Assembly: GCF_014775655.1 (NCBI RefSeq)
Contig: NZ_CP061274.1
Location: 1,488,001-1,552,000, forward strand
Direction of reading: 5' to 3'
Origin: Clavibacter zhangzhiyongii
GTDB taxonomy: Bacteria > Actinomycetota > Actinomycetes > Actinomycetales > Microbacteriaceae
DNA length: 64,000 nt
Under the pieces are notes generated by a model. That model searched no databases and had not been told where the DNA came from. It saw only the letters and a program-made list of their open reading frames with translations. Positions 1-64,000 of this stretch are shown piece by piece. The translations under genes were made by a program, and so were the position numbers. Position 1 is the stretch's first letter. Each line of letters opens with the position of its first letter.

Positions 1-217
1 CATGGAGTCGGGCCCGGTCGTCGCCGTGCGCGTCGCCGGCAACCGCGTCATCGAGGGCTTCCGTTCGCTCGCCGGCACGACCGACCCCACCGGCGCCGCC
101 CCCGGCACGATCCGCGGCGACCTCGGCCGCGACTGGGGCCTCGCCGTGGCCCAGAACCTCGTGCACGGCAGCGACTCGCCCGAGTCCGCGGCGCGGGAGC
201 TGGCACTCTGGTTCTAG
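1..217 (+). CDS. ndk: Nucleoside diphosphate kinase, C-terminal part (gene cut by window start)
   Basis: Transfers the gamma-phosphate from ATP to nucleoside diphosphates through a phosphohistidine. The visible 71 residues contain the family's active-site signature [15 protein letters not shown], with the phosphorylated His in NLVHGSDS, and end with the usual short ELALWF-like tail. Codons are read from base 2; the true start lies upstream of the window, since the family is about 137-150 residues long. The gene is followed 11 bases later by a perfect hairpin and converges on the VKOR gene. Identification is secure from the signature; only the N-terminal half is missing. Confidence 0.93.
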
Positions 218-228
218 CCGCCGCATGG

Positions 229-265
229 ACGAGGGGCCGACCGGATCATCCGGTCGGCCCCTCGT
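229..265. terminator. Bidirectional terminator hairpin between ndk and the VKOR gene
   Basis: A perfect 18-base inverted repeat (229-246 pairs with 248-265) lies between two convergent genes. The arms contain ACGAGGGGCCGACCGG. There is no U-tract on either side, as is common in high-GC actinobacteria, so termination in both directions is inferred from position and symmetry. Confidence 0.7.
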
Positions 266-280
266 GCGTCTGCCCTCCGC

Positions 281-889
281 TCAGCCGAGCAGCGTGGGGA
301 GGAGCGCCGGGAACGTCGCGATCACGGCGACCACGATGATCGCGTAGTTCAGCACCACGACGGCCCACGTGTAGGGCGCCACCGCATCCGCCGCGCGCCG
401 GACGCCGGACGGCACGGGGATCAGCCCCGCGCGGGCGGTGGCCGCGAGCGTGCCCCACCAGAGCGGGATCATCGCGCTCCACACGAGCAGGCAGTAGGGG
501 CAGAGCGCGCCGATGACGAAGACGCTCTGCGTGAAGAGCCAGGTCACGAACACCCAGCCGCCGAGCGTGCCCAGCGCGAACAGCGTCCAGAACCAGCGCG
601 CGAACCGGGCGCCGGCCAGGGTCGCCATGCCGATCACGACCGGGACGACGAACACGGCCACGCCGATGAGCGGGTTCGGGAACCCGAGCAGCGACCCCTG
701 CGGCGACTCGATGACGGTCGCGCAGGAGATGAAGGGGTTGATGTCGCAGGAGAGCGACGCGCCCGGGTTCTCCAGGAGGTTCAGCCGCTCGAGCACGAGG
801 ACGAAGGCGCCGATCCAGCCGACGACGCCCGTCACGACCAGCAGGAGGGCCAGGGAGCGGGGGTGCACGGGGGCCCGGGTCGCGGTCAT
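281..889 (-). CDS. Vitamin K epoxide reductase (VKOR) family membrane protein
   Basis: A 202-residue polytopic membrane protein that probably reoxidises a periplasmic DsbA/thioredoxin-like partner and passes electrons to menaquinone. It keeps all four VKOR cysteines: the loop pair C48 and C56 (SCDINPFISC) and the active-site CxxC at C130/C133 (ALCPYCLLVW), plus the conserved SPQGSLLGFPNPLIG loop after the second Cys. At least four hydrophobic helices are visible. Unlike many bacterial VKORs there is no fused thioredoxin domain, so the partner is encoded elsewhere. The ATG is preceded six bases upstream by CATGAT, suggesting a leaderless mRNA. Family assignment is strong; the partner is unknown. 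Confidence 0.88.
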   Translation of the reverse strand: MTATRAPVHPRSLALLLVVTGVVGWIGAFVLVLERLNLLENPGASLSCDINPFISCATVIESPQGSLLGFPNPLIGVAVFVVPVVIGMATLAGARFARWFWTLFALGTLGGWVFVTWLFTQSVFVIGALCPYCLLVWSAMIPLWWGTLAATARAGLIPVPSGVRRAADAVAPYTWAVVVLNYAIIVVAVIATFPALLPTLLG

Positions 890-923
890 GCGGCGATCAT
901 GGCAGACCGGTCACGGCCGACCC

Positions 924-955
924 TGACGGCCGGGTGGACGTCGGCGTGCGATACT
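924..955 (+). promoter_or_regulatory. Candidate rne promoter with extended -10
   Basis: TG-C-GATACT (947-955) is an extended -10 element. A TGACGG at 924-929 could be a weak -35, but its 20-base spacer is long, which fits an extended -10 promoter. Transcription from about 961 would give rne a leader of some 230 bases. The 305 bases between the VKOR gene and rne hold no other gene that I can see. Confidence 0.4.
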
Positions 956-1194
956 GGCTGGCAGGTCGGCCCGCCGCGCGGGACGACCGCCATGAAGAGT
1001 CTTTCCCGGGGCAGACCCGGGCCGCACGGCACGTCCGGCGGCGGATAGCCAGTTCCGTACCAGTGCGCACGACCGAAGCCTCGGGCCGGCCGTCGCAGAC
1101 CAGGATCGACGGAGAACCGCGGATGCGGGGATCCACTCGGAGAGCTACCGGGGTACGGCGCGGCCGTACCGACCGGTTGAGGAGTGCACCAGAG

Positions 1195-4100
1195 ATGGTG
1201 GAGAGAGACGAGAACACCGGCAGGAGGCGTCCGCGCCTCTTCGAGCGGCTCACGGGCCGCCGTGCCGAGCCGACCGCGGCACCGGAGACGGACGGCACGC
1301 CCGTCCTCCCCGCGTCCGCGACCCCCGAGGCGAGCGGTACGGCCGCCGCCTCCGAAGCGAAGGGCCTCACCCTGAACGAGAACGACGACACCCAGTCCAC
1401 GCCCGAGCAGCCCGAGACGCCGGTCGCCCGGCGCTCGCGCCGCGCCGGCACCGCCGCGTCCGCCCCCGCGGGAGCCTCGCCGGACGACGCCAGCGTCGAC
1501 GCGTCCGCCGACGCGCCCGCGGCCTCGGGCTCCGACGCCGAGGCGCCGGTCGCCGATGCGGAGGCCGCGGCGCCCGCCGCGCGCGCGCCCCGCAAGCGCG
1601 CCCCGCGCAAGTCCGCGGTCGCCCCCGCCGAGGAGGCGCCGGCCGCAGCCGACGCGTCCGCGGACGACGCGGCCACCGAGGACGGGGTCCTCCCGACCGC
1701 GTCCGCCGAGCAGCCGGCCGCCGAGCCGGAGGCCGCGGCGCCCGTCGCCCCGGCCCGCTCGCTCCCGTCCCTCTCCGTCTTCTTCCAGGCCCCGGACATC
1801 GCGCCGCTGCCGCCCCGCCGCGAGCGGGACGACCGTCGTGACGACCGCCGGCAGGACGAGGACGACGACCTCGACCGCGACGACCGCCCCTCGCGCTCCT
1901 CGCGCCGCGGCGGTCGCGGACAGGACCGCAGCACGGGCCGCGACGGCCGCGAGCGCGACCGCGACGACGACCGCGACGACGAGGACGACGCCCCGTCGGT
2001 CCGCCGCCGCGCGCGCCGCCGCTCCGGCGAGGAGGGCCGCGACGGCGACGACGCGCCCGGCACCGTCGTCAAGGTCCGCACGCCCCGCGAGCCCGAGCTC
2101 ATCACCGAGCCGCAGCGGATCAAGGGGTCCACGCGCCTCGAGGCGAAGAAGCAGCGTCGCCGCGACGGCCGCGACGCCGGCCGCCGCCGCCCCGTCCTCA
2201 CGGAGTCGGAGTACCTGGCCCGCCGCGAGTCGGTCGACCGCAGCATGATCGTGCGCTCGCGCGACGGCAAGATCCAGATCGGCGTGCTCGAGGACCAGGT
2301 GCTCGTCGAGCACTACGTGGCCCGCGCCGACGAGGCGTCCCTCATCGGCAACGTGTACCTCGGCCGCGTCCAGAACGTGCTGCCGAGCATGGAGGCCGCC
2401 TTCATCGACATCGGCCGCGGCCGCAACGCCGTCCTCTACTCCGGCGAGGTCGACTGGGAGGCCGCGAACGCCGACAAGGGCGGCGGCAGCCACGCGCGCC
2501 GCATCGAGGTCGCGCTGAAGCCCGGCGACCGCGTGCTCGTCCAGGTCACCAAGGACCCCATCGGCCACAAGGGCGCCCGGCTCACGAGCCAGGTCAGCCT
2601 CCCGGGCCGCTACCTCGTCTACGTGCCCAACGGCTCGATGAACGGCATCAGCCGCAAGCTCCCCGACACCGAGCGCGCCCGCCTGAAGAAGACGCTCAAG
2701 GAGGTGCTGCCCGAGAACGTGGGCGTCATCGTCCGCACGGCCGCCGAGGGCGCGACCGAGGAGCAGCTGAAGCTCGACGTCGAGCGCCTCACCTCGCAGT
2801 GGGCGGAGATCAGCCGCCAGGTCGAGAAGGCGCAGGCGCCCGCGCTCCTGCACTCCGAGCCCGACCTGCTCCTGAAGATCATCCGCGACGTCTTCAACGA
2901 GGACTTCCGCGAGCTCGTCATCGACGGCGGCGACGCCCAGGAGATCATCGAGGGCTACCTGCGCGGCGTGGCTCCCGACCTCATCGACCGGGTGCAGGCG
3001 TACACCGGCGAGAAGGACTCCTTCGACCACTACCGCGTCAGCGAGCAGATCGAGAAGGCGCTCGACCGCAAGGTCTGGCTGCCCTCCGGCGGCTCGCTCG
3101 TGATCGACCGCACCGAGGCCATGACCGTGGTCGACGTCAACACGGGGAAGTTCGTCGGATCCGGCGGCAACCTCGAGGAGACCGTCACCAAGAACAACCT
3201 CGAGGCCGCGGAGGAGATCGTCCGCCAGATGCGCCTGCGCGACATCGGCGGCATCATCGTCGTCGACTTCATCGACATGGTGCTCGAGACCAACCGCGAC
3301 CTCGTGCTCCGCCGCCTGGTGGAGTGCCTCAGCCGCGACCGCACCAAGCACCAGGTCGCCGAGGTCACCTCGCTCGGCCTCGTGCAGATGACGCGCAAGA
3401 AGCTCGGCCTCGGGCTCCTGGAGTCGTTCTCCGAGAACTGCGAGACGTGCGCCGGGCGGGGGATCATCATCCACCACGACCCGCTCATGGCCCACAAGCA
3501 GACGCCGCAGGAGCCCGTGCAGGGCCAGGGTCGTCGTCGCGGCGGCAAGGGCCAGCAGGACCACGGCAACGGAGGCGGCGGCAACGGCAACGGCGGCAAC
3601 GGCGGTGGTCGCGGCAACGGCGGCGGCCAGGCGCAGCAGCAGCAGCAGCGCACCCCCGCGGCGAGCACGCACAGCATCACGGACGACGCGCGCTCCGCGC
3701 TCGCCAAGATCGCCACGAGCACCATCCAGACGGTGAACGACGCCATCGACCGGGTCGAGGACGTCGTGCGCGCGCCGGACGAGCCCCAGGCCGTCGAGCG
3801 CCCCGCGACGGAGGCCCCCGTCGAGGAGCAGCCGCGCGGCGACCGTCCGCGTCGCAGCCGCGGAGGCCGCGGACGCGCGTCGTCCGCGACCGCCACCCCG
3901 TCCGCGACGGAGGCGCCCCAGCAGCCGAAGGCGCCCGCCGCCGAGGAGCCCGCCGCCCCCGCGGAGGACCCGACGCCCGTGGACGCGCCCGTCGAGGAGC
4001 CCGCGCTCTCGACGCTCGAGCCGCGCGAGGCCATCCGCCTCGAGCCCGTGCAGATCCTCGACATCCCGGTGGCGAGCACGCGCACGGCGCCGCGCCGCGT

Positions 4101-4257
4101 CAGCTCGGCCGACGCGGAGCAGCTCCTCGGCTCCGTGCTCGACGCCCTGCCGCAGCCCAAGGAGCCGGGCCAGGGCCGCTCGCGCAGCCGTCGCGTGTCC
4201 ACCGCGACGCTGACGACCCCGTCGCCCGCCGCCGACGGCGACGACGACGCGAGCTGA
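1195..4257 (+). CDS. rne: Ribonuclease E/G family endoribonuclease
   Basis: Essential endoribonuclease for mRNA decay and rRNA/tRNA maturation. The 1020-residue product has a long N-terminal Ala/Pro/Arg/Asp-rich disordered arm (about residues 1-350), an S1-like RNA-binding segment (GNVYLGRVQNVLPSMEAAFIDIG near 385), the DNase I-like catalytic domain with VVDVNTGKFVG and GGIIVVDFIDM, and the Zn-link CETCAGRG near 748. A Gly/Asn/Gln-rich linker and another acidic/Arg-rich tail follow. This matches the actinobacterial layout in which the catalytic core is flanked by disordered arms on both sides. The start at 1195 follows GGAG at 1181-1184; upstream in-frame codons lack both a ribosome site and family sequence. 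A strong hairpin follows the stop. Confidence 0.93.
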   Translation: MVERDENTGRRRPRLFERLTGRRAEPTAAPETDGTPVLPASATPEASGTAAASEAKGLTLNENDDTQSTPEQPETPVARRSRRAGTAASAPAGASPDDASVDASADAPAASGSDAEAPVADAEAAAPAARAPRKRAPRKSAVAPAEEAPAAADASADDAATEDGVLPTASAEQPAAEPEAAAPVAPARSLPSLSVFFQAPDIAPLPPRRERDDRRDDRRQDEDDDLDRDDRPSRSSRRGGRGQDRSTGRDGRERDRDDDRDDEDDAPSVRRRARRRSGEEGRDGDDAPGTVVKVRTPREPELITEPQRIKGSTRLEAKKQRRRDGRDAGRRRPVLTESEYLARRESVDRSMIVRSRDGKIQIGVLEDQVLVEHYVARADEASLIGNVYLGRVQNVLPSMEAAFIDIGRGRNAVLYSGEVDWEAANADKGGGSHARRIEVALKPGDRVLVQVTKDPIGHKGARLTSQVSLPGRYLVYVPNGSMNGISRKLPDTERARLKKTLKEVLPENVGVIVRTAAEGATEEQLKLDVERLTSQWAEISRQVEKAQAPALLHSEPDLLLKIIRDVFNEDFRELVIDGGDAQEIIEGYLRGVAPDLIDRVQAYTGEKDSFDHYRVSEQIEKALDRKVWLPSGGSLVIDRTEAMTVVDVNTGKFVGSGGNLEETVTKNNLEAAEEIVRQMRLRDIGGIIVVDFIDMVLETNRDLVLRRLVECLSRDRTKHQVAEVTSLGLVQMTRKKLGLGLLESFSENCETCAGRGIIIHHDPLMAHKQTPQEPVQGQGRRRGGKGQQDHGNGGGGNGNGGNGGGRGNGGGQAQQQQQRTPAASTHSITDDARSALAKIATSTIQTVNDAIDRVEDVVRAPDEPQAVERPATEAPVEEQPRGDRPRRSRGGRGRASSATATPSATEAPQQPKAPAAEEPAAPAEDPTPVDAPVEEPALSTLEPREAIRLEPVQILDIPVASTRTAPRRVSSADAEQLLGSVLDALPQPKEPGQGRSRSRRVSTATLTTPSPAADGDDDAS

Positions 4258-4282
4258 TGCCGCGGCCGTCCCCGCGGCGGTC

Positions 4283-4330
4283 GCACGACGAGAGGGCCCG
4301 GAGCGCATGCTCCGGGCCCTCTCGTCGTGC
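4283..4330. terminator. Bidirectional terminator hairpin after rne
   Basis: Perfect 22-base stem (4283-4304 with 4309-4330) closed by a GCAT loop, between convergent rne and the DUF4031 gene. Its arms contain ACGACGAGAGGGCCCGG, the same 17 bases found in the hairpin after ptsH at 20450. Confidence 0.8.
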
Positions 4331-4341
4331 CACCCGCGGTG

Positions 4342-4620
4342 TCAGGCGGTCGGCCGGCGCCGCTCCCGCTGCGTGACCCGCAGGCCGCTCGCCTGCAGCC
4401 GCCGCACGAGGTCGCGGTTCGACACCGGCACGGCGCCCCGCGCGACGAGGTCGTCGTACCGCGCCTCGGGCACGTCGTAGTGGTCGCGGTCGAAGCTCCG
4501 CTCGGGGAGCCCGGCGGCGCGGGCGAAGGCATGCAGCTCCTGGAGCGAGGAGTCGCTCACGAGGTGCGCCCACAGCGTCCCGTGCGCGGGCCAGGCGGGT
4601 CGGTCGAGGAGCACGCTCAT
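4342..4620 (-). CDS. DUF4031 domain protein
   Basis: A 92-residue protein beginning MSVLLDRPAWPAHGTLWAHL, the typical opening of DUF4031 proteins (short actinobacterial proteins of unknown function). The conserved HLVSD, LHAFA and GLPERSFDRDHYDVPE segments are present and it runs to nearly full family length. A longer reading frame continues upstream to 4830 but that part overlaps the rplU promoter and looks like noise. The ATG at 4620 has TATGCT six bases upstream, consistent with a leaderless mRNA. Function unknown; the family name rests on motif memory. Confidence 0.75.
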   Translation of the reverse strand: MSVLLDRPAWPAHGTLWAHLVSDSSLQELHAFARAAGLPERSFDRDHYDVPEARYDDLVARGAVPVSNRDLVRRLQASGLRVTQRERRRPTA

Positions 4621-4626
4621 CCTGCG

Positions 4627-4632
4627 AGCATA
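4627..4632 (-). promoter_or_regulatory. -10 element (TATGCT) for the DUF4031 gene, leaderless type
   Basis: TATGCT on the minus strand ends six bases before the ATG, so transcription should start at or next to the start codon. One of thirteen such arrangements in the window. Confidence 0.45.
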
Positions 4633-4744
4633 GGCACGCCGCCGGGCACGACGGGTGGCGCACCGCCGCGACGCGCCCGGCGCGGATGCCGGCGCGGGCG
4701 ACCTGCTCCCGTATGATCGTCCGAGGACGCCGGGGGTCCGGAGT

Positions 4745-4773
4745 TTGACCCCTGTCCGGCGTTCCGGTAACGT
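4745..4773 (+). promoter_or_regulatory. Promoter of rplU-rpmA
   Basis: TTGACC (4745-4750), a 17-base spacer and TAACGT (4768-4773) give the cleanest sigma-70-type promoter seen here. It predicts a leader of about 118 bases before rplU. TATGAT at 4712-4717 may be the -10 of a second upstream promoter. Confidence 0.6.
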
Positions 4774-4897
4774 GAGTCGCTGGCATGCGTCGATCCTCGA
4801 GATCGGGCGCCTGCAGCAGACTTCCTCCAATGAATCGGGCCACGAGGCGTCATGTCCTCAGTGAGTCAAGCCCGCGAGAGAAAACAGGTACGGAAAA

Positions 4898-5206
4898 GTG
4901 GTTTACGCAGTTGTGCGCGCCGGCGGTCGGCAGGAGAAGGTGGAGGTCGGGACCATCGTCACGATGGACCGGGTCAAGAACCAGCAGAGCGGCAAGGTCG
5001 TGCTCCCCGCGGTCCTGCTCGTCGACGGCGACACCATCACCACGGACGCCGCGAAGCTCGCCGACGTCACCGTCAGCGCCCAGATCCTGAACGACCTCCG
5101 CGGTCCCAAGATCGTCATCCAGAAGTTCAAGAACAAGACCGGGTACAAGAAGCGCCAGGGGCACCGCCAGGACCTCACGCGCGTCCAGGTCACCGAGATC
5201 AACTAG
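4898..5206 (+). CDS. rplU: 50S ribosomal protein L21
   Basis: A 102-residue large-subunit ribosomal protein, full length for L21. The start [15 protein letters not shown] is diagnostic, as is the C-terminal basic region [18 protein letters not shown]. The GTG start fits the conserved N-terminus exactly. It is followed after 24 bases by rpmA and then obgE, the order conserved across bacteria. A promoter lies at 4745-4773, with an untranslated leader of more than 100 bases that could hold feedback control, though I recognise no known leader structure. Confidence 0.97.
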
Positions 5207-5230
5207 CACCGAGACCGCAGGGAGATACAG

Positions 5231-5485
5231 ATGGCACACAAGAAGGGCGCGAGCTCTACCCGCAACGGCCGTGACTCGAACGCCCAGCGCCTCGGCGTGA
5301 AGCGCTTCGGCGGCCAGGTCGTCGGCGCCGGCGAGATCATCGTCCGCCAGCGCGGCACGCACTTCCACCCCGGCGTGAACGTCGGCCGTGGCGGCGACGA
5401 CACGCTGTTCGCCCTCTCGGCCGGTTCGGTCGAGTTCGGCGTCAAGGGCGGCCGCAAGGTCGTCAACATCGTCGTCCCGGCCTAG
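5231..5485 (+). CDS. rpmA: 50S ribosomal protein L27
   Basis: An 84-residue ribosomal protein beginning [20 protein letters not shown]. Its N-terminal tail reaches the peptidyl transferase centre. There is no N-terminal cleavable extension of the Firmicutes type. GGGAGA at 5220-5225 provides a ribosome site. It sits between rplU and obgE and is followed by a hairpin at 5534, so the ribosomal pair probably forms its own transcription unit with some read-through to obgE. Confidence 0.97.
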
Positions 5486-5533
5486 CGCAGGCCGACAGCA
5501 CGGACCCTGCAGCGGCTCGGCCGCGCAGCACAG

Positions 5534-5559
5534 CAAGGGCGGGCCTCGGCCCGCCCTTG
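5534..5559 (+). terminator. Hairpin between rpmA and obgE
   Basis: An inverted repeat CAAGGGCGGGCC / GGCCCGCCCTTG (5534-5545 with 5548-5559), followed by TTCG. It is placed to terminate or attenuate the highly expressed ribosomal unit before obgE. Confidence 0.6.
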
Positions 5560-5586
5560 TTCGCGTTCCGCAGGGGACACCTCTAG

Positions 5587-7143
<1,557 letters not shown>

Positions 7144-7146
7144 CGC

Positions 7147-7926
7147 GTGGGCACGACCACGCGCGCGGGCATCGCGTCCGCCCGCCGCATCGTCGTGAAG
7201 GTCGGATCGTCGTCCATCAGCGGGCCGAACGCCGGCCAGATCGCGCCCCTCGTGGACGCGATCGCCGGCGTGCACGCCCGGGGCGCCGAGGTGGTGCTGG
7301 TCTCGTCCGGCGCCATCGCGACGGGGATGCCGTTCCTCCGCCTCGACGACCGCCCGGCGGACCTCGCCACGCAGCAGGCGGCGGCGGCGGTCGGCCAGAG
7401 CGTGCTCGTCTTCCGCTACCAGGAGAGCCTCGACCGCTACGGCATCGTCGCGGGCCAGGTGCTCCTCACGGCCGGCGACCTCGCCGCGCCCGACCACCGC
7501 GAGAACGCGCAGCGCGCCATGGAGCGCCTGCTGGGGCTGCGGCTCCTGCCGATCGTCAACGAGAACGACACCGTGGCGACCCACGAGATCCGCTTCGGCG
7601 ACAACGACCGGCTCGCGGCGCTCGTCGCGCGGCTCGTCGACGCCGACCTGCTGCTGCTCCTGTCGGACGTGGACGCGCTCTACACGCGGCCACCGCAGGA
7701 GCCCGGCGCCCGGCGCATCGAGCACGTCGACTTCGGCGACGAGCTCGAGGGCGTCGAGATCGGCAGCACGGGCACCGGCGTCGGCACCGGGGGAGCGGTC
7801 ACCAAGGTCGCGGCCGCGCGCCTGGCGGCGGAGGCCGGCACGGGCGTGCTGCTCACGTCGACGGCGCAGGTCGCCGACGCGCTCTCCGGCGCGCACGTCG
7901 GCACCTGGTTCGCGCCCCGCGCCTGA
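7147..7926 (+). CDS. proB: Glutamate 5-kinase, short form without PUA domain
   Basis: First step of proline synthesis: phosphorylates glutamate to gamma-glutamyl phosphate. The 259-residue amino-acid-kinase domain has RRIVVKVGSSSISG, VSSGAIATGM, NENDTVATHEIRFGDNDRLAALVA and the GTGGAVTKVAAARLA lid. It stops there, while many ProB proteins are near 370 residues with a C-terminal RNA-binding-like PUA domain. A GTG at 7147 starts three bases after obgE. There is no in-frame continuation after the stop, so this is a genuine short form, not a frameshift. proA follows but appears to have its own promoter. Confidence 0.93.
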   Translation: MGTTTRAGIASARRIVVKVGSSSISGPNAGQIAPLVDAIAGVHARGAEVVLVSSGAIATGMPFLRLDDRPADLATQQAAAAVGQSVLVFRYQESLDRYGIVAGQVLLTAGDLAAPDHRENAQRAMERLLGLRLLPIVNENDTVATHEIRFGDNDRLAALVARLVDADLLLLLSDVDALYTRPPQEPGARRIEHVDFGDELEGVEIGSTGTGVGTGGAVTKVAAARLAAEAGTGVLLTSTAQVADALSGAHVGTWFAPRA

Positions 7927-7976
7927 CGCGCGCGCCTCCGGGCGTCACCAAGCGGCGCGGTGCGACCGCCGCTGGC

Positions 7977-7982
7977 TAGGCT
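7977..7982 (+). promoter_or_regulatory. -10 element (TAGGCT) of proA, leaderless type
   Basis: TAGGCT ends seven bases before the proA ATG, and no Shine-Dalgarno sequence lies between, so proA is probably also transcribed alone as a leaderless mRNA. Confidence 0.45.
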
Positions 7983-7989
7983 TCCTGCC

Positions 7990-9312
7990 ATGCCCACGCT
8001 CGCCTCCGGCGCCCCCGACGTCGTGCCCGTCCCCGCCCCCGAACCCAGGGAGGACGCCCTCCCGGACCCTGCGCTCGAAAGGATCCTGCACAGCGCGCGC
8101 GCGGCGTCCACCGACCTCGCGGCGCGCACCTCGGGGGAGCGCGACGCGGCGCTCGAGGCCATCGCCGCCGCCCTCCTCGCCGCGACCGACCGCGTCGTGG
8201 CGGCCAACGCCGAGGACCTCGCCGCGGGGCGCGCGTCGGGCCTCGCCGCCGGGCTGCTCGACCGGCTCGCCCTCGACGCGCGTCGCGTCGGCGCGCTCGC
8301 GGACGCGGTCGCCGGGATCCGCCGCCTCGACGACCCGCTCGGCCACGTCGTCCGCGGCCGCACCCTCCCGAACGGCCTCCTGCTGTCGCAGGTGCGCGTG
8401 CCCTTCGGCGTCGTCGGCGCCATCTACGAGGCCCGGCCCAACGTCACGGTCGACATCGCGGCCCTCGCCCTCCGCAGCGGCAACGCGGTCGTGCTGCGCG
8501 GCGGATCCGCCGCCCTCCGCACCAACGCCGTGCTGGTGGACGTGATGCGCGGCGCCCTCGCGGCCGCGGGCCTCCCCGCCGACGCCGTGCAGACGGTCGA
8601 CGCGCACGGCCGCGCGGGAGCCGCCCGCCTCATGCGCGCACGCGGCCTCGTCGACGTGCTCGTGCCCCGGGGATCCGCCGACCTCATCCGCACCGTGGTC
8701 GAGGAGTCGACCGTGCCCGTCATCGAGACGGGCGCCGGCGTCGTGCACGTGTACCTCGACGCCAGCGCCGACGAGCGCATGGCCGTCGACATCGCGGTCG
8801 ACGCGAAGGTGAGCCGCCCGAGCGTCTGCAACGCCATGGAGACGCTGCTCGTGCACCGGGACGCGGCGCCGCGGATCCTGCCCGCCGTCCTCGACGCGCT
8901 CCGCGACCGGGGGGTGACCGTGCACGGCGACGACGCCGTCCGCGCCCTCTGGCCCGATGCCGTGCCCGCCACCGACGAGGACTGGGCCGCCGAGTACCTC
9001 TCCCTCGACGTCGCCGTGCGCGTCGTCGACGCCGTCGAGGACGCCGTGGCGCACATCGCCCGCTGGTCGACGCACCACACCGAGTCGATCGTCACGTCCG
9101 ACCTCGCCGTGGCGGAGCGCTTCCTCGCGGCCGTCGACTCCGCCGTGGTCATGGTCAACGCGTCCACGCGCTTCACCGACGGATCCGAGTTCGGCTTCGG
9201 CGCGGAGGTCGGCATCTCCACGCAGAAGCTGCACGCACGCGGGCCGATGGGGCTGCAGGAGCTCACGAGCACCAAGTGGATCGTCCGGGGGAGCGGGCAG
9301 GTGCGCGGCTGA
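7990..9312 (+). CDS. proA: Gamma-glutamyl phosphate reductase
   Basis: Second proline-synthesis enzyme: NADPH-dependent reduction of gamma-glutamyl phosphate to the semialdehyde. The 440-residue aldehyde-dehydrogenase-fold protein shows [41 protein letters not shown] and the catalytic Cys near residue 279 in [15 protein letters not shown], then the [21 protein letters not shown] end. About 30 N-terminal residues before the catalytic domain are Pro/Ala-rich, slightly longer than average. ATG at 7990 is chosen over an in-frame start ten codons upstream because of the adjacent -10 element. Confidence 0.95.
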
Positions 9313-9441
9313 CCCGCGGTCGGACGCCGTCGCGAGCGCGCGGCGGCGCGCCCGCGCGCACGTGCACCCCGCCCAGGGGGCCGCCGATAGGATGGCAGGC
9401 GCCGCCTCCGCGCCACGGGGCGTGCCACGAACGGAGACCAC

Positions 9442-9657
9442 ATGCACGCCCTGACCACCACCCTCCTCGCCGAGACCGAGCACGCCATGGAGCTCGCCGC
9501 TCCGCTCTGGGTCTTCCCGGCGGTCGCGGCCGTCGCGTTCGTCGCCCTCGGCGTCGTCATGTTCAGCTTCCGCGACGTGAGCAACCGCCACTCGGACAAG
9601 TGGGGCAAGCCCCCCGTCGCCGAGCAGGGCCACGGCACCGCCGACTCGACGCACTGA
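9442..9657 (+). CDS. Small single-span membrane protein
   Basis: A 71-residue protein with one strong hydrophobic helix (about residues 21-42, [21 protein letters not shown]) and a charged C-terminal tail ([16 protein letters not shown]). GGAG at 9434-9437 supports the ATG. It lies between proA and nadD in the same direction, a position where actinobacterial genomes often carry a short membrane gene of unknown function. TAGGAT at 9386-9391 could be its -10. No known domain recognised; function unknown. Confidence 0.7.
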
Positions 9658-9674
9658 GCGCGAGCGCCTTCCAC

Positions 9675-10277
9675 ATGACGACACCCGCGACCCCGCGCCT
9701 CCGCATCGGGGTCATGGGCGGCACGTTCGACCCCATCCACAACGGCCACCTGGTCGCCGCGAGCGAGGTGCAGCAGCACCTGCAGCTCGACGAGGTGATC
9801 TTCGTCCCCACCGGGCAGCCGTGGCAGAAGCAGACGGTCACGGACGGCGAGCACCGGTACCTGATGACCGTCATCGCGACGGCCGCCAACCCGCGCTTCA
9901 CCGTGAGCCGCGTCGACATCGACCGCGCCGGCACCACGTACACGATCGACACGCTTCGCGACATCCGGCGCTCGCACCCGGACGCGGAGCTGTTCTTCAT
10001 CACCGGCGCGGACGCGATCCAGCAGATCCTCGGCTGGAAGGACGTCGCCGAGCTGTGGGACCTGGCGCACTTCGTCGCCGTCACGCGGCCCGGTCACGAC
10101 CTCACCGAGAGCGGCCTCCCGCACGCCGACGTAAGATTGCTGGAGGTCCCGGCGCTGGCGATCTCCTCGACCGACTGCCGGAGCCGAGTCGGACGCGGCT
10201 TCCCCGTGTGGTACCTCGTCCCCGACGGAGTCGTCCAGTACATCTCCAAGCACCACCTGTATCGGAGCCCGCTATGA
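9675..10277 (+). CDS. nadD: Nicotinate-nucleotide adenylyltransferase
   Basis: Adenylates nicotinate mononucleotide in NAD synthesis. The 200-residue protein carries the nucleotidyltransferase signature [18 protein letters not shown] near the N-terminus, [10 protein letters not shown], the middle motif [16 protein letters not shown], and the C-terminal [10 protein letters not shown], which corresponds to the ISSTxxR motif. ATG at 9675 gives the correct family length. The stop overlaps the next gene's start as ATGA (10274-10277), indicating translational coupling. Confidence 0.95.
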
Positions 10278-11908
10278 CCCCCTCCCACGATGCGCCCGAC
10301 ACCGGGCCGACCTCGTTCGACGACGGTCCCGCTCCCGCGACCCTCGGGCTGAGCCGCCGCGAGATGCGCGCCGCCGAGCGCGCCCGGGCCCTGGCCCTCG
10401 GGATCGACGAGGCCGACGACGCCCCGGCGGGGGAGCAGTCCGCCGGTCCCGACGAGGTCGCCTCGGCTCCGGCCGACGACGCCCCCGGTCATGGCGCCGA
10501 CACCGGCGCGCAGCCCGCCGACTCGGCCGGCGAGGACGCCGCGCTTCCGGCCGAGGAGCCCGCTCCCGCCGCCGCGCCGATCACCGCGCCCGGCGTCGGA
10601 CCCGACACCTCCGCGATCCTCCTGTCCGGCGGCGTCCTCACGCGCCGCCAGCTCCGCGCGATCCGGGAGGCCGAGGAGGCCGCCCGCGAGCAGCGCGGCT
10701 CCGAGCACGGCGAGCCGGCGGACGAGGCCGGCGCCGCCGCTCCTGCACCCGCGGAGCCCGCGCCCGTGGAGCCCGCCGACACGCCGGCCTCCGACGCGGT
10801 CGCGCCCGTCGACGACGCACCTGCGGCGTCCGCCTCTGGGCCGTCCGTACCGCCGTACGCGCGCTACGGCCGCGGCTCCCGCGCGACCCCGCGCCCGCGG
10901 GCCCCGTACGGCAGCGCCTACCGCCGATCCGCCGCCGCGGACCCCGCCGGCCCGGTCGCGCCGGAGGACAGCGGCCCCGTCTCCGAGGAGACGGCGACGC
11001 CGCTCATCGCGGCCCAGGACGGTGCCGTAGAGGACGCCGCCGTCGCCGACGCGTCCGCCGAGCAGGAGCCCCGTGACGTCGCCAGCGGCCCCGCCGCCGA
11101 CGCCCTCGCGGACCGCTCCGCCGAGACCCCGTCCGCCTGGCCGTTCGCCCCGATCGTCCCGTCGGGCGACCCGGCCGACCGCGACGTCGATGCGTCCGGC
11201 GAGCAGCCGACCGTGCCGCCGCTGGCGTCGCACGTGCCGAGCCGCGACGAGGACCCGCGCCCCGCGCCCCTGCTGGAGCCCGTGCCGTGGGTCACCGGAT
11301 CCGCCGAGCCCGTCATCGAGCCCGCGTTCGGCACCCGCGCCTCCGCCGTCGCCGAGGACCTCGAGGGCGCGGACGCCACCGACCGCGTCGCGCCGGAGGA
11401 CCGCGTCGTCGTCGACGCCCCCGGCGTCACGACCGAGACCGGCGACATCCGCGCGCCGTTCACCCCGCCGACCGGCCACTGGTCGGTGCAGGACCAGGTG
11501 GACGAGGACCAGCCGCACACCGGCAACCACTTCATCCTCCCCACCGTGCCCCACGCCAACGACATGCAGCAGGCGCTGAACAGCACGGGCGAGATCATCA
11601 TCACCGGCTCCATCGACCTGCCCCGGAGCCTCGGCTCGATGGGCACGCACCCCGACCGGTTCGACACGGCCGACATGGACCGGATCCTCGAGCAGGGCGA
11701 CGACCACGATCACGCCCACGCGGGATCCGACTCGGAGCCCGTGCGCGCCAGCCGCGCCGTCAGCACCCACACCTCGACGCGCGCCGTCGTGCAGCCGCCG
11801 CCCCGCAAGCGCTTCACCGCGCCCGTGGTGGCGGCCGTCACGGCCGGGGGAGTCGCCGTCATCGGCGCGGGCCTCGTCATCGTCGCGTTCATGACGAATG
11901 TATTCTGA
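10274..11908 (+). CDS. Disordered, C-terminally anchored membrane protein of unknown function
   Basis: A 544-residue protein with extreme Ala/Pro/Asp/Glu bias, probably unfolded for most of its length, ending in one hydrophobic helix ([20 protein letters not shown]) and a five-residue MTNVF tail. Two related basic-helix motifs are visible: [18 protein letters not shown] near residue 25 and [19 protein letters not shown] near 120. A better-ordered stretch (about 395-470; [37 protein letters not shown]) precedes the anchor. It is coupled to nadD (ATGA overlap) and 40 bases from rsfS. The topology would put the bulk in the cytoplasm. I do not recognise a family; the coding frame is clear from its continuation and coupling. 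Confidence 0.75.
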
Positions 11909-11947
11909 TCGTCTGATCCACCACCCCACCCGTCCCGGAAGGACTCT

Positions 11948-12325
11948 GTGACCGCTTCTCCCCGCGCCCTCGACCTGCTCAAGGTCGCCGCCCTCGCTGC
12001 CGACTCCAAGCAGGCCATCGACCTGGTCGCGCTCGACGTCTCCGGGCCCCTGCCCCTCACCGACGTCTTCCTCATCGCCTCGGCCCGCAACGAGCGGAAC
12101 GCGCAGGCGGTCGCCGACGAGATCGAGGACAAGATGATCGAGGCCGGCGCCAAGCCGCTGCGCCGCGAGGGGAAGAGCGAGGGCCGCTGGATCCTCCTCG
12201 ACTTCGGCGACGTCGTCGCCCACGTCTTCACCGAGGAGGACCGCATGTACTACTCGCTGGAGCGCCTCTGGAAGGACTGCCCCGTCGTCGCCCTCGAGAT
12301 CGAGCCGACGGCCTCCGCATCCTGA
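11948..12325 (+). CDS. rsfS: Ribosomal silencing factor RsfS
   Basis: A 125-residue RsfS/YbeB/iojap protein that binds L14 on the 50S subunit and blocks subunit joining in poor growth. Typical features are VALDVSGPLPLTDVFLIASARNERNAQAVADEI, the EGKSEGRWILLDFGDVVAHVF strand pair, and REEDRMYYSLERLW-type ending. GGAAGGA at 11937-11943 precedes the GTG. It is encoded downstream of nadD, the conserved bacterial order, with the disordered protein inserted between them. Confidence 0.95.
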   Translation: MTASPRALDLLKVAALAADSKQAIDLVALDVSGPLPLTDVFLIASARNERNAQAVADEIEDKMIEAGAKPLRREGKSEGRWILLDFGDVVAHVFTEEDRMYYSLERLWKDCPVVALEIEPTASAS

Positions 12326-12359
12326 TCCGCACCCGTCCCGCCCGCGAGGAGATCCCCGC

Positions 12360-12767
12360 ATGAAGTGCCCCAACGACTCGGCCACCCTCGTGATGAGCGA
12401 GCGCGCCGGGGTGGAGATCGACTACTGCCCCGACTGCCGCGGCGTCTGGCTCGACCGCGGGGAGCTCGACAAGATCCTCGACCGCGCGGAGCAGGAGACG
12501 CGGTCCGCCCCGGCGTCCGCGTCGCCCGCGGCTCCTGCCGCGCCGCTCGGCGGGTACCCGGATCCGGGTCGCGACGACCGGCGCCGCGATGACGACCGCC
12601 GGCACGATGACGACCGCCGGCGCGATGACGACCGGGATCGTCCGTACGGACGCGACGACCGCGGCTTCGGCGGCGGGTACGTGGCGCCAGGGGGTCACCC
12701 GCAGGGCGGCGCATACGGCGGGAAGCGCCGCAAGAAGGAGAGCTGGCTCAGCGAGCTCTTCGACTGA
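12360..12767 (+). CDS. zf-TFIIB domain protein with charged repeats
   Basis: A 135-residue protein. Residues 1-45 form a TFIIB-like zinc-ribbon (MKCPNDSATLVM, VEIDYCPDCRGVWLDRGELDKIL). The first knuckle reads CPND, so one of the usual two cysteines is replaced; I recall the same substitution in related actinobacterial proteins. Residues 75-105 are an imperfect repeat of DDRRxDDDRR, encoded by a repeated GATGACGACCGCCGGC (about 12585-12640), then a Gly-rich stretch and the basic KRRKKESWLSELFD tail typical of this subgroup. GAGGAG upstream supports the ATG. Function unknown. Confidence 0.82.
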   Translation: MKCPNDSATLVMSERAGVEIDYCPDCRGVWLDRGELDKILDRAEQETRSAPASASPAAPAAPLGGYPDPGRDDRRRDDDRRHDDDRRRDDDRDRPYGRDDRGFGGGYVAPGGHPQGGAYGGKRRKKESWLSELFD

Positions 12768-12830
12768 GCGCGCCTCCGTGCGGATCGACCGGGGCGGAGG
12801 ATGCCCTGGTCATGAGGCGGTCGGAATGTG

Positions 12831-12839
12831 TAGTAATGT
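12831..12839 (+). promoter_or_regulatory. Candidate -10 region of tRNA-Ala
   Basis: An AT-richer patch TAGTAATGT lies 33 bases before the tRNA in otherwise GC-rich DNA. TAATGT (12834-12839) is the best -10 match; no convincing -35 is seen. Confidence 0.35.
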
Positions 12840-12871
12840 AGACGAGTCGCTTCCGCAGGGAAGCGGAGAAC

Positions 12872-12944
12872 GGGTCTGTGGCGCAGTTGGTAGCGCACCT
12901 GCATGGCATGCAGGGGGTCAGGGGTTCGAATCCCCTCAGATCCA
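12872..12944 (+). tRNA. tRNA-Ala (anticodon GGC)
   Basis: A 73-base cloverleaf: acceptor GGGTCTG pairs with CAGATCC (one G-U), D-arm GCGC/GCGC, anticodon stem CCTGC/GCAGG with loop ATGGCAT giving anticodon GGC (reads GCC, a common alanine codon here), and T-arm AGGGG/CCCCT around TTCGAAT. Discriminator base A. The 3' end continues CCG, so the terminal CCA is not fully encoded. Confidence 0.96.
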
Positions 12945-12950
12945 CCGCAC

Positions 12951-12981
12951 GAGCCCCGCACCTCATCGAGGTGCGGGGCTC
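12951..12981. terminator. Terminator hairpin after tRNA-Ala
   Basis: Perfect 14-base stem (12951-12964 with 12968-12981) with an ATC loop followed by TTCG, six bases after the tRNA. It also faces the end of the convergent gene at 13012. Confidence 0.75.
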
Positions 12982-13011
12982 TTCGCATGTCACGCGCCGA
13001 TGCCTCACGCG

Positions 13012-13350
13012 TCAGCGCGGCTGCGCGGGGTTCGTCGGGTCGCCCTGCGACGGCGGGTTGATCGGCGGCCCGCTCGTCGCCGGCGTCACCTGCTCCCGGT
13101 GGCCGCCCTGCGCCACCTCGGGCATCACGGCGGGGATCGCGCCCGTGGGCTCTGCGCCTTCGCGCAGCGCCTCCAGCCGCCGCTCCAGCACCTGCATCAC
13201 GGGCAGGCGGTCGCCGTGCGCGCGCTCGTAGGCGACCAGCAGCAGCACCTGGCGCTCGTCGAGCGGGTGCAGGCGCTGGGGGAGCGTCCCCAGCGGGATG
13301 TGGTCGAACTCGGGCAGCGGCAGGTCCTCGTGTCGGGGTGCGTCGGTCAT
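13012..13350 (-). CDS. Hypothetical protein, Pro-rich tail
   Basis: A 112-residue protein. The first half is ordered and helical (LPEFDHIPLGTLPQRLHPLDERQVLLLVAYERAHGDRLPVMQVLERRLEAL), resembling short conserved actinobacterial proteins that have an LPhYD-type start; the second half is Pro/Gly/Ala-rich. GGAGGAGGGA precedes the ATG at good spacing. It lies 61 bases downstream of the Vms1-like gene on the same strand and may be co-transcribed with it. No function can be assigned. Confidence 0.65.
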   Translation of the reverse strand: MTDAPRHEDLPLPEFDHIPLGTLPQRLHPLDERQVLLLVAYERAHGDRLPVMQVLERRLEALREGAEPTGAIPAVMPEVAQGGHREQVTPATSGPPINPPSQGDPTNPAQPR

Positions 13351-13411
13351 CGTCCCTCCTCCTGTGTCGTGGTGCGGGTGTTCGGTGCGCGGCGGGCCGC
13401 GGCGACGGGGG

Positions 13412-14596
13412 TCATGCGACGGCCCCGGTGCCCGGGATCGCGGGTCCCTCGGGCCAGCGCAGCAGGGCGGCCGCGGAGCCGCCGCCGGGCAGCCCGATCG
13501 CGTCCTCGCCGTCCGGCGCGCTCGTCGAGTCGGTGAGGACGACGCGTGCGTCGGTGAGCAGGGCGGCCCGGGTGAGCGCGACGTGCGCCGGCACCCGCCC
13601 GAGGATCTCCGCGCCGAGCGCGTCCTCCGGGGCGGTCGCGATCCACGGTGCGGCGGAGAGCGCGAGGAGCCGCTCGTCCCGGAGGGCGTCGGCGTCGAGC
13701 ACCAGCGTGTCGACCTGCGCGCTCGCGAGCGCCCGGACGACGGCGCCGACGCGCGTCTCGGCCCATCCGTCCCCGCGTCCGTCGTGCTCGGCCACGCGGT
13801 CGAGCACGTCGCGCTCGCCCTCCGCGAGGATCCGCTGCAGCTCCGTCCGGATCCGCTCCTCCAGCGCCGTGGGGTCCGCGCCGTCCGCGCGCGTGTTCGT
13901 GGGTTCGACGGCGAGGATCGCCCGCGACTCCGGTCCCAGCTCGCCCTCGAGGAGCTGGCGCGCGCGGATGTCGCCCGCGACCACCAGGAGCCGGGGCCGG
14001 TGGCGGCGCACGACGTCGTCGATCCGCTCCGCGAGCTCGCCCTGCGTCTGCCGCCAGATCTCCTCGGCGTGGTGCTGCAGGCGGTCCTGCCGCCAGCCGC
14101 CCGTCTTCACGGGGTGCAGCGTGTCGGTGCGCCCCTCGACCGCGCGCTCGGCGACCAGCTCGTCCGGGCCGGCGCGCAGGACCCGGACCTCACCGCCGTC
14201 GCGGCTCGTCTCCACGACGACGTAGACGATGCGCTCGGGCTCCCGCTCGAGGAGCGGCACGAGGTCGGGGACGGGCACGACGCCCGCCTCCTCGGGCTCG
14301 GTCGGGATGCCCGGGATCGACTCGTCGACGACCAGCTCGCCGGCCTCGACGAGGATCACCCGCGTGCGCGGGCCGCCGGGCGCCGGCTCGTGGGCGAGCG
14401 CCGAGGAGACCTGGGCCAGGTCCTCCTCGGACGCGCCGTCCCGAGCGAGCCGGTCGATGACGCTCTTCCGCCGGGTCTCGAGCACCTGGGGCGGGTCGGC
14501 CGTGTCCACGGAGTCGTCGAGGTGCACCTGGACCCAGGGGCCGGGGCGCCGCAGCAGCTCCGCCCAGGAGGGCCGGTCGGGAGTGGGGTCGGTCAT
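13412..14596 (-). CDS. Vms1/eRF1-like protein (Rv2629 type, baeRF family)
   Basis: A 394-residue protein resembling Mycobacterium tuberculosis Rv2629 and other bacterial eRF1-like proteins related to Vms1/ANKZF1, which cleave peptidyl-tRNA on stalled ribosomes. Visible segments: SWAELLRRPGPWVQVHLDDSVDTADPP, RKSVIDRLARDGASEEDL, RIVYVVVETSRDGGEVRVL, HHAEEIWRQTQGELAERIDDVVRRHRPRLLVVAGDIRARQLL and a C-terminal LVLDADALRDERLLAL domain with GLPGGGSAAALLRWP. GGAGG seven bases before the ATG supports the start. The divergent intergenic region upstream holds three palindromes. Family assignment is moderately sure; catalytic activity is not established. Confidence 0.72.
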   Translation of the reverse strand: MTDPTPDRPSWAELLRRPGPWVQVHLDDSVDTADPPQVLETRRKSVIDRLARDGASEEDLAQVSSALAHEPAPGGPRTRVILVEAGELVVDESIPGIPTEPEEAGVVPVPDLVPLLEREPERIVYVVVETSRDGGEVRVLRAGPDELVAERAVEGRTDTLHPVKTGGWRQDRLQHHAEEIWRQTQGELAERIDDVVRRHRPRLLVVAGDIRARQLLEGELGPESRAILAVEPTNTRADGADPTALEERIRTELQRILAEGERDVLDRVAEHDGRGDGWAETRVGAVVRALASAQVDTLVLDADALRDERLLALSAAPWIATAPEDALGAEILGRVPAHVALTRAALLTDARVVLTDSTSAPDGEDAIGLPGGGSAAALLRWPEGPAIPGTGAVA

Positions 14597-14670
14597 GGGT
14601 CGCCTCCGTCTCGTCGCGATGGTGCGTCCACCCGACGCCTCCGGGTGCGGGCGCGCCTAGGGCCTTGACA

Positions 14671-14726
14671 GGAGCGGTCCGGGGTCTCCGCTCCCCGATC
14701 GGGGGGCTGTCCTCCACTTGGAGGAC
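14671..14726. promoter_or_regulatory. Cluster of three inverted repeats in a divergent intergenic region
   Basis: In succession: GGAGCGG/CCGCTCC (14671-14677 with 14688-14694), CCCCGATCGGGG (14693-14704) and the perfect 8-2-8 palindrome GTCCTCCACTTGGAGGAC (14709-14726). TTGACA at 14665-14670 abuts the first repeat. They lie between the divergent Vms1-like and small membrane protein genes, so an operator for one or both is likely. Confidence 0.5.
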
Positions 14727-14768
14727 GCGGGTACCGTGGCACAGGTCATCGACCCCTGGAGCTCCACA

Positions 14769-15092
14769 ATGTCGCACGCCACCCTGCACCGGACGCACGC
14801 CACCGACCCGCACCGCACGTCGGTGGTCGGGTCCGCGGTGCTGGGCTTCCTGGCCGCGTTCGTGGTGGGCGCGGCGGTCATCGTGACCCTCCTCGTCACC
14901 TCGTTCGCGCAGGGCACCGAGGGCTACGCGGGCCTCGACGTCCCCGGCGTCGTCAGCACGCGGATCGACCACGGCAGCGTCGTCACGCAGATCGGCCCGG
15001 GCGGGTTCCTCTTCCCGCTGGCCGCCGGTCTGCTCGTCGGGCTCATCGTGGCCGTCGTCGTGTACGCCCGCCAGCGCGGCGCCGAGGACTGA
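14769..15092 (+). CDS. Small two-span membrane protein
   Basis: A 107-residue protein with two hydrophobic helices (about residues 20-46, VVGSAVLGFLAAFVVGAAVI, and 77-98, GGFLFPLAAGLLVGLIVAVV) joined by an extracytoplasmic loop with GTEGYAGLDVPGVVSTRIDHG. GGAG eight bases upstream supports this ATG over the in-frame start 17 codons earlier, which would place the palindrome inside the gene. It is divergent from the Vms1-like gene. No family recognised. Confidence 0.65.
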   Translation: MSHATLHRTHATDPHRTSVVGSAVLGFLAAFVVGAAVIVTLLVTSFAQGTEGYAGLDVPGVVSTRIDHGSVVTQIGPGGFLFPLAAGLLVGLIVAVVVYARQRGAED

Positions 15093-15120
15093 CCGGCGCG
15101 ACCCCGGCCCAGCCCGCGCG

Positions 15121-15126
15121 TAGGGT
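15121..15126 (+). promoter_or_regulatory. -10 element (TAGGGT) of the SGNH lipoprotein gene, leaderless type
   Basis: TAGGGT ends seven bases before the ATG at 15134 with no ribosome site between. Confidence 0.45.
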
Positions 15127-15133
15127 CGAGGCG

Positions 15134-16147
15134 ATGCACCGTCCCTCGGATCCCCGTCCCCGGGCGTCCGCACGTCCGATGCTCCGGATCCGCGGCGCCG
15201 CCGTCCTCGCCGTCGCCGCGGCGATCGCCCTGCTGGCGAGCGGCTGCAGCGCACCCGCCCCCCTCGACCCTCCCGCGCCGTCGGCGCCCCTGCGCGTCGT
15301 GTCCCTCGGCGACTCCTACTCCACGGGCACGGGTCCCGCGACCCCGCTGCCGGGCGACCCGGGCGTGTGCGGGCGGACCGTCGCCGCGTCGATCCGCGTC
15401 GCGGCGGAGGCGACGGGGGCCGAGCTCGTCGACGCCGCGTGCGACGGCGCGACGACCGCCGAGCTCACGGCTCCGCGGGAGCGCGGAGGGCGGACCGTCC
15501 CCGCGCAGCTCGACGCGCTGGAGGACGGCGCCGACGTCGTCCTCGTGCGCCTCGGCGGCAACGACCTCGGCTTCCCGGCGCTCGTCGGCGGCTGCCTGGC
15601 GCAGGATCCCGCGGGCCCCGTGGCGGCCGGTCCCGCGACGTGCGTCGACGCGCTCGCCCCCGCGGGCGGCGTCGACGCCGTGCGGGCCCGCATCGACGGC
15701 GAGGTGAGCGCCCGCCTGGCCGAGGCCTTCGCGAGGATCCGCGCGGCCGCGCCCGACGCGCGCGTCGTCGCCCTCGGCTACCTCACCGTCCTCGCCGGCG
15801 CGGACGCCCTCCCCGCCGACGGCTGCTTCCGGGCGACCGCGACGTCCGACGTGAACGGGCGCGTGCTGCTCACCGACCGCGACGCCGTCTGGCTCGCGGG
15901 CGTCCAGACCGCGCTCGACGCGGCGATCGCGCGGGCCGCGGCCGAGGCGGGTGCCCGCTTCGTCGACCAGGAGGCGCCGACGGCCGAGCACGGCGCCTGC
16001 GCGGGCGACGCGGGGGATCCGTACGTCGCCGGGGTGGGCGGCAGCGCGGGCTCCGTGCCCCTGCACCCGAACGCGGCCGGACTCGCCTGGGAGGCGGACG
16101 CCATCGCCGCCGTGCTCCGCGAGGAGGCTGCCGCCCTCGGACGCTGA
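15134..16147 (+). CDS. SGNH/GDSL-family hydrolase, probable lipoprotein
   Basis: A 337-residue secreted esterase/lipase of the SGNH fold. The N-terminus has Arg-rich n-region, a hydrophobic core and lipobox LLASGC with lipidated Cys38. Block I is VVSLGDSYSTGTG (nucleophile Ser61), block III RLGGNDLGF (Gly and Asn of the oxyanion hole), and block V PLHPNAAG with catalytic His near 311. The closely spaced Cys pairs between blocks resemble Streptomyces secreted lipases with disulfides. The leaderless-type -10 supports the start at 15134 rather than Met16. Acts on the outer membrane face or cell wall; the substrate is unknown. Confidence 0.85.
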   Translation: MHRPSDPRPRASARPMLRIRGAAVLAVAAAIALLASGCSAPAPLDPPAPSAPLRVVSLGDSYSTGTGPATPLPGDPGVCGRTVAASIRVAAEATGAELVDAACDGATTAELTAPRERGGRTVPAQLDALEDGADVVLVRLGGNDLGFPALVGGCLAQDPAGPVAAGPATCVDALAPAGGVDAVRARIDGEVSARLAEAFARIRAAAPDARVVALGYLTVLAGADALPADGCFRATATSDVNGRVLLTDRDAVWLAGVQTALDAAIARAAAEAGARFVDQEAPTAEHGACAGDAGDPYVAGVGGSAGSVPLHPNAAGLAWEADAIAAVLREEAAALGR

Positions 16148-16172
16148 CGCCGCGGGCGTCGTCGCAGGCGCA

Positions 16173-16223
16173 TGTGGGTTCCTGTGGGAATGTGTTGCTT
16201 CTTCTGCGGATGAGGGCTACAGT
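16173..16223 (+). promoter_or_regulatory. Promoter and direct-repeat operator of the fructose PTS operon
   Basis: TTGCTT (16195-16200), 17-base spacer, TACAGT (16218-16223) form the promoter. Immediately upstream is a direct repeat TGTGGGTTCC TGTGGGAATG (16173-16192), then TGTGTTGC. Repeated T-rich half-sites next to the promoter fit a DeoR-type binding site for the adjacent regulator; this role is inferred. Confidence 0.55.
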
Positions 16224-16271
16224 TCGAGGACGCGAGGCGCACCTGCCCCACGGAGTCGAAGGAGACCGCCC

Positions 16272-17060
16272 ATGTACGCCGAAGAGCGCCAGGACAGGGT
16301 GGTCGCCCTCCTCGAGCGCACGGGCCGGGTGGCGGTCGTCGGGCTCGCCCGCGACTTCGACGTGACGACCGAGACCGTCCGCCGCGACCTCGCCCAGCTC
16401 GAGGCGCGCGGCGTGCTCCGACGCGTCCACGGCGGCGCCGTCCGGGCCAGCCGCTCCACGCGCGTCGAGGAGAGCCTCGACGCCCGCAGCACCCGCAACA
16501 CCGACGCGAAGGCGCGCATCGCCGACGCCGCCATGGCGCTGCTGCCCGCGAGCTTCCAGGGATCCGTCGCCGTCGACGCCGGCACGACCACGGGGCTGGT
16601 CGCCGAGCGCATCGCCGCCTGGGCACCCGACGTCGCGGGCCGCACGCTCGTCGTCGTCACGCACTCGATGGTCGTCGCGCAGACGGTCAGCCGGAACCCC
16701 GCCGTGGAGGTGCAGCTGCTCGGCGGCCGCCTCCGCGGGATCACGAGCGCCGCGGTCGGGCCCGCGACGCTCGGACAGCTGTCGCGCCTGCGGCCGGACA
16801 TCGCCTTCATCGGCGCCAACGGCATCCACGCGGAGTTCGGCCTGAGCACGCCCGACGAGGAGGAGGCGGCCGTGAAGACCGCGTTGACCCGAGGATCCCG
16901 CCGAGCCGTCGCGCTCGTGGACGCGTCGAAGGCGGGGGAGGAGGCGCTCGTCGGCTTCGCCGAGCTCGACGAGATCGACACGCTCGTGACCGACGCCGCC
17001 CCCGACGGCCCGCTGGCCGACGCGCTGGCCGCCGCCGAGGTGGAGGTGATGGTCGCGTGA
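16272..17060 (+). CDS. DeoR-family transcriptional regulator of the fructose operon
   Basis: A 262-residue regulator. The N-terminal winged helix has the DeoR signature (RVAVVGLARDFDVTTETVRRDLAQLEARGVLRRVHGGAV, residues 17-55); the C-terminal half is the sugar-phosphate sensor domain (DAGTTTGLVAERIA, VVTHSMVVAQTVSRNP, LLGGRLRGITSAAVGP, DIAFIGANGIHAEFGLSTPDEEEA). As first gene of the operon it probably binds fructose-1-phosphate or a related phosphosugar and represses the promoter at 16195. Its TGA overlaps the GTG of fruK (17057-17060). Confidence 0.88.
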   Translation: MYAEERQDRVVALLERTGRVAVVGLARDFDVTTETVRRDLAQLEARGVLRRVHGGAVRASRSTRVEESLDARSTRNTDAKARIADAAMALLPASFQGSVAVDAGTTTGLVAERIAAWAPDVAGRTLVVVTHSMVVAQTVSRNPAVEVQLLGGRLRGITSAAVGPATLGQLSRLRPDIAFIGANGIHAEFGLSTPDEEEAAVKTALTRGSRRAVALVDASKAGEEALVGFAELDEIDTLVTDAAPDGPLADALAAAEVEVMVA

Positions 17061-18028
17061 TCCTCACCCTCACCGCCAACCCGAGCCTCGACCGCACCAT
17101 CGACCTCGCCGGCGCCCTCGCGCGCGGTGCCGTGCAGCGGGCCCGCGGCGTCGCGGAGCAGCCCGGCGGCAAGGGCGTCAACGTGTCGCGCGCGCTCATC
17201 GCGTCCGGCCTCGACACGATCGCCCTGCTGCCCGGCCGCCTCGACGACCCGATGCTCGTGGCGCTGGCGGCTGAGCGGATCCCGCTCGACCACCTCGACA
17301 TCGCCGGCCGCGTGCGCCAGAACGTCACGCTCACCGAGCCCGACGGCACGACCACCAAGGTCAACGAGCCCGGCCCGGTGCTGTCGTCGGCCGAGGCCGA
17401 CGCGCTCGTCGCGCTCGTCATCCGCCATGCGCGCGCCGCGAGCTGGCTCGTGCTGGCGGGATCCCTGCCGCCCGGCCTCGACGACGACTTCCACGCCCGC
17501 GTGGTGCAGGCCGTCCGAGCCGAGCTCGGGGACGCCGCGCCCCGCATCGCCGTCGACTCCTCGGGCGCGCCCATGGCCGCGCTCGTCGCGTCCGGCGCCG
17601 TGGTCGACCTCGTCAAGCCCAACGCCGAGGAGCTCGCCGAGCTCGTCGGCCTCGACGACCCGGATGCGCTGGAGGCGGACCCGCGTCTCGCCCACGACGC
17701 GTCCCGGTCCCTCGTCTCCCGCGGCTGCCGGGCGGTCCTCGCGACGCTCGGCGCCCGCGGAGCCGTCCTCACCACGGACGACGGCGGGTGGCTCGCCACC
17801 ATGCCGCCGATCGTGCCGGTGAGCACCGTGGGCGCGGGCGACTCGTCGCTCGCGGGCTACCTGCTCGCCGACCACCGCGGGGCCGGACCCGAGGGGCGGC
17901 TGGCGCAGGCCGTCGCCCACGGATCCGCCGCCGCGTCCCTCCCCGGCAGCACCATGCCGTCCCCCGACCAGACCCGGCCGGACAGCGTCACCGTCCAGCC
18001 GCTCCTGCCGATCGCCGCCGATCGCTGA
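17057..18028 (+). CDS. fruK: 1-phosphofructokinase
   Basis: Phosphorylates fructose-1-phosphate, the product of the PTS, to fructose-1,6-bisphosphate. The 323-residue PfkB-family kinase has the substrate signature PGGKGVNVSRALIASG (about 33-48), the NEPGPVLS strand, and the C-terminal PfkB motif VSTVGAGDSSLAGYLLADH near 255, with the catalytic Asp in GAGDS. The GTG start overlaps the DeoR stop, and the gene is 22 bases upstream of the PTS permease, which fixes the substrate as fructose-1-phosphate rather than tagatose or fructose-6-phosphate. Confidence 0.92.
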   Translation: MILTLTANPSLDRTIDLAGALARGAVQRARGVAEQPGGKGVNVSRALIASGLDTIALLPGRLDDPMLVALAAERIPLDHLDIAGRVRQNVTLTEPDGTTTKVNEPGPVLSSAEADALVALVIRHARAASWLVLAGSLPPGLDDDFHARVVQAVRAELGDAAPRIAVDSSGAPMAALVASGAVVDLVKPNAEELAELVGLDDPDALEADPRLAHDASRSLVSRGCRAVLATLGARGAVLTTDDGGWLATMPPIVPVSTVGAGDSSLAGYLLADHRGAGPEGRLAQAVAHGSAAASLPGSTMPSPDQTRPDSVTVQPLLPIAADR

Positions 18029-18050
18029 CCCGTCCCACCTGGAGAAGAAC

Positions 18051-20114
18051 ATGCCATCGCTCATCACGAACCGCCTCGTGCTCCTCGACGCCGACCTCGG
18101 CGCCGACCGCGAGCACGCCGTCCGGACGCTCGCCGCGCGCGTGGTCGCCGAGGGACGCGCCACCGACGCCGACGCCCTCTTCGCCGACGCGTGGGAGCGC
18201 GAGTCGAAGACCGCGACCGGCATGGGCGGCGGGCTCGCCATCCCGCACTGCCGCTCCGCCGCCGTGACGGAGGCCACGCTCGTCATGGCCCGTCCCGCGC
18301 CGACGGTCGACTTCGGCGCGCCCGACGGCCCCGCCGACCTGGTGTTCTTCATCGCGGCACCCGACGGCGCCGACCAGGAGCACCTCGTGCTGCTGTCGCG
18401 CCTCGCCCGCTCGCTCATCAAGCCGGAGTTCGTCGAGGCGCTGCGCACGGCCACCGACGAGGACCAGGTCGTCTCGCTCGTGGAGGGCGCGCTCGTGGAC
18501 GAGCCCGCCTCCTCGACGGGCGCGCCGGCCGCCGCCGCTCCCGCCGCGTCGACCACCGCCGCGCCCGCCGCATCCGCCGCGCCCACGGCCGACGCGCCCG
18601 TCCTCGTCGCCGTCACCGCGTGCCCCACCGGCATCGCGCACACCTACATGGCCGCCGACTCGCTCGTCGCCGCGGCGAAGCGCGCGGGCGTCGAGCTGCA
18701 CGTCGAGACCCAGGGATCCTCCTCGGTCACGCCCGTCGACCCGGCGATCATCGCGCGGGCCACGGCCGTGATCTTCGCGGTCGACGTGGACGTGCGCGAC
18801 CGCGCGCGCTTCGCCGGCAAGCCCGTCATCCAGTCGCCCGTCAAGCGCGGCATCGACCAGCCCGACCAGATGGTCGCCGAGGCGGTCGCTGCCGCGACGG
18901 ACCCGAGCGCGCCGCGCGTGCCGGGCGCCGGCGCCGCGTCGGGCGGATCCGAGCAGGCCTCCCCGCAGGCCGCGCAGAGCGTGGGCGCTCGCCTCAAGCG
19001 CTGGCTGCTCACGGGCGTCAGCTACATGATCCCGTTCGTCGCGGGCGGCGGCCTCCTCATCGCCCTCGGCTTCCTGCTCGGCGGCTACCGCATCACCGAG
19101 ACCGCGGCGGACGTCGTGCTGCAGAACTCGCTGGCGGACCTGCCCGCGGGCGGTCTCGGCCAGTACCTCGGCGCGGTCGCGTTCGTCATCGGCAACGCGT
19201 CCATGGCGTTCCTCGTCCCGGCGCTGGCCGGCTACATCGCGTACGCCATCGCCGACCGGCCGGGCATCGCGCCCGGCTTCGTCGCCGGATCCATCTCCGT
19301 CATCATGGGCGCCGGCTTCCTCGGCGGCCTGGTCGGCGGCCTCCTCGCCGGCGGCATCGCCTACGCGATCGGCCGCATCGAGGTGCCGCGCTGGCTGCGG
19401 GGCCTCATGCCCGTCGTGATCATCCCGCTGCTCGCGTCCATCGTCGCGTCCGGCCTCATGGTCATGGTGCTCGGCGGACCCATCGCGGCGCTCACGCGCG
19501 GCCTCAACGACTTCCTGTCGGGCCTCACGGGCGTGTCCGCGATCCTGCTGGGCGTGATCCTCGGCGTCATGATGTGCATCGACCTCGGCGGCCCCATCAA
19601 CAAGGTCGCGTACGCCTTCGCGGTCGCCGGCCTCGGTGCCGGATCCATCGACAACCAGGCCCCGTGGGCGATCATGGCCGCCGTCATGGCCGCGGGCATG
19701 GTGCCGCCGCTGGCCCTCGCGCTCGCGTCCACCGTCATCGACCGCCGCCTGTTCAGCCCGGCGGAGCGCGAGAACGGCAAGGCCGCGTGGCTCCTCGGCG
19801 CCGCGTTCATCTCCGAGGGGGCCATCCCGTTCGCGGCGGTCGACCCGCTGCGCGTCATCCCCGCGAGCATCGTGGGCGGCGCCGCCACCGGCGCCATGGT
19901 GATGGGCCTCGGCGTCGTGTCGCAGGCCCCGCACGGCGGCGTCTTCGTGCTCTTCGCGATGAACGGCACCTTCCTCGGCTTCCTCGCCTCGGTCGCCGTC
20001 GGCACCGTCATCTCGGCGTTCCTGGTCGTGCTGCTCAAGCGCTTCACGGCCAAGCGCCCCGAGGCCGTCGCGCAGGCGGCGTCCGCCGACCAGGGCGTCC
20101 CCGTCCCCGCCTGA
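18051..20114 (+). CDS. fruA: PTS fructose transporter, fused EIIABC
   Basis: A 687-residue permease that imports fructose and delivers fructose-1-phosphate. EIIA (1-150) carries the phosphorylated His66 in GGGLAIPHCRS. An Ala-rich linker leads to EIIB (about 183-285) with phospho-Cys191 in VTACPTGIAHTYMA. EIIC (about 310-680) has many membrane helices and the PTS signatures GLVGGLLAGG, GGPINKVAYAF and EGAIPFAAVDPLR. The domain order A-B-C and the fruK and HPr neighbours make the assignment firm. GGAGAAG precedes the ATG. Confidence 0.95.
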   Translation: MPSLITNRLVLLDADLGADREHAVRTLAARVVAEGRATDADALFADAWERESKTATGMGGGLAIPHCRSAAVTEATLVMARPAPTVDFGAPDGPADLVFFIAAPDGADQEHLVLLSRLARSLIKPEFVEALRTATDEDQVVSLVEGALVDEPASSTGAPAAAAPAASTTAAPAASAAPTADAPVLVAVTACPTGIAHTYMAADSLVAAAKRAGVELHVETQGSSSVTPVDPAIIARATAVIFAVDVDVRDRARFAGKPVIQSPVKRGIDQPDQMVAEAVAAATDPSAPRVPGAGAASGGSEQASPQAAQSVGARLKRWLLTGVSYMIPFVAGGGLLIALGFLLGGYRITETAADVVLQNSLADLPAGGLGQYLGAVAFVIGNASMAFLVPALAGYIAYAIADRPGIAPGFVAGSISVIMGAGFLGGLVGGLLAGGIAYAIGRIEVPRWLRGLMPVVIIPLLASIVASGLMVMVLGGPIAALTRGLNDFLSGLTGVSAILLGVILGVMMCIDLGGPINKVAYAFAVAGLGAGSIDNQAPWAIMAAVMAAGMVPPLALALASTVIDRRLFSPAERENGKAAWLLGAAFISEGAIPFAAVDPLRVIPASIVGGAATGAMVMGLGVVSQAPHGGVFVLFAMNGTFLGFLASVAVGTVISAFLVVLLKRFTAKRPEAVAQAASADQGVPVPA

Positions 20115-20167
20115 TCCCCGCCCGACCGACCCAGCCCGCACCACCCACCCCGCACGAAGGAGAACCC

Positions 20168-20440
20168 ATGACCGAGCGCACCGCCACCATCGGCAGCCGC
20201 GTGGGCCTGCACGCCCGACCCGCCTCCCTCTTCATCGAGGCGGTGCGCCGCACGGGCGTCGCCGTCAAGATCAGCAAGCCGGACGGCACGCCGCTCGACG
20301 CGACGAGCATCCTGTCGCTGATGAGCCTCGGGGCCGCGAACGGCGACCAGGTCGTGCTCACGGCCGAGGGCGACGGCGCGGACGCCGCGCTCGACGACCT
20401 CGCCGCGCTGCTCGCGTCAGACCTCGACGCCGTCGAGTAG
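20168..20440 (+). CDS. ptsH: Phosphocarrier protein HPr
   Basis: A 90-residue phosphocarrier passing phosphate from enzyme I to the fructose EIIA. It has the active-site His15 in VGLHARPAS and a Ser47 at the regulatory position (DATSILSLMSLGA). GGAGAA precedes the ATG. It is the last gene of the fructose operon, ending at a strong hairpin; no enzyme I gene is in the window, so that must be elsewhere. Confidence 0.95.
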   Translation: MTERTATIGSRVGLHARPASLFIEAVRRTGVAVKISKPDGTPLDATSILSLMSLGAANGDQVVLTAEGDGADAALDDLAALLASDLDAVE

Positions 20441-20449
20441 CCGCCCGCG

Positions 20450-20500
20450 ACGACGAGAGGGCCCGGTCACCGCGATGCGGCGGCCGGGCCCTCTCGTCGT
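20450..20500. terminator. Bidirectional terminator hairpin after ptsH
   Basis: Perfect 17-base stem ACGACGAGAGGGCCCGG (20450-20466) with its complement (20484-20500); the 17-base loop contains a further CCGC/GCGG mini-stem. The arms are identical to those of the hairpin after rne. Located between convergent genes. Confidence 0.8.
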
Positions 20501-20515
20501 GTCAGGCGACGCGCG

Positions 20516-22045
20516 TCACCACTCGGCGACGCGGTAGTCCTTGAGGAAGACGCCCGAGATGTCCTCGCCGGCCTGGCCCATGACGATGGGGTCGTAGACG
20601 CGGGCGGCGCCGTCCACCAGGTCGAGGGGGGCGTGGAAGCCCTCCTCCGCGAGGCGCACCTTGGTGGGGTGCGGGCGCTCGTCGGTGATCCAGCCCGTGT
20701 CGACGCTCGTCATGAGGATGCCGTCCGTCTCGCGCATCTCGCGCGCCGACGTGCGGGTCATCATGTTGAGCGCGGCCTTCGCCATGTTCGTGTGCGGGTG
20801 GCCGGGGCCCTTGTACGCGCGGGCGAACTGGCCCTCCATGGCGCTCACGTTGACGACGTACTTGCGCCGCGAGGTCGACGCGGCCATCGCCGGTCGCAGC
20901 CGGCTGACGAGCAGGAACGGCGCCGTGACGTTGGCGAGCTGGACCTCGAGCATCTCGAGCGGATCCACCTCGTGCACCACCTGCGTCCAGCTGTTCGCGT
21001 CGTGCAGGTCGGGCACGAGGCCGCCCGCGTCGATGGCGGTGCCGGCCGCGAGCCGCGCCAGCGAGGAGGATCCGGCCGTCATGGCGAGCTCCGTCACCTC
21101 GGCCGCGGTGATCCCGGTGGCCGTGGAGAGGATGGGGTGCGCCGCGACGCTCGCCGCGAGGGCCGCGGGGTGGGCGTCGTTCGTGTGCCCGAACGTGAGC
21201 AGCTCGGGGATCGGCCCGTCCGGCAGCGGGGCGGACTCGGCCTCCGAGAGCGGCGCGTAGGAGCCGGGGGAGCGGCGCACGGTCTGCGCGGCGTTGTTGA
21301 TGAGGATGTCGAGCGGACCCGCGGCGGCCACGGCGTCGGCGAGGCCGATGACCTGCGCCGGGTCGCGGAGGTCGAGCCCCACGACGCGGAGACGGTGCAC
21401 CCACTCGTGCGCGTCGGGCAGTCCGGCGAAGCGGCGGACGGCGTCGCGCGGGAAGCGCGTGGTGATGGTGGTGTGCGCGCCGTCGCGGAGGAGCCGCAGC
21501 GCGATGTGCATGCCGATCTTCGCCCGACCGCCCGTGAGGAGCGCCCGCATGCCGGTGAGGTCGGTGCGGGCCTCGCGCTTGGCGTGGTTGATGCGCGCGC
21601 AGTCCGGGCAGAGCTGGTGGTAGAAGGCGTCGACCTGCGTGTAGTGCTGCTTGCAGATGTAGCAGGGGCGCGAGCGGAGCAGCGTGCCCGCGGTGGGGGC
21701 GGCCGCGGTGATGGCGAGCGGGATCCCGCGGGTCTCGTCGTCGATGCGGTCGGGCGCACCGGTGGCGGTGGCGGCGACGACGGCGCGGTCGGCGCTGGCG
21801 ACGGCCTCGCGCTTCTCGAGGCGGCGGGCCTTCTTCACGGACTTGAACATCGACGCCGTGGCACGGCGCACCGCGACGAAGTCGGGGTGGTCCTCGTCGA
21901 TGTCGGCGAGCGAGCCGAGGACGCGCAGCGTGACGGCGAGGTCGGCGGGGTCGATGGCGGCGGCGGGATCGAGCGCGGCGTCGGGGGCGGGGACGACGTG
22001 CTCCGCGGGCGTGGCGGGGTCGTCGGGCAGGGCGTCGGAGGGCAC
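20516..22045 (-). CDS. SDR-fold protein with Cys4 zinc-knuckle-like insert
   Basis: A 509-residue protein. The N-terminal about 125 residues are helical and charged (KSVKKARRLEKREAV). A Cys4 cluster follows: CYIC (128, 131) and CPDC (146, 149), likely binding zinc. A Rossmann SDR domain begins at LLTGGRAKIGMHIALRLL (about 169) with LDLRDPAQVIGLADAV and ILINNAAQTVRR. The expected catalytic YxxxK is instead TNMAK (Thr419...Lys423), preceded by VVNVSAMEGQF, so the Tyr is lost. Start codon is GTG (22045) with TATCAT five bases upstream. Dehydrogenase activity is doubtful; perhaps a nucleotide or RNA-binding role. Family recognised only as divergent SDR. Confidence 0.75.
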   Translation of the reverse strand: MPSDALPDDPATPAEHVVPAPDAALDPAAAIDPADLAVTLRVLGSLADIDEDHPDFVAVRRATASMFKSVKKARRLEKREAVASADRAVVAATATGAPDRIDDETRGIPLAITAAAPTAGTLLRSRPCYICKQHYTQVDAFYHQLCPDCARINHAKREARTDLTGMRALLTGGRAKIGMHIALRLLRDGAHTTITTRFPRDAVRRFAGLPDAHEWVHRLRVVGLDLRDPAQVIGLADAVAAAGPLDILINNAAQTVRRSPGSYAPLSEAESAPLPDGPIPELLTFGHTNDAHPAALAASVAAHPILSTATGITAAEVTELAMTAGSSSLARLAAGTAIDAGGLVPDLHDANSWTQVVHEVDPLEMLEVQLANVTAPFLLVSRLRPAMAASTSRRKYVVNVSAMEGQFARAYKGPGHPHTNMAKAALNMMTRTSAREMRETDGILMTSVDTGWITDERPHPTKVRLAEEGFHAPLDLVDGAARVYDPIVMGQAGEDISGVFLKDYRVAEW

Positions 22046-22050
22046 AGGAG

Positions 22051-22056
22051 ATGATA
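22051..22056 (-). promoter_or_regulatory. -10 element (TATCAT) of the Cys4-SDR gene, leaderless type
   Basis: TATCAT on the minus strand ends five bases before the GTG start. No ribosome site fits between them. Confidence 0.4.
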
Positions 22057-22105
22057 CCCGGGCCGTCGGACCCGACCGGGCGCGCGACGGCGGTGCCGGA
22101 GACCG

Positions 22106-22396
22106 CTACATCGTGGTCGCGAAGCCGACCGCGGCGGCGATGACCGCCCAGAGCGCGATCGTGACGACCACGAGGGCGATGAGCCCGGTGCGGCGGTCGC
22201 GCCAGCGCGCCCGCTCCGTCTCGGGGTCGACCGGGACGGCCTCCGGCGCGCGGGCGCCGGCGGCGGTCGCGACCGCGGGGGAGACGGTGGCGTCGTCGCG
22301 CGCGGCGGACGCAGGGTCGGCGGGTGCGGGTGCGGGTGCGGGTGCGGCGTCGGACCGAGCGCGGTCGGGTCGCGGGTCGAGCGGGAGGGACGGCAT
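22106..22396 (-). CDS. Hypothetical single-span membrane protein
   Basis: A 96-residue protein: a disordered Ala/Pro/Asp-rich N-terminal half including a PAPAPAPADP run, encoded by a GCGGGT hexanucleotide repeat at about 22322-22349, then WRDRRTGLI and a C-terminal hydrophobic helix (ALVVVTIALWAVIAAAVGF). TACGGT lies six bases before the ATG on the minus strand. It is divergent from the helicase gene. No family recognised; coding status rests on the membrane helix and promoter placement. Confidence 0.55.
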   Translation of the reverse strand: MPSLPLDPRPDRARSDAAPAPAPAPADPASAARDDATVSPAVATAAGARAPEAVPVDPETERARWRDRRTGLIALVVVTIALWAVIAAAVGFATTM

Positions 22397-22402
22397 CCGG
22401 CG

Positions 22403-22408
22403 ACCGTA
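22403..22408 (-). promoter_or_regulatory. -10 element (TACGGT) of the small membrane protein gene, leaderless type
   Basis: TACGGT on the minus strand ends six bases before the ATG at 22396, the same spacing as several other genes here. Confidence 0.4.
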
Positions 22409-22482
22409 CGGGGTGGCGCCCCACGGATCCTGCCGCCTGTGGAGAACTCCGGGCGGGGCGGGTGGGGGAGGATGGACGCATC

Positions 22483-25023
22483 ATGCCCGACACCGCGCTC
22501 GCCCCCACGCTCACCGAGGAGGCGGCCCGTCTGGCCGTGGACGGGGCCACCGACGACGCGATCTACGACGCGTTCGCCGAGTGGGCGCTCGCGCAGGGCA
22601 TCGAGCTGTACCCGGCGCAGGACGAGGCGGCGCTCGAGATCGCGTCCGGCGCGAACCTCATCCTCTCGACGCCCACCGGCACGGGGAAGTCGCTCGTCGC
22701 CGTCGCCGCGCACTTCGCCGCCCTCGCCCGCGGCCGCCGCTCGTACTACACGGCGCCGATCAAGGCGCTCGTGTCGGAGAAGTTCTTCGCGCTGGTGGAG
22801 CTGTTCGGGGCGGCCCAGGTCGGGATGGTGACGGGCGACTCGTCGGTGAACCCGGACGCGCCGATCATCTGCTGCACCGCCGAGATCCTCGCGAACCGGT
22901 CGCTCCGCGGCGGTGCGGACACGCCCGTCGACCAGGTGGTCATGGACGAGTTCCACTTCTACGCGGATCCGCAGCGCGGCTGGGCCTGGCAGGTGCCGCT
23001 CCTGCTGCTCCCGCACGCGCAGTTCGTGCTCATGTCGGCCACCCTCGGCGACGTCACCGACCTCGCCGACGACCTCACGCGACGCACCGGCCGGCCGACC
23101 GCGCGGATCACGGGCATCGAGCGGCCCGTCCCGCTCTTCTTCCACTACGCCGTGACGCCCGTGCAGGAGACCGTCGAGGAGCTGCTCGACACGAAGCAGG
23201 CGCCCGTCTACATCGTGCACTTCGCCCAGGCCGCGGCGCTCGAGCGGGCGCAGGCGCTGTCCAGCATCAAGATCGTGACGCGGGAGCAGCGCGACGCGAT
23301 CGCGGAGCTCATCGGCGGCTTCCGCTTCAGCACGGCGTTCGGCAAGACGCTCTCGCGGCTCGTGCGCGCGGGCATCGGCGTGCACCACGCCGGCATGCTG
23401 CCCAAGTACCGCCGGCTCGTGGAGCAGCTCGCGCAACAGGGCCTCCTCCGCGTGATCTGCGGCACGGACACCCTCGGCGTCGGCATCAACGTGCCGATCC
23501 GCACGGTGCTGTTCACCGGCCTCACGAAGTACGACGGCACGCGGATGCGGCAGCTGAACGCCCGCGAGTTCCACCAGATCGCCGGGCGCGCGGGCCGCGC
23601 CGGCTACGACACCGCGGGCACCGTGGTCGCGCAGGCGCCCGAGCACGAGACCGAGAACATCAAGATGCTCGAGCGCGCGGGCGACGACGTGAAGAAGCGC
23701 CGCAAGCTCGTGCGCAAGAAGGCGCCCGAGGGCTTCGTCTCCTGGGGCGAGCCGAGCTTCCGCAAGCTCATCGACGCGGAGCCGGAGCGGCTGACGTCGA
23801 GCATGCAGGTGAGCCACGCGATGATGCTCAACGTCATCGCGCGCGGCGGCGACGTGTTCGCCAACATGCGGGCGCTCGTCGAGGACAACCACGAGCCGCG
23901 GGCGCGCCAGCTCGCGCTCGCCCGCCGCGCCCTCGCCATCTACCGGACGCTGCGCACCGCGGGCATCGTCGAGCAGGAGGCGGACCCGGACGGCGGGCCC
24001 GCGCGGATCACGCTGACGGTCGACCTGCAGGCCGACTTCGCGCTCAACCAGCCGCTGTCCCCGTTCGCGGTCGCGGTGTTCGAGCTGCTCGACCGGGAGT
24101 CGCCGACGTACGCGCTCGACATGGTGAGCGTGGTCGAGGCGACCCTCGACGACCCGCGGCCGATCCTGTCGCAGCAGCAGTTCAAGGCCCGCGGCGAGGC
24201 CGTGCAGGCGATGAAGGCCGAGGGCATCGAGTACGACCAGCGCATGGAGCTGCTCGAGTCGATCACCCACCCGAAGCCCCTCGAGGAGCTGCTCGACCAG
24301 GCGTTCACGACCTACGCGGCCAGCCAGCCGTGGATCGGCGACTTCGCGCTCAGCCCCAAGTCGGTCGTCCGCGACATGTACGAGCGGGCCATGAGCTTCA
24401 GCGAGCTCGTCTCCTTCTACGGGCTGATGCGCTCCGAGGGCCTCGTGCTCCGCTACCTCTCCGACGCGTTCCGCGCGATGCGGCAGACGATCCCGGACGA
24501 GGCGAAGACCGAGGAGCTGCTCGACGTGATCGAGTGGCTCGGCGAGCTCGTGCGCCAGGTCGACTCGAGCCTGCTCGACGAGTGGGAGGAGCTGTCGCAC
24601 CCGACGGCCGCGCCCGGCGACGCGCCCGTGCTCCCGCCCGCCCCGAAGCTGCTCACCTCGAACACGCGCGCCTTCCGGATCCTCGTGCGCAATGAGATGT
24701 TCCGCCGCGTGCAGCTCGCGGCCCGCGAGGACCTGCAGACGCTCGGCGACCTGGACGCCGCGGGCGGCTTCGACGCGGACGCCTGGGGCGACGCGCTCGA
24801 CGGCTACTTCGGCGAGTACGACCGGATCCTCACCGACGGCGACGCCCGCAGCCAGGCGCTCGTCACGATCACGGAGGGCCCGGCCGAGTGGACCGTGCGG
24901 CAGGCGCTGCACGACCCCGAGGGCGACCACGATTGGGGGATCGAGGCGGTCGTCGACCTCGACGCGTCGAACGAGGCGGGCGAGGCCGTCGTGCGCGTGA
25001 CCCGCGTGGGCACCCTCTCGTGA
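22483..25023 (+). CDS. Ski2-like DEAD/DEAH-box helicase with DUF3516-type C-terminus
   Basis: An 846-residue superfamily II helicase. Motif I is STPTGTGKS (about 62-70), Ia YYTAPIKALVSEKF, II VMDEFHFY (a DEFH box), III MSATLGD, then GIGVHHAGMLPKYRR, CGTDTLGVGINVPIRTVLFTG and motif VI FHQIAGRAGRAGYD. The long C-terminal region after about 470 corresponds to DUF3516, found on actinobacterial RNA helicases of this type. It is related to HelY/Ski2 and probably remodels RNA. The start at 22483 is chosen because the upstream in-frame sequence is low-complexity Arg/Val. Its TGA overlaps the GTG of the next SDR gene. Confidence 0.88.
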   Translation: MPDTALAPTLTEEAARLAVDGATDDAIYDAFAEWALAQGIELYPAQDEAALEIASGANLILSTPTGTGKSLVAVAAHFAALARGRRSYYTAPIKALVSEKFFALVELFGAAQVGMVTGDSSVNPDAPIICCTAEILANRSLRGGADTPVDQVVMDEFHFYADPQRGWAWQVPLLLLPHAQFVLMSATLGDVTDLADDLTRRTGRPTARITGIERPVPLFFHYAVTPVQETVEELLDTKQAPVYIVHFAQAAALERAQALSSIKIVTREQRDAIAELIGGFRFSTAFGKTLSRLVRAGIGVHHAGMLPKYRRLVEQLAQQGLLRVICGTDTLGVGINVPIRTVLFTGLTKYDGTRMRQLNAREFHQIAGRAGRAGYDTAGTVVAQAPEHETENIKMLERAGDDVKKRRKLVRKKAPEGFVSWGEPSFRKLIDAEPERLTSSMQVSHAMMLNVIARGGDVFANMRALVEDNHEPRARQLALARRALAIYRTLRTAGIVEQEADPDGGPARITLTVDLQADFALNQPLSPFAVAVFELLDRESPTYALDMVSVVEATLDDPRPILSQQQFKARGEAVQAMKAEGIEYDQRMELLESITHPKPLEELLDQAFTTYAASQPWIGDFALSPKSVVRDMYERAMSFSELVSFYGLMRSEGLVLRYLSDAFRAMRQTIPDEAKTEELLDVIEWLGELVRQVDSSLLDEWEELSHPTAAPGDAPVLPPAPKLLTSNTRAFRILVRNEMFRRVQLAAREDLQTLGDLDAAGGFDADAWGDALDGYFGEYDRILTDGDARSQALVTITEGPAEWTVRQALHDPEGDHDWGIEAVVDLDASNEAGEAVVRVTRVGTLS

Positions 25024-25949
25024 ACGCGGACCCGCGCCTGCCGGACCTCGCGGGGCGGACGGTGCTCGTCACGGGCGCCAACGGCGGCATCGGCTTCTGG
25101 ACCTCGGCGCAGCTCGCCGGCGCCGGCGCCCGCGTGCTCCTCGCGTGCCGCTCCGCCGAGCGCGGGGACGCCGCCGCGCGGGCGCTCGTCGCGCGCGTGC
25201 CGGGCGCCGACGTGGAGGTGGTGCCGCTCGACCTGGCGAGCCTCGCGAGCGTGGAGGCGTGCGTCGCCGCCGTGCGGGAGGACCTCGACGCGGTCGTCGC
25301 CAACGCCGGGCTCACCCCCGCGGGCGGTCGCGCGCGCCGGCGCCGGACGACGATCGACGGGTTCGAGGAGCTCATGGGCACCAACGCGCTCGGGCACTTC
25401 GCGCTCGTCGCCGGCCTCGCGCCGCGGCTGCGGGCGGGCGGCCGCGTCGTGATGCTCGGATCCCTCGCGCACCGCTTCTCGCCGCTCGACCTCGGCGACC
25501 TCGCCGGGGAGCGGCGCATGCCCGCGCTCGTGCGCTACGGCCGGTCGAAGACGGCCTGCATGATGATCGCGGCTGAGCTCGACCGGCGCTGGCGGGCGGC
25601 CGGATCCGACCGCATCGCGCTCTCGGCCCACCCCGGGTACTCGGTGGACGCGCTCACGCCGCCGCAGGATCCGGCCGAGCGTCCGCAGGGCGTCGACGCT
25701 GCTCGTCGCCGAGTCGCGGGGGCGGGCCGCGTCCTCGTGCAGGGCAAGGACGCGGGTGCCTGGCCGGTCGCGCACGCGGCCGCCGCCGACGGCGTGACGG
25801 GCGGCGCCTTCTGGGGACCCGCCGGGCCGCTCGAGCTGAAGGGCCCGCCGGCGCCCGCCTTCGTCGCCGAGCACGCGCGGTCGCGGGCCGTCGCCGAGCA
25901 GCTGTGGTCGGCCGCCGAGGACGCGACGGGGATCCGCTTCCGGCCCTGA
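25020..25949 (+). CDS. Short-chain dehydrogenase/reductase (retinol dehydrogenase-like)
   Basis: A 309-residue NADP-type SDR. TGANGGIGFWTSAQLAGAGARVLLACRS is the cofactor fold, VANAGLTPAGG the NAG motif, GSLAHRF the catalytic Ser and YGRSKTACMM the catalytic Tyr-Lys pair, so this one keeps the full active site. Late sequence SAHPGYSVDAL is typical of light-dependent protochlorophyllide/retinol dehydrogenase-like SDRs. The GTG start overlaps the helicase stop (GTGA, 25020-25023). Substrate unknown. Confidence 0.85.
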   Translation: MNADPRLPDLAGRTVLVTGANGGIGFWTSAQLAGAGARVLLACRSAERGDAAARALVARVPGADVEVVPLDLASLASVEACVAAVREDLDAVVANAGLTPAGGRARRRRTTIDGFEELMGTNALGHFALVAGLAPRLRAGGRVVMLGSLAHRFSPLDLGDLAGERRMPALVRYGRSKTACMMIAAELDRRWRAAGSDRIALSAHPGYSVDALTPPQDPAERPQGVDAARRRVAGAGRVLVQGKDAGAWPVAHAAAADGVTGGAFWGPAGPLELKGPPAPAFVAEHARSRAVAEQLWSAAEDATGIRFRP

Positions 25950-25955
25950 CAGCCG

Positions 25956-25978
25956 GCCGCGGGGATCAGCCCCGCGGC
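25956..25978. terminator. Bidirectional terminator hairpin between SDR and hisC
   Basis: GCCGCGGGG/CCCCGCGGC (25956-25964 with 25970-25978) with a five-base ATCAG loop that contains the hisC stop codon. Located between convergent genes. Confidence 0.6.
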
Positions 25979-27084
25979 GTCCCGAGCACGTCGTCGAGCG
26001 CGTCGCGGAACGCGGCGGTCTCCTCGGGCGTGCCCACGGAGACGCGCAGCCATCCCTCGGGGCCCGTCTCGCGGATCAGCACGCCCCGGTCGAGCAGCCC
26101 CTGCCACACCGCGTGCCGGTCGGGGAACCGGCCGAAGAGCACGAAGTTGGCGTCGGAGGGCGCGACCTCGAAGCCGCGGCCCCGGAGGTGGTCGACGAGC
26201 GCGTCGCGCTCCTCGCGCAGCGACGCGACCTGCGCGAGCAGCACGCCGCGGTGGCGGAGGGCGGCGGTCGCGCTGACCTGCGTGATCCGGGACAGGTGGT
26301 ACGGCAGCCGCACGATGCGGAGCGCGTCGACGACCGCGGGGGAGGCCGCGAGGTAGCCGAGACGACCGCCCGCGAACGCGAACGCCTTGCTCATGGTGCG
26401 CGAGACGATGAGGCGCGGGTGGTCCGGCAGCAGCGAGATCGCCGTCGGCACGCCCTCGCGGCGGAACTCCGCGTAGGCCTCGTCGATGACCACGACGCCG
26501 GGCGCGACCGAGAGCACGTGCTCGATCTCGCGCGTCGTGAGCGCGGTGCCCGTGGGGTTGTTCGGCGAGGTGAGGAACACGACGCTCGGCTGGTGCCGCT
26601 CGACGAGCTCGGTCACGTTCGCGAGGTCGAGCGTGAAGTCCTCCTGGCGGCGGCCGGAGACCCAGGTGGTGAGGGTGTTCCGCGCGTACTCGGGGTACAT
26701 CGCGTAGTGGGGCGCGAAGGAGAGCGCGACGCGGTCCGTGCCGCCGAAGGCCTGGAGCACCTGCTGCAGCACCTCGTTGGATCCGTTCGCCGCCCAGACG
26801 TTCTCCGGTCCGAGCGGCAGGCCGCTGTCGGCCGTGAGGTAGTCGGCGAGCTCGGTGCGCAGCTCGAGGAACTCGCGGTCGGGGTAGCGGTTGAGCCCGC
26901 GCGCGGCCTCGAGCACGGCCTCGCTCACGGCGACGGCCACCTCCTCGGGCAGCGGGTACGGGTTCTCGTTCACGTTGAGGAGCACGGGCACGTCGAGCTG
27001 CGGGGCGCCGTAGGGCTCCTCGCCGCGGATGCCGTCGCGCAGGGGCAGGTCGGCGAGGGTCGTCCTCGACCAGTCGGGCGTCAT
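25966..27084 (-). CDS. hisC: Histidinol-phosphate aminotransferase
   Basis: A 372-residue class I/II PLP aminotransferase that converts imidazole acetol phosphate to histidinol phosphate. Features: VLLNVNENPYPLPEEV near the N-terminus, NRYPDREFLELR, AANGSNEVLQQVLQAF, SPNNPTGTALT, VVIDEAYAEF, and the PLP lysine K233 in SRTMSKAFAFAGGRLGY. A GGAG-containing site precedes the ATG at 27084; the longer frame upstream is unconserved. It stands alone, away from other his genes, so it could act instead as an aromatic aminotransferase; HisC is the better name from overall sequence. Confidence 0.87.
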   Translation of the reverse strand: MTPDWSRTTLADLPLRDGIRGEEPYGAPQLDVPVLLNVNENPYPLPEEVAVAVSEAVLEAARGLNRYPDREFLELRTELADYLTADSGLPLGPENVWAANGSNEVLQQVLQAFGGTDRVALSFAPHYAMYPEYARNTLTTWVSGRRQEDFTLDLANVTELVERHQPSVVFLTSPNNPTGTALTTREIEHVLSVAPGVVVIDEAYAEFRREGVPTAISLLPDHPRLIVSRTMSKAFAFAGGRLGYLAASPAVVDALRIVRLPYHLSRITQVSATAALRHRGVLLAQVASLREERDALVDHLRGRGFEVAPSDANFVLFGRFPDRHAVWQGLLDRGVLIRETGPEGWLRVSVGTPEETAAFRDALDDVLGTPRG

Positions 27085-27187
27085 CGGGTCTCCTCGGGGT
27101 CGGCGGGATCCCATCCTCCCATCGCGGGGGAGGGCGACCCGCCGGAGGACGGCCGCGCACCCGGGCGTCCGCACGGCGACGGGCGGA

Positions 27188-27193
27188 TAGGGT
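27188..27193 (+). promoter_or_regulatory. -10 element (TAGGGT) of hydrolase gene 27200, leaderless type
   Basis: TAGGGT ends six bases before the ATG at 27200 with no ribosome site between. Confidence 0.45.
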
Positions 27194-27199
27194 CATCGG

Positions 27200-28147
27200 A
27201 TGCGCTCCCCCCTCGCCCGGCTCACGCGCGTCCGGCGCCCCGGGGACGTGCACCGCGCCGCGTCCACGCCGCCGCGCTGGCTGCTCGCATCGCCCCGCTA
27301 CGCGTCGCGGTCGATCCCCGTCGGCCACGACCTCGAGCGCCGCACGGTCCTCGGCTTCCGCGTCGCGATCAAGGTGTTCCGCTCGCCCGGCGCCAACGCC
27401 GGCCGGACGCTGTCGAGCGCTCCCGCGGGCATCGGATCCTCGGGCCTCGCCGGAGCCGCGGGCGCCGCCGGCCGCCGCCCGTCGTTCGTGCTCGTGCACG
27501 GCATCGGCGTCTCGTCGCGCTACTTCCACCCGCTCGCCGCGCTCCTCGCCGAGCATGGCGACGTCCACGCCGTCGACCTCCCCGGCTACGGCGAGTCGCC
27601 CCGCGTCCGGCGCGACGTGACGCTCGCCGACCACGCCGCGGTCGTCGCGGAGGTCGTGCGGATGCACGGCCTCGTCGACCCCGTGATCGTCGGCCACTCG
27701 ATGGGCGCGCAGATCGTCGCGCAGCTCGCCGTCGACCAGCCGGGGATCGCGGACCGCATCGTGCTCATCGGCCCCACCCTCGACCCGCGGAAGCGCGGCG
27801 TCGTCCGCGCCGGCCTCGCGCTGGGCCGGGACACCCTCCGCGAGCCGCTGATGTCGAACGCGGTCGTGCTCGGCGACTACTTCCTCCGCTGCGGGATGCC
27901 GTACTACCTCCGCCAGCTCCCGCACCTCATCGGCGACCGCATCGAGGACCGGGCGGGGCGGATCCGCGCGCGCACGCTCGTCGTCGTCGGCCACCGCGAC
28001 GCCGTGGTCGACCGGTCGTTCGCGGAGGGCCTCGCGACCCTCATCCCGCGCGGCAGCGTGCACGTCGCCCGCGGTCCGCACGTCGTCATGTTCACGGACC
28101 CCGAGGGCGTGGCCCGGGCGATCGTCGAGCATGCCCGCGTCGACTGA
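27200..28147 (+). CDS. Alpha/beta hydrolase
   Basis: A 315-residue alpha/beta hydrolase. The core runs from FVLVHGIGVSSRYFHPLA (oxyanion HG motif, about 95) through AVDLPGYGES, the nucleophile elbow VIVGHSMGAQIV (Ser167), and VVVGHRDAVVDRSF, to the catalytic His in RGPHVVMFTDPEG. About 90 N-terminal residues precede the fold and are basic, without a clear signal peptide. Its last 17 bases overlap the next hydrolase gene. Substrate unknown; esterase, lipase or dehalogenase-like activities are possible. Confidence 0.82.
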   Translation: MRSPLARLTRVRRPGDVHRAASTPPRWLLASPRYASRSIPVGHDLERRTVLGFRVAIKVFRSPGANAGRTLSSAPAGIGSSGLAGAAGAAGRRPSFVLVHGIGVSSRYFHPLAALLAEHGDVHAVDLPGYGESPRVRRDVTLADHAAVVAEVVRMHGLVDPVIVGHSMGAQIVAQLAVDQPGIADRIVLIGPTLDPRKRGVVRAGLALGRDTLREPLMSNAVVLGDYFLRCGMPYYLRQLPHLIGDRIEDRAGRIRARTLVVVGHRDAVVDRSFAEGLATLIPRGSVHVARGPHVVMFTDPEGVARAIVEHARVD

Positions 28148-28958
28148 CGATCCGGTGCCCGTGGGCGCGCCGGACGTCCCGGCCGCGCCGGACGTCCCGC
28201 CCGCGGGCGAGCAGGATGGAGCGGTGACCGCCGACGGACCCGCCGCCCTCCCGCCGCTGTCGGCCCTCCGCAAGGCGTGGGACTGGGCGCTCGACTACGC
28301 CTACGTCCTCCGCTGGCAGGCCGCCGCCACGCTCTCGCGGGACGACGCCCGCTCGTTCGAGGACGGCCGCGACGACCGGCCGACGATCCTCGTGCTGCCG
28401 GGCGTCTACGAGCGCTGGCAGTTCATGCTGCCGATCATCCGCCGCCTGCACGCCCGCGGCCACGGCGTGCACGTGGTCGGGTCGCTCGGCGCCAACGTCG
28501 GCCGCGTCGCGGAGATGTCCCGGCGCGCCCGCGCGTACCTGGAGGCCGAGGACCTGCGCGACGTCGTCGTCGTCGCGCACAGCAAGGGCGGCCTCATCGG
28601 CAAGCACCTCATGGCGTTCGGCGACCCCGACCGGCGGGTCCGCGCCATGGTCGCCATCAACGCGCCGTTCGGCGGATCCTCGTACGCGCGCCTGATCCCG
28701 GTGCGCAGCATCCGCGACTTCTCGCCGCGGAACGCGGCCCTCGTGGAGCTCGGCCGCGCGCTCGACGTCAACGCGCGGATCACGAGCATCTTCGCGCGCT
28801 TCGACCCGCACATCCCCGGCGGCAGCTCGCTCGACGGCGCGACCGACGAGCGCGTCGCGGCATCGGGCCACTTCCGGATCATGGGCGACGAGGACGTGCT
28901 GCGCCGCGTCGAGGCCGCCATCGACCGGGCCGGGAGCGCCGCGGGCCCGCCCGCCTGA
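28131..28958 (+). CDS. Alpha/beta hydrolase, PGAP1/lipase-like
   Basis: A 275-residue protein, co-directional with and overlapping the preceding hydrolase by 17 bases. After a Pro/Ala-rich N-terminal region (with a duplicated APDVP segment) the fold shows ILVLPGVYERWQFMLPIIRRL, HVVGSLGANVG, the elbow VVVAHSKGGLIGKHL (Ser151), AINAPFGGSSYARL and a late ASGHFRIM His. The AHSKGG elbow is characteristic of triacylglycerol lipase or PGAP1-like proteins. The true start could be the downstream GTG at about 28224, since the first 30 residues are low complexity. Substrate unknown. Confidence 0.78.
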   Translation: MPASTDDPVPVGAPDVPAAPDVPPAGEQDGAVTADGPAALPPLSALRKAWDWALDYAYVLRWQAAATLSRDDARSFEDGRDDRPTILVLPGVYERWQFMLPIIRRLHARGHGVHVVGSLGANVGRVAEMSRRARAYLEAEDLRDVVVVAHSKGGLIGKHLMAFGDPDRRVRAMVAINAPFGGSSYARLIPVRSIRDFSPRNAALVELGRALDVNARITSIFARFDPHIPGGSSLDGATDERVAASGHFRIMGDEDVLRRVEAAIDRAGSAAGPPA

Positions 28959-28994
28959 GCCGTCCGGGCGCTCGGGCCGACGCCCGCCGCGGCG

Positions 28995-29000
28995 CATACT
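28995..29000 (+). promoter_or_regulatory. -10 element (CATACT) of the MFS gene, leaderless type
   Basis: CATACT ends six bases before the ATG at 29007. Confidence 0.4.
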
Positions 29001-29006
29001 GGGCTC

Positions 29007-30416
29007 ATGCCCGAGCCCGCAGCGCCCGCCCGCGCGGACGCCGCGCTCGACGCCCGCGGCCGCACGGTGCTCGTCGTCGCGATCCTCGCGTCCTTCGTCG
29101 CGTTCCTCGACGGCACGGTCGTCAACGTCGCCCTGCCCGCCATCGGCGAGGACCTCGGCGGCGGCCTCGTCGTGCAGCAGTGGGTCGTCGACGCGTACCT
29201 CATCACCCTCGGCGCCCTGATCCTCCTCGCCGGCTCGCTGTCCGACGCGTTCGGCCGGGTGCGCGTGCTCCGGTGGGGGCTCGTCGGCTTCGGCGTCACG
29301 TCGCTCGTCTGCGCCGTCGCGCCGACCGCGGGGATCCTCATCGCGGCGCGCGCGGCCCAGGGCGCCGCCGGCGCGCTGCTCGTGCCCAGCTCGCTCGCCC
29401 TCATCGCGCAGGCGTTCCGGGGTCCCGCGCAGTCGCGCGCCATCGGCTCGTGGACGGCGTGGACCGGCACCGCGATGCTCGTCGGCCCCGTCCTCGGCGG
29501 CGTGCTCGTGGACGCGCTCGACTGGCGGCTCGTGTTCGGGATCAACGTGCTCCCCATCGTCGTGACCCTCGTGCTCCTCGCCCGCCTGCCGCACGACGCC
29601 CCGGCGGCCGAGGGCACGCGCGTGGACGTGCCCGGCGCGGTGCTCGGCGCCCTCGGGATCGGCGGGCCCGTCTTCGCGCTCATCGAGCAGTCGCGGCTCG
29701 GCGTCGGCCACCCGCTCGTGGTCGGCAGCCTCATCGCGGGCGTGGTCTGCCTCGTGCTCTTCGTGGTGCGCGAGCGCCGGACTCCGCACCCGATGCTGCC
29801 GCTGTCGCTCTTCCGGGAGCGGGACTTCCTGGTCGGCAACATCGCGACCGTGGGGATCTACGGCGCGCTCTCGCTCGGCGGCTTCGTGATCGCGGTGTTC
29901 CTGCAGCAGACCGGCGGGCTGTCCGCGACGGCCGCCGGGTTCGCGCTCGTGCCGACCACCGTCATCATGCTGCTGCTGTCCACGCGCTTCGGCGCGCTGG
30001 CCGGGCGCATCGGCCCGCGGCTGCTGATGGGCGTGGGCCCGATCGTCGCCGGCGCCGGCTACCTGCTCATGCTGCGGGTCGCGGAGCCCGTCGACTACTG
30101 GGGCCAGCTGCTGCCCGGGATCCTCGTGTTCGGCCTCGGCCTGTCCATGACGGTGGCGCCGCTCACCTCCACGATCCTCGAGGCGGTGCCGTCGGCGCAG
30201 GCCGGCATCGCGTCCGCGGTCAACAACGCGGTGTCGCGCGTCGCCGGGCTCGTCGCCATCGCGGCCATCGGGCTCGTCGCCGGCCCCGAGCTCGACGTCA
30301 CGGCGTTCCACCGCGTGGTGCTCGTGACGGCCGCGCTCCTCGTCGCGGGCGGGCTGGTGTCCCTCGTGGGGATCCGCTCGCGTCGCGGCCTGCCCGCGGC
30401 GGGATCCGCCGGCTAG
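29007..30416 (+). CDS. MFS transporter, DHA2 (EmrB/QacA-like) drug efflux family
   Basis: A 469-residue proton-coupled exporter. The first helix has the DHA2 signature FVAFLDGTVVNVALPAIG with the motif D1-type Asp; QQWVVDAYLITLGALILLAGSLSDAFGRVRVL is motif A, and RAAQGAAGALLVPSSLALI is motif C-like. Hydrophobic segments fit 14 helices. It stands alone, and its stop overlaps the stop of the convergent quinone oxidoreductase in a shared CTAG (30413-30416). Likely multidrug or metabolite efflux; the substrate cannot be told from sequence. Confidence 0.87.
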   Translation: MPEPAAPARADAALDARGRTVLVVAILASFVAFLDGTVVNVALPAIGEDLGGGLVVQQWVVDAYLITLGALILLAGSLSDAFGRVRVLRWGLVGFGVTSLVCAVAPTAGILIAARAAQGAAGALLVPSSLALIAQAFRGPAQSRAIGSWTAWTGTAMLVGPVLGGVLVDALDWRLVFGINVLPIVVTLVLLARLPHDAPAAEGTRVDVPGAVLGALGIGGPVFALIEQSRLGVGHPLVVGSLIAGVVCLVLFVVRERRTPHPMLPLSLFRERDFLVGNIATVGIYGALSLGGFVIAVFLQQTGGLSATAAGFALVPTTVIMLLLSTRFGALAGRIGPRLLMGVGPIVAGAGYLLMLRVAEPVDYWGQLLPGILVFGLGLSMTVAPLTSTILEAVPSAQAGIASAVNNAVSRVAGLVAIAAIGLVAGPELDVTAFHRVVLVTAALLVAGGLVSLVGIRSRRGLPAAGSAG

Positions 30417-31390
30417 AGCGCCAGCAGCACCTTGCCCACGTGCTGCGAGGACGCGACGTGCGCGTGCGCGGCGGCGGCCTCGGCGAGCGGGAAGACGCGG
30501 TCGACGACCGGGCGCACGGATCCGTCGGCGACGGCCGGCCACACGTCCGCGCGGACCGCGGCGACGATGCGCGCCTTGTCGTCCGCGTCGCGCGCGCGGA
30601 GGGTCGTGCCCCAGATCCGTCCGCGCCGCGCCATGAGCTGGCCGAGCGCGATGCTCGTCGGCGCGCCGCTCTGCGCGCCGATGACCATGATCCGGCCGTC
30701 GCGGGCGAGGGCGCGGATGTCCCGGTCGATGTAGTCGCCGCCGATCGCGTCGAGGATCACGTCGGCGCCGTGGCCGTCGGTCGCCTCGCGGATCGCCTCG
30801 ACGAAGTCCTCCCGCCGGTAGTCGATGAGGATGTCGGCGCCGAGTGCCCGGCACGCCTCGAGCTTCGCCGGGCTCCCGGCGGTGACGGCCACGCGGGCGC
30901 CGAGGCGCGTCGCGAGCTGGATGGCCATCGTGCCGATGCCGCTGGATCCGCCGTGCACGAGGAGGGTCTCCCCGGGCTCGAGGCCCGCGTCGAGCACGAC
31001 GTTCGACCAGACGGTCGCGACGACCTCGGGCAGCCCCGCCGCCTCGACGAGGTCGAGCCCGTCGGGGACGGGGAGCACGTGCCGCTCGTCGACCGCGACG
31101 AGCTCGGCGTAGCCGCCGCCCGCGAGCAGGGCGCACACGCGGTCGCCGACGCTCCAGCGCGTGGCGCCCTCGCCGACCGCCGCGATCGTCCCGGAGACCT
31201 CGAGGCCGAGGTGCGTCGGCGCCCCGGCGGGCGGCGGGTACGCGCCCTCGCGCTGGCTGAGGTCGGCGCGGTTGACGCCCGCGGCGGCGACGCGGACGAG
31301 CACCTCGCCGGGCCCGACGACCGGATCCGGCAGCTCGGCGAGGGAGAGGACGTCGGGGCCGCCGGGGGCGGGGAAGGTGATCGCGCGCAT
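30413..31390 (-). CDS. NAD(P)H:quinone oxidoreductase, zinc-free MDR/QOR type
   Basis: A 325-residue medium-chain reductase. The start MRAITFPAPGGPDVLSLAE, GVNRADLSQREGAYPPP, LGLEVSGTIAAVG, the cofactor-binding VHGGSSGIGTMAIQLATRLGARV and GADVILDAIGGDYIDRDI are typical of quinone oxidoreductases (TIGR-type QOR/PIG3 group). Structural and catalytic zinc ligands of alcohol dehydrogenases are absent. TACCGT lies six bases before the ATG at 31390. A much longer upstream frame has no supporting sequence. Confidence 0.87.
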   Translation of the reverse strand: MRAITFPAPGGPDVLSLAELPDPVVGPGEVLVRVAAAGVNRADLSQREGAYPPPAGAPTHLGLEVSGTIAAVGEGATRWSVGDRVCALLAGGGYAELVAVDERHVLPVPDGLDLVEAAGLPEVVATVWSNVVLDAGLEPGETLLVHGGSSGIGTMAIQLATRLGARVAVTAGSPAKLEACRALGADILIDYRREDFVEAIREATDGHGADVILDAIGGDYIDRDIRALARDGRIMVIGAQSGAPTSIALGQLMARRGRIWGTTLRARDADDKARIVAAVRADVWPAVADGSVRPVVDRVFPLAEAAAAHAHVASSQHVGKVLLAL

Positions 31391-31396
31391 CCCGCC

Positions 31397-31402
31397 ACGG
31401 TA
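31397..31402 (-). promoter_or_regulatory. -10 element (TACCGT) of the quinone oxidoreductase gene, leaderless type
   Basis: TACCGT on the minus strand ends six bases before the ATG at 31390. Confidence 0.4.
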
Positions 31403-31523
31403 CGCCCGCCCCCGCTGGGGATCGCATCGGAGGACCGCGGCGGGGAGCGACGGGGACCTCGGGGAGACCCGCCGCGGAAAGTACATGAACTCGCAACTGA
31501 AATCGGGAATGTCCGTGAGATCC

Positions 31524-31540
31524 ATGCGCTTGCATACCTT
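31524..31540 (+). promoter_or_regulatory. Candidate promoter/operator of the YceI gene
   Basis: An inverted repeat ATGC-GCTT-GCAT (31524-31535) is followed by TACCTT (31535-31540), a possible -10. The flanking 31485-31540 stretch is clearly AT-richer than its surroundings. YceI genes are often controlled by MarR regulators, but no such gene is adjacent. Confidence 0.3.
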
Positions 31541-31587
31541 CGAGGCCGTCGGCCCGCACCCCATGACCCCGCACGAGAGGCACGCAC

Positions 31588-32154
31588 ATGAGCGACACCA
31601 CCACCGTCCCCGGCTACATCGCCGGCACCTGGACCATCGACAAGACCCACAGCTCGGTCGGGTTCAGCATCCGCCACATCATGATCAGCAAGGTCAAGGG
31701 CACGTTCAAGGACTTCGACGCCGAGATCGTCACGGGCGCCACCCCCGAGCAGAGCTCCGTCAAGGCCCACGCGACCATCGTCTCGATCGACACCAACGAG
31801 CCGAACCGCGACCAGCACCTCCGCACCAACGACTTCTTCGACGCCGAGAACCACCCCACCATCGACTTCGTCTCCACCGCCGTGCGCGTGGAGAAGGACG
31901 GCGACGCGAAGATCGACGGCGAGTTCACGATGCGCGGCGTCACCAAGCCCGTCACCTTCGACGTCGAGTTCGGCGGCTTCGGCCAGGACCCCTACGGCCA
32001 GACCAAGTTCGGCGCGACGGCCACCACGGTCGTCAACCGCGAGGACTTCGGCCTCACCTACAACGCGGCCCTCGAGACCGGCGGCGTGCTGCTCGGCGAC
32101 AAGGTCACCATCACGCTCGACATCCAGGCGGTCCTCGCGACCCCCGCGGCCTAG
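31588..32154 (+). CDS. YceI family lipid-binding protein
   Basis: A 188-residue lipocalin-like beta-barrel protein thought to bind polyprenyl or isoprenoid chains. Characteristic are AGTWTIDKTHSSVGFSIRHIMISKVKGTF at the start, the DQHLRTNDFFDAENHPTIDF repeat region, GEFTMRGVTKPVTFDVEF and ETGGVLLGDKVTITLDIQAV. There is no signal peptide, so it is cytoplasmic, unlike the proteobacterial secreted form. GAGAGG precedes the ATG. It stands alone; related actinobacterial genes are often stress-inducible. Confidence 0.9.
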   Translation: MSDTTTVPGYIAGTWTIDKTHSSVGFSIRHIMISKVKGTFKDFDAEIVTGATPEQSSVKAHATIVSIDTNEPNRDQHLRTNDFFDAENHPTIDFVSTAVRVEKDGDAKIDGEFTMRGVTKPVTFDVEFGGFGQDPYGQTKFGATATTVVNREDFGLTYNAALETGGVLLGDKVTITLDIQAVLATPAA

Positions 32155-32203
32155 CGCCCACCGGTCGGGCTCCGGCCCGGCCCCTCCGCCTCCGCGCGGA
32201 TCC

Positions 32204-32238
32204 GACGCCCCCGTTCCCGCCCAGGGACCGAGGGCGTC
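32204..32238. terminator. Imperfect hairpin after the YceI gene
   Basis: GACGCCCCCGTTCC (32204-32217) pairs with GGACCGAGGGCGTC (32225-32238) with two mismatches, between convergent genes. Weaker than the other hairpins here. Confidence 0.4.
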
Positions 32239-32272
32239 GTCGTGCCCGGGCGGGCCCGCGTCAGGCCGGGCG

Positions 32273-33205
32273 TCAGGGCAGGCGGCCGAGCGCCCGCAGC
32301 GTCTCCGCCGGGCGCTCGACGTGCGCGAAGTGGCCGGCGTCGCGGATCACCGCGGACCGGAGCGTCGGCACCGTGCGCGCGAGCAGGTCGAGGTCGTCGC
32401 GGGAGACGAACACGTCGTGGTCGCCGCGCACGGCGACGACGGGGCAGGCGATGCGCGCCCAGAGCCCGTCGGCGTCGTAGCCGCGCGTGACCTCCGCCGC
32501 GAGCGAGAACGCGCGCGGCCGGGCCTCCGTCGCGATCGCGTCGACGATCGATCGGCGGACCCGCCAGCCGTGCGCGAAGAGCGGCAGGGCGACGGCGCGC
32601 AGCAGCCGGATCCGGCCGACGCCGCGGATGAGCGCCGTGCCCGGGCGACCGAGGCGCCGCAGGGTGCGCATCACGCCGAGCATCATCGTGAACCCCGGGA
32701 TGAGGCGGAACTCCTCCACCGGATGCGCCACGCTCCGGATGACCGAGTAGGTGGTGGGGGAGACGAGCTCCACGGAGACGGCGCGAGCCGGATCGCCTGC
32801 CGCGATGTGCAGCGCGATGAAGCCGCCCATCGAGTGCCCGACGAGCCGCCAGCGCGCGTAGCCGAGGCCGTCGACGACCGCGCGCACCGCGTCGGCGATG
32901 GCGCCGACCGTGGCCTCGGCGTCCGTCGCGTCGAGCGGGGAGCCGCCCCAGCCGGGCAGGTCGATCGCGACGACGTCCGTGAACGGGACGCCCGCCTCGC
33001 GCGCGGTGCGGATCAGCGGCGTCCAGGTCGTCCACGAGCCGGCGGCGCCGTGCAGCAGGACGGTCGCCGTGTCGGATCCCCGGCGCCCGACGTGGTGGTG
33101 CCGCACCGGGCCGAGGGGCGTGGCCGTGGTCCCCGGCACGAGGCCCGAGGCGCGTGGATCCGGCTCGAGCTCGAGCGGGCTGTAGCCCGGGAGCGGACGC
33201 GTCAC
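32273..33205 (-). CDS. Alpha/beta hydrolase
   Basis: A 310-residue alpha/beta hydrolase: VLLHGAAGSWTTWTPLIRTAR (oxyanion region), VAIDLPGWGGSPLD, nucleophile elbow RLVGHSMGGFIALHIA, VAVRGDHDVFVSRDDL with the acid Asp, and the final DAGHFAHVERP His. The GTG start at 33205 overlaps the FUSC stop by four bases, so it is translated as the distal gene of a dnaE2-FUSC-hydrolase run. Substrate unknown. Confidence 0.82.
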   Translation of the reverse strand: MTRPLPGYSPLELEPDPRASGLVPGTTATPLGPVRHHHVGRRGSDTATVLLHGAAGSWTTWTPLIRTAREAGVPFTDVVAIDLPGWGGSPLDATDAEATVGAIADAVRAVVDGLGYARWRLVGHSMGGFIALHIAAGDPARAVSVELVSPTTYSVIRSVAHPVEEFRLIPGFTMMLGVMRTLRRLGRPGTALIRGVGRIRLLRAVALPLFAHGWRVRRSIVDAIATEARPRAFSLAAEVTRGYDADGLWARIACPVVAVRGDHDVFVSRDDLDLLARTVPTLRSAVIRDAGHFAHVERPAETLRALGRLP

Positions 33206-34284
33206 TCGGCCCCGCCGATGATCTCCGAGCGGATGCGGCGGATGTCCTCCAGCAGCGAGCCGATGAGGATCCAGTGCTCCTCGTTCGGCTGCAGCACCAC
33301 GAGCGGCGCGGTGAGCGCCGGCTCCTCGTGCGGGACGCTCCCGCCGGCCCGGTCGTCGCCCGGGAGCGCGTGCTCCGCGAGGAGCCGCACGTCGTGGGCG
33401 GCGCGCGTCAGCTCGGTCGCGATGCCGCGGACGACCGGCTCCTCGGCGAGCGACGGGTCGTAGCGGTCGTGCACCGCGCGCGTCATGCCGACCACGCGGT
33501 TGACGAGGACCGTGAGCGTGGCGAGCAGCTCCCGGTCCGCCTCGAGCAGGGCCCGGTGCCGCCGCCGGAGCGGGTTGAGGGTGAGGCTCTCGAGGCCCTT
33601 GTCGACCTCGGCGACGGCCTTCGTGTGCCGCGGCCGGAGCGCGCGGGCCAGGGTCAGCATGCGGTCGAGCTCCTCGCGGTCGACGGGCTCGGACAGGGCG
33701 CCCGCCAGCCGGTCGAGCGCGGCCGCGCATTCGCCCGCGAGGCCGACCACGGCGCGACGGCTCGCCTCGTGCAGCACAGGCGGCGCGATCGCGAGGTTCA
33801 CGACCACGCCGATGGCCGCGCCGAGGATCGTCTCCACGATGCGGTCGAACGCGTAGACGGGCGAGAGCTGGCCGATGGCGAGGACGAGCATCGCGCTGAT
33901 GGGGATCTGCGTGCTCGACCCGGGCGTCAGCCGGAACACCCACCCCACGAGCACCGCGACGACGACCGCGGTCAGCACCACCCAGCTCGAGGTGCCGAGC
34001 GCGAGGCCGAGGACGAGCGCGAGCAGCACCCCGGTGATCACGCCGAGGCTGCGCTCGACGGCCTTGCCGAAGGTCTGGTTGATGCTCGGCTGCACGACGA
34101 GCAGCGCCGCGATGGTCGCGAAGATGGGCAGCTGCGCCGGCAGCAGGGCGATGCAGGTGAACCAGGCGATGATCGCCGCGACGGAGGTCTTGACCACCTG
34201 CACGAACGGGATGCGCGTGGTGGTGCGGACGGTCGTGGTGATGCGCACGTGCGGCCTCCGGCGGATCTCGGGTGCCCCCATCAT
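33202..34284 (-). CDS. FUSC family integral membrane protein
   Basis: A 360-residue protein of the fusaric-acid-resistance/aromatic-acid exporter-like family. Six or so helices occupy residues about 25-165 (VKTSVAAIIAWFTCIALLPAQLPIFATIAALLVVQPSINQTF, then SLGVITGVLLALVLGLALG), followed by a cytoplasmic helical domain (residues 170-360). It begins 17 bases after dnaE2 and overlaps the hydrolase by GTGA. Two adjacent ATG codons (34284 and 34281) are possible starts. Probable role: export of amphipathic compounds. Confidence 0.83.
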   Translation of the reverse strand: MMGAPEIRRRPHVRITTTVRTTTRIPFVQVVKTSVAAIIAWFTCIALLPAQLPIFATIAALLVVQPSINQTFGKAVERSLGVITGVLLALVLGLALGTSSWVVLTAVVVAVLVGWVFRLTPGSSTQIPISAMLVLAIGQLSPVYAFDRIVETILGAAIGVVVNLAIAPPVLHEASRRAVVGLAGECAAALDRLAGALSEPVDREELDRMLTLARALRPRHTKAVAEVDKGLESLTLNPLRRRHRALLEADRELLATLTVLVNRVVGMTRAVHDRYDPSLAEEPVVRGIATELTRAAHDVRLLAEHALPGDDRAGGSVPHEEPALTAPLVVLQPNEEHWILIGSLLEDIRRIRSEIIGGAE

Positions 34285-34301
34285 CCCGCGGGCCGGCCCG
34301 C

Positions 34302-37300
34302 TCAGGCGACCTGGGCCGCGTCGTCCATCCCGTCGCCGCCTCCGGCGCCCTGCCGCCTCGCGTCCTGCCAGCGCGCCCACATCTCCTTGAGGTCCCACGC
34401 GTCCTCCGCCTGGATGGAGACGCCCCGCTCGCCCGTGCGCCGCGTGCGCCCGCGGATGATGAGCAGTCGCGTGCCGAAGAGCATGGGCCCGGCCTTCTGC
34501 TGCGCCTCGTCGAAGAAGGTGGAGTCGGAGCAGCCCGAGCCGTCGTCGAGGCTGATGAAGACGACGCGCTTGCCGCTGCGCATGGGCGGCGTCTGGGTGG
34601 CGATCCGGATCCCCGCGACCACCACCTCCGAGCCGCTGCGCACCTCGAGCAGCTGGCTCGCCGGGATGACCCCGAGCTCGTCGAGCATGGGCCGGTAGCT
34701 CTCGAGCACGTGCTCGGTGACCTCCATCTGCAGGATGTCGAGCTCGGCGCTCACCCGCTCGCGCCCGTCGGGGTCGGGCGAGCCGCGCGGGATGAGGTCG
34801 CGGTCGTCGACGAACAGCGGCAGCTGGCCGGCGGGATCCGCGGGCCGGGCCGCGCGCGCCGTGAGCCGCCGCACGAACGCCATCACGTCGCCGCGCGACG
34901 CCGGCCCGCGGGCCGCGAGGTCGTCGGCCGAGGTCGCGAGGGAGTCGAGCGCCCCCACGGCCGCGAGCCGCTCGAGCAGCGCGCGCGACGGCTGCGCCTT
35001 CGCGTAGAAGTCGGTGATGGAGTCGAACGGCTGGCCCGCCTCGATGCGCTGGAGCTCCGCCTCGCTCATGCCGTGCACGTCCTGGAGCGACAGCCGGATC
35101 CCCAGCTCGCCGATCCGCGTGCGCCCCGTGGTCGCCTCGCCCTCCACGCGCTCCACCCGGTAGACGCCCGTGGACCGGTTGACGTCGAGCGGCAGCACGG
35201 GCACGCCCATGCGCCGGGCCTCGGTGAGCAGCAGGCGCTTGGGGTACATGCCGGGGTCGTGCGTGAGGATCCCCGCGAGGAACTCCGCCGGGTAGTGCGT
35301 CTTCAGCCACGCGCTCTGCCAGGTGGGCAGCGCGAAGGCCGCGCCGTGGGCCTTGCAGAACCCGAACGAGCCGAAGCCCTTCAGCGCCTTCCAGATGCGC
35401 TCGACGTCGGCGTCGGAGAAGGGGCGCCGCCCGGAGCGCGGGTCGACGTGCGCGGCCGTGCGCTCCCGGAACGCGCCCTCGACGACGGTGTCCTGCCGCT
35501 CCATGTTGCGGCGCAGCTCGTCGGCCTCGGCGAGGGAGACCTGCATGCAGTCGGCGAAGATCCGGATGACCTGCTCGTGGTAGATGACGACGCCGAAGGT
35601 GGGCGCGAGGAACGGCGCGAACCGCGGGTGCAGGTAGTCGGGCCGGGTGATGCCGTGCTTGGTGTCGAGGAAGGGCGCGACCATGTTGCCCTTCATGGGG
35701 CCCGGCCGGAACAGCGAGATGTCGGCGATGAGGTCCTCGTACACGTCGGGCTGCATCTTGCCGATGAGCTCGCGCTGCCCGGGCGACTCGATCTGGAACA
35801 TCCCGAGCGTGTGGGTGGTGCGGATGGCGGCGAAGGTCTCCTCGTCGTCGTGCGGGATCTCGTCGAGCTCGATCCGCCCGTCGCGGTGCACGTAGCGCGC
35901 GTCCACCGGGATGCCGCCCGCCACCGCCGAGCGCGGGCCGTGGATCCGGTGGATCTCGTCCAGCGCGTACGCCATGGTGCTCTGCATCCGGACACCCAGG
36001 ATGTCGAGCTTCAGCAGCCCCATGTCGTCGATGTCGTCCTTGTCGAACTGGCTCATGGGCAGGCCCATGCCGCTCGGCTGCACGGGGCTCGTGCTCAGCA
36101 GGTCGGAGTCGCCGAGGATCACGCCGCACGGGTGCATGGAGATGTGCCGGGGGAGCCGGTCGAGCCGCTCGGTGAGGTCGACCAGCAGGTCGATGCTCGG
36201 GTCGTCGCGCACGAGGTCGGCGATGGGCTTGAGCTCGGGCTTCGTCTCGAGCACGGCGCGGAACTCGCGCGCGTTGAAGCGCCAGATGTTCTTCGCGATG
36301 AAGTCGATCTGCTGCTCGTCGAGGTCGAGCGCGAGCCCCGCGTCGCGCGCGGCGCCGCGGGCCCGGTAGGTGTTCTGCATCGACAGCAGCGTGACCCGGT
36401 TGCTCCCGTACTTCTCGAACACCCGGTGGTAGACCTCGTGCCGCCGGGCGGACTCCACGTCGATGTCGATGTCGGGCAGCGTCGAGCGCACCTTGCCGAG
36501 GAAGCGCTCGAACAGGAGGTCGTGCTCGAGCGGGTCGACGTTGGAGATGCGCAGCAGGTAGTTGACGAGGCTGCCGGCGCCGGATCCGCGCGCCTGGTTG
36601 CGCACGCCCATGTCGCGCATGAGCGAGCACACGTCGGCGACGGTGAGGAAGTAGGTGGCGAAGCCGAAGCCCGTGATGGTCTGCAGCTCCGTGCGCATGC
36701 GGGCGAGCACGCGCTGCCGCATCGCCTCGTCGACGTGCCCGAAGCGCTCGGTGACGCCCGCCTCGGCCATGCGCCAGAGCGCCTCGTCCGGGTCGCCCGT
36801 GACCCCGATGACCTGCTTCTCCGGCAGCTTCGGCTTCCGCCAGGCCAGGTCGGCGTCGGGATCCAGCCGGCAGCGGTCGGCGAGCTCCTCCGTGGCGCGC
36901 AGCAGGGCCTCGCCGGCGCGGCGGTCGAGGGAGGAGGTGCCGGCGATCTCCCGCGCGATCGCCTGCATCTCGGCCGGGGTCTTCAGCCACGCCTGCCCGT
37001 TGGGCTGCGGCCGGAACGAGCCGAGCGGCCGCAGCGTGCCCGCGGAGTCGAGCACGTCGCCCGTGAGCGCGTCGTCGGGCTCCAGGTACCGGACCGCGTT
37101 GGTGAGCACGGCGGGCACGCGGTGGGCCTCGGCGAGCTCCATCATGCGCGCGGCGTGGCGCAGACTCGCGGCCTCGCCCGGCTCCGTGTAGTGGCACACG
37201 ACCTCGACGGCGATCGCGCCGGGCAGGAGCCTCGCCCACTCGGCCAGGTGCCGGGAGGCGAGCGCGTGCTCGCCCGCGGCCACCGCGCGGCCCACGTCGG

Positions 37301-37724
37301 AGTCGGGGCCGAGCAGCACCGTGCCGACCGGGCCGTCCTCGCCGAGGAGGAAGGCGGGCGGCCGGGTGCGCGCGATGCCGGCCTGCGCGCTCCGCGCGGT
37401 GCTCCTGGCCGTGCCGCGCCCGTGGCTCGCGCTGATGAGCCGGCTGAGGGCCGCCCAGCCCTGGCCGTGCGTTCCGCCGTGCGCGAGCACCGTGACCCGC
37501 CCCGGCTGCTCGCCCGTGAGGCCGAGCTCCGCGCCGACGACGGGGGAGACGCCCCGGGCGATCGCGCGGCGGATGTGGCGGACGGCGCCGTAGAGCCCGT
37601 CGCGGTCGGTGATGGCCGCGGCCGACGCGCCCCGCTCGGCGACCTCGTCGACGAGCGCCTCGGGCGCCGACGTGCCGAAGTGGGCGGAGAAGGCGGACGC
37701 CACGTGCAGGTGGGTGAAGCTCAC
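34302..37724 (-). CDS. dnaE2: Error-prone DNA polymerase III alpha subunit
   Basis: An 1140-residue C-family polymerase used in damage-induced mutagenesis. It begins with the PHP domain (VSFTHLHVASAFSAHFGTSAPEAL), has the palm with catalytic Asps in LPDIDIDVESARR, and ends in HhH and OB-fold (SEVVVAGIRIATQTPPMRSGKRVVFISLDDGSG). Length and PHP degeneracy fit DnaE2 rather than the replicative DnaE1 (near 1180 residues or more). The GTG at 37724 gives the conserved N-terminus. A perfect SOS box lies 45 bases upstream. The imuA' and imuB genes that usually accompany dnaE2 are not in the window. Confidence 0.92.
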   Translation of the reverse strand: MSFTHLHVASAFSAHFGTSAPEALVDEVAERGASAAAITDRDGLYGAVRHIRRAIARGVSPVVGAELGLTGEQPGRVTVLAHGGTHGQGWAALSRLISASHGRGTARSTARSAQAGIARTRPPAFLLGEDGPVGTVLLGPDSDVGRAVAAGEHALASRHLAEWARLLPGAIAVEVVCHYTEPGEAASLRHAARMMELAEAHRVPAVLTNAVRYLEPDDALTGDVLDSAGTLRPLGSFRPQPNGQAWLKTPAEMQAIAREIAGTSSLDRRAGEALLRATEELADRCRLDPDADLAWRKPKLPEKQVIGVTGDPDEALWRMAEAGVTERFGHVDEAMRQRVLARMRTELQTITGFGFATYFLTVADVCSLMRDMGVRNQARGSGAGSLVNYLLRISNVDPLEHDLLFERFLGKVRSTLPDIDIDVESARRHEVYHRVFEKYGSNRVTLLSMQNTYRARGAARDAGLALDLDEQQIDFIAKNIWRFNAREFRAVLETKPELKPIADLVRDDPSIDLLVDLTERLDRLPRHISMHPCGVILGDSDLLSTSPVQPSGMGLPMSQFDKDDIDDMGLLKLDILGVRMQSTMAYALDEIHRIHGPRSAVAGGIPVDARYVHRDGRIELDEIPHDDEETFAAIRTTHTLGMFQIESPGQRELIGKMQPDVYEDLIADISLFRPGPMKGNMVAPFLDTKHGITRPDYLHPRFAPFLAPTFGVVIYHEQVIRIFADCMQVSLAEADELRRNMERQDTVVEGAFRERTAAHVDPRSGRRPFSDADVERIWKALKGFGSFGFCKAHGAAFALPTWQSAWLKTHYPAEFLAGILTHDPGMYPKRLLLTEARRMGVPVLPLDVNRSTGVYRVERVEGEATTGRTRIGELGIRLSLQDVHGMSEAELQRIEAGQPFDSITDFYAKAQPSRALLERLAAVGALDSLATSADDLAARGPASRGDVMAFVRRLTARAARPADPAGQLPLFVDDRDLIPRGSPDPDGRERVSAELDILQMEVTEHVLESYRPMLDELGVIPASQLLEVRSGSEVVVAGIRIATQTPPMRSGKRVVFISLDDGSGCSDSTFFDEAQQKAGPMLFGTRLLIIRGRTRRTGERGVSIQAEDAWDLKEMWARWQDARRQGAGGGDGMDDAAQVA

Positions 37725-37768
37725 GCGCGCCTCCCGCGGTGTCCCGCGCGTCCTCCCGGACGCGTCGT

Positions 37769-37797
37769 TCGAACGGATGTTCGACTCGCCCAGTGTA
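37769..37797 (-). promoter_or_regulatory. SOS box and -10 element of dnaE2
   Basis: The minus strand reads TACACT (-10, 37797-37792), seven bases, then the perfect palindrome TCGAAC-ATCC-GTTCGA (37784-37769), which matches the Gram-positive LexA site CGAACRNRYGTTYG. The box lies just downstream of the -10, where bound LexA would block initiation. The same 16 bases and the same -10 recur at 42668-42701. Confidence 0.85.
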
Positions 37798-37824
37798 GGT
37801 CGGCGTCCGCGCGGTCGCGACCCG

Positions 37825-37830
37825 TAGTCT
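37825..37830 (+). promoter_or_regulatory. -10 element (TAGTCT) of the G6PDH-like gene, leaderless type
   Basis: TAGTCT ends six bases before the ATG at 37837. The intervening CGGAGG is too close to the ATG to act as a ribosome site. Confidence 0.45.
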
Positions 37831-37836
37831 CGGAGG

Positions 37837-39204
37837 ATGACCAGCGAACCCTCCACCCTCGTCATCCTCGGCGCCAGCGGCGACCTCACGGAACGCCTCC
37901 TCCTGCCGGGTCTCGGCAGCCTCGTGGCGAGCGATCGGGGGCGACGCATCCAGCTCATCGGCACCGGCCGGAGCGAGCGCGGCGCGGACGAGTGGCGCAA
38001 GACCGTGAAGACGGCCTTCGACTCGGTGGACGCGAAGGGGCGTCGCGCCGCGGGCATCGTCTCGTCCACGAAGTACATCCAGGCGGATCCCACCGACCTC
38101 GACGACCTGAAGCGCATCCTCGACGCGTGCGAGGGCGCGCCCGCGCTCTACTTCGCTCTGCCGCCGGCCATCTCCATCGAGGTGTGCGAGCAGCTGGAGA
38201 AGGTCGACCTGCCGGAGGGCACCACGCTCGCGCTCGAGAAGCCGTTCGGGTCGAACAGCCGCACCGCCGCGCAGCTCAACCGCCAGCTGCTGAAGCTCGT
38301 GCCGGAGGAGCGCATCCACCGCACCGATCACTTCCTCGGCCTCTCCACCGTGCTCAACCTCGTGTCGCTGCGCTTCGCCAACCGCTTCTTCGAGTCGGTG
38401 TGGAGCGCGAAGGACATCGAGAAGGTCGAGATCCTCTACGACGAGCAGCTCGCGCTCGAGGGCCGCGCGGCCTACTACGACAAGTCGGGCGCGCTGGTCG
38501 ACATGATCCAGAGCCACCTGCTGCAGGTGCTCGCCGTCTTCGCGATGGAGCCGCCCGCGAGCATCGACCCGGACGACCTGCGCTCGAACATCGCGTCGGT
38601 CCTCCGCGCCACCGAGGTGTGGGACAACGACCCCATCGCGAACAGCCGCCGCGCGCGCTACACCGCGGGCTCCGTCGAGGGCACGCGCATCCCCGCGTAC
38701 GCGAAGGAGGAGGGGGTGGATCCGGGCAACCAGACCGAGACCCTCGCCGAGGTCACCTTCGGCATCGCCAACGCGCGCTGGGCGGGCGTGCCGTTCCGTC
38801 TCCGCTCGGGCAAGGCGCTCAAGGAGGCGTCGAAGCGCATCGTCGTCACCTTCAAGCCCGTGGCGCACCTGCCGCGCGGGCTGCACGGCTCCGCCCGGCC
38901 CGACCGGCTCGTCATCGACCTGAAGCCCGACGGCATCTCGCTCGAGGTCACCATGGACGGCACGGGCGAGCCCTTCACCCTCACCCAGTCCACGTTCCGC
39001 GCCGAGTTCGCCCAGCCCGAGCTCACCCCGTACGGCGAGGTGCTCGACGGCATCCTCGCGGGCGATCCGCGCCTCTCCGTCCGCGGCGACGTGGCCGAGC
39101 GGTGCTGGCGCATCGTCGCCCCCGTCATGCGCGCCTGGAAGGGCGACCGCGTGCCGATGGCGGAGTACCGCGCCGGATCCGTCGGGCCGACCGCCTGGCG
39201 CTGA
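37837..39204 (+). CDS. zwf: Glucose-6-phosphate dehydrogenase family protein, divergent
   Basis: A 455-residue G6PDH homologue. Cofactor fold: LVILGASGDLTERLLLPGL. The catalytic His227 (IQSHLLQVLAVFAMEPP) and Asp-His of the substrate motif (RTDHFLG, His165) are kept. But the standard RIDHYLGKE reads RTDHFLGLS, so the Lys that holds the G6P phosphate is replaced, and the GDLAKRK Lys is also absent (GDLTERL). The protein is also shorter than typical Zwf (about 490-515). It lies alone, divergent from dnaE2, with no pgl, gnd or opcA nearby. It may act on a different sugar or be a paralogue of the main enzyme. Confidence 0.75.
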   Translation: MTSEPSTLVILGASGDLTERLLLPGLGSLVASDRGRRIQLIGTGRSERGADEWRKTVKTAFDSVDAKGRRAAGIVSSTKYIQADPTDLDDLKRILDACEGAPALYFALPPAISIEVCEQLEKVDLPEGTTLALEKPFGSNSRTAAQLNRQLLKLVPEERIHRTDHFLGLSTVLNLVSLRFANRFFESVWSAKDIEKVEILYDEQLALEGRAAYYDKSGALVDMIQSHLLQVLAVFAMEPPASIDPDDLRSNIASVLRATEVWDNDPIANSRRARYTAGSVEGTRIPAYAKEEGVDPGNQTETLAEVTFGIANARWAGVPFRLRSGKALKEASKRIVVTFKPVAHLPRGLHGSARPDRLVIDLKPDGISLEVTMDGTGEPFTLTQSTFRAEFAQPELTPYGEVLDGILAGDPRLSVRGDVAERCWRIVAPVMRAWKGDRVPMAEYRAGSVGPTAWR

Positions 39205-39285
39205 CCCGGAGCCCGTCGCCGCCGCGCACGGGTGACGGCTGGCTGGGGGTCGTCCCCGGCCGCGGGCGGCGACCCCGTCGCGTCC

Positions 39286-39291
39286 TAGCGT
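39286..39291 (+). promoter_or_regulatory. -10 element (TAGCGT) of the dienelactone hydrolase gene, leaderless type
   Basis: TAGCGT ends six bases before the ATG at 39298. Confidence 0.45.
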
Positions 39292-39297
39292 GAGGGC

Positions 39298-40047
39298 ATG
39301 GCCGTGACGCTCACCGAGATCCCCCTGCCCGCGGCCGGTCCCGGCGCGTCACCCGGCCTGCACGGCGTCCTCGCGGTGCCCGACGGCGAGGGCCCGTGGC
39401 CCGCGGTCGTGGTCGTGCACGAGGCCTTCGGCGTCACCGACGTCATGCGCCGCCAGGTGGTGCGCCTCGCCGAGGCCGGCTTCCTCGCGCTGATGCCCGA
39501 CCTGTTCTCCGCGGGCGGCGCACGCCGGTGCCTGGCGTCCACGTTCCGCACGCTGGCCGCGGGGGAGGGCCGCGCGTTCGTCGACGTCGAGTCCGCGCGC
39601 CGTCTGCTCGTCGGTCGCGACGACTGCACCGGCCGCGTCGGCGTCATCGGCTTCTGCATGGGCGGCGGCTTCGCCCTCGCGGCGGCCTCCCGCGGCTTCG
39701 ACGCGTCGAGCGTCAACTACGGGATGCTCCCCGAGGACCTCGACGGCGTGCTCGACGGCGCCTGCCCGATCGTCGCGAGCTACGGCGGCAGGGACCGCCA
39801 GCTCGCCGGATCCGCCGCGCGGCTCGAGGCGGCGCTCACGACGCACGGCATCGCGCACGACGTCCGCGAGCACCCGGACGCCGGCCACTCCTTCCTCAAC
39901 GACGCCGAGACCGGCCCGCGGCTCCTCCGCCCCGTGCTGCGCGCGGCCGGCATGGGTCCCGAGCCGGCGTCGGCGGCGGATGCGTGGCGCCGCATCGACG
40001 CGTTCCTCGACGCCCACCTGCGCGACGCGGACCGTCCGGCGCTGTAG
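39298..40047 (+). CDS. Dienelactone hydrolase family protein
   Basis: A 249-residue alpha/beta hydrolase of the dienelactone hydrolase type. It has VVVVHEAFGVTDVMRRQVVRLAEAGFLALMPDLF, the cysteine nucleophile in GVIGFCMGGGFAL (Cys120) and the catalytic His in HPDAGHSFLND. The family opens cyclic lactone esters, often in aromatic degradation, but no degradation genes are near, so a general carboxymethylenebutenolidase-like or detoxifying role is more likely. Transcribed alone from a leaderless-type promoter. Confidence 0.88.
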   Translation: MAVTLTEIPLPAAGPGASPGLHGVLAVPDGEGPWPAVVVVHEAFGVTDVMRRQVVRLAEAGFLALMPDLFSAGGARRCLASTFRTLAAGEGRAFVDVESARRLLVGRDDCTGRVGVIGFCMGGGFALAAASRGFDASSVNYGMLPEDLDGVLDGACPIVASYGGRDRQLAGSAARLEAALTTHGIAHDVREHPDAGHSFLNDAETGPRLLRPVLRAAGMGPEPASAADAWRRIDAFLDAHLRDADRPAL

Positions 40048-40153
40048 CGCACCCGGCAGCGCGCCGGGAGGACTCTCCACCGCCCTCGGCTACCCTGTGG
40101 AGGATCCGGGTGCCCGCGCCCGGCACTCCCCGCCCGGCGACGAGAGATCCACC

Positions 40154-41434
40154 ATGCAGCACGCCCCCCAGAGGACCCGCGCCGATCGGGCCCGCGTCCG
40201 CGGCATCGCCCGCCACGGCCGGCTCCGCGCCCCGAGCGCCGGCCGCACCGTGATGAAGGCCGTCGCCATGGTCGCCGCGGTCTCCTTCGCCGCTGCCGCG
40301 TCGATCCTCACCATCGCGTTCTGGGACCTCTCCCGCACCGTGTCCGCGAACCAGGTCGACATCTCCGGCGGCCAGGCCCTCCCGCCGTCGCTCGGCGGCA
40401 TCGACGGCGGCGCGAACATCCTCATCGTGGGCAGCGACAGCCGCGAGGGGCAGGGCGACGGGTACGGCGCCGCGAAGGACGTGGGCACCGCGACGCTCAA
40501 CGACGTGACGATGCTCCTGCACATCAGCGAGGACAGCACCCGCGCGACGGTCGTCTCCTTCCCGCGCGACATGCTCGTGCCGATCCCCGACTGCGAGGGC
40601 CCCGACGGCACGAAGTACCCGGCGAGCGAGCGCGCGCAGCTCAACGAGTCGCTCTCCCGCGGCGGCTTCGAGTGCACGGTGCGCATGGTCGAGGGCCTCA
40701 CCGGCCTCGACATCCCGTACGGCGGCGTCGTCCAGTTCAACGGCGTCGTCGAGATGTCGAACGCGGTCGGCGGCGTCGAGGTCTGCGTGGCCAACGGCAT
40801 CTACGACAAGAAGACCGACCTGGCGCTGGATCCCGGCCTCCACACCCTGCAGGGCAAGGACGCGGTGCAGTTCCTCCGCACGCGCTACGGCGTGGGCGAC
40901 GGCAGCGACATCTCGCGCATCGGCAACCAGCAGGTCTTCCTGAGCGCGCTCGTGCGCACGATCAAGAGCACGGACACGCTGACGAACCCGGCGAAGCTGT
41001 ACGGCATCGCGCGGGCCGTGGTCGACAACATGCAGCTGTCCACGTCGCTCGCCGACCTCGACACGCTCGTCTCGGTGGCGCTCACGTTCAAGGACATCCC
41101 GCTCGACGACGTCGTGTTCCTGCAGTACCCGGGCACGGTGCTCGCCAACGGACGCGTGCAGCCGGACGCGCCGGCGGCCGCCCAGCTCGTGAGCCTGCTG
41201 GCCTCCGACGCGGACTTCTCGTTCGGCCAGCCCGCGGCGACGGACGAGGCGGGCAGCGTCCCCGGCAGCGTGCCGGGCGAGGGCACCCCGACGCCGCCCC
41301 CGGCGGAGTCGGCGGCGCCGGCGGACGGATCCACCCCCGCACCGACCCCGACGCCGACCTCCGAGGTGCTCGACCAGAGCATCACCGGGCAGACGGCGGC
41401 GCAGAGCACCTGCTCCAACGGCCAGGGCCGCTAG
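40154..41434 (+). CDS. LytR-CpsA-Psr (LCP) family cell-wall glycopolymer transferase
   Basis: A 426-residue membrane-anchored enzyme that attaches wall glycopolymers to peptidoglycan. A basic N-terminal tail precedes one helix (about 38-58, VAMVAAVSFAAAASILTIAF). The LCP domain shows ILIVGSDSREG, NDVTMLLHISEDSTRATVVSFPRDMLVPIP, the GFECTVRMVEGLTGLDIPYGG segment and LHTLQGKDAVQFLRTRYGVGDGSDISRIGNQQVFL with its conserved Arg residues. The C-terminus is a Pro/Thr/Ala-rich tail ending near a lone Cys. TACCCT at 40090 region may be its -10. Stands alone. Confidence 0.9.
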   Translation: MQHAPQRTRADRARVRGIARHGRLRAPSAGRTVMKAVAMVAAVSFAAAASILTIAFWDLSRTVSANQVDISGGQALPPSLGGIDGGANILIVGSDSREGQGDGYGAAKDVGTATLNDVTMLLHISEDSTRATVVSFPRDMLVPIPDCEGPDGTKYPASERAQLNESLSRGGFECTVRMVEGLTGLDIPYGGVVQFNGVVEMSNAVGGVEVCVANGIYDKKTDLALDPGLHTLQGKDAVQFLRTRYGVGDGSDISRIGNQQVFLSALVRTIKSTDTLTNPAKLYGIARAVVDNMQLSTSLADLDTLVSVALTFKDIPLDDVVFLQYPGTVLANGRVQPDAPAAAQLVSLLASDADFSFGQPAATDEAGSVPGSVPGEGTPTPPPAESAAPADGSTPAPTPTPTSEVLDQSITGQTAAQSTCSNGQGR

Positions 41435-41464
41435 GCGCGCGCTCCGGCCGGGCGGCGGTCGCGG

Positions 41465-42163
41465 CTAGCGGTCGGCGGGCGCCTCGACCACGCGCGGATC
41501 CGGGAAGGCCGTCTCGACGGCCGGGCTCGCGGTGCCGCGGGCGCGCATCCAGACGAAGAAGCCCGTGAGCGTGAAGGCGCCGTAGAAGACGTACATGAAG
41601 GCGGAGGCGTAGTAGCCGGCGCTGACGAGCAGCGGCACGCCCACGAGGTCGACCGCCACCCAGATGAGCCAGAACTCGACCCAGCCCTTGGCCATGCCGT
41701 AGGTCGCGAGGAGCGAGCCGACGAAGATCCAGGCGTCGGCCCACACGGGCTCGTAGGAGCCGAGCGCGCGGAAGACGGGCGTGAGGAGCGCGGTGCCGCC
41801 GACGAGCGCGACCACGAGCAGCGCGCGCTGGCGGCCGGAGGCCCACCGCGGGACGACGGGCGCGCCGCCGTGCCGGGCCTGCTGCCAGCGGTGCCAGCCG
41901 TAGACGGACACGGCGATGAACATGACCTGGCGCCCGGCCTGGCCGAGGAGGTTCACGGGGTTCGGCGTGCCGAAGACGGCGCCGAGGAAGACGGTGAAGA
42001 GCAGCACGTTGCCGACGATGCCGACGGGCCACGCCCAGACCTTCCGGCGCATGCCGCCGAGGGCGCTGGCGAGGCCGAAGAGGTTGCCGACGATCTCGCG
42101 CCAGAGGATGGTCTGGTCGCCGATGCGGAGCTGCGCGTCGAACAGCCACTCGAGTGCCGCCAT
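41465..42163 (-). CDS. pnuC: Nicotinamide riboside transporter PnuC
   Basis: A 232-residue transporter that imports nicotinamide riboside for NAD salvage. Seven hydrophobic segments are apparent, with the PnuC features ILWREIVGNLFGLASALGGMRRKVWAWPVGIVGNVLLF near the N-terminus, SVYGWHRWQQ and SLLATYGMAKGWVEFWLIWVAVDLVGVPL. The WxxxW and QxW-type substrate residues of helices 3-6 appear present. GGAGGGA precedes the ATG. The 138-base upstream region shows no recognisable NrtR or riboswitch element. Confidence 0.88.
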   Translation of the reverse strand: MAALEWLFDAQLRIGDQTILWREIVGNLFGLASALGGMRRKVWAWPVGIVGNVLLFTVFLGAVFGTPNPVNLLGQAGRQVMFIAVSVYGWHRWQQARHGGAPVVPRWASGRQRALLVVALVGGTALLTPVFRALGSYEPVWADAWIFVGSLLATYGMAKGWVEFWLIWVAVDLVGVPLLVSAGYYASAFMYVFYGAFTLTGFFVWMRARGTASPAVETAFPDPRVVEAPADR

Positions 42164-42301
42164 GCGGGGATCCCTCCGTGCGCCGCGATCCGGGTGATCG
42201 CGAGCGGGACGCCGTGCGCGGCGCCGATCTGGTGCAAGGCGCGGGTGCCCCCGGCTATTCCCCGGCGCGGCGGGGGCGACGGGCGTGCCGGGCCGGCCGG
42301 C

Positions 42302-42625
42302 TCAGGCGAACAGGCGCACGTCGAGCTCCTCGTCCGACGCCGTGACGAGCGACCACCGACCGCGGGCGTCGACGCTGAGGTCGAACGAGCCGTCGACCCG
42401 GCGCGCGCCGGTGGTGAGCGGCACGGCCTCCACGCGCCACATCCGCAGCTCGAGCAGGTGCCCGCTCGCGCCGCGGGGCGCGCGGCCCGTGCGCTGCCAC
42501 CAGTCGACCCGCGCGATCCACCGCTCGGGCGAGCTGACCACGCCGTAGACCACGCCCCGCCAGGTGAACCGCAGCGGGGAGCCGTCGTCCGAGAGCTCGA
42601 CCTCCACGTCCTCGTCGATCCGCAT
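42302..42625 (-). CDS. DUF6504 family protein under SOS control
   Basis: A 107-residue protein resembling DUF6504, a small actinobacterial family usually found beside damage-tolerance polymerase genes. It has the [23 protein letters not shown] strand pair, [12 protein letters not shown] and [19 protein letters not shown] sits nine bases before the ATG at 42625; the longer frame upstream has no support. The SOS box 43 bases upstream, identical to that of dnaE2, argues for a role in the same damage response. Its family name is from motif memory; the function is unknown. Confidence 0.7.
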
Positions 42626-42667
42626 GTGCCGCTCCTCTCGCCCGTCGCGCCGGCCGCGCTCCCGCGT

Positions 42668-42701
42668 TCGAACGGATGTTCGAACGTCTGATCCGAGTGT
42701 A
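42668..42701 (-). promoter_or_regulatory. SOS box and -10 element of the DUF6504 gene
   Basis: The minus strand has TACACT (-10, 42701-42696) then, 12 bases on, the palindrome TCGAAC-ATCC-GTTCGA (42683-42668), extended by one more symmetric base on each side. The core 16 bases, including the non-symmetric ATCC centre, and the -10 are identical to those of dnaE2. Confidence 0.85.
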
Positions 42702-42878
42702 GGAACGGGCGCCGACATCCACGAGGGGAGCGGGCGGATCCACCTCACCCTCGACCGGAGCCTGAGGGTCCGGTCCGCATCGGGCGCATCGGGCATGGAT
42801 CGACGGACCCGCGCGTTGGCACCAGGGTCCCGAGGGCGGCAGACGCCCCCTCGTCATCGACACCCGAGGAGGGTCCAC

Positions 42879-43745
42879 ATGACCGACACCACCACCGCGG
42901 CCGGCGCATCCGGCACGTTCACCATCGGCGGCGACCTGCCCGTCGTCCGGCTCGGCTACGGCACCATGCAGCTGACCGGCGAGGGCGTCTGGGGCGCCCC
43001 CGAGGATCCGGCCGAGGCCGTCCGCGTCATCCGCCGCGCCGCCGAGCTCGGCGTCACGTTCTTCGACACCGCCGACTCCTACGGCCCGTTCGTGGCCGAG
43101 GAGCTCCTCAAGGAGGCGCTCCACCCGTACGCCGACGACGTCGTCATCGCCACCAAGGGCGGGCTCACGCGCCCCGGCCCCGGCGACTGGCAGCCCGTCG
43201 GCCGCCCCGAGTACCTGCGCCAGCAGGCCGAGCTGAGCCTGCGCCACCTCGGCCTCGAGCGCATCGACCTCTACCAGCTGCACCGCATCGACCCGGCCGT
43301 CCCGCTCGAGGACCAGATCGGCGTGCTGAAGGACCTGCAGTCCGAGGGCAAGATCCGCCACATCGGCCTGTCCGAGGTCTCCGTCGACGACGTGAAGGCG
43401 GCGCGCGACATCGCGGAGATCGTCTCCGTGCAGAACCTCTTCAACCTCGCCAAGCGCGACGCCGAGCCGCTGCTCGAGTACGCCGAGGCCGAGGGCCTCG
43501 CGTTCATCCCGTGGTTCCCGCTCGCGACCGGCGAGCTCGCGAAGGACGGCGGCCCGCTCGACGCCCTCGCGAAGCAGCACGACGCGCGCGCCTCGCAGCT
43601 CGCGCTGGCGTGGCTCCTGCGCCGCTCGCCCGTCATGCTGCCGATCCCCGGCACCAAGTCGGTCGGGCACGTCGAGGACAACATCGCGGCCGCGGCCATC
43701 GAGCTCACCGACGACGAGTTCCAGGCGCTCACCGACGCCGTCTGA
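42879..43745 (+). CDS. Aldo/keto reductase
   Basis: A 288-residue NADPH-dependent oxidoreductase. Catalytic tetrad residues are visible: [11 protein letters not shown] (Asp and Tyr), IATKGGL (Lys) and YQLHRID (His); [10 protein letters not shown] starts the barrel and [16 protein letters not shown] is the cofactor-phosphate motif near the C-terminus. GAGGAGGG precedes the ATG. It is most like bacterial YdbC/oxidoreductase AKR proteins. Substrate unknown. A perfect 22-base hairpin follows. Confidence 0.9.
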
Positions 43746-43755
43746 TCCACCCGCG

Positions 43756-43799
43756 CGCACGAGGGCCCCGCAGGAGATCTCCTGCGGGGCCCTCGTGCG
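43756..43799. terminator. Bidirectional terminator, 44-base perfect palindrome
   Basis: CGCACGAGGGCCCCGCAGGAGA (43756-43777) is followed without a gap by its exact reverse complement (43778-43799). In RNA the central bases form the loop. Located between the convergent aldo/keto reductase and App1-like genes. Confidence 0.75.
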
Positions 43800-43849
43800 T
43801 CGTGGCGACGCCGCCGTCGTGGCGACGCCGCCGTCGTGGCGACGCGGCC
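43799..43849. repeat. Three tandem copies of a 17-base unit
   Basis: GTCGTGGCGACGCCGCC occurs at 43799-43815 and 43816-43832, and a copy with one change at 43833-43849. The array fills the gap between the hairpin and the stop codon of the App1-like gene and is not coding. A copy-number polymorphism is plausible. Confidence 0.8.
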
Positions 43850-43851
43850 CG

Positions 43852-44961
43852 TCAGGTGCCGATGCGCGTGCCGGAGTCGTCGGCGAGCCCGAGGTCGTCG
43901 AGCTGGGCGAGGAGGCTCGCGCCGTCGGGCGCGTAGACCCACGGGATCGAGCTGTCGAGGGCCCGCTTCTCGGCCTTCGCGCGGCCACCGGCGAGCACGG
44001 CCTCACCCGCGGAGAGCTGCCGGATGAGGACGACCTCGACGTTGTCGGGATGCCGCTCCGCGAACTCGCCGTAGAGCAGCTCGTCGTGCTGGCCGTCGTC
44101 GCCCGCGAGGATCCACCGCACCTGCGGGAACTCCTCCGCGAGCCGCTTCAGGTTGAGGCGCTTGTGCTCCATGCCGCTGCGGAACCACCGGTCGACCGTG
44201 GGACCCCAGTCGGTGAGGAGGATCGGGCCCGGCGGGTACAGGTTGCGCGACAGGAACCGCGTCAGCGTCGGCGCGACGTTCCACGCGCCCGTGGAGAGGT
44301 AGAGGACGGGCGAGCCCGCGTGCCGCAGGCGTAGGCGCTCGTAGAGGACCGCCATGCCGGGCGTCGGCGTCCGCGCGTGCTCGTCGAGCACGAAGGTGTT
44401 CCACGCCGCGAGGAAGGGGCGGGGGAGCGCGGTGACCATGACGGTGTCGTCGATGTCGCTGAGGATCCCGGTGCGCACGTCGTCGCCCACGATGAAGACG
44501 GGCGCCTCGACCGTCTCCGAGCCCTGGGCGCGGAGGCGGATCGTGTGCCAGCCGCTCGGCAGGCTCGCCTCGACGACCGTGTCGACGACGCCGCCGCGGT
44601 CGGCGCGCACGTGGTGCTCGGTGCCGTCGATCTCGACCACGACGTCCACGTCGGTGAGGGGCACGCTGGTGAAGCTGCGCCAGCCGCGGACGACCTTGTC
44701 GCCGGCCAGCGCGCGCTTGCTCTTCGGGTCGGTGAGGAGGACGCGGCACAGCACGCGCACCCAGCGGACGGATCCGTATCCCGCGTAGGGGATGACCGTC
44801 GGCTTCAGCCCGCGCTTGCGCGCGCGGCCCTCCCGGATCTCGTGGATCCGGTCCTCGATGCGCGCGGCCCGATGCAGCACGGGCGCGGCGGCGGGCGACT
44901 CGAGGAGCGTGCGGGTCGCGTTCTTCTTCTTCTTCGAGGAGGGGGCCACGCGCTCAGTCAA
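43852..44961 (-). CDS. App1-like phosphatidate phosphatase (DUF2183)
   Basis: A protein of up to 369 residues with the DUF2183/App1 catalytic motif GILSDIDDTVMVT (DxDxT, Asp169, Asp171, Thr173), then YLSTGAWNVAPTLTRFL, LTDWGP and WILAGDDGQHDELLYGEFA, the later HAD-type motifs. In yeast App1 is a Mg-dependent phosphatidate phosphatase. The N-terminus is basic with a KKKK run. The frame opens with TTG at 44961; GTG at 44949 is an alternative, and neither has a clear ribosome site, so the start is uncertain by four codons. Family firm; substrate inferred. Confidence 0.85.
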   Translation of the reverse strand: MTERVAPSSKKKKNATRTLLESPAAAPVLHRAARIEDRIHEIREGRARKRGLKPTVIPYAGYGSVRWVRVLCRVLLTDPKSKRALAGDKVVRGWRSFTSVPLTDVDVVVEIDGTEHHVRADRGGVVDTVVEASLPSGWHTIRLRAQGSETVEAPVFIVGDDVRTGILSDIDDTVMVTALPRPFLAAWNTFVLDEHARTPTPGMAVLYERLRLRHAGSPVLYLSTGAWNVAPTLTRFLSRNLYPPGPILLTDWGPTVDRWFRSGMEHKRLNLKRLAEEFPQVRWILAGDDGQHDELLYGEFAERHPDNVEVVLIRQLSAGEAVLAGGRAKAEKRALDSSIPWVYAPDGASLLAQLDDLGLADDSGTRIGT

Positions 44962-44986
44962 CCAGACCCGGGCGCCCGGCCGGTCG

Positions 44987-45718
44987 TCACACGGGCCGCG
45001 CGAGCTCCGCGGTGTCGGGCGCGCCCTGGTCGACGCCGGGGCCGACCTCGTCCATGGCGAGCTGCTCGACGACGTCCTCCGCCTGCGCGGCGACCGCGCG
45101 GAGCAGGTCGGGCGAGCCCTCGGCGGTGGGGTCGAGCCACTCCTCGACGACGTCCGGGGAGAGCACGACCGGCATGCGCTCCGCGAGCGCCTCGACCGTG
45201 CCGGCCGCCGGCCGGGTGAGCACCGCGCAGCTGAGCACCCAGCGGGCGGGGTCGTCGGCGGCGCGCGCCGGATCCCGCCACCACTCGTAGAGGGCGGCGA
45301 GCAGCACGACGCCGTCGCCCGCGCCGACGAGGTAGGGCGTGCGCAGGCCGTCGTCGGTCTCGTGGTGCTCGTAGTAGCCCGACACCGGCACGGCCGCGCG
45401 CCGCGACACGAGCGCCTGCAGGAGCTCCGGCCGGGAGGCGAGCTGCTCGGCCGGGACCTCGGCGAGCGGCGGGCCCTGATCCGGCCCCGGCGACCCCGCC
45501 GGGACGAGGCCCCAGCGCGCGGACTCGAGCCGGCGCACGGGCACCTGGTCCTCCGTGTCGCCCTCCGCGCGGCGGGGGAGCGTGTCGACCAGCACCGCGA
45601 CGCGCTGGCCCGGCGCGATGCGCCAGGACGGCGCGGGGACCGCCTCGCCGCGGTGGTCGACGTCGAGCAGGGCGACCAGGTCGTCGGCGGCGTGGGACCG
45701 GGCGAGGATGCGCGTCAT
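44987..45718 (-). CDS. SRAP/HMCES family protein, catalytic residues lost
   Basis: A 243-residue protein of the SOS-response-associated peptidase fold, which normally crosslinks to abasic sites through Cys2. The fold is clear: RRLESARWGLVPAG, RPELLQALVSRRAAVPVSGYYEHHE, ALYEWWRDP, AERMPVVLSPDVVEEWLDP. But the protein begins MTRILARS instead of MCGR, so Cys2 is missing; the INARxET Asn segment is replaced; and IHxRMP is LAERMP, losing the His. Only the Glu of GYYE remains. An alternative start at 45727 adds MEG and also lacks Cys2. Probably a pseudoenzyme or non-covalent DNA binder. Confidence 0.8.
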   Translation of the reverse strand: MTRILARSHAADDLVALLDVDHRGEAVPAPSWRIAPGQRVAVLVDTLPRRAEGDTEDQVPVRRLESARWGLVPAGSPGPDQGPPLAEVPAEQLASRPELLQALVSRRAAVPVSGYYEHHETDDGLRTPYLVGAGDGVVLLAALYEWWRDPARAADDPARWVLSCAVLTRPAAGTVEALAERMPVVLSPDVVEEWLDPTAEGSPDLLRAVAAQAEDVVEQLAMDEVGPGVDQGAPDTAELARPV

Positions 45719-45881
45719 GCCCTCCATCCTGGCCGAGACGCCCGACCGGGACGGACGCCAGGATGCGATCCGGGGGCTATCCGCGGAAGCATCCATTTGT
45801 TACGAAGTGGCGTCAGCGGACGGCCGGGTGCGGGGGATCGGCGCCCCCCGTGGTTCGCTGGTGTGCCTGGCAAGTGTCGAT

Positions 45882-45896
45882 TCGTAGCGACTACGA
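45882..45896. promoter_or_regulatory. Dyad upstream of the betaine ABC operon
   Basis: TCGTAG-CGA-CTACGA, 15 bases before the ATG of the ATPase gene. A second AT-richer patch, TTTGTTACGAAG, lies at 45796-45807. Either may bind an osmotic or local regulator; no -35/-10 pair is clear. Confidence 0.4.
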
Positions 45897-45910
45897 GGAA
45901 TGAGCCACCC

Positions 45911-46813
45911 ATGATCGAGTTCCACCACGTCCGCAAGCAGTACCCGGACGGCACCCTCGCGATCGAGGACTTCAGCCTCGTCGTCCCGTCGAGGACGACG
46001 ACCGTCCTCGTCGGATCCTCCGGCTGCGGCAAGACCACCCTCATGCGCATGATCAACCGGATGGTGGACCCCACGTCCGGCCGCATCGAGATCGACGGCC
46101 AGGACATCGCCGGCCAGGACGCCGTGAAGCTCCGCCGCAGCATCGGCTACGTGATGCAGAACTCCGGCCTCCTGCCGCACCGCAAGGTGGTCGACAACAT
46201 CGCCACCGTGCCGCGCCTCACCGGCGTCGACAAGCGGACGGCGCGCGAGGACGCCCTCCGCCTCATGGACACCGTGGGCCTCGACCGCTCCATGGCCGAC
46301 CGCTACCCGTCGCAGCTCTCCGGCGGCCAGCAGCAGCGCGTGGGCGTGGCCCGCGGCCTCGCCGTCGACCCGAACATCCTGCTGATGGACGAGCCCTTCG
46401 GCGCCGTCGACCCGCTCGTGCGCGACGACCTCCAGCAGGAGCTCATCCGCCTGCGCACCCAGCTCGACAAGACCGTCGTCTTCGTGACCCACGACATCGA
46501 CGAGGCGTTCCTGCTCGGCGACCAGGTCGTGATCCTCGAGAAGGGCGGCCGCATCGCCCAGCAGGGCACGCCGCAGGAGATCCTCTCGAACCCGGCGAAC
46601 GACTTCGTCCGCGACTTCGTGGGCGCCGACAAGGGCAAGCGCGCGCTGCACCTCGAGGAGACCGGCACGGGCCGCGTCCTCGTCGACCGCGACGGCCGGC
46701 TCGTCGGCGTGCTCGACGACGAGGGCCGGGCGCGCACGACCGCATCCGCATCAGACGAGGCGGGGGCCGCGCACGCCCCCGGTGCTCCGGCGCAGGGTGC
46801 GGGACCCGCGTGA
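45911..46813 (+). CDS. Glycine betaine/choline/proline-type ABC importer, ATPase
   Basis: A 300-residue ATPase of the OpuCA/ProV class. Walker A GSSGCGKTT, Q-loop GYVMQNSGLLPH, signature LSGGQQQRVGVARGLA, Walker B ILLMDEPFGAVDP and the switch His in VFVTHDIDEAF are all present. The short tail after about 240 (GRVLVDRDGRLVGVLDDEG) is a remnant of, or substitute for, the CBS regulatory pair of longer homologues. It is first in a four-gene operon and overlaps the first permease by GTGA (46810-46813). Confidence 0.92.
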   Translation: MIEFHHVRKQYPDGTLAIEDFSLVVPSRTTTVLVGSSGCGKTTLMRMINRMVDPTSGRIEIDGQDIAGQDAVKLRRSIGYVMQNSGLLPHRKVVDNIATVPRLTGVDKRTAREDALRLMDTVGLDRSMADRYPSQLSGGQQQRVGVARGLAVDPNILLMDEPFGAVDPLVRDDLQQELIRLRTQLDKTVVFVTHDIDEAFLLGDQVVILEKGGRIAQQGTPQEILSNPANDFVRDFVGADKGKRALHLEETGTGRVLVDRDGRLVGVLDDEGRARTTASASDEAGAAHAPGAPAQGAGPA

Positions 46814-47508
46814 ACTGGGTCCTCGCGAACATCGACACGGTCCTCGAGCTGGCCGTCGCGCACGTCGCCCTCTCCGCGATCCCCGTCATCCTCGGCCTCG
46901 TGATCTCGCTGCCCCTCGGGTGGCTGGCCAACCGTTACCGCCGGGCCCGCGGCTCGCTGCTCGCCGTCGGCGGCGCGCTGTACACGATCCCGTCGATCGC
47001 CCTGCTGCTCTCCATCCCGGCGATCATCGGCACGACGATCATCGACCCCCTCAACGTCGTCGTCGCCCTCAGCGTGTACGCCGTCGCGCTCATGATCCGG
47101 ATCACCGCGGACGCCCTGGCCTCGGTCCCCGAGGACGTCAAGCAGTCCGCGACCGCCATGGGCTACGCCGGCTGGGCGCGCTTCTGGCGCGTCGAGCTGC
47201 CGCTGGCCGGGCCCGTCCTGCTCGCCGGGCTCCGGGTCGTCTCGGTCAGCACGGTCAGCATGGTGACCGTCGGGTCGCTCTCCGGCATCCAGAGCCTCGG
47301 CACGATGATCCTCAGCGGATACCGGCGCCAGTTCTACACGGAGATCCTCACCGGCATCGTCGGCATCCTCGTGATCTCGCTCGTGTTCGACCTCCTGCTG
47401 GTCCTCGCGGGCCGGCTCCTCATGCCGTGGGCCCGCACGCCGTCCCTCCGCGCACGGTCGCGCTCCGCGCGCCGCGCCGCCCTCGTCACGGAGGCGAGCG
47501 CCTCGTGA
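46810..47508 (+). CDS. Glycine betaine/choline-type ABC importer, permease 1
   Basis: A 232-residue membrane subunit of the OpuCB/ProW class. Hydrophobic helices run through VLELAVAHVALSAIPVILGLVISLPLGWLANRYRR and LYTIPSIALLLSIPAIIG; the EAA coupling loop reads SVPEDVKQSATAMGYAGWARFWRVELPLAGPVLLAG. It overlaps both the ATPase gene and the second permease gene by GTGA, so the three are tightly coupled translationally. Confidence 0.92.
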   Translation: MNWVLANIDTVLELAVAHVALSAIPVILGLVISLPLGWLANRYRRARGSLLAVGGALYTIPSIALLLSIPAIIGTTIIDPLNVVVALSVYAVALMIRITADALASVPEDVKQSATAMGYAGWARFWRVELPLAGPVLLAGLRVVSVSTVSMVTVGSLSGIQSLGTMILSGYRRQFYTEILTGIVGILVISLVFDLLLVLAGRLLMPWARTPSLRARSRSARRAALVTEASAS

Positions 47509-48230
47509 ACCTCTTCGCCGAGGCCTTCGGCCTCCTCTTCGACGGCTCCCGCTGGGGCGGCGGCACCGGGTACGGGACGCGCCTCCTCGAGCACCTGACC
47601 TACACCGGTCTCGCGATGGGGCTCGCCGCGCTCGTCGCCGTGCCCGCCGGGCTCTACATCGGCCACACGGGTCGCGGACGCAACGTCGCCGTCGCCTTCT
47701 CGGGCGGGCTCCGCGCCCTGCCCACGCTGGGTGTGCTGGTGCTCCTCGGCCTGCTGTTCGGCATCGGGCTCACGGGTCCGATCCTCACGTTCTCCGTCCT
47801 CGGCATCCCCCCGCTGCTCGCCGGTGTCTACGCCGGCATCCAGGCCGTCGACCGCCCCGCGATCGACGCCGCCCGCGCGGTGGGCATGACGGAGTGGCAG
47901 ATCCTCGGTCGGGTCGAGATCCCGCTGGCGCTCCCGCTCATCATCAGCGGGTTCCGCGCAGCGACCCTGCAGGTCGTGAGTACCGTCACGCTGGGCGCCT
48001 TCCTGGGGCTCGGCGGCCTCGGGCGGGACATCTTCACCGGCCTCACCACACGCGACTTCCCCCTGCTCCTGGCGTCGTCGATCCTCGTCACCGCGCTCGC
48101 GCTGGTCGTGGACGCCGTCTTCGCGATCGCGCAGCGCCTCGTGATCCCGCGCGGCGTCGTCGCCGCGGCGGGACGCACCCCCGACTCCGCCCGGGCCTCG
48201 TCGAGGCCGGGCGTCAGCACCACATCCTGA
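47505..48230 (+). CDS. Glycine betaine/choline-type ABC importer, permease 2
   Basis: A 241-residue second membrane subunit, paralogous to the first. It has LEHLTYTGLAMGLAALVAVPAGLYIGHTGRG, LRALPTLGVLVLLGLLFGIG and the EAA loop VDRPAIDAARAVGMTEWQILGRVEIPLALPLIISGF. The GTG start overlaps the previous stop. Two distinct permeases plus an ATPase and a lipoprotein match the OpuC (compatible solute) arrangement rather than ProVWX with one permease. Confidence 0.92.
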   Translation: MNLFAEAFGLLFDGSRWGGGTGYGTRLLEHLTYTGLAMGLAALVAVPAGLYIGHTGRGRNVAVAFSGGLRALPTLGVLVLLGLLFGIGLTGPILTFSVLGIPPLLAGVYAGIQAVDRPAIDAARAVGMTEWQILGRVEIPLALPLIISGFRAATLQVVSTVTLGAFLGLGGLGRDIFTGLTTRDFPLLLASSILVTALALVVDAVFAIAQRLVIPRGVVAAAGRTPDSARASSRPGVSTTS

Positions 48231-48244
48231 AAGGAACACAGCAC

Positions 48245-49171
48245 ATGTCCCACAGCATCACCCGCCGGCTCCTCGTCGGCACCGTCGCGCTGGGCACCGC
48301 GATGGCCCTCGCCGGCTGCTCGTCCGGCGACCCCCTCGACACCTCGGGCGGATCCGGTTCGGCCGCCCCCTCCGACACCATCTCCGTCGGCTCCGCCGCG
48401 TTCGGCGAGAACGTCATCCTCGCCGAGGTGTACGCGCAGGCCCTCGAGGCCAACGACGTGAAGGTCACCCGCAACCTGCAGATCGGCGAGCGCGAGGTCT
48501 ACCTCAAGGCGCTCGAGGAGGGGTCCATCGACCTCATCCCCGAGTACACGGGCAACCTGCTCGCCGCGTACGACGCCGACTCGACCGCGACCTCCAGCGA
48601 CGACGTGTACTCCGCGCTGGGCTCGGCCCTGCCCGACGGCTTCGAGGTGCTCGACGAGTCGCCCGCCGAGGACAAGGACTCCTACAACGTCACCAAGGAG
48701 TACTCGGAGTCCGAGGGCGTCACGAGCCTCGCCGACCTCGAGGGCAAGACCGTCCGCGTCGGCGGCGGCGCCGTCCTGGGCGAGCGCGAGTACGGGATCC
48801 CCGGCCTCACCGACGTGTACGGCGTCGACGCGAGCCTCGTCACCATCGAGGACCAAGGCGGCCCCAACACCGTCAAGGCGCTCCTCGACGGCCAGGTCGA
48901 CATCGCGAACATCTACACGACGACCCCGTCGATCCTCGACAACGGCTTCGTCACGCTCGAGGACCCCGAGAACCTCATCAAGGCGCAGAACGTCGTGCCG
49001 CTCGTGAAGACGGCGAAGATGAACGCCGACATCACGGCCGTGCTCGACACGGTGTCGGCCGCGCTGACCACCGAGGACCTCACCGAGATGAACCGCCGCA
49101 ACCAGGGCGACGAGAAGGCGGAGCCCGCCGACATCGCCGCCGACTGGCTGAAGGAGAAGGCCCTCTTCTAG
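48245..49171 (+). CDS. Glycine betaine/choline-type ABC importer, binding lipoprotein
   Basis: A 308-residue extracytoplasmic receptor. The signal peptide ends in the lipobox MALAGCSSG (Cys25). The mature domain opens with ISVGSAAFGENVILAEVYAQALEANDVKV and contains IGEREVYLKALEEGSIDLIPEYTGNLLAAY, the hallmark of OpuCC/ProX-type betaine or choline receptors, then ADLEGKTVRVGGG and KALLDGQVDIANIYTTTPS. AAAGGA precedes the ATG. Last gene of the operon; a hairpin follows at 49206. Confidence 0.92.
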   Translation: MSHSITRRLLVGTVALGTAMALAGCSSGDPLDTSGGSGSAAPSDTISVGSAAFGENVILAEVYAQALEANDVKVTRNLQIGEREVYLKALEEGSIDLIPEYTGNLLAAYDADSTATSSDDVYSALGSALPDGFEVLDESPAEDKDSYNVTKEYSESEGVTSLADLEGKTVRVGGGAVLGEREYGIPGLTDVYGVDASLVTIEDQGGPNTVKALLDGQVDIANIYTTTPSILDNGFVTLEDPENLIKAQNVVPLVKTAKMNADITAVLDTVSAALTTEDLTEMNRRNQGDEKAEPADIAADWLKEKALF

Positions 49172-49205
49172 GAGGGGACGTCCGGGCGGCGACGCCCGGG
49201 ACACC

Positions 49206-49239
49206 GCGAGGGGCCGACGCGCGAGCGCCGGCCCCTCGC
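49206..49239 (+). terminator. Terminator hairpin after the betaine ABC operon
   Basis: GCGAGGGGCC (49206-49215) pairs with GGCCCCTCGC (49230-49239) across a 14-base loop, 34 bases after the receptor gene. Confidence 0.6.
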
Positions 49240-49316
49240 CCCGTCGGCGCCCGTGCGGGGCACGACGGAGCAGAATGGACCCACCGCATGCCCCACCCGA
49301 TGACAGGAGCCCGCGC

Positions 49317-49766
49317 ATGGCGAAGAAGAAGTCCCCGACCGGCGAGGTGAGCGTCCTCGGCGCCGTGACGACGGTCGCCCGCGAGGTGCGCAAGCACAAG
49401 ATGGTCGCCGAGTCCGCGCCGCGCGGCCAGGGCGCCAACGTCCCGCCCGCGCCCAAGCGCAGCCCCGAGGAGCTGAAGCGCGACATCCGCGCCGGCCGCG
49501 ACGAGCTCGCGCGCACCGTCCGCGAGCTCGAGACCGCGCTCGACGTGCCCGCCCGCGCGTCCGAGCTGAAGGCCGGGGCCTCGACCCGGGCCCGCCGCAT
49601 CCGCGACGACGTCGTCGCCCGCGTCCGCAGCACCACGGACGACGTCACGACCCGCACCCGCGCCTTCACGCGTGAGGAGCCCGGCCTCGCCGCGTCGATC
49701 GGCGCGGGCGCCGTGGCCGTCGTCCTCGCGGTCGGCGCCGCCGTCGTCTCCGGCGGCCGACGCTGA
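49317..49766 (+). CDS. DUF3618 family membrane protein
   Basis: A 149-residue protein. The central segment SPEELKRDIRAGRDELARTVRELETALDVPARASELKAG is the DUF3618 motif (helical, seen in actinobacterial proteins of unknown function). It is followed by DUF-typical Arg/Asp-rich coiled-coil sequence and a C-terminal hydrophobic helix (SIGAGAVAVVLAVGAAVVSG). The N-terminus is basic (MAKKKSPTGE). The stop codon overlaps a CTG that probably starts the polyketide synthase gene (CTGA, 49763-49766). Function unknown; perhaps membrane-envelope organisation. Confidence 0.82.
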   Translation: MAKKKSPTGEVSVLGAVTTVAREVRKHKMVAESAPRGQGANVPPAPKRSPEELKRDIRAGRDELARTVRELETALDVPARASELKAGASTRARRIRDDVVARVRSTTDDVTTRTRAFTREEPGLAASIGAGAVAVVLAVGAAVVSGGRR

Positions 49767-50983
49767 TCCCCTCGATCCGCTCCATCGCCACGGCGCTGCC
49801 GCCGACGGTCCTCGCGCAGGAGGGCGTGCGCGACCTCTTCGGGAGCCAGCCCGAGCTCGGCCGCCTCGGGACGCGGCTCGTGTCCGCGGCCTTCGGGGCG
49901 TCGGGCATCCGCACGCGGCACACGGTCATCCGGGAGCTGGGCACCGCGCCCGGCATGGCCGGCGCCGACGCGCCCGCCGACCCCGCGGACGGCGAGCCCG
50001 TCTTCTACGACCGCACGACCGGCCGGATCCTCACGCCCGGCACCGGCGCGCGCAACGACACGTACATCCGGGAGGCGCCCGCCCTCCTGCTCGGCGCCGC
50101 GCGCCAGGCCGTGGAGGAGGCCGCCGGGATCGAGGCCGCCGACGTCACCCACGTCGTCACCGTCTCCTGCACCGGCTTCTACGCGCCCGGACCCGACTAC
50201 GCCGTCGTGCGCGGCCTCAGGCTCGGCGCGGCGACGCAGCGCTTCCACCTCGGCTTCATGGGCTGCTACGGCGCGTTCCCCGCCCTCCGGATGGCGGCGC
50301 AGTTCTGCGCCGCCGACCCGGACGCCGTCGTCCTCGTCGTGTGCGTGGAGCTCTGCTCGCTGCACCTGCACTCGTCCGACGACGCCGACACGATCGTCGC
50401 GTCCTCCGTCTTCGGCGACGGCGCCGCGGCCGCGATCGTGACCGCACGGCCCGCGCCCGCGGGATCCACCGTGCTCGACCTCGACGCGTTCGAGACCGTC
50501 CTCACGCCCGTCGGCGAGGACGACATGGCGTGGACCATCGGCGACCAGGGCTTCGACATGGTGCTCTCGAGCTACGTGCCGAAGATCATCGACGAGCACA
50601 TCACCGGCGCGCTCGAGCCGCTGTGGGCGCAGGTGCCGGCGCTCCAGGGCGTCGCGCCGGCGGACGTCGAGGACTGGGCGATCCACCCGGGCGGCCGCAG
50701 CATCCTCGACCGCGTGGAGGACCGGCTCGCGCTGGCCCCCGCGCAGCTGCAGGCCTCGCGGTCGACGCTCGCGGAGGTGGGCAACATGTCGAGCGCGACC
50801 GTGCTGTTCGTGCTCCGGCGGATCCTGCACCGCACGCCGCCCGCGGACGTGCCGGGCGTCGAGCACGGCGACCTGGCCGCTCCCGTCGCGGCCTCCGGCG
50901 CCGGCGCCGGCCGTGTGTGCGCCATGGCGTTCGGCCCCGGCCTCACCGTCGAGACGGCGCTGATGACCCGCCGCACCGCCTGA
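49763..50983 (+). CDS. Type III polyketide synthase (SrsA-like alkylresorcinol synthase)
   Basis: A chalcone-synthase-fold enzyme extending fatty acyl starters with malonyl-CoA. Catalytic triad: Cys136 in VSCTGFYAPGPDYAVV, His308 in AIHPGGRSIL and Asn341 in VGNMSSATVLFVL. The first ATG/GTG (49826) would delete the family-conserved IRSIATALPPTVLAQEG that lies just upstream in frame, so I place the start at CTG 49763, which overlaps the previous TGA by four bases like other pairs here; 406 residues then match family length. Methyltransferase and FAD oxygenase follow in the order of Streptomyces griseus srsABC. The class is firm; product inferred; start uncertain. Confidence 0.88.
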   Translation: MIPSIRSIATALPPTVLAQEGVRDLFGSQPELGRLGTRLVSAAFGASGIRTRHTVIRELGTAPGMAGADAPADPADGEPVFYDRTTGRILTPGTGARNDTYIREAPALLLGAARQAVEEAAGIEAADVTHVVTVSCTGFYAPGPDYAVVRGLRLGAATQRFHLGFMGCYGAFPALRMAAQFCAADPDAVVLVVCVELCSLHLHSSDDADTIVASSVFGDGAAAAIVTARPAPAGSTVLDLDAFETVLTPVGEDDMAWTIGDQGFDMVLSSYVPKIIDEHITGALEPLWAQVPALQGVAPADVEDWAIHPGGRSILDRVEDRLALAPAQLQASRSTLAEVGNMSSATVLFVLRRILHRTPPADVPGVEHGDLAAPVAASGAGAGRVCAMAFGPGLTVETALMTRRTA

Positions 50984-51687
50984 TGGACCTGTCCCGCCGC
51001 GACGCGGAGCTGACCGAGCTCATGGACGACCCGGACTGCGATCCGGTCGCGCTCGAGCGGACGTACGCGCGGTTCGCGCTCGTCAACCGCGTCGTGGCGG
51101 GGTGGCGCGGGGTGTACCGGTCGAGGATCCGCCCGCTCCTGTCGGCCTCGCGGGAGACGTCGCTCGCCGACCTCGGGTCCGGCGGCGGCGACGTGCCGCT
51201 CGCGCTGGCCCGGTGGGCGCGCCGCGACGGGCTGCGGCTGCGCGTCGTGGGGCTCGACCCGGACCCCCGTGCCGCCGCATTCACGCGGAGCCTGCCGGCG
51301 GATCCCGACGTCGAGTTCCTCCGCGCGTCGAGCGCCGACCTCGTGGCCGACGGCCGCCGCTTCGACCTCGTGACGAGCAACCACGTGCTGCACCACCTCG
51401 ACGAGGCCGCGATCGACGGGCTGCTCGCCGACTCCGCCGCGCTCGCGCCGCGGGCGATCCACAGCGACATCGCCCGGGGCCGCTTCGCCTACGCCGCCTA
51501 CGGTCCGCTGTCCCGACTCGTGGCCGACGGGTCGTTCGTGCACGTCGACGGGCTCCGCTCGATCCGCCGCAGCTGGACGCCGGTCGAGCTGGCCCTCCGC
51601 GTCCCGGCCGGGTGGCGCGTCGAGGGGGCCGTGCCCTTCCGCGTGCTCGTGGTGCGCGACCCGGCAGCGCGCGGCGCCGTCCGATGA
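50983..51687 (+). CDS. SAM-dependent methyltransferase (SrsB-like)
   Basis: A 234-residue class I methyltransferase: LADLGSGGGDVPLALARWA is the SAM-binding loop (about 61-79), VVGLDPDPRAAAFTR the ribose-binding acidic loop, FDLVTSNHVLHHLDEAAI the motif IV region. The ATG shares one base with the polyketide synthase stop (TGATG) and the gene ends in an ATGA overlap with the FAD enzyme, so all three are one translational unit. By position it would methylate the resorcinol ring or its hydroxyl, as SrsB does. Confidence 0.87.
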   Translation: MDLSRRDAELTELMDDPDCDPVALERTYARFALVNRVVAGWRGVYRSRIRPLLSASRETSLADLGSGGGDVPLALARWARRDGLRLRVVGLDPDPRAAAFTRSLPADPDVEFLRASSADLVADGRRFDLVTSNHVLHHLDEAAIDGLLADSAALAPRAIHSDIARGRFAYAAYGPLSRLVADGSFVHVDGLRSIRRSWTPVELALRVPAGWRVEGAVPFRVLVVRDPAARGAVR

Positions 51688-52874
51688 GCCGCCTCGACGC
51701 GCTGGTCGTGGGCGGCGGGCCCGTGGGGATCCACCTGGCGGCGCTCCTCGCGCAGGCCGGCCTCGACGTGCGCGTCTGGGAGGCGCGGGCGGAGCCGGCG
51801 CTGCTGTCCCGCGCGATCGGGATCCACGCGCCCGCGCTCGACGCGTTCGACCGGCTCGGCGTCGCCGACGAGATGGTCGCCGAGGCCGTGCTCGTGCGGC
51901 ACGGCATCGCGATGTCCGGGGGCCGGCCCATCGGCCGCGTGGCGTTCGCCGGCGTCTCGGCCACGCATCCGTACGTGGCCGCGCTGCCGCAGTGGCGCAC
52001 CGAGGCGATCCTCGTGCGCCGACTCGCCGCGCTCGCGCCGGACGCGCTCCGTCGCGGGGTCGCGCTCACCGGGCTGGACGTCGATCCCGTCGCGGCGGCC
52101 GACGGCGGCGTCCGCGCCACCGGGACGGACGCCGACGGCCGGCCCGTCGAGGTCCGCGCCCGCCTCGTGATCGGCGCGGACGGCACGCGCGGCGCGGTCC
52201 GGGAGCTCCTCGGCATCGCCGTCGACGAGCGCCCGCTGCCCGACCGCTTCCTCATGGGCGACGCGCCCGACACCACCGACGGCGGGGACGACGCCGTCAT
52301 CACGCTGCACCCGGACGGCGTCGTCGAGTCCTTCCCGCTGCCGGGCGGCATGCGCCGCTGGGTCGTCGGGGTGCGCGCGGGGGAGCGGGGCGGGGATCCC
52401 GCGGAGACCGTCGCCGCGACCGTGCGGGCGCGCACCGGGCACGTCGTGGACCCCCGGGACCTCGGACCCGTGAGCGGCTTCGGCGTCCGACGCCGGCTCG
52501 CGAGGCGGATGTCGGCGGGGCGCGCGCTGATCATCGGCGACGCGGCCCATGAGATCAGCCCCATCGGCGGGCAGGGCATGAACCTCGGCTGGCTCGACGC
52601 GGACGCCCTCGCGCCGATCCTCGTCGACGCGGTCCGGGGTCGCGACGGCGTGCCGGATCCCGCGCGCATCGCCCGCTGGGAGCGCGACCGCCTGGCGAGC
52701 GCGCGGCGCGCGGCCGTGCAGTCGGAGATCAACACGGCGCTCGGGCGGCCGGTCCGCGGGCTGACGCGCGTCGTCCGGGACGCGGGGCTCCGCGCGGTCC
52801 TCGCGTCGCCGGCCGCGGCGGGCCTCGCGTCGGTCTACGCCATGGGACGGGACGCGGGCGCGCGCGTCAGGTGA
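51684..52874 (+). CDS. FAD-dependent monooxygenase (SrsC-like aromatic hydroxylase)
   Basis: A 396-residue PHBH-fold flavoprotein. FAD motifs: LVVGGGPVGIHLAALLAQAGLDVRVWE at the N-terminus, RLVIGADGTRGAVRELLGI (DG motif) and LIIGDAAHEISPIGGQGMNLGWLDA (GD motif). In srsABC the equivalent enzyme hydroxylates a methylated alkylresorcinol, giving a quinone. Its ATG overlaps the methyltransferase stop. Its last eight bases overlap the end of the convergent UbiA gene. Confidence 0.88.
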   Translation: MSRLDALVVGGGPVGIHLAALLAQAGLDVRVWEARAEPALLSRAIGIHAPALDAFDRLGVADEMVAEAVLVRHGIAMSGGRPIGRVAFAGVSATHPYVAALPQWRTEAILVRRLAALAPDALRRGVALTGLDVDPVAAADGGVRATGTDADGRPVEVRARLVIGADGTRGAVRELLGIAVDERPLPDRFLMGDAPDTTDGGDDAVITLHPDGVVESFPLPGGMRRWVVGVRAGERGGDPAETVAATVRARTGHVVDPRDLGPVSGFGVRRRLARRMSAGRALIIGDAAHEISPIGGQGMNLGWLDADALAPILVDAVRGRDGVPDPARIARWERDRLASARRAAVQSEINTALGRPVRGLTRVVRDAGLRAVLASPAAAGLASVYAMGRDAGARVR

Positions 52875-53721
52875 GACGCGTCGCGTTCAGCGCGACCTGC
52901 GCGACCAGCAGCAGCGACGCCGCCATGATCAGCTGGAACAGCAGCCGACCCGGCGGGCGGGTCACGACGAGCACGGCGCCCCATGCGGCGATCGCGAGGG
53001 TCACCGCGAGGCCGCCGACGGCGAGGGGCGTCATCCCCGCACCGGGATCGGCGAGCACCGGCCCGACGGTCGCGGCCACCGCCCCGAGCGCGAGCGCCCC
53101 GAACGCGACGAGGCCCGAGGGCACGCGGCCGAGCCGGTGCGGGAGGCCGCGGACGCCCGTCCGCGCGTCGTCGTCGAGGTCGGGCAGCACGTTGGTGAAG
53201 TGGATGGAGACGCCGAGCACCGCGCCGGTCACCCACGCCCAGGGCGCCGCGGGCAGGGGATCCGCGGCGCCGAGCGCGACGACGGTCGGCAGGATCCCGA
53301 ACGCGACCACGAACGGCACGACGCTCACCGCGGTGCGCTTGAGCCCGGCGTTGTAGGCCCAGCCGGATCCCACCAGCACGACGTGCGCGAGGAGGAACGG
53401 GGGCCCGAGCGCCGCCGACGCCACGAGGCACGCGGCCGCCGTGCTGAGCGCCCCCGCCCGCACCTGCGCGACCGTGACCTCGCCGCGCGCGACGGGCTTG
53501 TCGCCGCGGCCGACGCTGCGGTCGCGGCCCGCGTCGATCCAGTCGTTCGAGAGCCCGATGGAGAGCTGGCCGAGGAGCACCGCGAGGGCCACCGCGACGA
53601 CGCGACCGGGACCGTACCCGAGCGCGACGGCGAGCCCGGCCGCCAGCACGGTGACGGTGGCGGTCGGCCCCGGGTGCGACGAGAGCGCGAGCAGGCGGAC
53701 CAGCCGGAGCGGGCGGCTCAC
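52867..53721 (-). CDS. UbiA family prenyltransferase
   Basis: A 284-residue membrane prenyltransferase with about nine helices. The two Mg-diphosphate motifs are NDWIDAGRDRSVGRGDKPVARG (NDxxDxxxD, near residue 60) and LPDLDDDARTGVRGLP (DxxxD, near 175). It attaches an isoprenyl chain to an aromatic acceptor or makes a membrane lipid. It converges on and overlaps the FAD enzyme of the phenolic lipid cluster. The GTG start overlaps the acetyltransferase stop by GTGA. The acceptor may be the cluster's resorcinol product; equally it may serve carotenoid or menaquinone-type lipids. Confidence 0.87.
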   Translation of the reverse strand: MSRPLRLVRLLALSSHPGPTATVTVLAAGLAVALGYGPGRVVAVALAVLLGQLSIGLSNDWIDAGRDRSVGRGDKPVARGEVTVAQVRAGALSTAAACLVASAALGPPFLLAHVVLVGSGWAYNAGLKRTAVSVVPFVVAFGILPTVVALGAADPLPAAPWAWVTGAVLGVSIHFTNVLPDLDDDARTGVRGLPHRLGRVPSGLVAFGALALGAVAATVGPVLADPGAGMTPLAVGGLAVTLAIAAWGAVLVVTRPPGRLLFQLIMAASLLLVAQVALNATRLT

Positions 53722-54188
53722 GCGAGCGTCAGCCCGTAGCAGTGGGAGCCCGCGGATCCGGCGTAGGCGCCGAAGCACTCGATCGCGGCCCAGCCCTCCC
53801 GGGCGTAGAACCGCATGGCGTCGGGCTGCTCGTGGCCGGTCTCGAGCACGAGGTCGACGACGCCGAGGTCGCGGGCGGCGTCCTCGAGGGCGCGGAGGAC
53901 GGCCGTGGCGACGCCCGTGCCGCGCGCGGCGGGCACCACGTACATGCGCTTGAGCTCGGCCCACGGCGCCGCGCCCGGGCGCGCGGGGAGCAGGCGGACG
54001 CCGCCGCAGCCGAGGGGCGAGCCGTCGTCGCCGCGCGCGACGAGGAAGACGGCGACGTCGGCCGCCGTGGGCTTCGTGCCGGGCTCGGTGTCGCCGCCGT
54101 AGCGGAGGTCGAGCTCCGCCCGCTGGGCGGCGCGGAGGAGGACGGCGGCCTCGTCGTCCCAGGCGACCCGGTCGATGGTGCAGTGCAT
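53718..54188 (-). CDS. GNAT family N-acetyltransferase
   Basis: A 156-residue acetyltransferase. LKRMYVVPAARGTGVATAVLRALEDAARDLG carries the acetyl-CoA-binding R/QxxGxG/A loop, and HEQPDAMRFYAREGW is the late helix-strand. ATG 54188 is chosen because GGGAGG lies eight bases upstream; an earlier GTG in frame at 54206 would place that site inside the gene. It is translationally coupled to the UbiA gene. Substrate unknown; a link to the phenolic lipid cluster is possible but unproven. Confidence 0.84.
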   Translation of the reverse strand: MHCTIDRVAWDDEAAVLLRAAQRAELDLRYGGDTEPGTKPTAADVAVFLVARGDDGSPLGCGGVRLLPARPGAAPWAELKRMYVVPAARGTGVATAVLRALEDAARDLGVVDLVLETGHEQPDAMRFYAREGWAAIECFGAYAGSAGSHCYGLTLA

Positions 54189-54232
54189 GGGTCGATCCTC
54201 CCGCACCGCGAGGACGACGCCGACCGCTCCGA

Positions 54233-54238
54233 TAGCCT
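54233..54238 (+). promoter_or_regulatory. -10 element (TAGCCT) of GNAT gene 54245, leaderless type
   Basis: TAGCCT ends six bases before the ATG at 54245. Confidence 0.45.
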
Positions 54239-54244
54239 GCGGGC

Positions 54245-54766
54245 ATGAGGATCCGCCCCGCCGAGCCCCGCGACGTCGACGACCTGCTGGACATCCGCAA
54301 CGACGCGATCCTGCACTCCACCGCCCTCTGGACCGACGAGCCCGTCGACCGCGCCGAGCGCGAGGCCTGGTACGCGGAGACGACGGCCGCGGGGGATCCG
54401 ATCCTCATCGCCGACGTCGACGGACGCGTCGCGGGCTACGGCACCTACGGCCCGTGGCGGCGCATGTCCGGCTACCGCTACTCCGTGGAGGACTCGGTCT
54501 ACGTGCGCGAGGGGTTCCAGGGCCGGGGGATCGGCCGGGCCCTGGTGGAGGAGCTGATCGCCCACGCGCGCGCCGCGGGCAAGCGCGCGATGTTCGCCGA
54601 CATCGAGGCGGGCAACGCCGGGTCGATCCGGCTGCACGAGCGGCTCGGCTTCCGGCGGGTGGGGCTGCTGCCGGGCATCGGGACGAAGTTCGGGCGGTCG
54701 CTCGACCTGGCGATCCTGCACCTCGCCCTCCAGGACGAGCCGGGCGGGGACGCTCCCCGCGACTGA
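54245..54766 (+). CDS. GNAT acetyltransferase, phosphinothricin acetyltransferase-like
   Basis: A 173-residue enzyme. IRPAEPRDVDDLLDIRNDAILHSTALW, YGPWRRMSGYRYSVEDSVYVREGFQGRGIGRALVEELIAHARAAG and NAGSIRLHERLGFRRVGLLPGIGTKFGR are the signature of PAT/BAR-like acetyltransferases (acetylate phosphinothricin or methionine sulfone/sulfoximine). Most chromosomal copies act on methionine derivatives rather than confer herbicide resistance. Transcribed from a leaderless-type promoter divergent from the other GNAT gene. Confidence 0.88.
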   Translation: MRIRPAEPRDVDDLLDIRNDAILHSTALWTDEPVDRAEREAWYAETTAAGDPILIADVDGRVAGYGTYGPWRRMSGYRYSVEDSVYVREGFQGRGIGRALVEELIAHARAAGKRAMFADIEAGNAGSIRLHERLGFRRVGLLPGIGTKFGRSLDLAILHLALQDEPGGDAPRD

Positions 54767-54823
54767 GCCGTCGAGGGCGGAGGCGCGCGTCGGGCGGCGC
54801 GCGTCGGACGGCGGACGGTCGAA

Positions 54824-54865
54824 AGGCCCGGCACGGGGCGCGGGAACGCCACGGGTGCCGGGCCT
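54824..54865. terminator. Terminator hairpin after GNAT gene 54245
   Basis: AGGCCCGGCAC (54824-54834) pairs with GTGCCGGGCCT (54855-54865). The rest of the 306-base gap (54767-55072) holds no gene that I can see; AAGGGGGGG at 54976 and CCCCCTTT at 55019 could pair over a 34-base loop and may terminate the convergent gene. Confidence 0.6.
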
Positions 54866-55072
54866 CTCCGATGACCTCGCTCCTTCGGGGGACGCGGGAG
54901 ATCACCGTGGTCCGGGAGCGGTCCGATCCGGGGGGGATGGACGGACCTGCTCGTCGGGTTGCGAGCGCCAGACCCAAGGGGGGGTAAGGGCCGTGCGCTC
55001 GATACGACTCTAGCCGGTCCCCCTTTATGCGGACACGAGGCGGTGCCCCCAGAACGAGGGACGCTCCGGGGA

Positions 55073-55495
55073 TCAGTCCTGCGACTCGTCCAGCTCGCGG
55101 GCGCCGACGGCGACGACCGCGTCGCGGAGCGCGTGGAAGTGGTGCACCTCGAGGCCGTTGCGGAGGAGGTACGGCTCCACGCCGCCGCGGCCCGCGAGCG
55201 AGTGCAGCGCCTGGATGACGGGCGCGGGATCCCCGGCCGCGGCGTGCTGTGCGGCGTCTCGGACGTCGAGGCCGCCCGCGACGAGCGCGAGCGCCGCGAC
55301 GAGCACGTCCTCCGCGGTCGCCGTGCGGGCGTCGTAGCGCGCGGCCGTGCCGGCCTCGACGCGCTCGGCGGCCTCGGCGACGCGCCCGGCGAGGAGGGCG
55401 CCGTCGGCCACGAGGATGCCGACGTAGACGGAGGCGGACGCGGTGGATCCGAGCGCGAGGCCGGGTGCCCGGGAGGCGGGGGCGGAGGAGGTCAT
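55073..55495 (-). CDS. Conserved hypothetical protein, helical
   Basis: A 140-residue protein. The N-terminus is an Ala/Ser-rich, then LALGSTASASVYVGILVADGALLAGRVAEAAERVEAG, a probable helix; the remainder is Ala-rich helix with DARTATAEDVLVAALALVAGG, a repeated Asp-Val-rich pattern and a His-rich EVHHFHAL. No signal peptide or membrane helix. A GAAGGG site supports the ATG at 55495. It is divergent from the cytochrome bd operon. I recognise no family. Confidence 0.6.
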   Translation of the reverse strand: MTSSAPASRAPGLALGSTASASVYVGILVADGALLAGRVAEAAERVEAGTAARYDARTATAEDVLVAALALVAGGLDVRDAAQHAAAGDPAPVIQALHSLAGRGGVEPYLLRNGLEVHHFHALRDAVVAVGARELDESQD

Positions 55496-55714
55496 GGCGG
55501 CCCTTCGGTCGGGTCGTGCGGTCCGGGTGGGGATGGGTCGTCGTCCGGGGCCCGGAGACGGGTGGGGCTCGCGCGGAGGCGGGCGCACCGGGTCGACGCC
55601 GATCCGGATGCGTGGTCCGAGCGTCGCCCGGGCGGGTGAACGACGGGTGGCCGCCGCACCGCCGGGCGGCGAACGCGACCCGACCGGGATCCCCGCGGAC
55701 GCTCGCGTCAGGCG

Positions 55715-55731
55715 TCTACAAGTCGTAGAAT
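55715..55731 (+). promoter_or_regulatory. Operator-like palindrome overlapping the cyd operon -10
   Basis: TCTACAAGTCGTAGA (55715-55729; arms TCTACAA/TCGTAGA, six of seven symmetric) overlaps TAGAAT (55726-55731), the likely -10. No good -35 lies 16-18 bases upstream, so an activator or a repressed weak promoter is possible. The TACA...GTA half-sites resemble BlaI/CopY-type operators, but I cannot assign a regulator. Confidence 0.55.
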
Positions 55732-55743
55732 GAAGGGGTCGCG

Positions 55744-55878
55744 ATGGAGCCTCAGACCCGCACGATCCACCCTCCACAGGAAGCGCATCCGGTCGCCATG
55801 ACACCGCATCCCGCCCCCGCCCCCGCCCCCGCCCCTGCCGACCGCCCGCGCTCCCGCCGTACCGGTCGCCCCGAGTGA
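55744..55878 (+). CDS. Proline-rich upstream ORF (44 codons) coupled to cydA
   Basis: An ORF of 44 codons in the cydA leader. It starts with ATG 12 bases after the -10, so it is almost leaderless, and its TGA overlaps the cydA GTG as GTGA (55875-55878). The peptide is Pro/His/Arg-rich: PP at 10-11, then alternating Pro-Ala PAPAPAPAPA at 23-32 encoded by a CCCGCC hexanucleotide repeat (55810-55839), then RSRR. Apart from the start codon nothing like a ribosome site precedes cydA itself, so translation of this ORF would deliver ribosomes to cydA. Coding is inferred from position and frame coupling; the peptide may matter only as a control element. Confidence 0.5.
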   Translation: MEPQTRTIHPPQEAHPVAMTPHPAPAPAPAPADRPRSRRTGRPE

Positions 55879-57287
55879 ACGACCTCCTCGACCCGCTCCT
55901 GCTCTCCCGCTGGCAGTTCGGCCTGACGACCGTCTACCACTTCCTCTTCGTGCCGCTCACGATCGGCATGGCCTTCGTCTGCGCGCTGTACCAGACGGCC
56001 TGGGTGCGCACCGGGAAGCAGCACTACCTGCGGCTCACCCGGTTCTTCGGGAGGATCTTCCTCATCAACTTCGCGATGGGCACCGTCACGGGCATCGTCC
56101 AGGAGTTCCAGTTCGGCATGAACTGGTCGGAGTACTCGCGTTTCGTGGGCGACGTCTTCGGTGCCCCGCTCGCGCTCGAGGGGCTCCTCGCGTTCTTCCT
56201 CGAGGCGTCCTTCATCGGCGTGTGGATCTTCGGCTGGGACAAGCTCCCGAAGGGGCTGCACCTCGCGTCGATCTGGGTGGTCTCGGTCGCGTCGATCCTG
56301 TCGGCTTACTTCATCCTCGCGGCCAACGCCTTCATGCAGAACCCCGTCGGCTTCCGCATCGATGAGGAGCGCGGGCGCGCCGAGCTCACCGACATATGGG
56401 CGCTGCTCACCAACAAGGTCGCCCTCGCGGCGTTCCCGCACACGATCTCCGCGAGCTTCATGTGCGCGGCCGCGGTCATCATCTCGGTCGCCGCCTGGCA
56501 CCTCTCGCGCAACCAGCACCTCGACACGATGATGCCGGCCATGCGCTTCGGCATGTGGTTCATGGTCGTCTCGGGCGCGCTCACCATCCTCTCGGGCGAC
56601 CAGCTCGGGCTCGCGATGGTGCAGACGCAGCCGATGAAGATGGCGGCCGCGGAGGCGCACTACGACACCTCCTCCGGCGCCGCCGCGTCGTTCTCGGTCT
56701 TCACGTGGGGTACGCCCGACGGGTCGAGCGAGCTGTTCTCCATCCGCATCCCGTACCTGCTCTCGTTCCTCTCGACGCACACGCTCGACGGCACGGTCCA
56801 GGGCATCAACGACCTGCAGGCGCAGTACGTCCAGAGCTACGGCCCCGGCGACTACACGCCGACCATCTGGGTCACCTACTGGGCGTTCCGCTGGATGATC
56901 GGCTTCGGCATGGCCGCCATCGGCGTGGCGGTCGCCGGCCTCTGGCTCACGCGCCGCGGCCGCGCCGTCCCGCGGCCGTGGATGTGGAAGGTCGCCATCT
57001 GGGCGGCCCCGCTGCCGCTGCTCGCGATGACCGTCGGCTGGATCTTCACGGAGATGGGCCGCCAGCCGTGGATCGTCTTCAGCCTGCTGCAGACCTCGTC
57101 GGCCGTCTCGCCGAACGTGACCGGCATCCAGGTGCTGCTCTCGCTCGTCGCGTTCACGGTCGTCTACGGCTCGCTCGCGGTGGTGGAGTTCCGCCTCATC
57201 CTGAAGGCGGCGCAGAGGGGGCCGGATCCGGAGACGGCGCCCGACCCCGAGACGGGCGAGGTCGTCCGGGAAGCGAGCGTCTACTGA
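55875..57287 (+). CDS. cydA: Cytochrome bd ubiquinol/menaquinol oxidase subunit I
   Basis: A 470-residue quinol oxidase subunit carrying hemes b558, b595 and d. Axial residues visible are His22 (TTVYHFLFVPL) and His189 (FPHTISASFMC), with the GRQPWIVF motif near residue 395; the acidic LEGLLAFFLEAS (Glu102) of helix 3 is present. The Q-loop is short, as in actinobacteria. Nine or so membrane helices. The GTG start is fixed by the conserved N-terminus, lacks its own ribosome site and overlaps the upstream ORF's stop. First structural gene of cydABDC; the stop shares one base with cydB. Confidence 0.95.
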   Translation: MNDLLDPLLLSRWQFGLTTVYHFLFVPLTIGMAFVCALYQTAWVRTGKQHYLRLTRFFGRIFLINFAMGTVTGIVQEFQFGMNWSEYSRFVGDVFGAPLALEGLLAFFLEASFIGVWIFGWDKLPKGLHLASIWVVSVASILSAYFILAANAFMQNPVGFRIDEERGRAELTDIWALLTNKVALAAFPHTISASFMCAAAVIISVAAWHLSRNQHLDTMMPAMRFGMWFMVVSGALTILSGDQLGLAMVQTQPMKMAAAEAHYDTSSGAAASFSVFTWGTPDGSSELFSIRIPYLLSFLSTHTLDGTVQGINDLQAQYVQSYGPGDYTPTIWVTYWAFRWMIGFGMAAIGVAVAGLWLTRRGRAVPRPWMWKVAIWAAPLPLLAMTVGWIFTEMGRQPWIVFSLLQTSSAVSPNVTGIQVLLSLVAFTVVYGSLAVVEFRLILKAAQRGPDPETAPDPETGEVVREASVY

Positions 57288-58291
57288 TGGACCTGCCCAC
57301 CCTCTGGTTCGGCGTCATCGCCTTCCTCTTCGTCGGCTACTTCGTGCTCGACGGCTTCGACTTCGGCGTGGGCATGAGCCTGCCGTTCCTCGCGAGGGAC
57401 GACACCGACCGACGCGTGCTCATCAACACCATCGGACCCGTGTGGGACCTCAACGAGACGTGGCTCATCGTCGCCGGCGCCGCCCTGTTCGCCGCGTTCC
57501 CCGAGTGGTACGCCACCATGTTCAGCGGCTTCTACCTGCTGCTGCTCGCGATCCTCATCACCCTCATCCTCCGCGGCGTCTCGTTCGAGTACCGGCACCA
57601 GGGGGCGTCCGACCGGTGGCGCCGGTCCTTCGACGTGATGATCGTGATCGGCTCGGTCGTGCCCTCCTTTCTCTGGGGCGTCGTGTTCGCGAACGTGGTG
57701 CGCGGCGTGCCCATGGACGCGAACCACGACTACACGGGTTCCACGCTCGACCTGCTGAACCCGTACGCGCTGCTCGGCGGCCTCACGACGCTGTCGCTGT
57801 TCCTCGTGAACGGGCTGCAGTTCGCGGCGCTCAAGACGGACGGCCCGATCCGCGCCCGCGCCCGCCTGCTCTCGATGCGCGTCGGGGCGGCGACCATCGT
57901 GATCGCGGCGGCCTTCCTCGTCTGGACCACGCTCGCGCACGGGTCGCCGCTGTCCGGTCTCGTCTCGGCGCTGGCGGCCGTCGCCCTCGTCGGGTCCTAC
58001 ATCGCGAACGTGCGGGGACGCGAGCGCTGGGCGTTCGGCCTGCTCGCGGCGACCATCGCGCTCGCGGTCGCCAGCCTCTTCACGGCGCTGCACCCGTTCG
58101 TGATGCCCGCGTCCAACATCCCCGCGAACGGGCTGACGCTCGAGAACGCGTCGTCGTCGCCGTACACGCTGACGATCATGACGTGGGCCGCGGGCTTCGC
58201 GCTGCCGCTGATCCTGGCCTACCAGGGCTGGACGTACTGGGTGTTCCGGAAGCGCATCACGCGCGCCGTCATCGCCCAGGCCGCCCACTGA
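57287..58291 (+). CDS. cydB: Cytochrome bd oxidase subunit II
   Basis: A 334-residue membrane subunit stabilising the d-heme site. The start MDLPTLWFGVIAFLFVGYFVLDGFDFGVGMSLPFL and the NTIGPVWDLNETWLIVAGAALFAAFPEWYATMFSGFYLLL motif are diagnostic of CydB. Eight membrane helices. It is coupled to cydA (TGATG) and is followed four bases later by cydD. Together with CydA it forms the high-affinity oxidase used under low oxygen. Confidence 0.95.
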   Translation: MDLPTLWFGVIAFLFVGYFVLDGFDFGVGMSLPFLARDDTDRRVLINTIGPVWDLNETWLIVAGAALFAAFPEWYATMFSGFYLLLLAILITLILRGVSFEYRHQGASDRWRRSFDVMIVIGSVVPSFLWGVVFANVVRGVPMDANHDYTGSTLDLLNPYALLGGLTTLSLFLVNGLQFAALKTDGPIRARARLLSMRVGAATIVIAAAFLVWTTLAHGSPLSGLVSALAAVALVGSYIANVRGRERWAFGLLAATIALAVASLFTALHPFVMPASNIPANGLTLENASSSPYTLTIMTWAAGFALPLILAYQGWTYWVFRKRITRAVIAQAAH

Positions 58292-58295
58292 CGCC

Positions 58296-60077
58296 GTGAA
58301 GCCCCTCGATCCCCGGCTCCTGCGGCACTCCGTCCGCGCGCGGGCGATGCTCGCGGTGGGCGCCCTCGTCGGCGTCGTGCAGACCGTCGCGCTCGTCGGC
58401 TTCTGCTGGTCGCTCACGCAGCTCGTCGTGCAGGCGATCGCCGGGCGCACGGCGGCGGAGCTCGGGCCCGCGCTCGTGCTCGTCGTCGCGTCCGCGCTCG
58501 TGCGGGGCGTCGCCGGCTGGCTGCTCGACGTGGTCGGGGCGCGCGGCGCCGCGCAGGTCACCGCCGAGCTCCGCCGGCGTGCGCTCCGGGCGATCGCCGA
58601 CCTCGGCCCCGCCTGGACCGCCGGCCGGAGCCGCGCGCGCCTCACCACGGTCGTCGGCCCGGGGCTCGACGCGCTCGACCCCTACTTCGCGCGGTACGTG
58701 CCGCAGCTCATCCTCACGGCGCTCGCCACGCCCGTCGTCGTGGGGGTGCTGCTGCTGGCCGATCCGCTCACGGGCGTCACCGTCATCGCGACGCTCCCCG
58801 TGATCCCCGTCTTCATGGTGCTCGTCGGCTGGGCCACGCAGGAGGTGCAGCGGCGGCAGTGGTCCACGCTCACCGAGCTCGCCTCGGGGTTCCTCGACGT
58901 GGTCGACGGGCTCTCCACGCTCCTCGTCTTCGGGCGCGCCCGGCGGCAGACCGCGCGCATCCGCCGCATCACCGAGGAGCACCGCGTCGAGACGATGCGC
59001 GTGCTCCGCATCTCGTTCCTCTCGGGCTTCGTGCTGGAGCTCGCGGCGTCGCTGTCGGTCGCGCTCGTCGCGGTGTCGGTGGGCGTGCGCCTCATCGGCG
59101 GGCAGCTCGACCTCGAGGTGGGGCTGTTCGTGCTGCTGCTCGCGCCCGAGGCGTTCCTGCCGATCCGGCAGGTGGGCGTGCAGTTCCACGCGGCGGCCGA
59201 GGGGGTGGCGGCCTCGGACGACGTGCTCGGGATCCTCGAGGAGGCGGAGGCCGCGGCGGGCCGGGACGCCGCCGCGCCCGGGTCGCGTCCGGCTGCATCA
59301 CGCGCGGGGGACGCCCTCGTCGTCCGGGGCCTAAGCGTCCTGCGGGGCGACCGGCCCGTGCTCGTCGACCTGTCGGCGCGGTTCCCCCGGGGGCGCGTCA
59401 CGGCGGTGACCGGGCCGAGCGGCGCGGGGAAGTCGTCGCTGCTCGGGGCGCTCCTCGGCCAGCTGCCCGCGACGGGCGCCGTCGGCTGGACGGCGGACGG
59501 CGCCCGGACGGGCGACGCCGCGGCGGACGACCCGCGGCCGCCGCTGCCGACGGAGATCGCGTGGGCCGGTCAGCGGCCGGGGCTCATGGCCGGGACCGTG
59601 CGGGAGAACGTGGCGCTCGGCGTCGCGGATCCCGACGACGCCCTCGTCCGCCGGGCCCTCGCGCTCGCGGCCGCCGACGGCATCGACCCCGACCTCCGCC
59701 TCGGCGTCGGCGGGCAGGGCCTCTCCGGCGGGCAGGCGCAGCGCGTCGCCGTCGCGCGCGCCGTGCACCGCGCCCTCGTGCTCGACTGCCCCCTCGTGCT
59801 GCTCGACGAGCCGAGCTCCGCCCTCGACGCCGCGACGGAGGCGCGCCTCGCCGAGGGGATCCGCGCGCTCGCCGACCAGGGCCGCGCCGTCGTCGTCGTG
59901 ACCCACCGCGGCGCGCTCGTGCGGGCGGCGGACGCGGAGCTGCGCCTGGGCGGGGGATCCGCCGCGCCGGACGGGACCGGCGTCGGCGCATCGGCTGCGA
60001 CCCCCGAGCGTGCCGCGCCCGTCGCGCCTGCGCCCGTCTCGCCCGCGCCCGCCTGGCACGCGCAGGTGGCGCCGTGA
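58296..60077 (+). CDS. cydD: CydD, ABC exporter subunit for cytochrome bd assembly
   Basis: A 593-residue type I ABC half-transporter, exporting cysteine/glutathione-type thiols for cytochrome bd assembly. An N-terminal six-helix domain (with EELRRRALRAIADLGPAW-like coupling helix and GFVLELAASLSVALVAVSVGVRLI) is followed by the ATPase: Walker A GPSGAGKSSLLGALLG (about 375), signature GLSGGQAQRVAVARAVH and Walker B LVLLDEPSSALD. The C-terminal 40 residues are Ala/Pro-rich. GTG start; its stop overlaps the cydC GTG. Confidence 0.93.
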   Translation: MKPLDPRLLRHSVRARAMLAVGALVGVVQTVALVGFCWSLTQLVVQAIAGRTAAELGPALVLVVASALVRGVAGWLLDVVGARGAAQVTAELRRRALRAIADLGPAWTAGRSRARLTTVVGPGLDALDPYFARYVPQLILTALATPVVVGVLLLADPLTGVTVIATLPVIPVFMVLVGWATQEVQRRQWSTLTELASGFLDVVDGLSTLLVFGRARRQTARIRRITEEHRVETMRVLRISFLSGFVLELAASLSVALVAVSVGVRLIGGQLDLEVGLFVLLLAPEAFLPIRQVGVQFHAAAEGVAASDDVLGILEEAEAAAGRDAAAPGSRPAASRAGDALVVRGLSVLRGDRPVLVDLSARFPRGRVTAVTGPSGAGKSSLLGALLGQLPATGAVGWTADGARTGDAAADDPRPPLPTEIAWAGQRPGLMAGTVRENVALGVADPDDALVRRALALAAADGIDPDLRLGVGGQGLSGGQAQRVAVARAVHRALVLDCPLVLLDEPSSALDAATEARLAEGIRALADQGRAVVVVTHRGALVRAADAELRLGGGSAAPDGTGVGASAATPERAAPVAPAPVSPAPAWHAQVAP

Positions 60078-61762
60078 ACCGCGTCGACGTCCTCCGCCTC
60101 GCGCAGCCGCCCGTCCGTCGTGCGCTGCCCGGCCTCCTCGCCGGGCTCGCCAGCGCGATCGGCGCGGTGGCGCTCCTCGCGACCTCGGCGTGGCTGATCA
60201 CGCGCGCGGCCGAGCAGCCGCCCATCCTCTTCCTCGGCATGGCCATCGTCGGCGTGCGCGCCTTCGCGCTCGGCCGCGCGGGGTTCCGGTACCTCGAGCG
60301 GATCCTCAGCCACGACGCAGCATTCCGCGCCCTCGCGACGCTCCGGGCCGGCGTCTTCGAGCGGCTGCTGCCCTTCGCGCCCGCGGGCCTCCGCGACACG
60401 CGTCGCGGCGACCTCCTCTCCCGCCTCGTCGGCGACGTCGACCGGCTGCAGGACCTGCCGCTCCGCGTCGTCCAGCCGCTCGCCGTGTCGGTGCTCGTGC
60501 AGGCGGCCAGCGTCGCCGTGGTCGGGGCCGTGCTGCCGGCGGCCGGGATCGCGCTGCTGGTCGTCCTGGCGTCCGCGCTCGCCGTCGGCGTCGGCACGAC
60601 CACGGCGCTCGCCGGGCGGGCCGAGACGCGGATCGCGCCGTCGAAGGCGGCGCTGCAGGACCGGGTGCTCGACGCGGTGGGCGGGCTCGACGTGCTCGCC
60701 GCGTTCGGCGCCGTGGATGCGCGCCTCGCCGACCTCGACCGGGCCGCCGACGAGCTGCGACGCGCGGAGCTGCGGAGCGCGGCCGCCGCGGGCGCCACCA
60801 CGGGCGTGGTGCTCGTCGGAACGGGCGCCGTCGCGGGATGGACCGTGCTGCAGGGCGTGCCGGGGCTCGCGTCCGGCGCGCTGGATCCGGCCTGGCTCGC
60901 GCTCGCGGCGCTCGTGCCGCTCGCGCTGGTGGAGTCGGCCGTCGCCGTGCCGCTCGCGGTGCAGGCGTGGCGGCGCGTGCGCACCAGCGCCGACCGCGTG
61001 GCGGGCGCGGTGCCGGCGGAGGTGCCCGTGGAGATCCCGCGGGAGCCGGGCGGCGCGGCGACCGACGCACCGGAGGAGGCCGCGCCGGCGCGCGGCGCGA
61101 CCCTCGAGGTCCGCGACCTGGTCACCCGCTGGCCGGGCGCCGCGCACGACGCCCTGGAGCCCGTGTCGCTCGTGCTGCGGCCGGGGGAGACGGTCGTGGT
61201 GCGCGGGGCGAGCGGATCCGGCAAGTCGTCGCTCGCCTCCGCCCTCGTGCGCTTCCTCGAATCGCACGGCACCTACGAGATCGACGGGGTCGACGCCCGC
61301 GCGATGGCCCCCTCGGCGGTGCGCCGGGTCGTCGGCCTCTGCGAGCAGGCGCCGCACCTGTTCGACGCGAGCATCCGGCAGAACCTCCTCTTCGCCCGCG
61401 AGGACGCGACCGACGACGACCTCCTCGGCGTGCTCGACCGGGTCGGGCTCGCGGGGTGGACGGCCGAGCGCGGCGGCCTGGACGCGCGCGTCGGCGACCG
61501 CGGCGGCCTCGTCTCGGGCGGCCAGGCGCAGCGGATCGCCCTCGCCCGCGCGCTGCTCGCCGACTTCCCGGTGCTCGTGCTCGACGAGCCCACCGCCGAC
61601 GTGGACGCCGACCGCGCGGGGGCCGTGCTCCGGGACGTGCTCGCCGCCGCGCGGGATCGCGGCCGCGGGGTGCTGCTGCTGACGCACACGGACGTGCCGG
61701 CGGAGCTGGTCGACCGGACGGTGCGGATGACGCCGGAGGAGGGCGGGCGCATGGCGGGGTGA
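60074..61762 (+). CDS. cydC: CydC, ABC exporter subunit for cytochrome bd assembly
   Basis: A 562-residue partner of CydD. Helical domain with ATSAWLITRAAEQPPILFLGMAIVGVRAFALGRAGFRYLERILSHDAAFRAL, which is the CydC signature, followed by the ATPase: Walker A GASGSGKSSLASALVRF, GLVSGGQAQRIALARALL, Walker B VLVLDEPTADVD and a TH D-loop His. CydD and CydC are separate here, whereas some actinobacteria fuse them. The GTG overlaps the cydD stop (60074-60077). Last gene of the operon, convergent with pabC 37 bases away. Confidence 0.93.
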   Translation: MNRVDVLRLAQPPVRRALPGLLAGLASAIGAVALLATSAWLITRAAEQPPILFLGMAIVGVRAFALGRAGFRYLERILSHDAAFRALATLRAGVFERLLPFAPAGLRDTRRGDLLSRLVGDVDRLQDLPLRVVQPLAVSVLVQAASVAVVGAVLPAAGIALLVVLASALAVGVGTTTALAGRAETRIAPSKAALQDRVLDAVGGLDVLAAFGAVDARLADLDRAADELRRAELRSAAAAGATTGVVLVGTGAVAGWTVLQGVPGLASGALDPAWLALAALVPLALVESAVAVPLAVQAWRRVRTSADRVAGAVPAEVPVEIPREPGGAATDAPEEAAPARGATLEVRDLVTRWPGAAHDALEPVSLVLRPGETVVVRGASGSGKSSLASALVRFLESHGTYEIDGVDARAMAPSAVRRVVGLCEQAPHLFDASIRQNLLFAREDATDDDLLGVLDRVGLAGWTAERGGLDARVGDRGGLVSGGQAQRIALARALLADFPVLVLDEPTADVDADRAGAVLRDVLAAARDRGRGVLLLTHTDVPAELVDRTVRMTPEEGGRMAG

Positions 61763-61799
61763 CCGCCGGGGCAGCGGGTGCGCGGAGGCGCGGCGCGCG

Positions 61800-62618
61800 T
61801 CAGCCCGCGGGCAGCTCGCGGCGGAGCGCGTCGAGCCGTGACCGCCAGGCGCGCACCCGGCCGGGCTCGGCGGCGACCGACGGACCGCCGATCCACTCGC
61901 GCACCAGCCGGATCCCGTGCAGCGCGCTCACGGCCCAGACCTCGTGGCCGTTGAGGTCGGCGGGCCGCACGCGGTCGTGCAGCACGTCGATCCCGAGGGC
62001 CGTCGCGAGCGCGACGACGCTGCGCTCGGTGACGCTCGGGATCCGCGGCACGTCGCCCTCGACCACCGCCAGCGCGTCGCCGTGCCACCAGACGATCGCG
62101 CTGTAGGCGCCCTCGACGATCGTGCCGTCGGCGGCGAGGATCACCGCCTCGCCTGCGCCGTGCCGCGCCGCGCGGCTGCGGAGCGCGCCGAGCGCGTGCA
62201 GGTCGGGGCCCTTCACGCGGGGCATCGTGCGCGGATCCGGCCCGTCGTGGTCGCGGAGCACGACCGTCGCCGTGCGCTCCGGCGCGGGCCGCAGGAGCAG
62301 GCGGGCGACGTCGCCGTCCGGTCCGCGCAGCGCCTCGACCCGCGGGAACCAGGCGCCCGCGCGCGGCAGGGCGGCCACCGCGGCGTCGAGGAAGGCGGCG
62401 GGATCCGGGACCGCGGCGCCCTGCAGCCGCAGCGACGCGAGGAAGCGCTGCCAGTGCACGTCGAGGGCGAGGACGCGCCCCTCGTCGACGAGGAACGAGT
62501 CGGCCGCGAGGACGCGGTGGCCGACCGGACGCGCGACCTCGGCTCCTCCACCGGCGGGATCCGCGGGATCCGTCGCCCAGCCCGCGGGCGTCCACCGGAG
62601 GATCGTGTCGGAACTCAT
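61800..62618 (-). CDS. pabC: Aminodeoxychorismate lyase / class IV PLP enzyme
   Basis: A 272-residue fold type IV PLP protein. The catalytic Lys136 is in TMPRVKGPDLHALGALRSRA, and the cofactor loop reads ADGTIVEGAYSAIVWW, where other PabC have EGTTSNIF; the late VTERSVVALATALGIDV aligns with the family. Divergent transcription from pabB 53 bases away supports a role in 4-aminobenzoate for folate. A branched-chain or D-amino-acid aminotransferase is a less likely alternative. The ATG is preceded by TAGCCT seven bases upstream, a leaderless-type promoter. Confidence 0.82.
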   Translation of the reverse strand: MSSDTILRWTPAGWATDPADPAGGGAEVARPVGHRVLAADSFLVDEGRVLALDVHWQRFLASLRLQGAAVPDPAAFLDAAVAALPRAGAWFPRVEALRGPDGDVARLLLRPAPERTATVVLRDHDGPDPRTMPRVKGPDLHALGALRSRAARHGAGEAVILAADGTIVEGAYSAIVWWHGDALAVVEGDVPRIPSVTERSVVALATALGIDVLHDRVRPADLNGHEVWAVSALHGIRLVREWIGGPSVAAEPGRVRAWRSRLDALRRELPAG

Positions 62619-62625
62619 ACCCTTG

Positions 62626-62631
62626 AGGCTA
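62626..62631 (-). promoter_or_regulatory. -10 element (TAGCCT) of pabC, leaderless type
   Basis: TAGCCT on the minus strand ends seven bases before the ATG at 62618. Confidence 0.45.
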
Positions 62632-62671
62632 GGCGGCCGCCGGGTGCGCTCACGACCCGGGGAGGCCGCGC

Positions 62672-64000
62672 ATGCAGCAGGGCGATCCGCGCGCGCCGCG
62701 GCCGGTCGCGGGCCGCCGCCTCGACGCCTGGCACGAGCCCGAGCACGCGTTCCTCGCGCTGCACGCCGCCGCGTCCGCCGGCGACGTCGCCTGGCTCGAC
62801 GACTCGGCGGGGGAGGGCTGGAGCTACCTCGCCGCCTCCGCCGGCACCGTCGACGCGTGGCCGCACGGCCTCTTCGCGGGGCTCGCGGAGCTGCTGCCCG
62901 CGTCGCCCGGCGCGCGCCACGACACACCGCAGGACGCCCCCGGCCTGCCGGAGGGCCTCGCGTTCCGGCTCGGCGTCGTCGGCTGGATCCCGTACGACGC
63001 GTGGCCGGAGACCGTCCCGCTGCACCATGCGCCGGCCGCCGACCCCGCCGATCCCGCGGCAGCCGTCCCGCCCGCCTTCCTCCGCGTCGAGCGCCTCCTC
63101 GCCTTCGACCACGCGGCGCGGGAGGTCTGGGCGGTCGCCCGCGCGGGGGATCCGTGGCCGGGCACCGTGGAGGACGCGCTGGCGGCCGCGCGGCCCGGCG
63201 TGCCGTCGGCCGAGGACACCGCCGGGGACGCCGCCCCCGCCTGGCGCCACGACGACGACGCCTACCTCGCCCTCATCCGCTCCTGCCAGGAGTCCATCCG
63301 CCGCGGCGACGCCTACCAGCTCTGCCTCACCAACGCCGCGCACGTGCCGGGCGCCGTCGACCCGGTCCGCGTGCACCTCGCGCTCCGGGCCCTCAGCCCC
63401 ACGCACCACGGCGGCTTCCTCCGCGTCGGCGGCACGGTGCTCGTCAGCGCGTCACCGGAGCGCTTCGTGGAGGTCGACGGGCACGGCACGCTGCGGACGC
63501 TCCCCATCAAGGGGACGCGGCCGCGCCACGCGGATCCCGCCGCCGACGAGCTCGCCCGCGCCGAGCTCCTCGCGAGCGACAAGGAGCGCGCCGAGAACGT
63601 CATGATCGTCGACCTCATGCGCAACGACCTCAGCCGCGTGTGCGTGCTCGGCTCGGTGCGCGTCACGAGCCTGTTCCAGGTGGAGGCGTACGCGCAGGTG
63701 CACCAGCTCGTGAGCCGCGTCGAGGGCGAGCTCGCGCCGGGCGTCTCGGCCGTCGACGCGGTGCGGGCGCTCTTCCCGGCGGGATCCATGACGGGTGCCC
63801 CGAAGTCCGCCGCGGTGGGCATCCTCCAGGCCCTCGAGCGCGGGCCCCGCGGCGTCTACGCGGGCGCGTTCGGCTGGTTCGGCGACGACGGCCGGGCCGA
63901 CCTCGCCATGGTGATCCGCTCGGTGGTCGTCGCGGACGGCCGGGCGACCGTGGGCGCGGGCGGCGGCATCACGGCGCTCTCGGTGCCGGAGGAGGAGCTC
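62672..64000 (+). CDS. pabB: Aminodeoxychorismate synthase component I (cut by window end)
   Basis: The first 443 residues of a chorismate-binding enzyme that aminates chorismate to 4-amino-4-deoxychorismate. Diagnostic motifs are RRGDAYQLCLTNAA, VSASPERFVEVDG, LPIKGTRPRHADP, KERAENVMIVDLMRNDLSRVC, ALFPAGSMTGAPKSAAV and GAFGWFGDDG. PIKGT with Lys distinguishes PabB from anthranilate synthase TrpE, which has PIAGT. GGGGAGG at 62658-62664 precedes the ATG. The frame has no stop in the window, so the gene continues; nothing of the PabA glutaminase is visible in this part. Confidence 0.92.
   Translation, partial: MQQGDPRAPRPVAGRRLDAWHEPEHAFLALHAAASAGDVAWLDDSAGEGWSYLAASAGTVDAWPHGLFAGLAELLPASPGARHDTPQDAPGLPEGLAFRLGVVGWIPYDAWPETVPLHHAPAADPADPAAAVPPAFLRVERLLAFDHAAREVWAVARAGDPWPGTVEDALAAARPGVPSAEDTAGDAAPAWRHDDDAYLALIRSCQESIRRGDAYQLCLTNAAHVPGAVDPVRVHLALRALSPTHHGGFLRVGGTVLVSASPERFVEVDGHGTLRTLPIKGTRPRHADPAADELARAELLASDKERAENVMIVDLMRNDLSRVCVLGSVRVTSLFQVEAYAQVHQLVSRVEGELAPGVSAVDAVRALFPAGSMTGAPKSAAVGILQALERGPRGVYAGAFGWFGDDGRADLAMVIRSVVVADGRATVGAGGGITALSVPEEEL

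What the first reader, a model, noticed from the sequence alone, without database searches (positions are those of the whole stretch)
55715..55878. Unannotated proline-rich upstream ORF translationally coupled to cydA, behind a palindrome that overlaps the -10
Seen: a 44-codon ORF starts 12 bases after a TAGAAT -10, contains PP and a Pro-Ala decapeptide from a CCCGCC repeat, and ends by overlapping the cydA GTG as GTGA. cydA has no ribosome site of its own. A 15-base palindrome overlaps the -10. Known: alternating or consecutive prolines slow ribosomes without EF-P, and coupled uORFs control translation. Inference: production of cytochrome bd may depend on translating this leader, and the hexanucleotide repeat could change peptide length in steps of two residues without losing frame.
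Basis: partly seen in the sequence, partly recalled or inferred. Interest (0 to 1): 0.72.

Follow-up and report, generated by a model that had tools for sequence, protein, structure and literature searches.

The report
Short leader ORF coupled to cydA
In front of the gene for a respiratory oxygen-consuming enzyme lies a short open reading frame that probably has to be translated so that ribosomes can move on into the enzyme gene, and the DNA palindrome beside it looks like the docking site of a repressor known from antibiotic resistance.

Summary
At least 11 length changes on a tree are all multiples of 3, while the stretch just upstream changes by 1-2 nt. So a 26-codon ORF (55798-55878) is very probably translated and hands ribosomes to cydA, whose own ribosome site is weak. 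Curtobacterium has the same design, a 14-codon ORF ending on ATGA in 58 of 62 genomes; the other 4 look leaderless. Two further genera mix uORF and leaderless-looking forms. The peptides show no amino-acid-level conservation, so proline stalling is unlikely. The palindrome resembles boxes found before cydA in 16 of 16 named relatives with an adjacent BlaI-family gene. In the window's genus that gene lies elsewhere; in Curtobacterium its own promoter carries a similar box. Leader RNA folds no better than shuffles. Nothing was tested at the bench.

The parts
55714..55730 (.). Operator-like palindrome GTCTACAAGTCGTAGAA, of the type TTCTACANNNTGTAGAA; predicted site of a BlaI/MecI-family repressor, overlapping the -10
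   Evidence: box with at most 3 mismatches in 18 of 18 genomes of the genus; such boxes in 16 of 16 named loci with an adjacent BlaI gene; similar box over the -10 of the Curtobacterium blaI gene in 9 of 9 loci of that type
55726..55731 (+). -10 element TAGAAT
   Evidence: six variable bases, then GTCGCGATGG identical in 18 of 18, as expected if the RNA begins there
55738..55738 (+). Predicted transcription start (G of GTCGCG)
   Evidence: inference from conservation; the same -10 + 6 rule gives GTCCC in 57 of 57 Curtobacterium loci with a TANCGT -10, of 58 examined
55744..55746 (+).
   Evidence: frame reaches GTGA in 4 of 18
55738..55797 (+). 5' untranslated leader (60 nt here, 59-61 in the genus)
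   Evidence: 34 of the 45 columns before ATG2 invariant without gaps; folds no better than shuffles
55778..55783 (+). AGGAAG, weak Shine-Dalgarno-like site of the uORF, 14 nt before its ATG (8 nt in most Curtobacterium)
   Evidence: the spacing is long, so its function is inferred
55798..55878 (+). uORF, 26 codons, MTPHPAPAPAPAPADRPRSRRTGRPE
55875..55878 (+). GTGA: cydA start overlapping the uORF stop
   Evidence: 18 of 18
55875..57287 (+). cydA, cytochrome bd subunit I (470 aa)
   Evidence: PF01654, E 6.7e-164
57281..58291 (+). frame holding cydB, cytochrome bd subunit II
   Evidence: PF02322, E 4.3e-107

Best explanation
A transcript starting near 55738 is switched by a BlaI-family repressor that sits on the palindrome over the -10. 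On that transcript the cydA start has little ribosome-binding strength of its own. Ribosomes instead load at the short uORF beginning at 55798, translate it, stop at the TGA within GTGA and start again at the overlapping GTG of cydA (termination-reinitiation). The act of translation matters, not the peptide. Shown by comparison: frame, overlap, promoter spacing and box. Inferred: translation of the uORF, dependence of cydA on it, identity and binding of the repressor.
For: The uORF from 55798 ends on GTGA in 18 of 18 genomes, with 11 distinct distances all equal to 2 mod 3; no stop in 505 codons in frame, against 21 and 2 in 487 in the other frames. At least 11 length changes on a cydA tree, all multiples of 3, while the stretch between the two ATGs changes at least 8 times among 53, 54 and 55 nt. 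Weak cydA ribosome site in this genus and in Curtobacterium (medians -3.7 and -3.5, against -7.95). Second genus: Curtobacterium 14-codon uORF with GGAAG upstream, GTG start and ATGA overlap in 58 of 62 genomes, always 41 nt before cydA while the leader before it varies from 56 to 61 nt. In 4 of 62 the leader is gone and cydA's ATG lies 6 nt after the -10. Repressor: boxes with 16 of 16 adjacent BlaI genes; one displaced counterpart in the window's genus; a box over the -10 of the displaced Curtobacterium gene in 9 of 9 loci of that type. Worked precedent: M. tuberculosis ppe2 (PMC11260477, passages).
Against: No transcript, ribosome or reporter data. In this genus the AGGAAG lies 14 nt before the uORF ATG, which is long, and the site is weak (-2.9, or -4.3 with a wider window). 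Codon substitutions show no protein-like bias: variable columns by codon position 4,4,3 (first 8 codons) and 7,8,7 (last 9); in Curtobacterium 99 of 300 shuffles reach the observed amino-acid score. GC by codon position is 0.87/0.75/0.81, not clearly coding-like. No stop occurs in any antisense frame either, so frame keeping alone does not exclude an antisense ORF. In E. coli, removing the SD motif cut reinitiation in 4 of 5 gene pairs (PMC6728339 passages), whereas cydA's site here is weak. The window's box departs from consensus at 2 of 16 positions, and no box lies near the BlaI gene in 19 of 19 loci of the window's genus.
Confidence: 0.74

Rival explanations
1. The leader is untranslated; cydA starts on its own through its weak site or by 70S scanning, and the open frame is incidental.
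For: Weak signals at the uORF start in the window's genus; no codon-position bias.
Against: At least 11 length changes, all in threes, next to a stretch with at least 8 changes of 1-2 nt; the same overlap design in Curtobacterium with a fixed 41-nt uORF in 58 of 62 genomes.
Confidence: 0.15
2. The uORF is a sensing leader peptide: a specific sequence, such as the proline run, stalls the ribosome and regulates cydA.
For: Pro-containing peptide in all 18 members of the genus.
Against: Peptides differ between and within genera; the long Pro-Ala run is in the window's genome alone; no amino-acid-level conservation.
Confidence: 0.06
3. The first reader's 44-codon ORF from 55744 is the translated unit.
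For: The ATG itself is conserved in 18 of 18.
Against: Frame reaches GTGA in 4 of 18; predicted RNA start only 6 nt upstream.
Confidence: 0.03
4. Frame keeping reflects an antisense gene or an unknown constraint.
For: No antisense stops in the region; an antisense ORF 55752-56780 is open.
Against: That ORF is antisense to cydA in GC-rich DNA; it would not explain the overlap design in other genera.
Confidence: 0.02

Closest known systems
uPPE2-PPE2 of Mycobacterium tuberculosis (PMC11260477; passages read)
   Same: Out-of-frame short uORF, AUGA stop/start overlap, downstream gene without its own Shine-Dalgarno site; there shown to depend on uORF translation by termination-reinitiation
   Different: There a B12 riboswitch controls the uORF; here no Rfam match in the window stretch and no structure above shuffles, and control is predicted to lie in a BlaI operator
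Termination-reinitiation at overlapping gene pairs (Huber et al. 2019, PMC6728339; passages read)
   Same: ATGA-type overlap couples translation
   Different: There gene pairs, and removing an internal SD motif cut reinitiation in 4 of 5 E. coli pairs; here the upstream ORF is very short and cydA's site is weak
BlaI/MecI/CopY repressors and operators (PMC7253601 passages; M. tuberculosis BlaI and the ATP synthase operon, PMC12565901 passages)
   Same: PF03965 repressor, TACA/TGTA-type dyad; M. tuberculosis BlaI also controls a bioenergetic operon
   Different: The operator quoted there, TACANNTGTA, has a 2-base centre; the cydA boxes have a 3-base centre. cydA does not occur in the main text of PMC12565901. 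The papers listed for BlaI with cydAB (12 of 21) or with cytochrome bd and operator (3 of 3) have none of the terms in title or abstract; a review names SenX3-RegX3 for M. tuberculosis cydAB and BlaI for the atp operon (PMC5874750 passages)

Membership tests
Termination-reinitiation uORF with NUGA overlap | uORF stop overlaps downstream start (NUGA) | tested here: met
   18 of 18 in the genus; 58 of 62 in Curtobacterium
Termination-reinitiation uORF with NUGA overlap | Downstream gene lacks a strong Shine-Dalgarno site | tested here: met
   4 of 18 and 7 of 58 loci reach -5 kcal/mol, against 111 of 132 others
Termination-reinitiation uORF with NUGA overlap | uORF has its own initiation signals | tested here: inconclusive
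   GGAAG at a mostly 8-nt spacing in Curtobacterium; AGGAAG at 14 nt in the window
Termination-reinitiation uORF with NUGA overlap | uORF frame maintained by selection | tested here: met
Termination-reinitiation uORF with NUGA overlap | Downstream translation depends on uORF translation | not testable with these tools
   needs a reporter
BlaI/MecI-family operator | Dyad with TACA/TGTA half sites | tested here: inconclusive
   TACA on one side, CGTA on the other in the window; both half sites in several relatives, such as L005 and L006
BlaI/MecI-family operator | 2-base centre as in TACANNTGTA | tested here: not met
   3-base centre here and in relatives
BlaI/MecI-family operator | Cognate PF03965 repressor linked to the box | tested here: met
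   16 of 16 named loci with adjacent BlaI have a box, 10 of 64 without; in the window's genus and Curtobacterium the gene is in trans, with a box at its own promoter in Curtobacterium only
BlaI/MecI-family operator | Protein binds the site | not testable with these tools
   needs a binding assay
Arrest/attenuator leader peptide | Conserved peptide or codon run | tested here: not met
Known riboswitch or RNA leader | Match to an Rfam family | tested here: not met
   no match in window 55400-56000; only sub-threshold matches in 12 other loci

The most novel reading that the evidence does not exclude
In part of the family Microbacteriaceae cydA has lost ordinary ribosome binding and alternates between two states: leaderless, or reached only through a very short coupled uORF whose length is typical of the genus (8, 13, 14 or 20-43 codons) and whose peptide does not matter. 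The uORF would be a ribosome-loading device that rescues a once leaderless gene after its promoter moved upstream, with bd oxidase made under a BlaI repressor that has moved away from its target and uses a 3-base-centre operator.
Probability: 0.3. Interest if true: 0.62.

Novelty: new member of a known kind. Interest (0 to 1): 0.45.

Why it matters
Cytochrome bd lets bacteria respire at low oxygen and under respiratory inhibitors (established knowledge). If the reading is right, its amount in these actinobacteria is set by a very short ORF, and its promoter by a repressor family better known for beta-lactam resistance. The natural leaderless and uORF versions within one genus (Curtobacterium) make a ready-made comparison for how genes move between leaderless and coupled translation.

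Tried and rejected
RNA structure as the reason for leader conservation: fold energies no better than shuffles (z 0.70, 0.69, 0.17, 0.97, -0.10); the alignment fold (10 of the 18 leaders given) had 2 of 34 pairs with a change on both sides. Rfam: no match in the window stretch, five sub-threshold matches in 12 other loci. Proline stalling and peptide sensing. Sigma-70 consensus scan: no site; its two-hexamer rule may not fit this promoter. Box near the trans BlaI gene: none within 4 mismatches in 19 of 19 loci of the window's genus with the 1-base-centre form of the pattern; with the 3-base-centre form none before the 18 genes of the main type, and one 4-mismatch site before the odd second gene L211. 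In Curtobacterium I first took such matches for noise; one search shows them at one place, over the gene's -10, in 9 of 9 genes of that type, while the two other genes read (L229, L230) have none and a 4-mismatch one.

Papers: no paper held all terms for cydA with uORF, for translational coupling, leader peptide and cytochrome bd, or for Clavibacter, cytochrome bd and transcription start; of 157 papers holding two of cydA, upstream open reading frame and actinobacteria, the 15 listed held none with both of the first two. Most subscription journals are not in that library.

Full report
What is there. cydA is a genuine cytochrome bd subunit I gene (PF01654), followed by cydB (PF02322).

Which ATG. 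The frame from the next ATG, 55798, ends on the overlap in 18 of 18, with 20 to 43 codons. The distances (59, 62, 65, 71, 77, 92, 95, 98, 110, 125, 128 nt) are all 2 mod 3. A cydA tree needs at least 11 length changes for these, and at least 8 for the stretch between the two ATGs, which takes 53, 54 and 55 nt. That neighbouring stretch is the internal control: there the changes are of 1-2 nt, inside the uORF only in threes. If each change had one chance in three, 11 in a row would be about 6 in a million; the tree is weakly resolved (7 of 15 inner branches open), so this is a guide. The uORF frame has no stop in 505 codons, the other frames 21 and 2 in 487 each.

Promoter. In 18 of 18 genomes the six bases after TAGAAT vary and then GTCGCGATGG is identical, which suggests that the RNA starts at 55738. 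In Curtobacterium the same rule gives GTCCC in 57 of 57 loci with a TANCGT -10, of 58 examined.

Curtobacterium. The genus code g32 is Curtobacterium because one of its contigs (78115 bases) has the length of the named record behind L011, and the two leaders are the same. Of 66 genomes searched, 63 matched. I read the upstream region of the main cydA in 62 (L181-L210, L239-L269, L149): 58 have a 14-codon uORF starting GTG 41 nt before cydA, with GGAAG upstream, stopping on ATGA; 4 (L183, L185, L195, L197) have no leader, and the cydA ATG lies 6 nt after TACCGT. The distance from -10 to uORF varies from 56 to 61 nt while the uORF never changes length. G178 had only a distant match and was not examined. 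Four genomes carry a second cydA copy with a different upstream region (L270-L273). The leaders of the two genera share the stretch CCACAGGAAG, so the two may descend from one ancestor and are not counted as independent.

Two other genera. The sorting is by eye (GGAAG-like site before the uORF, or -10 just before cydA). In unnamed genus g5, 4 of 7 genomes have an 8-codon uORF on the overlap and 3 look leaderless; one of these three (L284) also has a TTG 23 nt before cydA but no site before it. In g35, of 12 genomes with cydA (16 searched), 2 have a 13-codon uORF, 3 look leaderless though their -10 fits less well, and 7 have a direct ribosome site. The states thus occur side by side within genera.

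Ribosome sites. Duplex energies with the 16S tail at cydA: median -3.7 in the window's genus (18), -3.5 in Curtobacterium with uORF (58), +0.2 in the leaderless four, -7.95 in 132 other loci, of which 111 reach -5. The 132 are all other named and first-fetched loci in which cydA was found; they include g5 and g35 and some genomes present twice. At the uORF start: -4.3 in Curtobacterium; -2.9 in the window's genus, or -4.3 with a wider window. The uORF site in the window's genus is therefore not strong, and this is the softest point of the mechanism.

Peptide. There is no sign that the peptide matters. Variable columns are spread evenly over codon positions in the window's genus (4,4,3 in the first 8 codons, 7,8,7 in the last 9). 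In Curtobacterium the amino-acid score of changed codons is reached by 99 of 300 column shuffles. The Pro-Ala run has 10 residues in the window, 6 in L083, 4 in L084, L085 and L096. This fits translation as such, not a sensing peptide.

Palindrome. Of 80 named relatives, 16 have a BlaI-family gene divergent from cydA, found by tblastn with the L005 protein; all 16 have a TTCTAC..GTAGAA box (at most 3 mismatches) before cydA, against 10 of 64 others, six of them Curtobacterium (Fisher 2e-10, not corrected for relatedness). The gene in L005 is PF03965 (E 1.3e-20), with a peptidase gene beside it (PF01435). The window's genome has one PF03965 gene, outside the window. Of the 18 genomes of the genus 17 have one match and one has two; that of G001 is incomplete. 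Curtobacterium has one to three matches in 66 of 66 genomes. Searched with the window genome's BlaI, 10 of 10 genomes with a cydA-adjacent BlaI gave only that gene, the Curtobacterium genome gave one gene elsewhere at 61% identity, and one genome each of g5 and g35 gave none; the 19 g5 and g35 loci have no box within 4 mismatches in the 250 bases before cydA. In Curtobacterium the displaced gene has its own box, TTCGAC(A/G)TCTCGTAGA(G/A), over a TAGAGT or TAGAAT -10 in 9 of 9 loci of that type, laid out as at the window's cydA. In the window's genus the blaI gene has no such box. So the palindrome is very probably the operator of this BlaI, displaced from cydA in the two genera. Published CopY/BlaI sites have a 2-base centre, these a 3-base centre.

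Known work. The nearest parallel is PPE2 of M. tuberculosis, where an out-of-frame uORF with an AUGA overlap is required for translation (PMC11260477, passages); general coupling at overlaps is in PMC6728339 (passages). M. tuberculosis BlaI represses an operon with ATP synthase genes (PMC12565901, passages). Searches for cydA with uORF and for a coupled leader of cytochrome bd gave no paper.

Verdict. A new example of a known kind of control, with good comparative evidence for translation and for the operator, and no bench evidence. The most interesting part is the exchange, within genera, between leaderless-looking cydA and uORF-coupled cydA.

Noticed in passing
L015, L145, L147, L152, L154, about 63-81 nt before the cydA start: Shared leader element of the form C(A/G)GGRATNACC followed by a complementary stretch, possibly a small hairpin with compensatory changes, in relatives whose cydA has a ribosome site of its own. 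L145, L147, L152 and L154 were scanned against Rfam: nothing reached a gathering score, and one sub-threshold match in L152 lies elsewhere.
   Followed up: partly
L231-L238 and L275, just before the BlaI-family gene: The displaced Curtobacterium blaI gene seems leaderless itself: its start lies a few bases after a TAGAGT/TAGAAT -10 that overlaps the box.
   Followed up: partly
L061, L068, L077, L080, L145, L151, L152, L154 upstream of cydA: A different palindrome, TGTGGTCAGACCACA-like, stands before cydA in Microbacterium and other genera; TTGTATACAA occurs in Herbiconiux-like loci (L002, L125, L126, L137). The cydA regulator seems to have been exchanged several times.
   Followed up: no
L003, L008, L140: Rathayibacter and relatives have the cydA GTG 7 nt after a TANNNT -10, so look leaderless.
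   Followed up: partly
L024, L270-L273: Second cydA copies in some Curtobacterium genomes, with unrelated upstream DNA and without the 14-codon uORF; L024 and L271 seem to be one record.
   Followed up: no
L227: The BlaI-family gene of G001 appears frameshifted.
   Followed up: no
L285, L286: cydA of G329 matches in two overlapping pieces, as if frameshifted.
   Followed up: no
L057: A contig labelled Planococcus carries a Microbacterium-like cydA; probably a mislabelled or contaminated assembly.
   Followed up: no
window 55073-55804, minus strand: Divergent ORF upstream of cydA without a Pfam family; its true start probably lies further in than the ORF start.
   Followed up: partly
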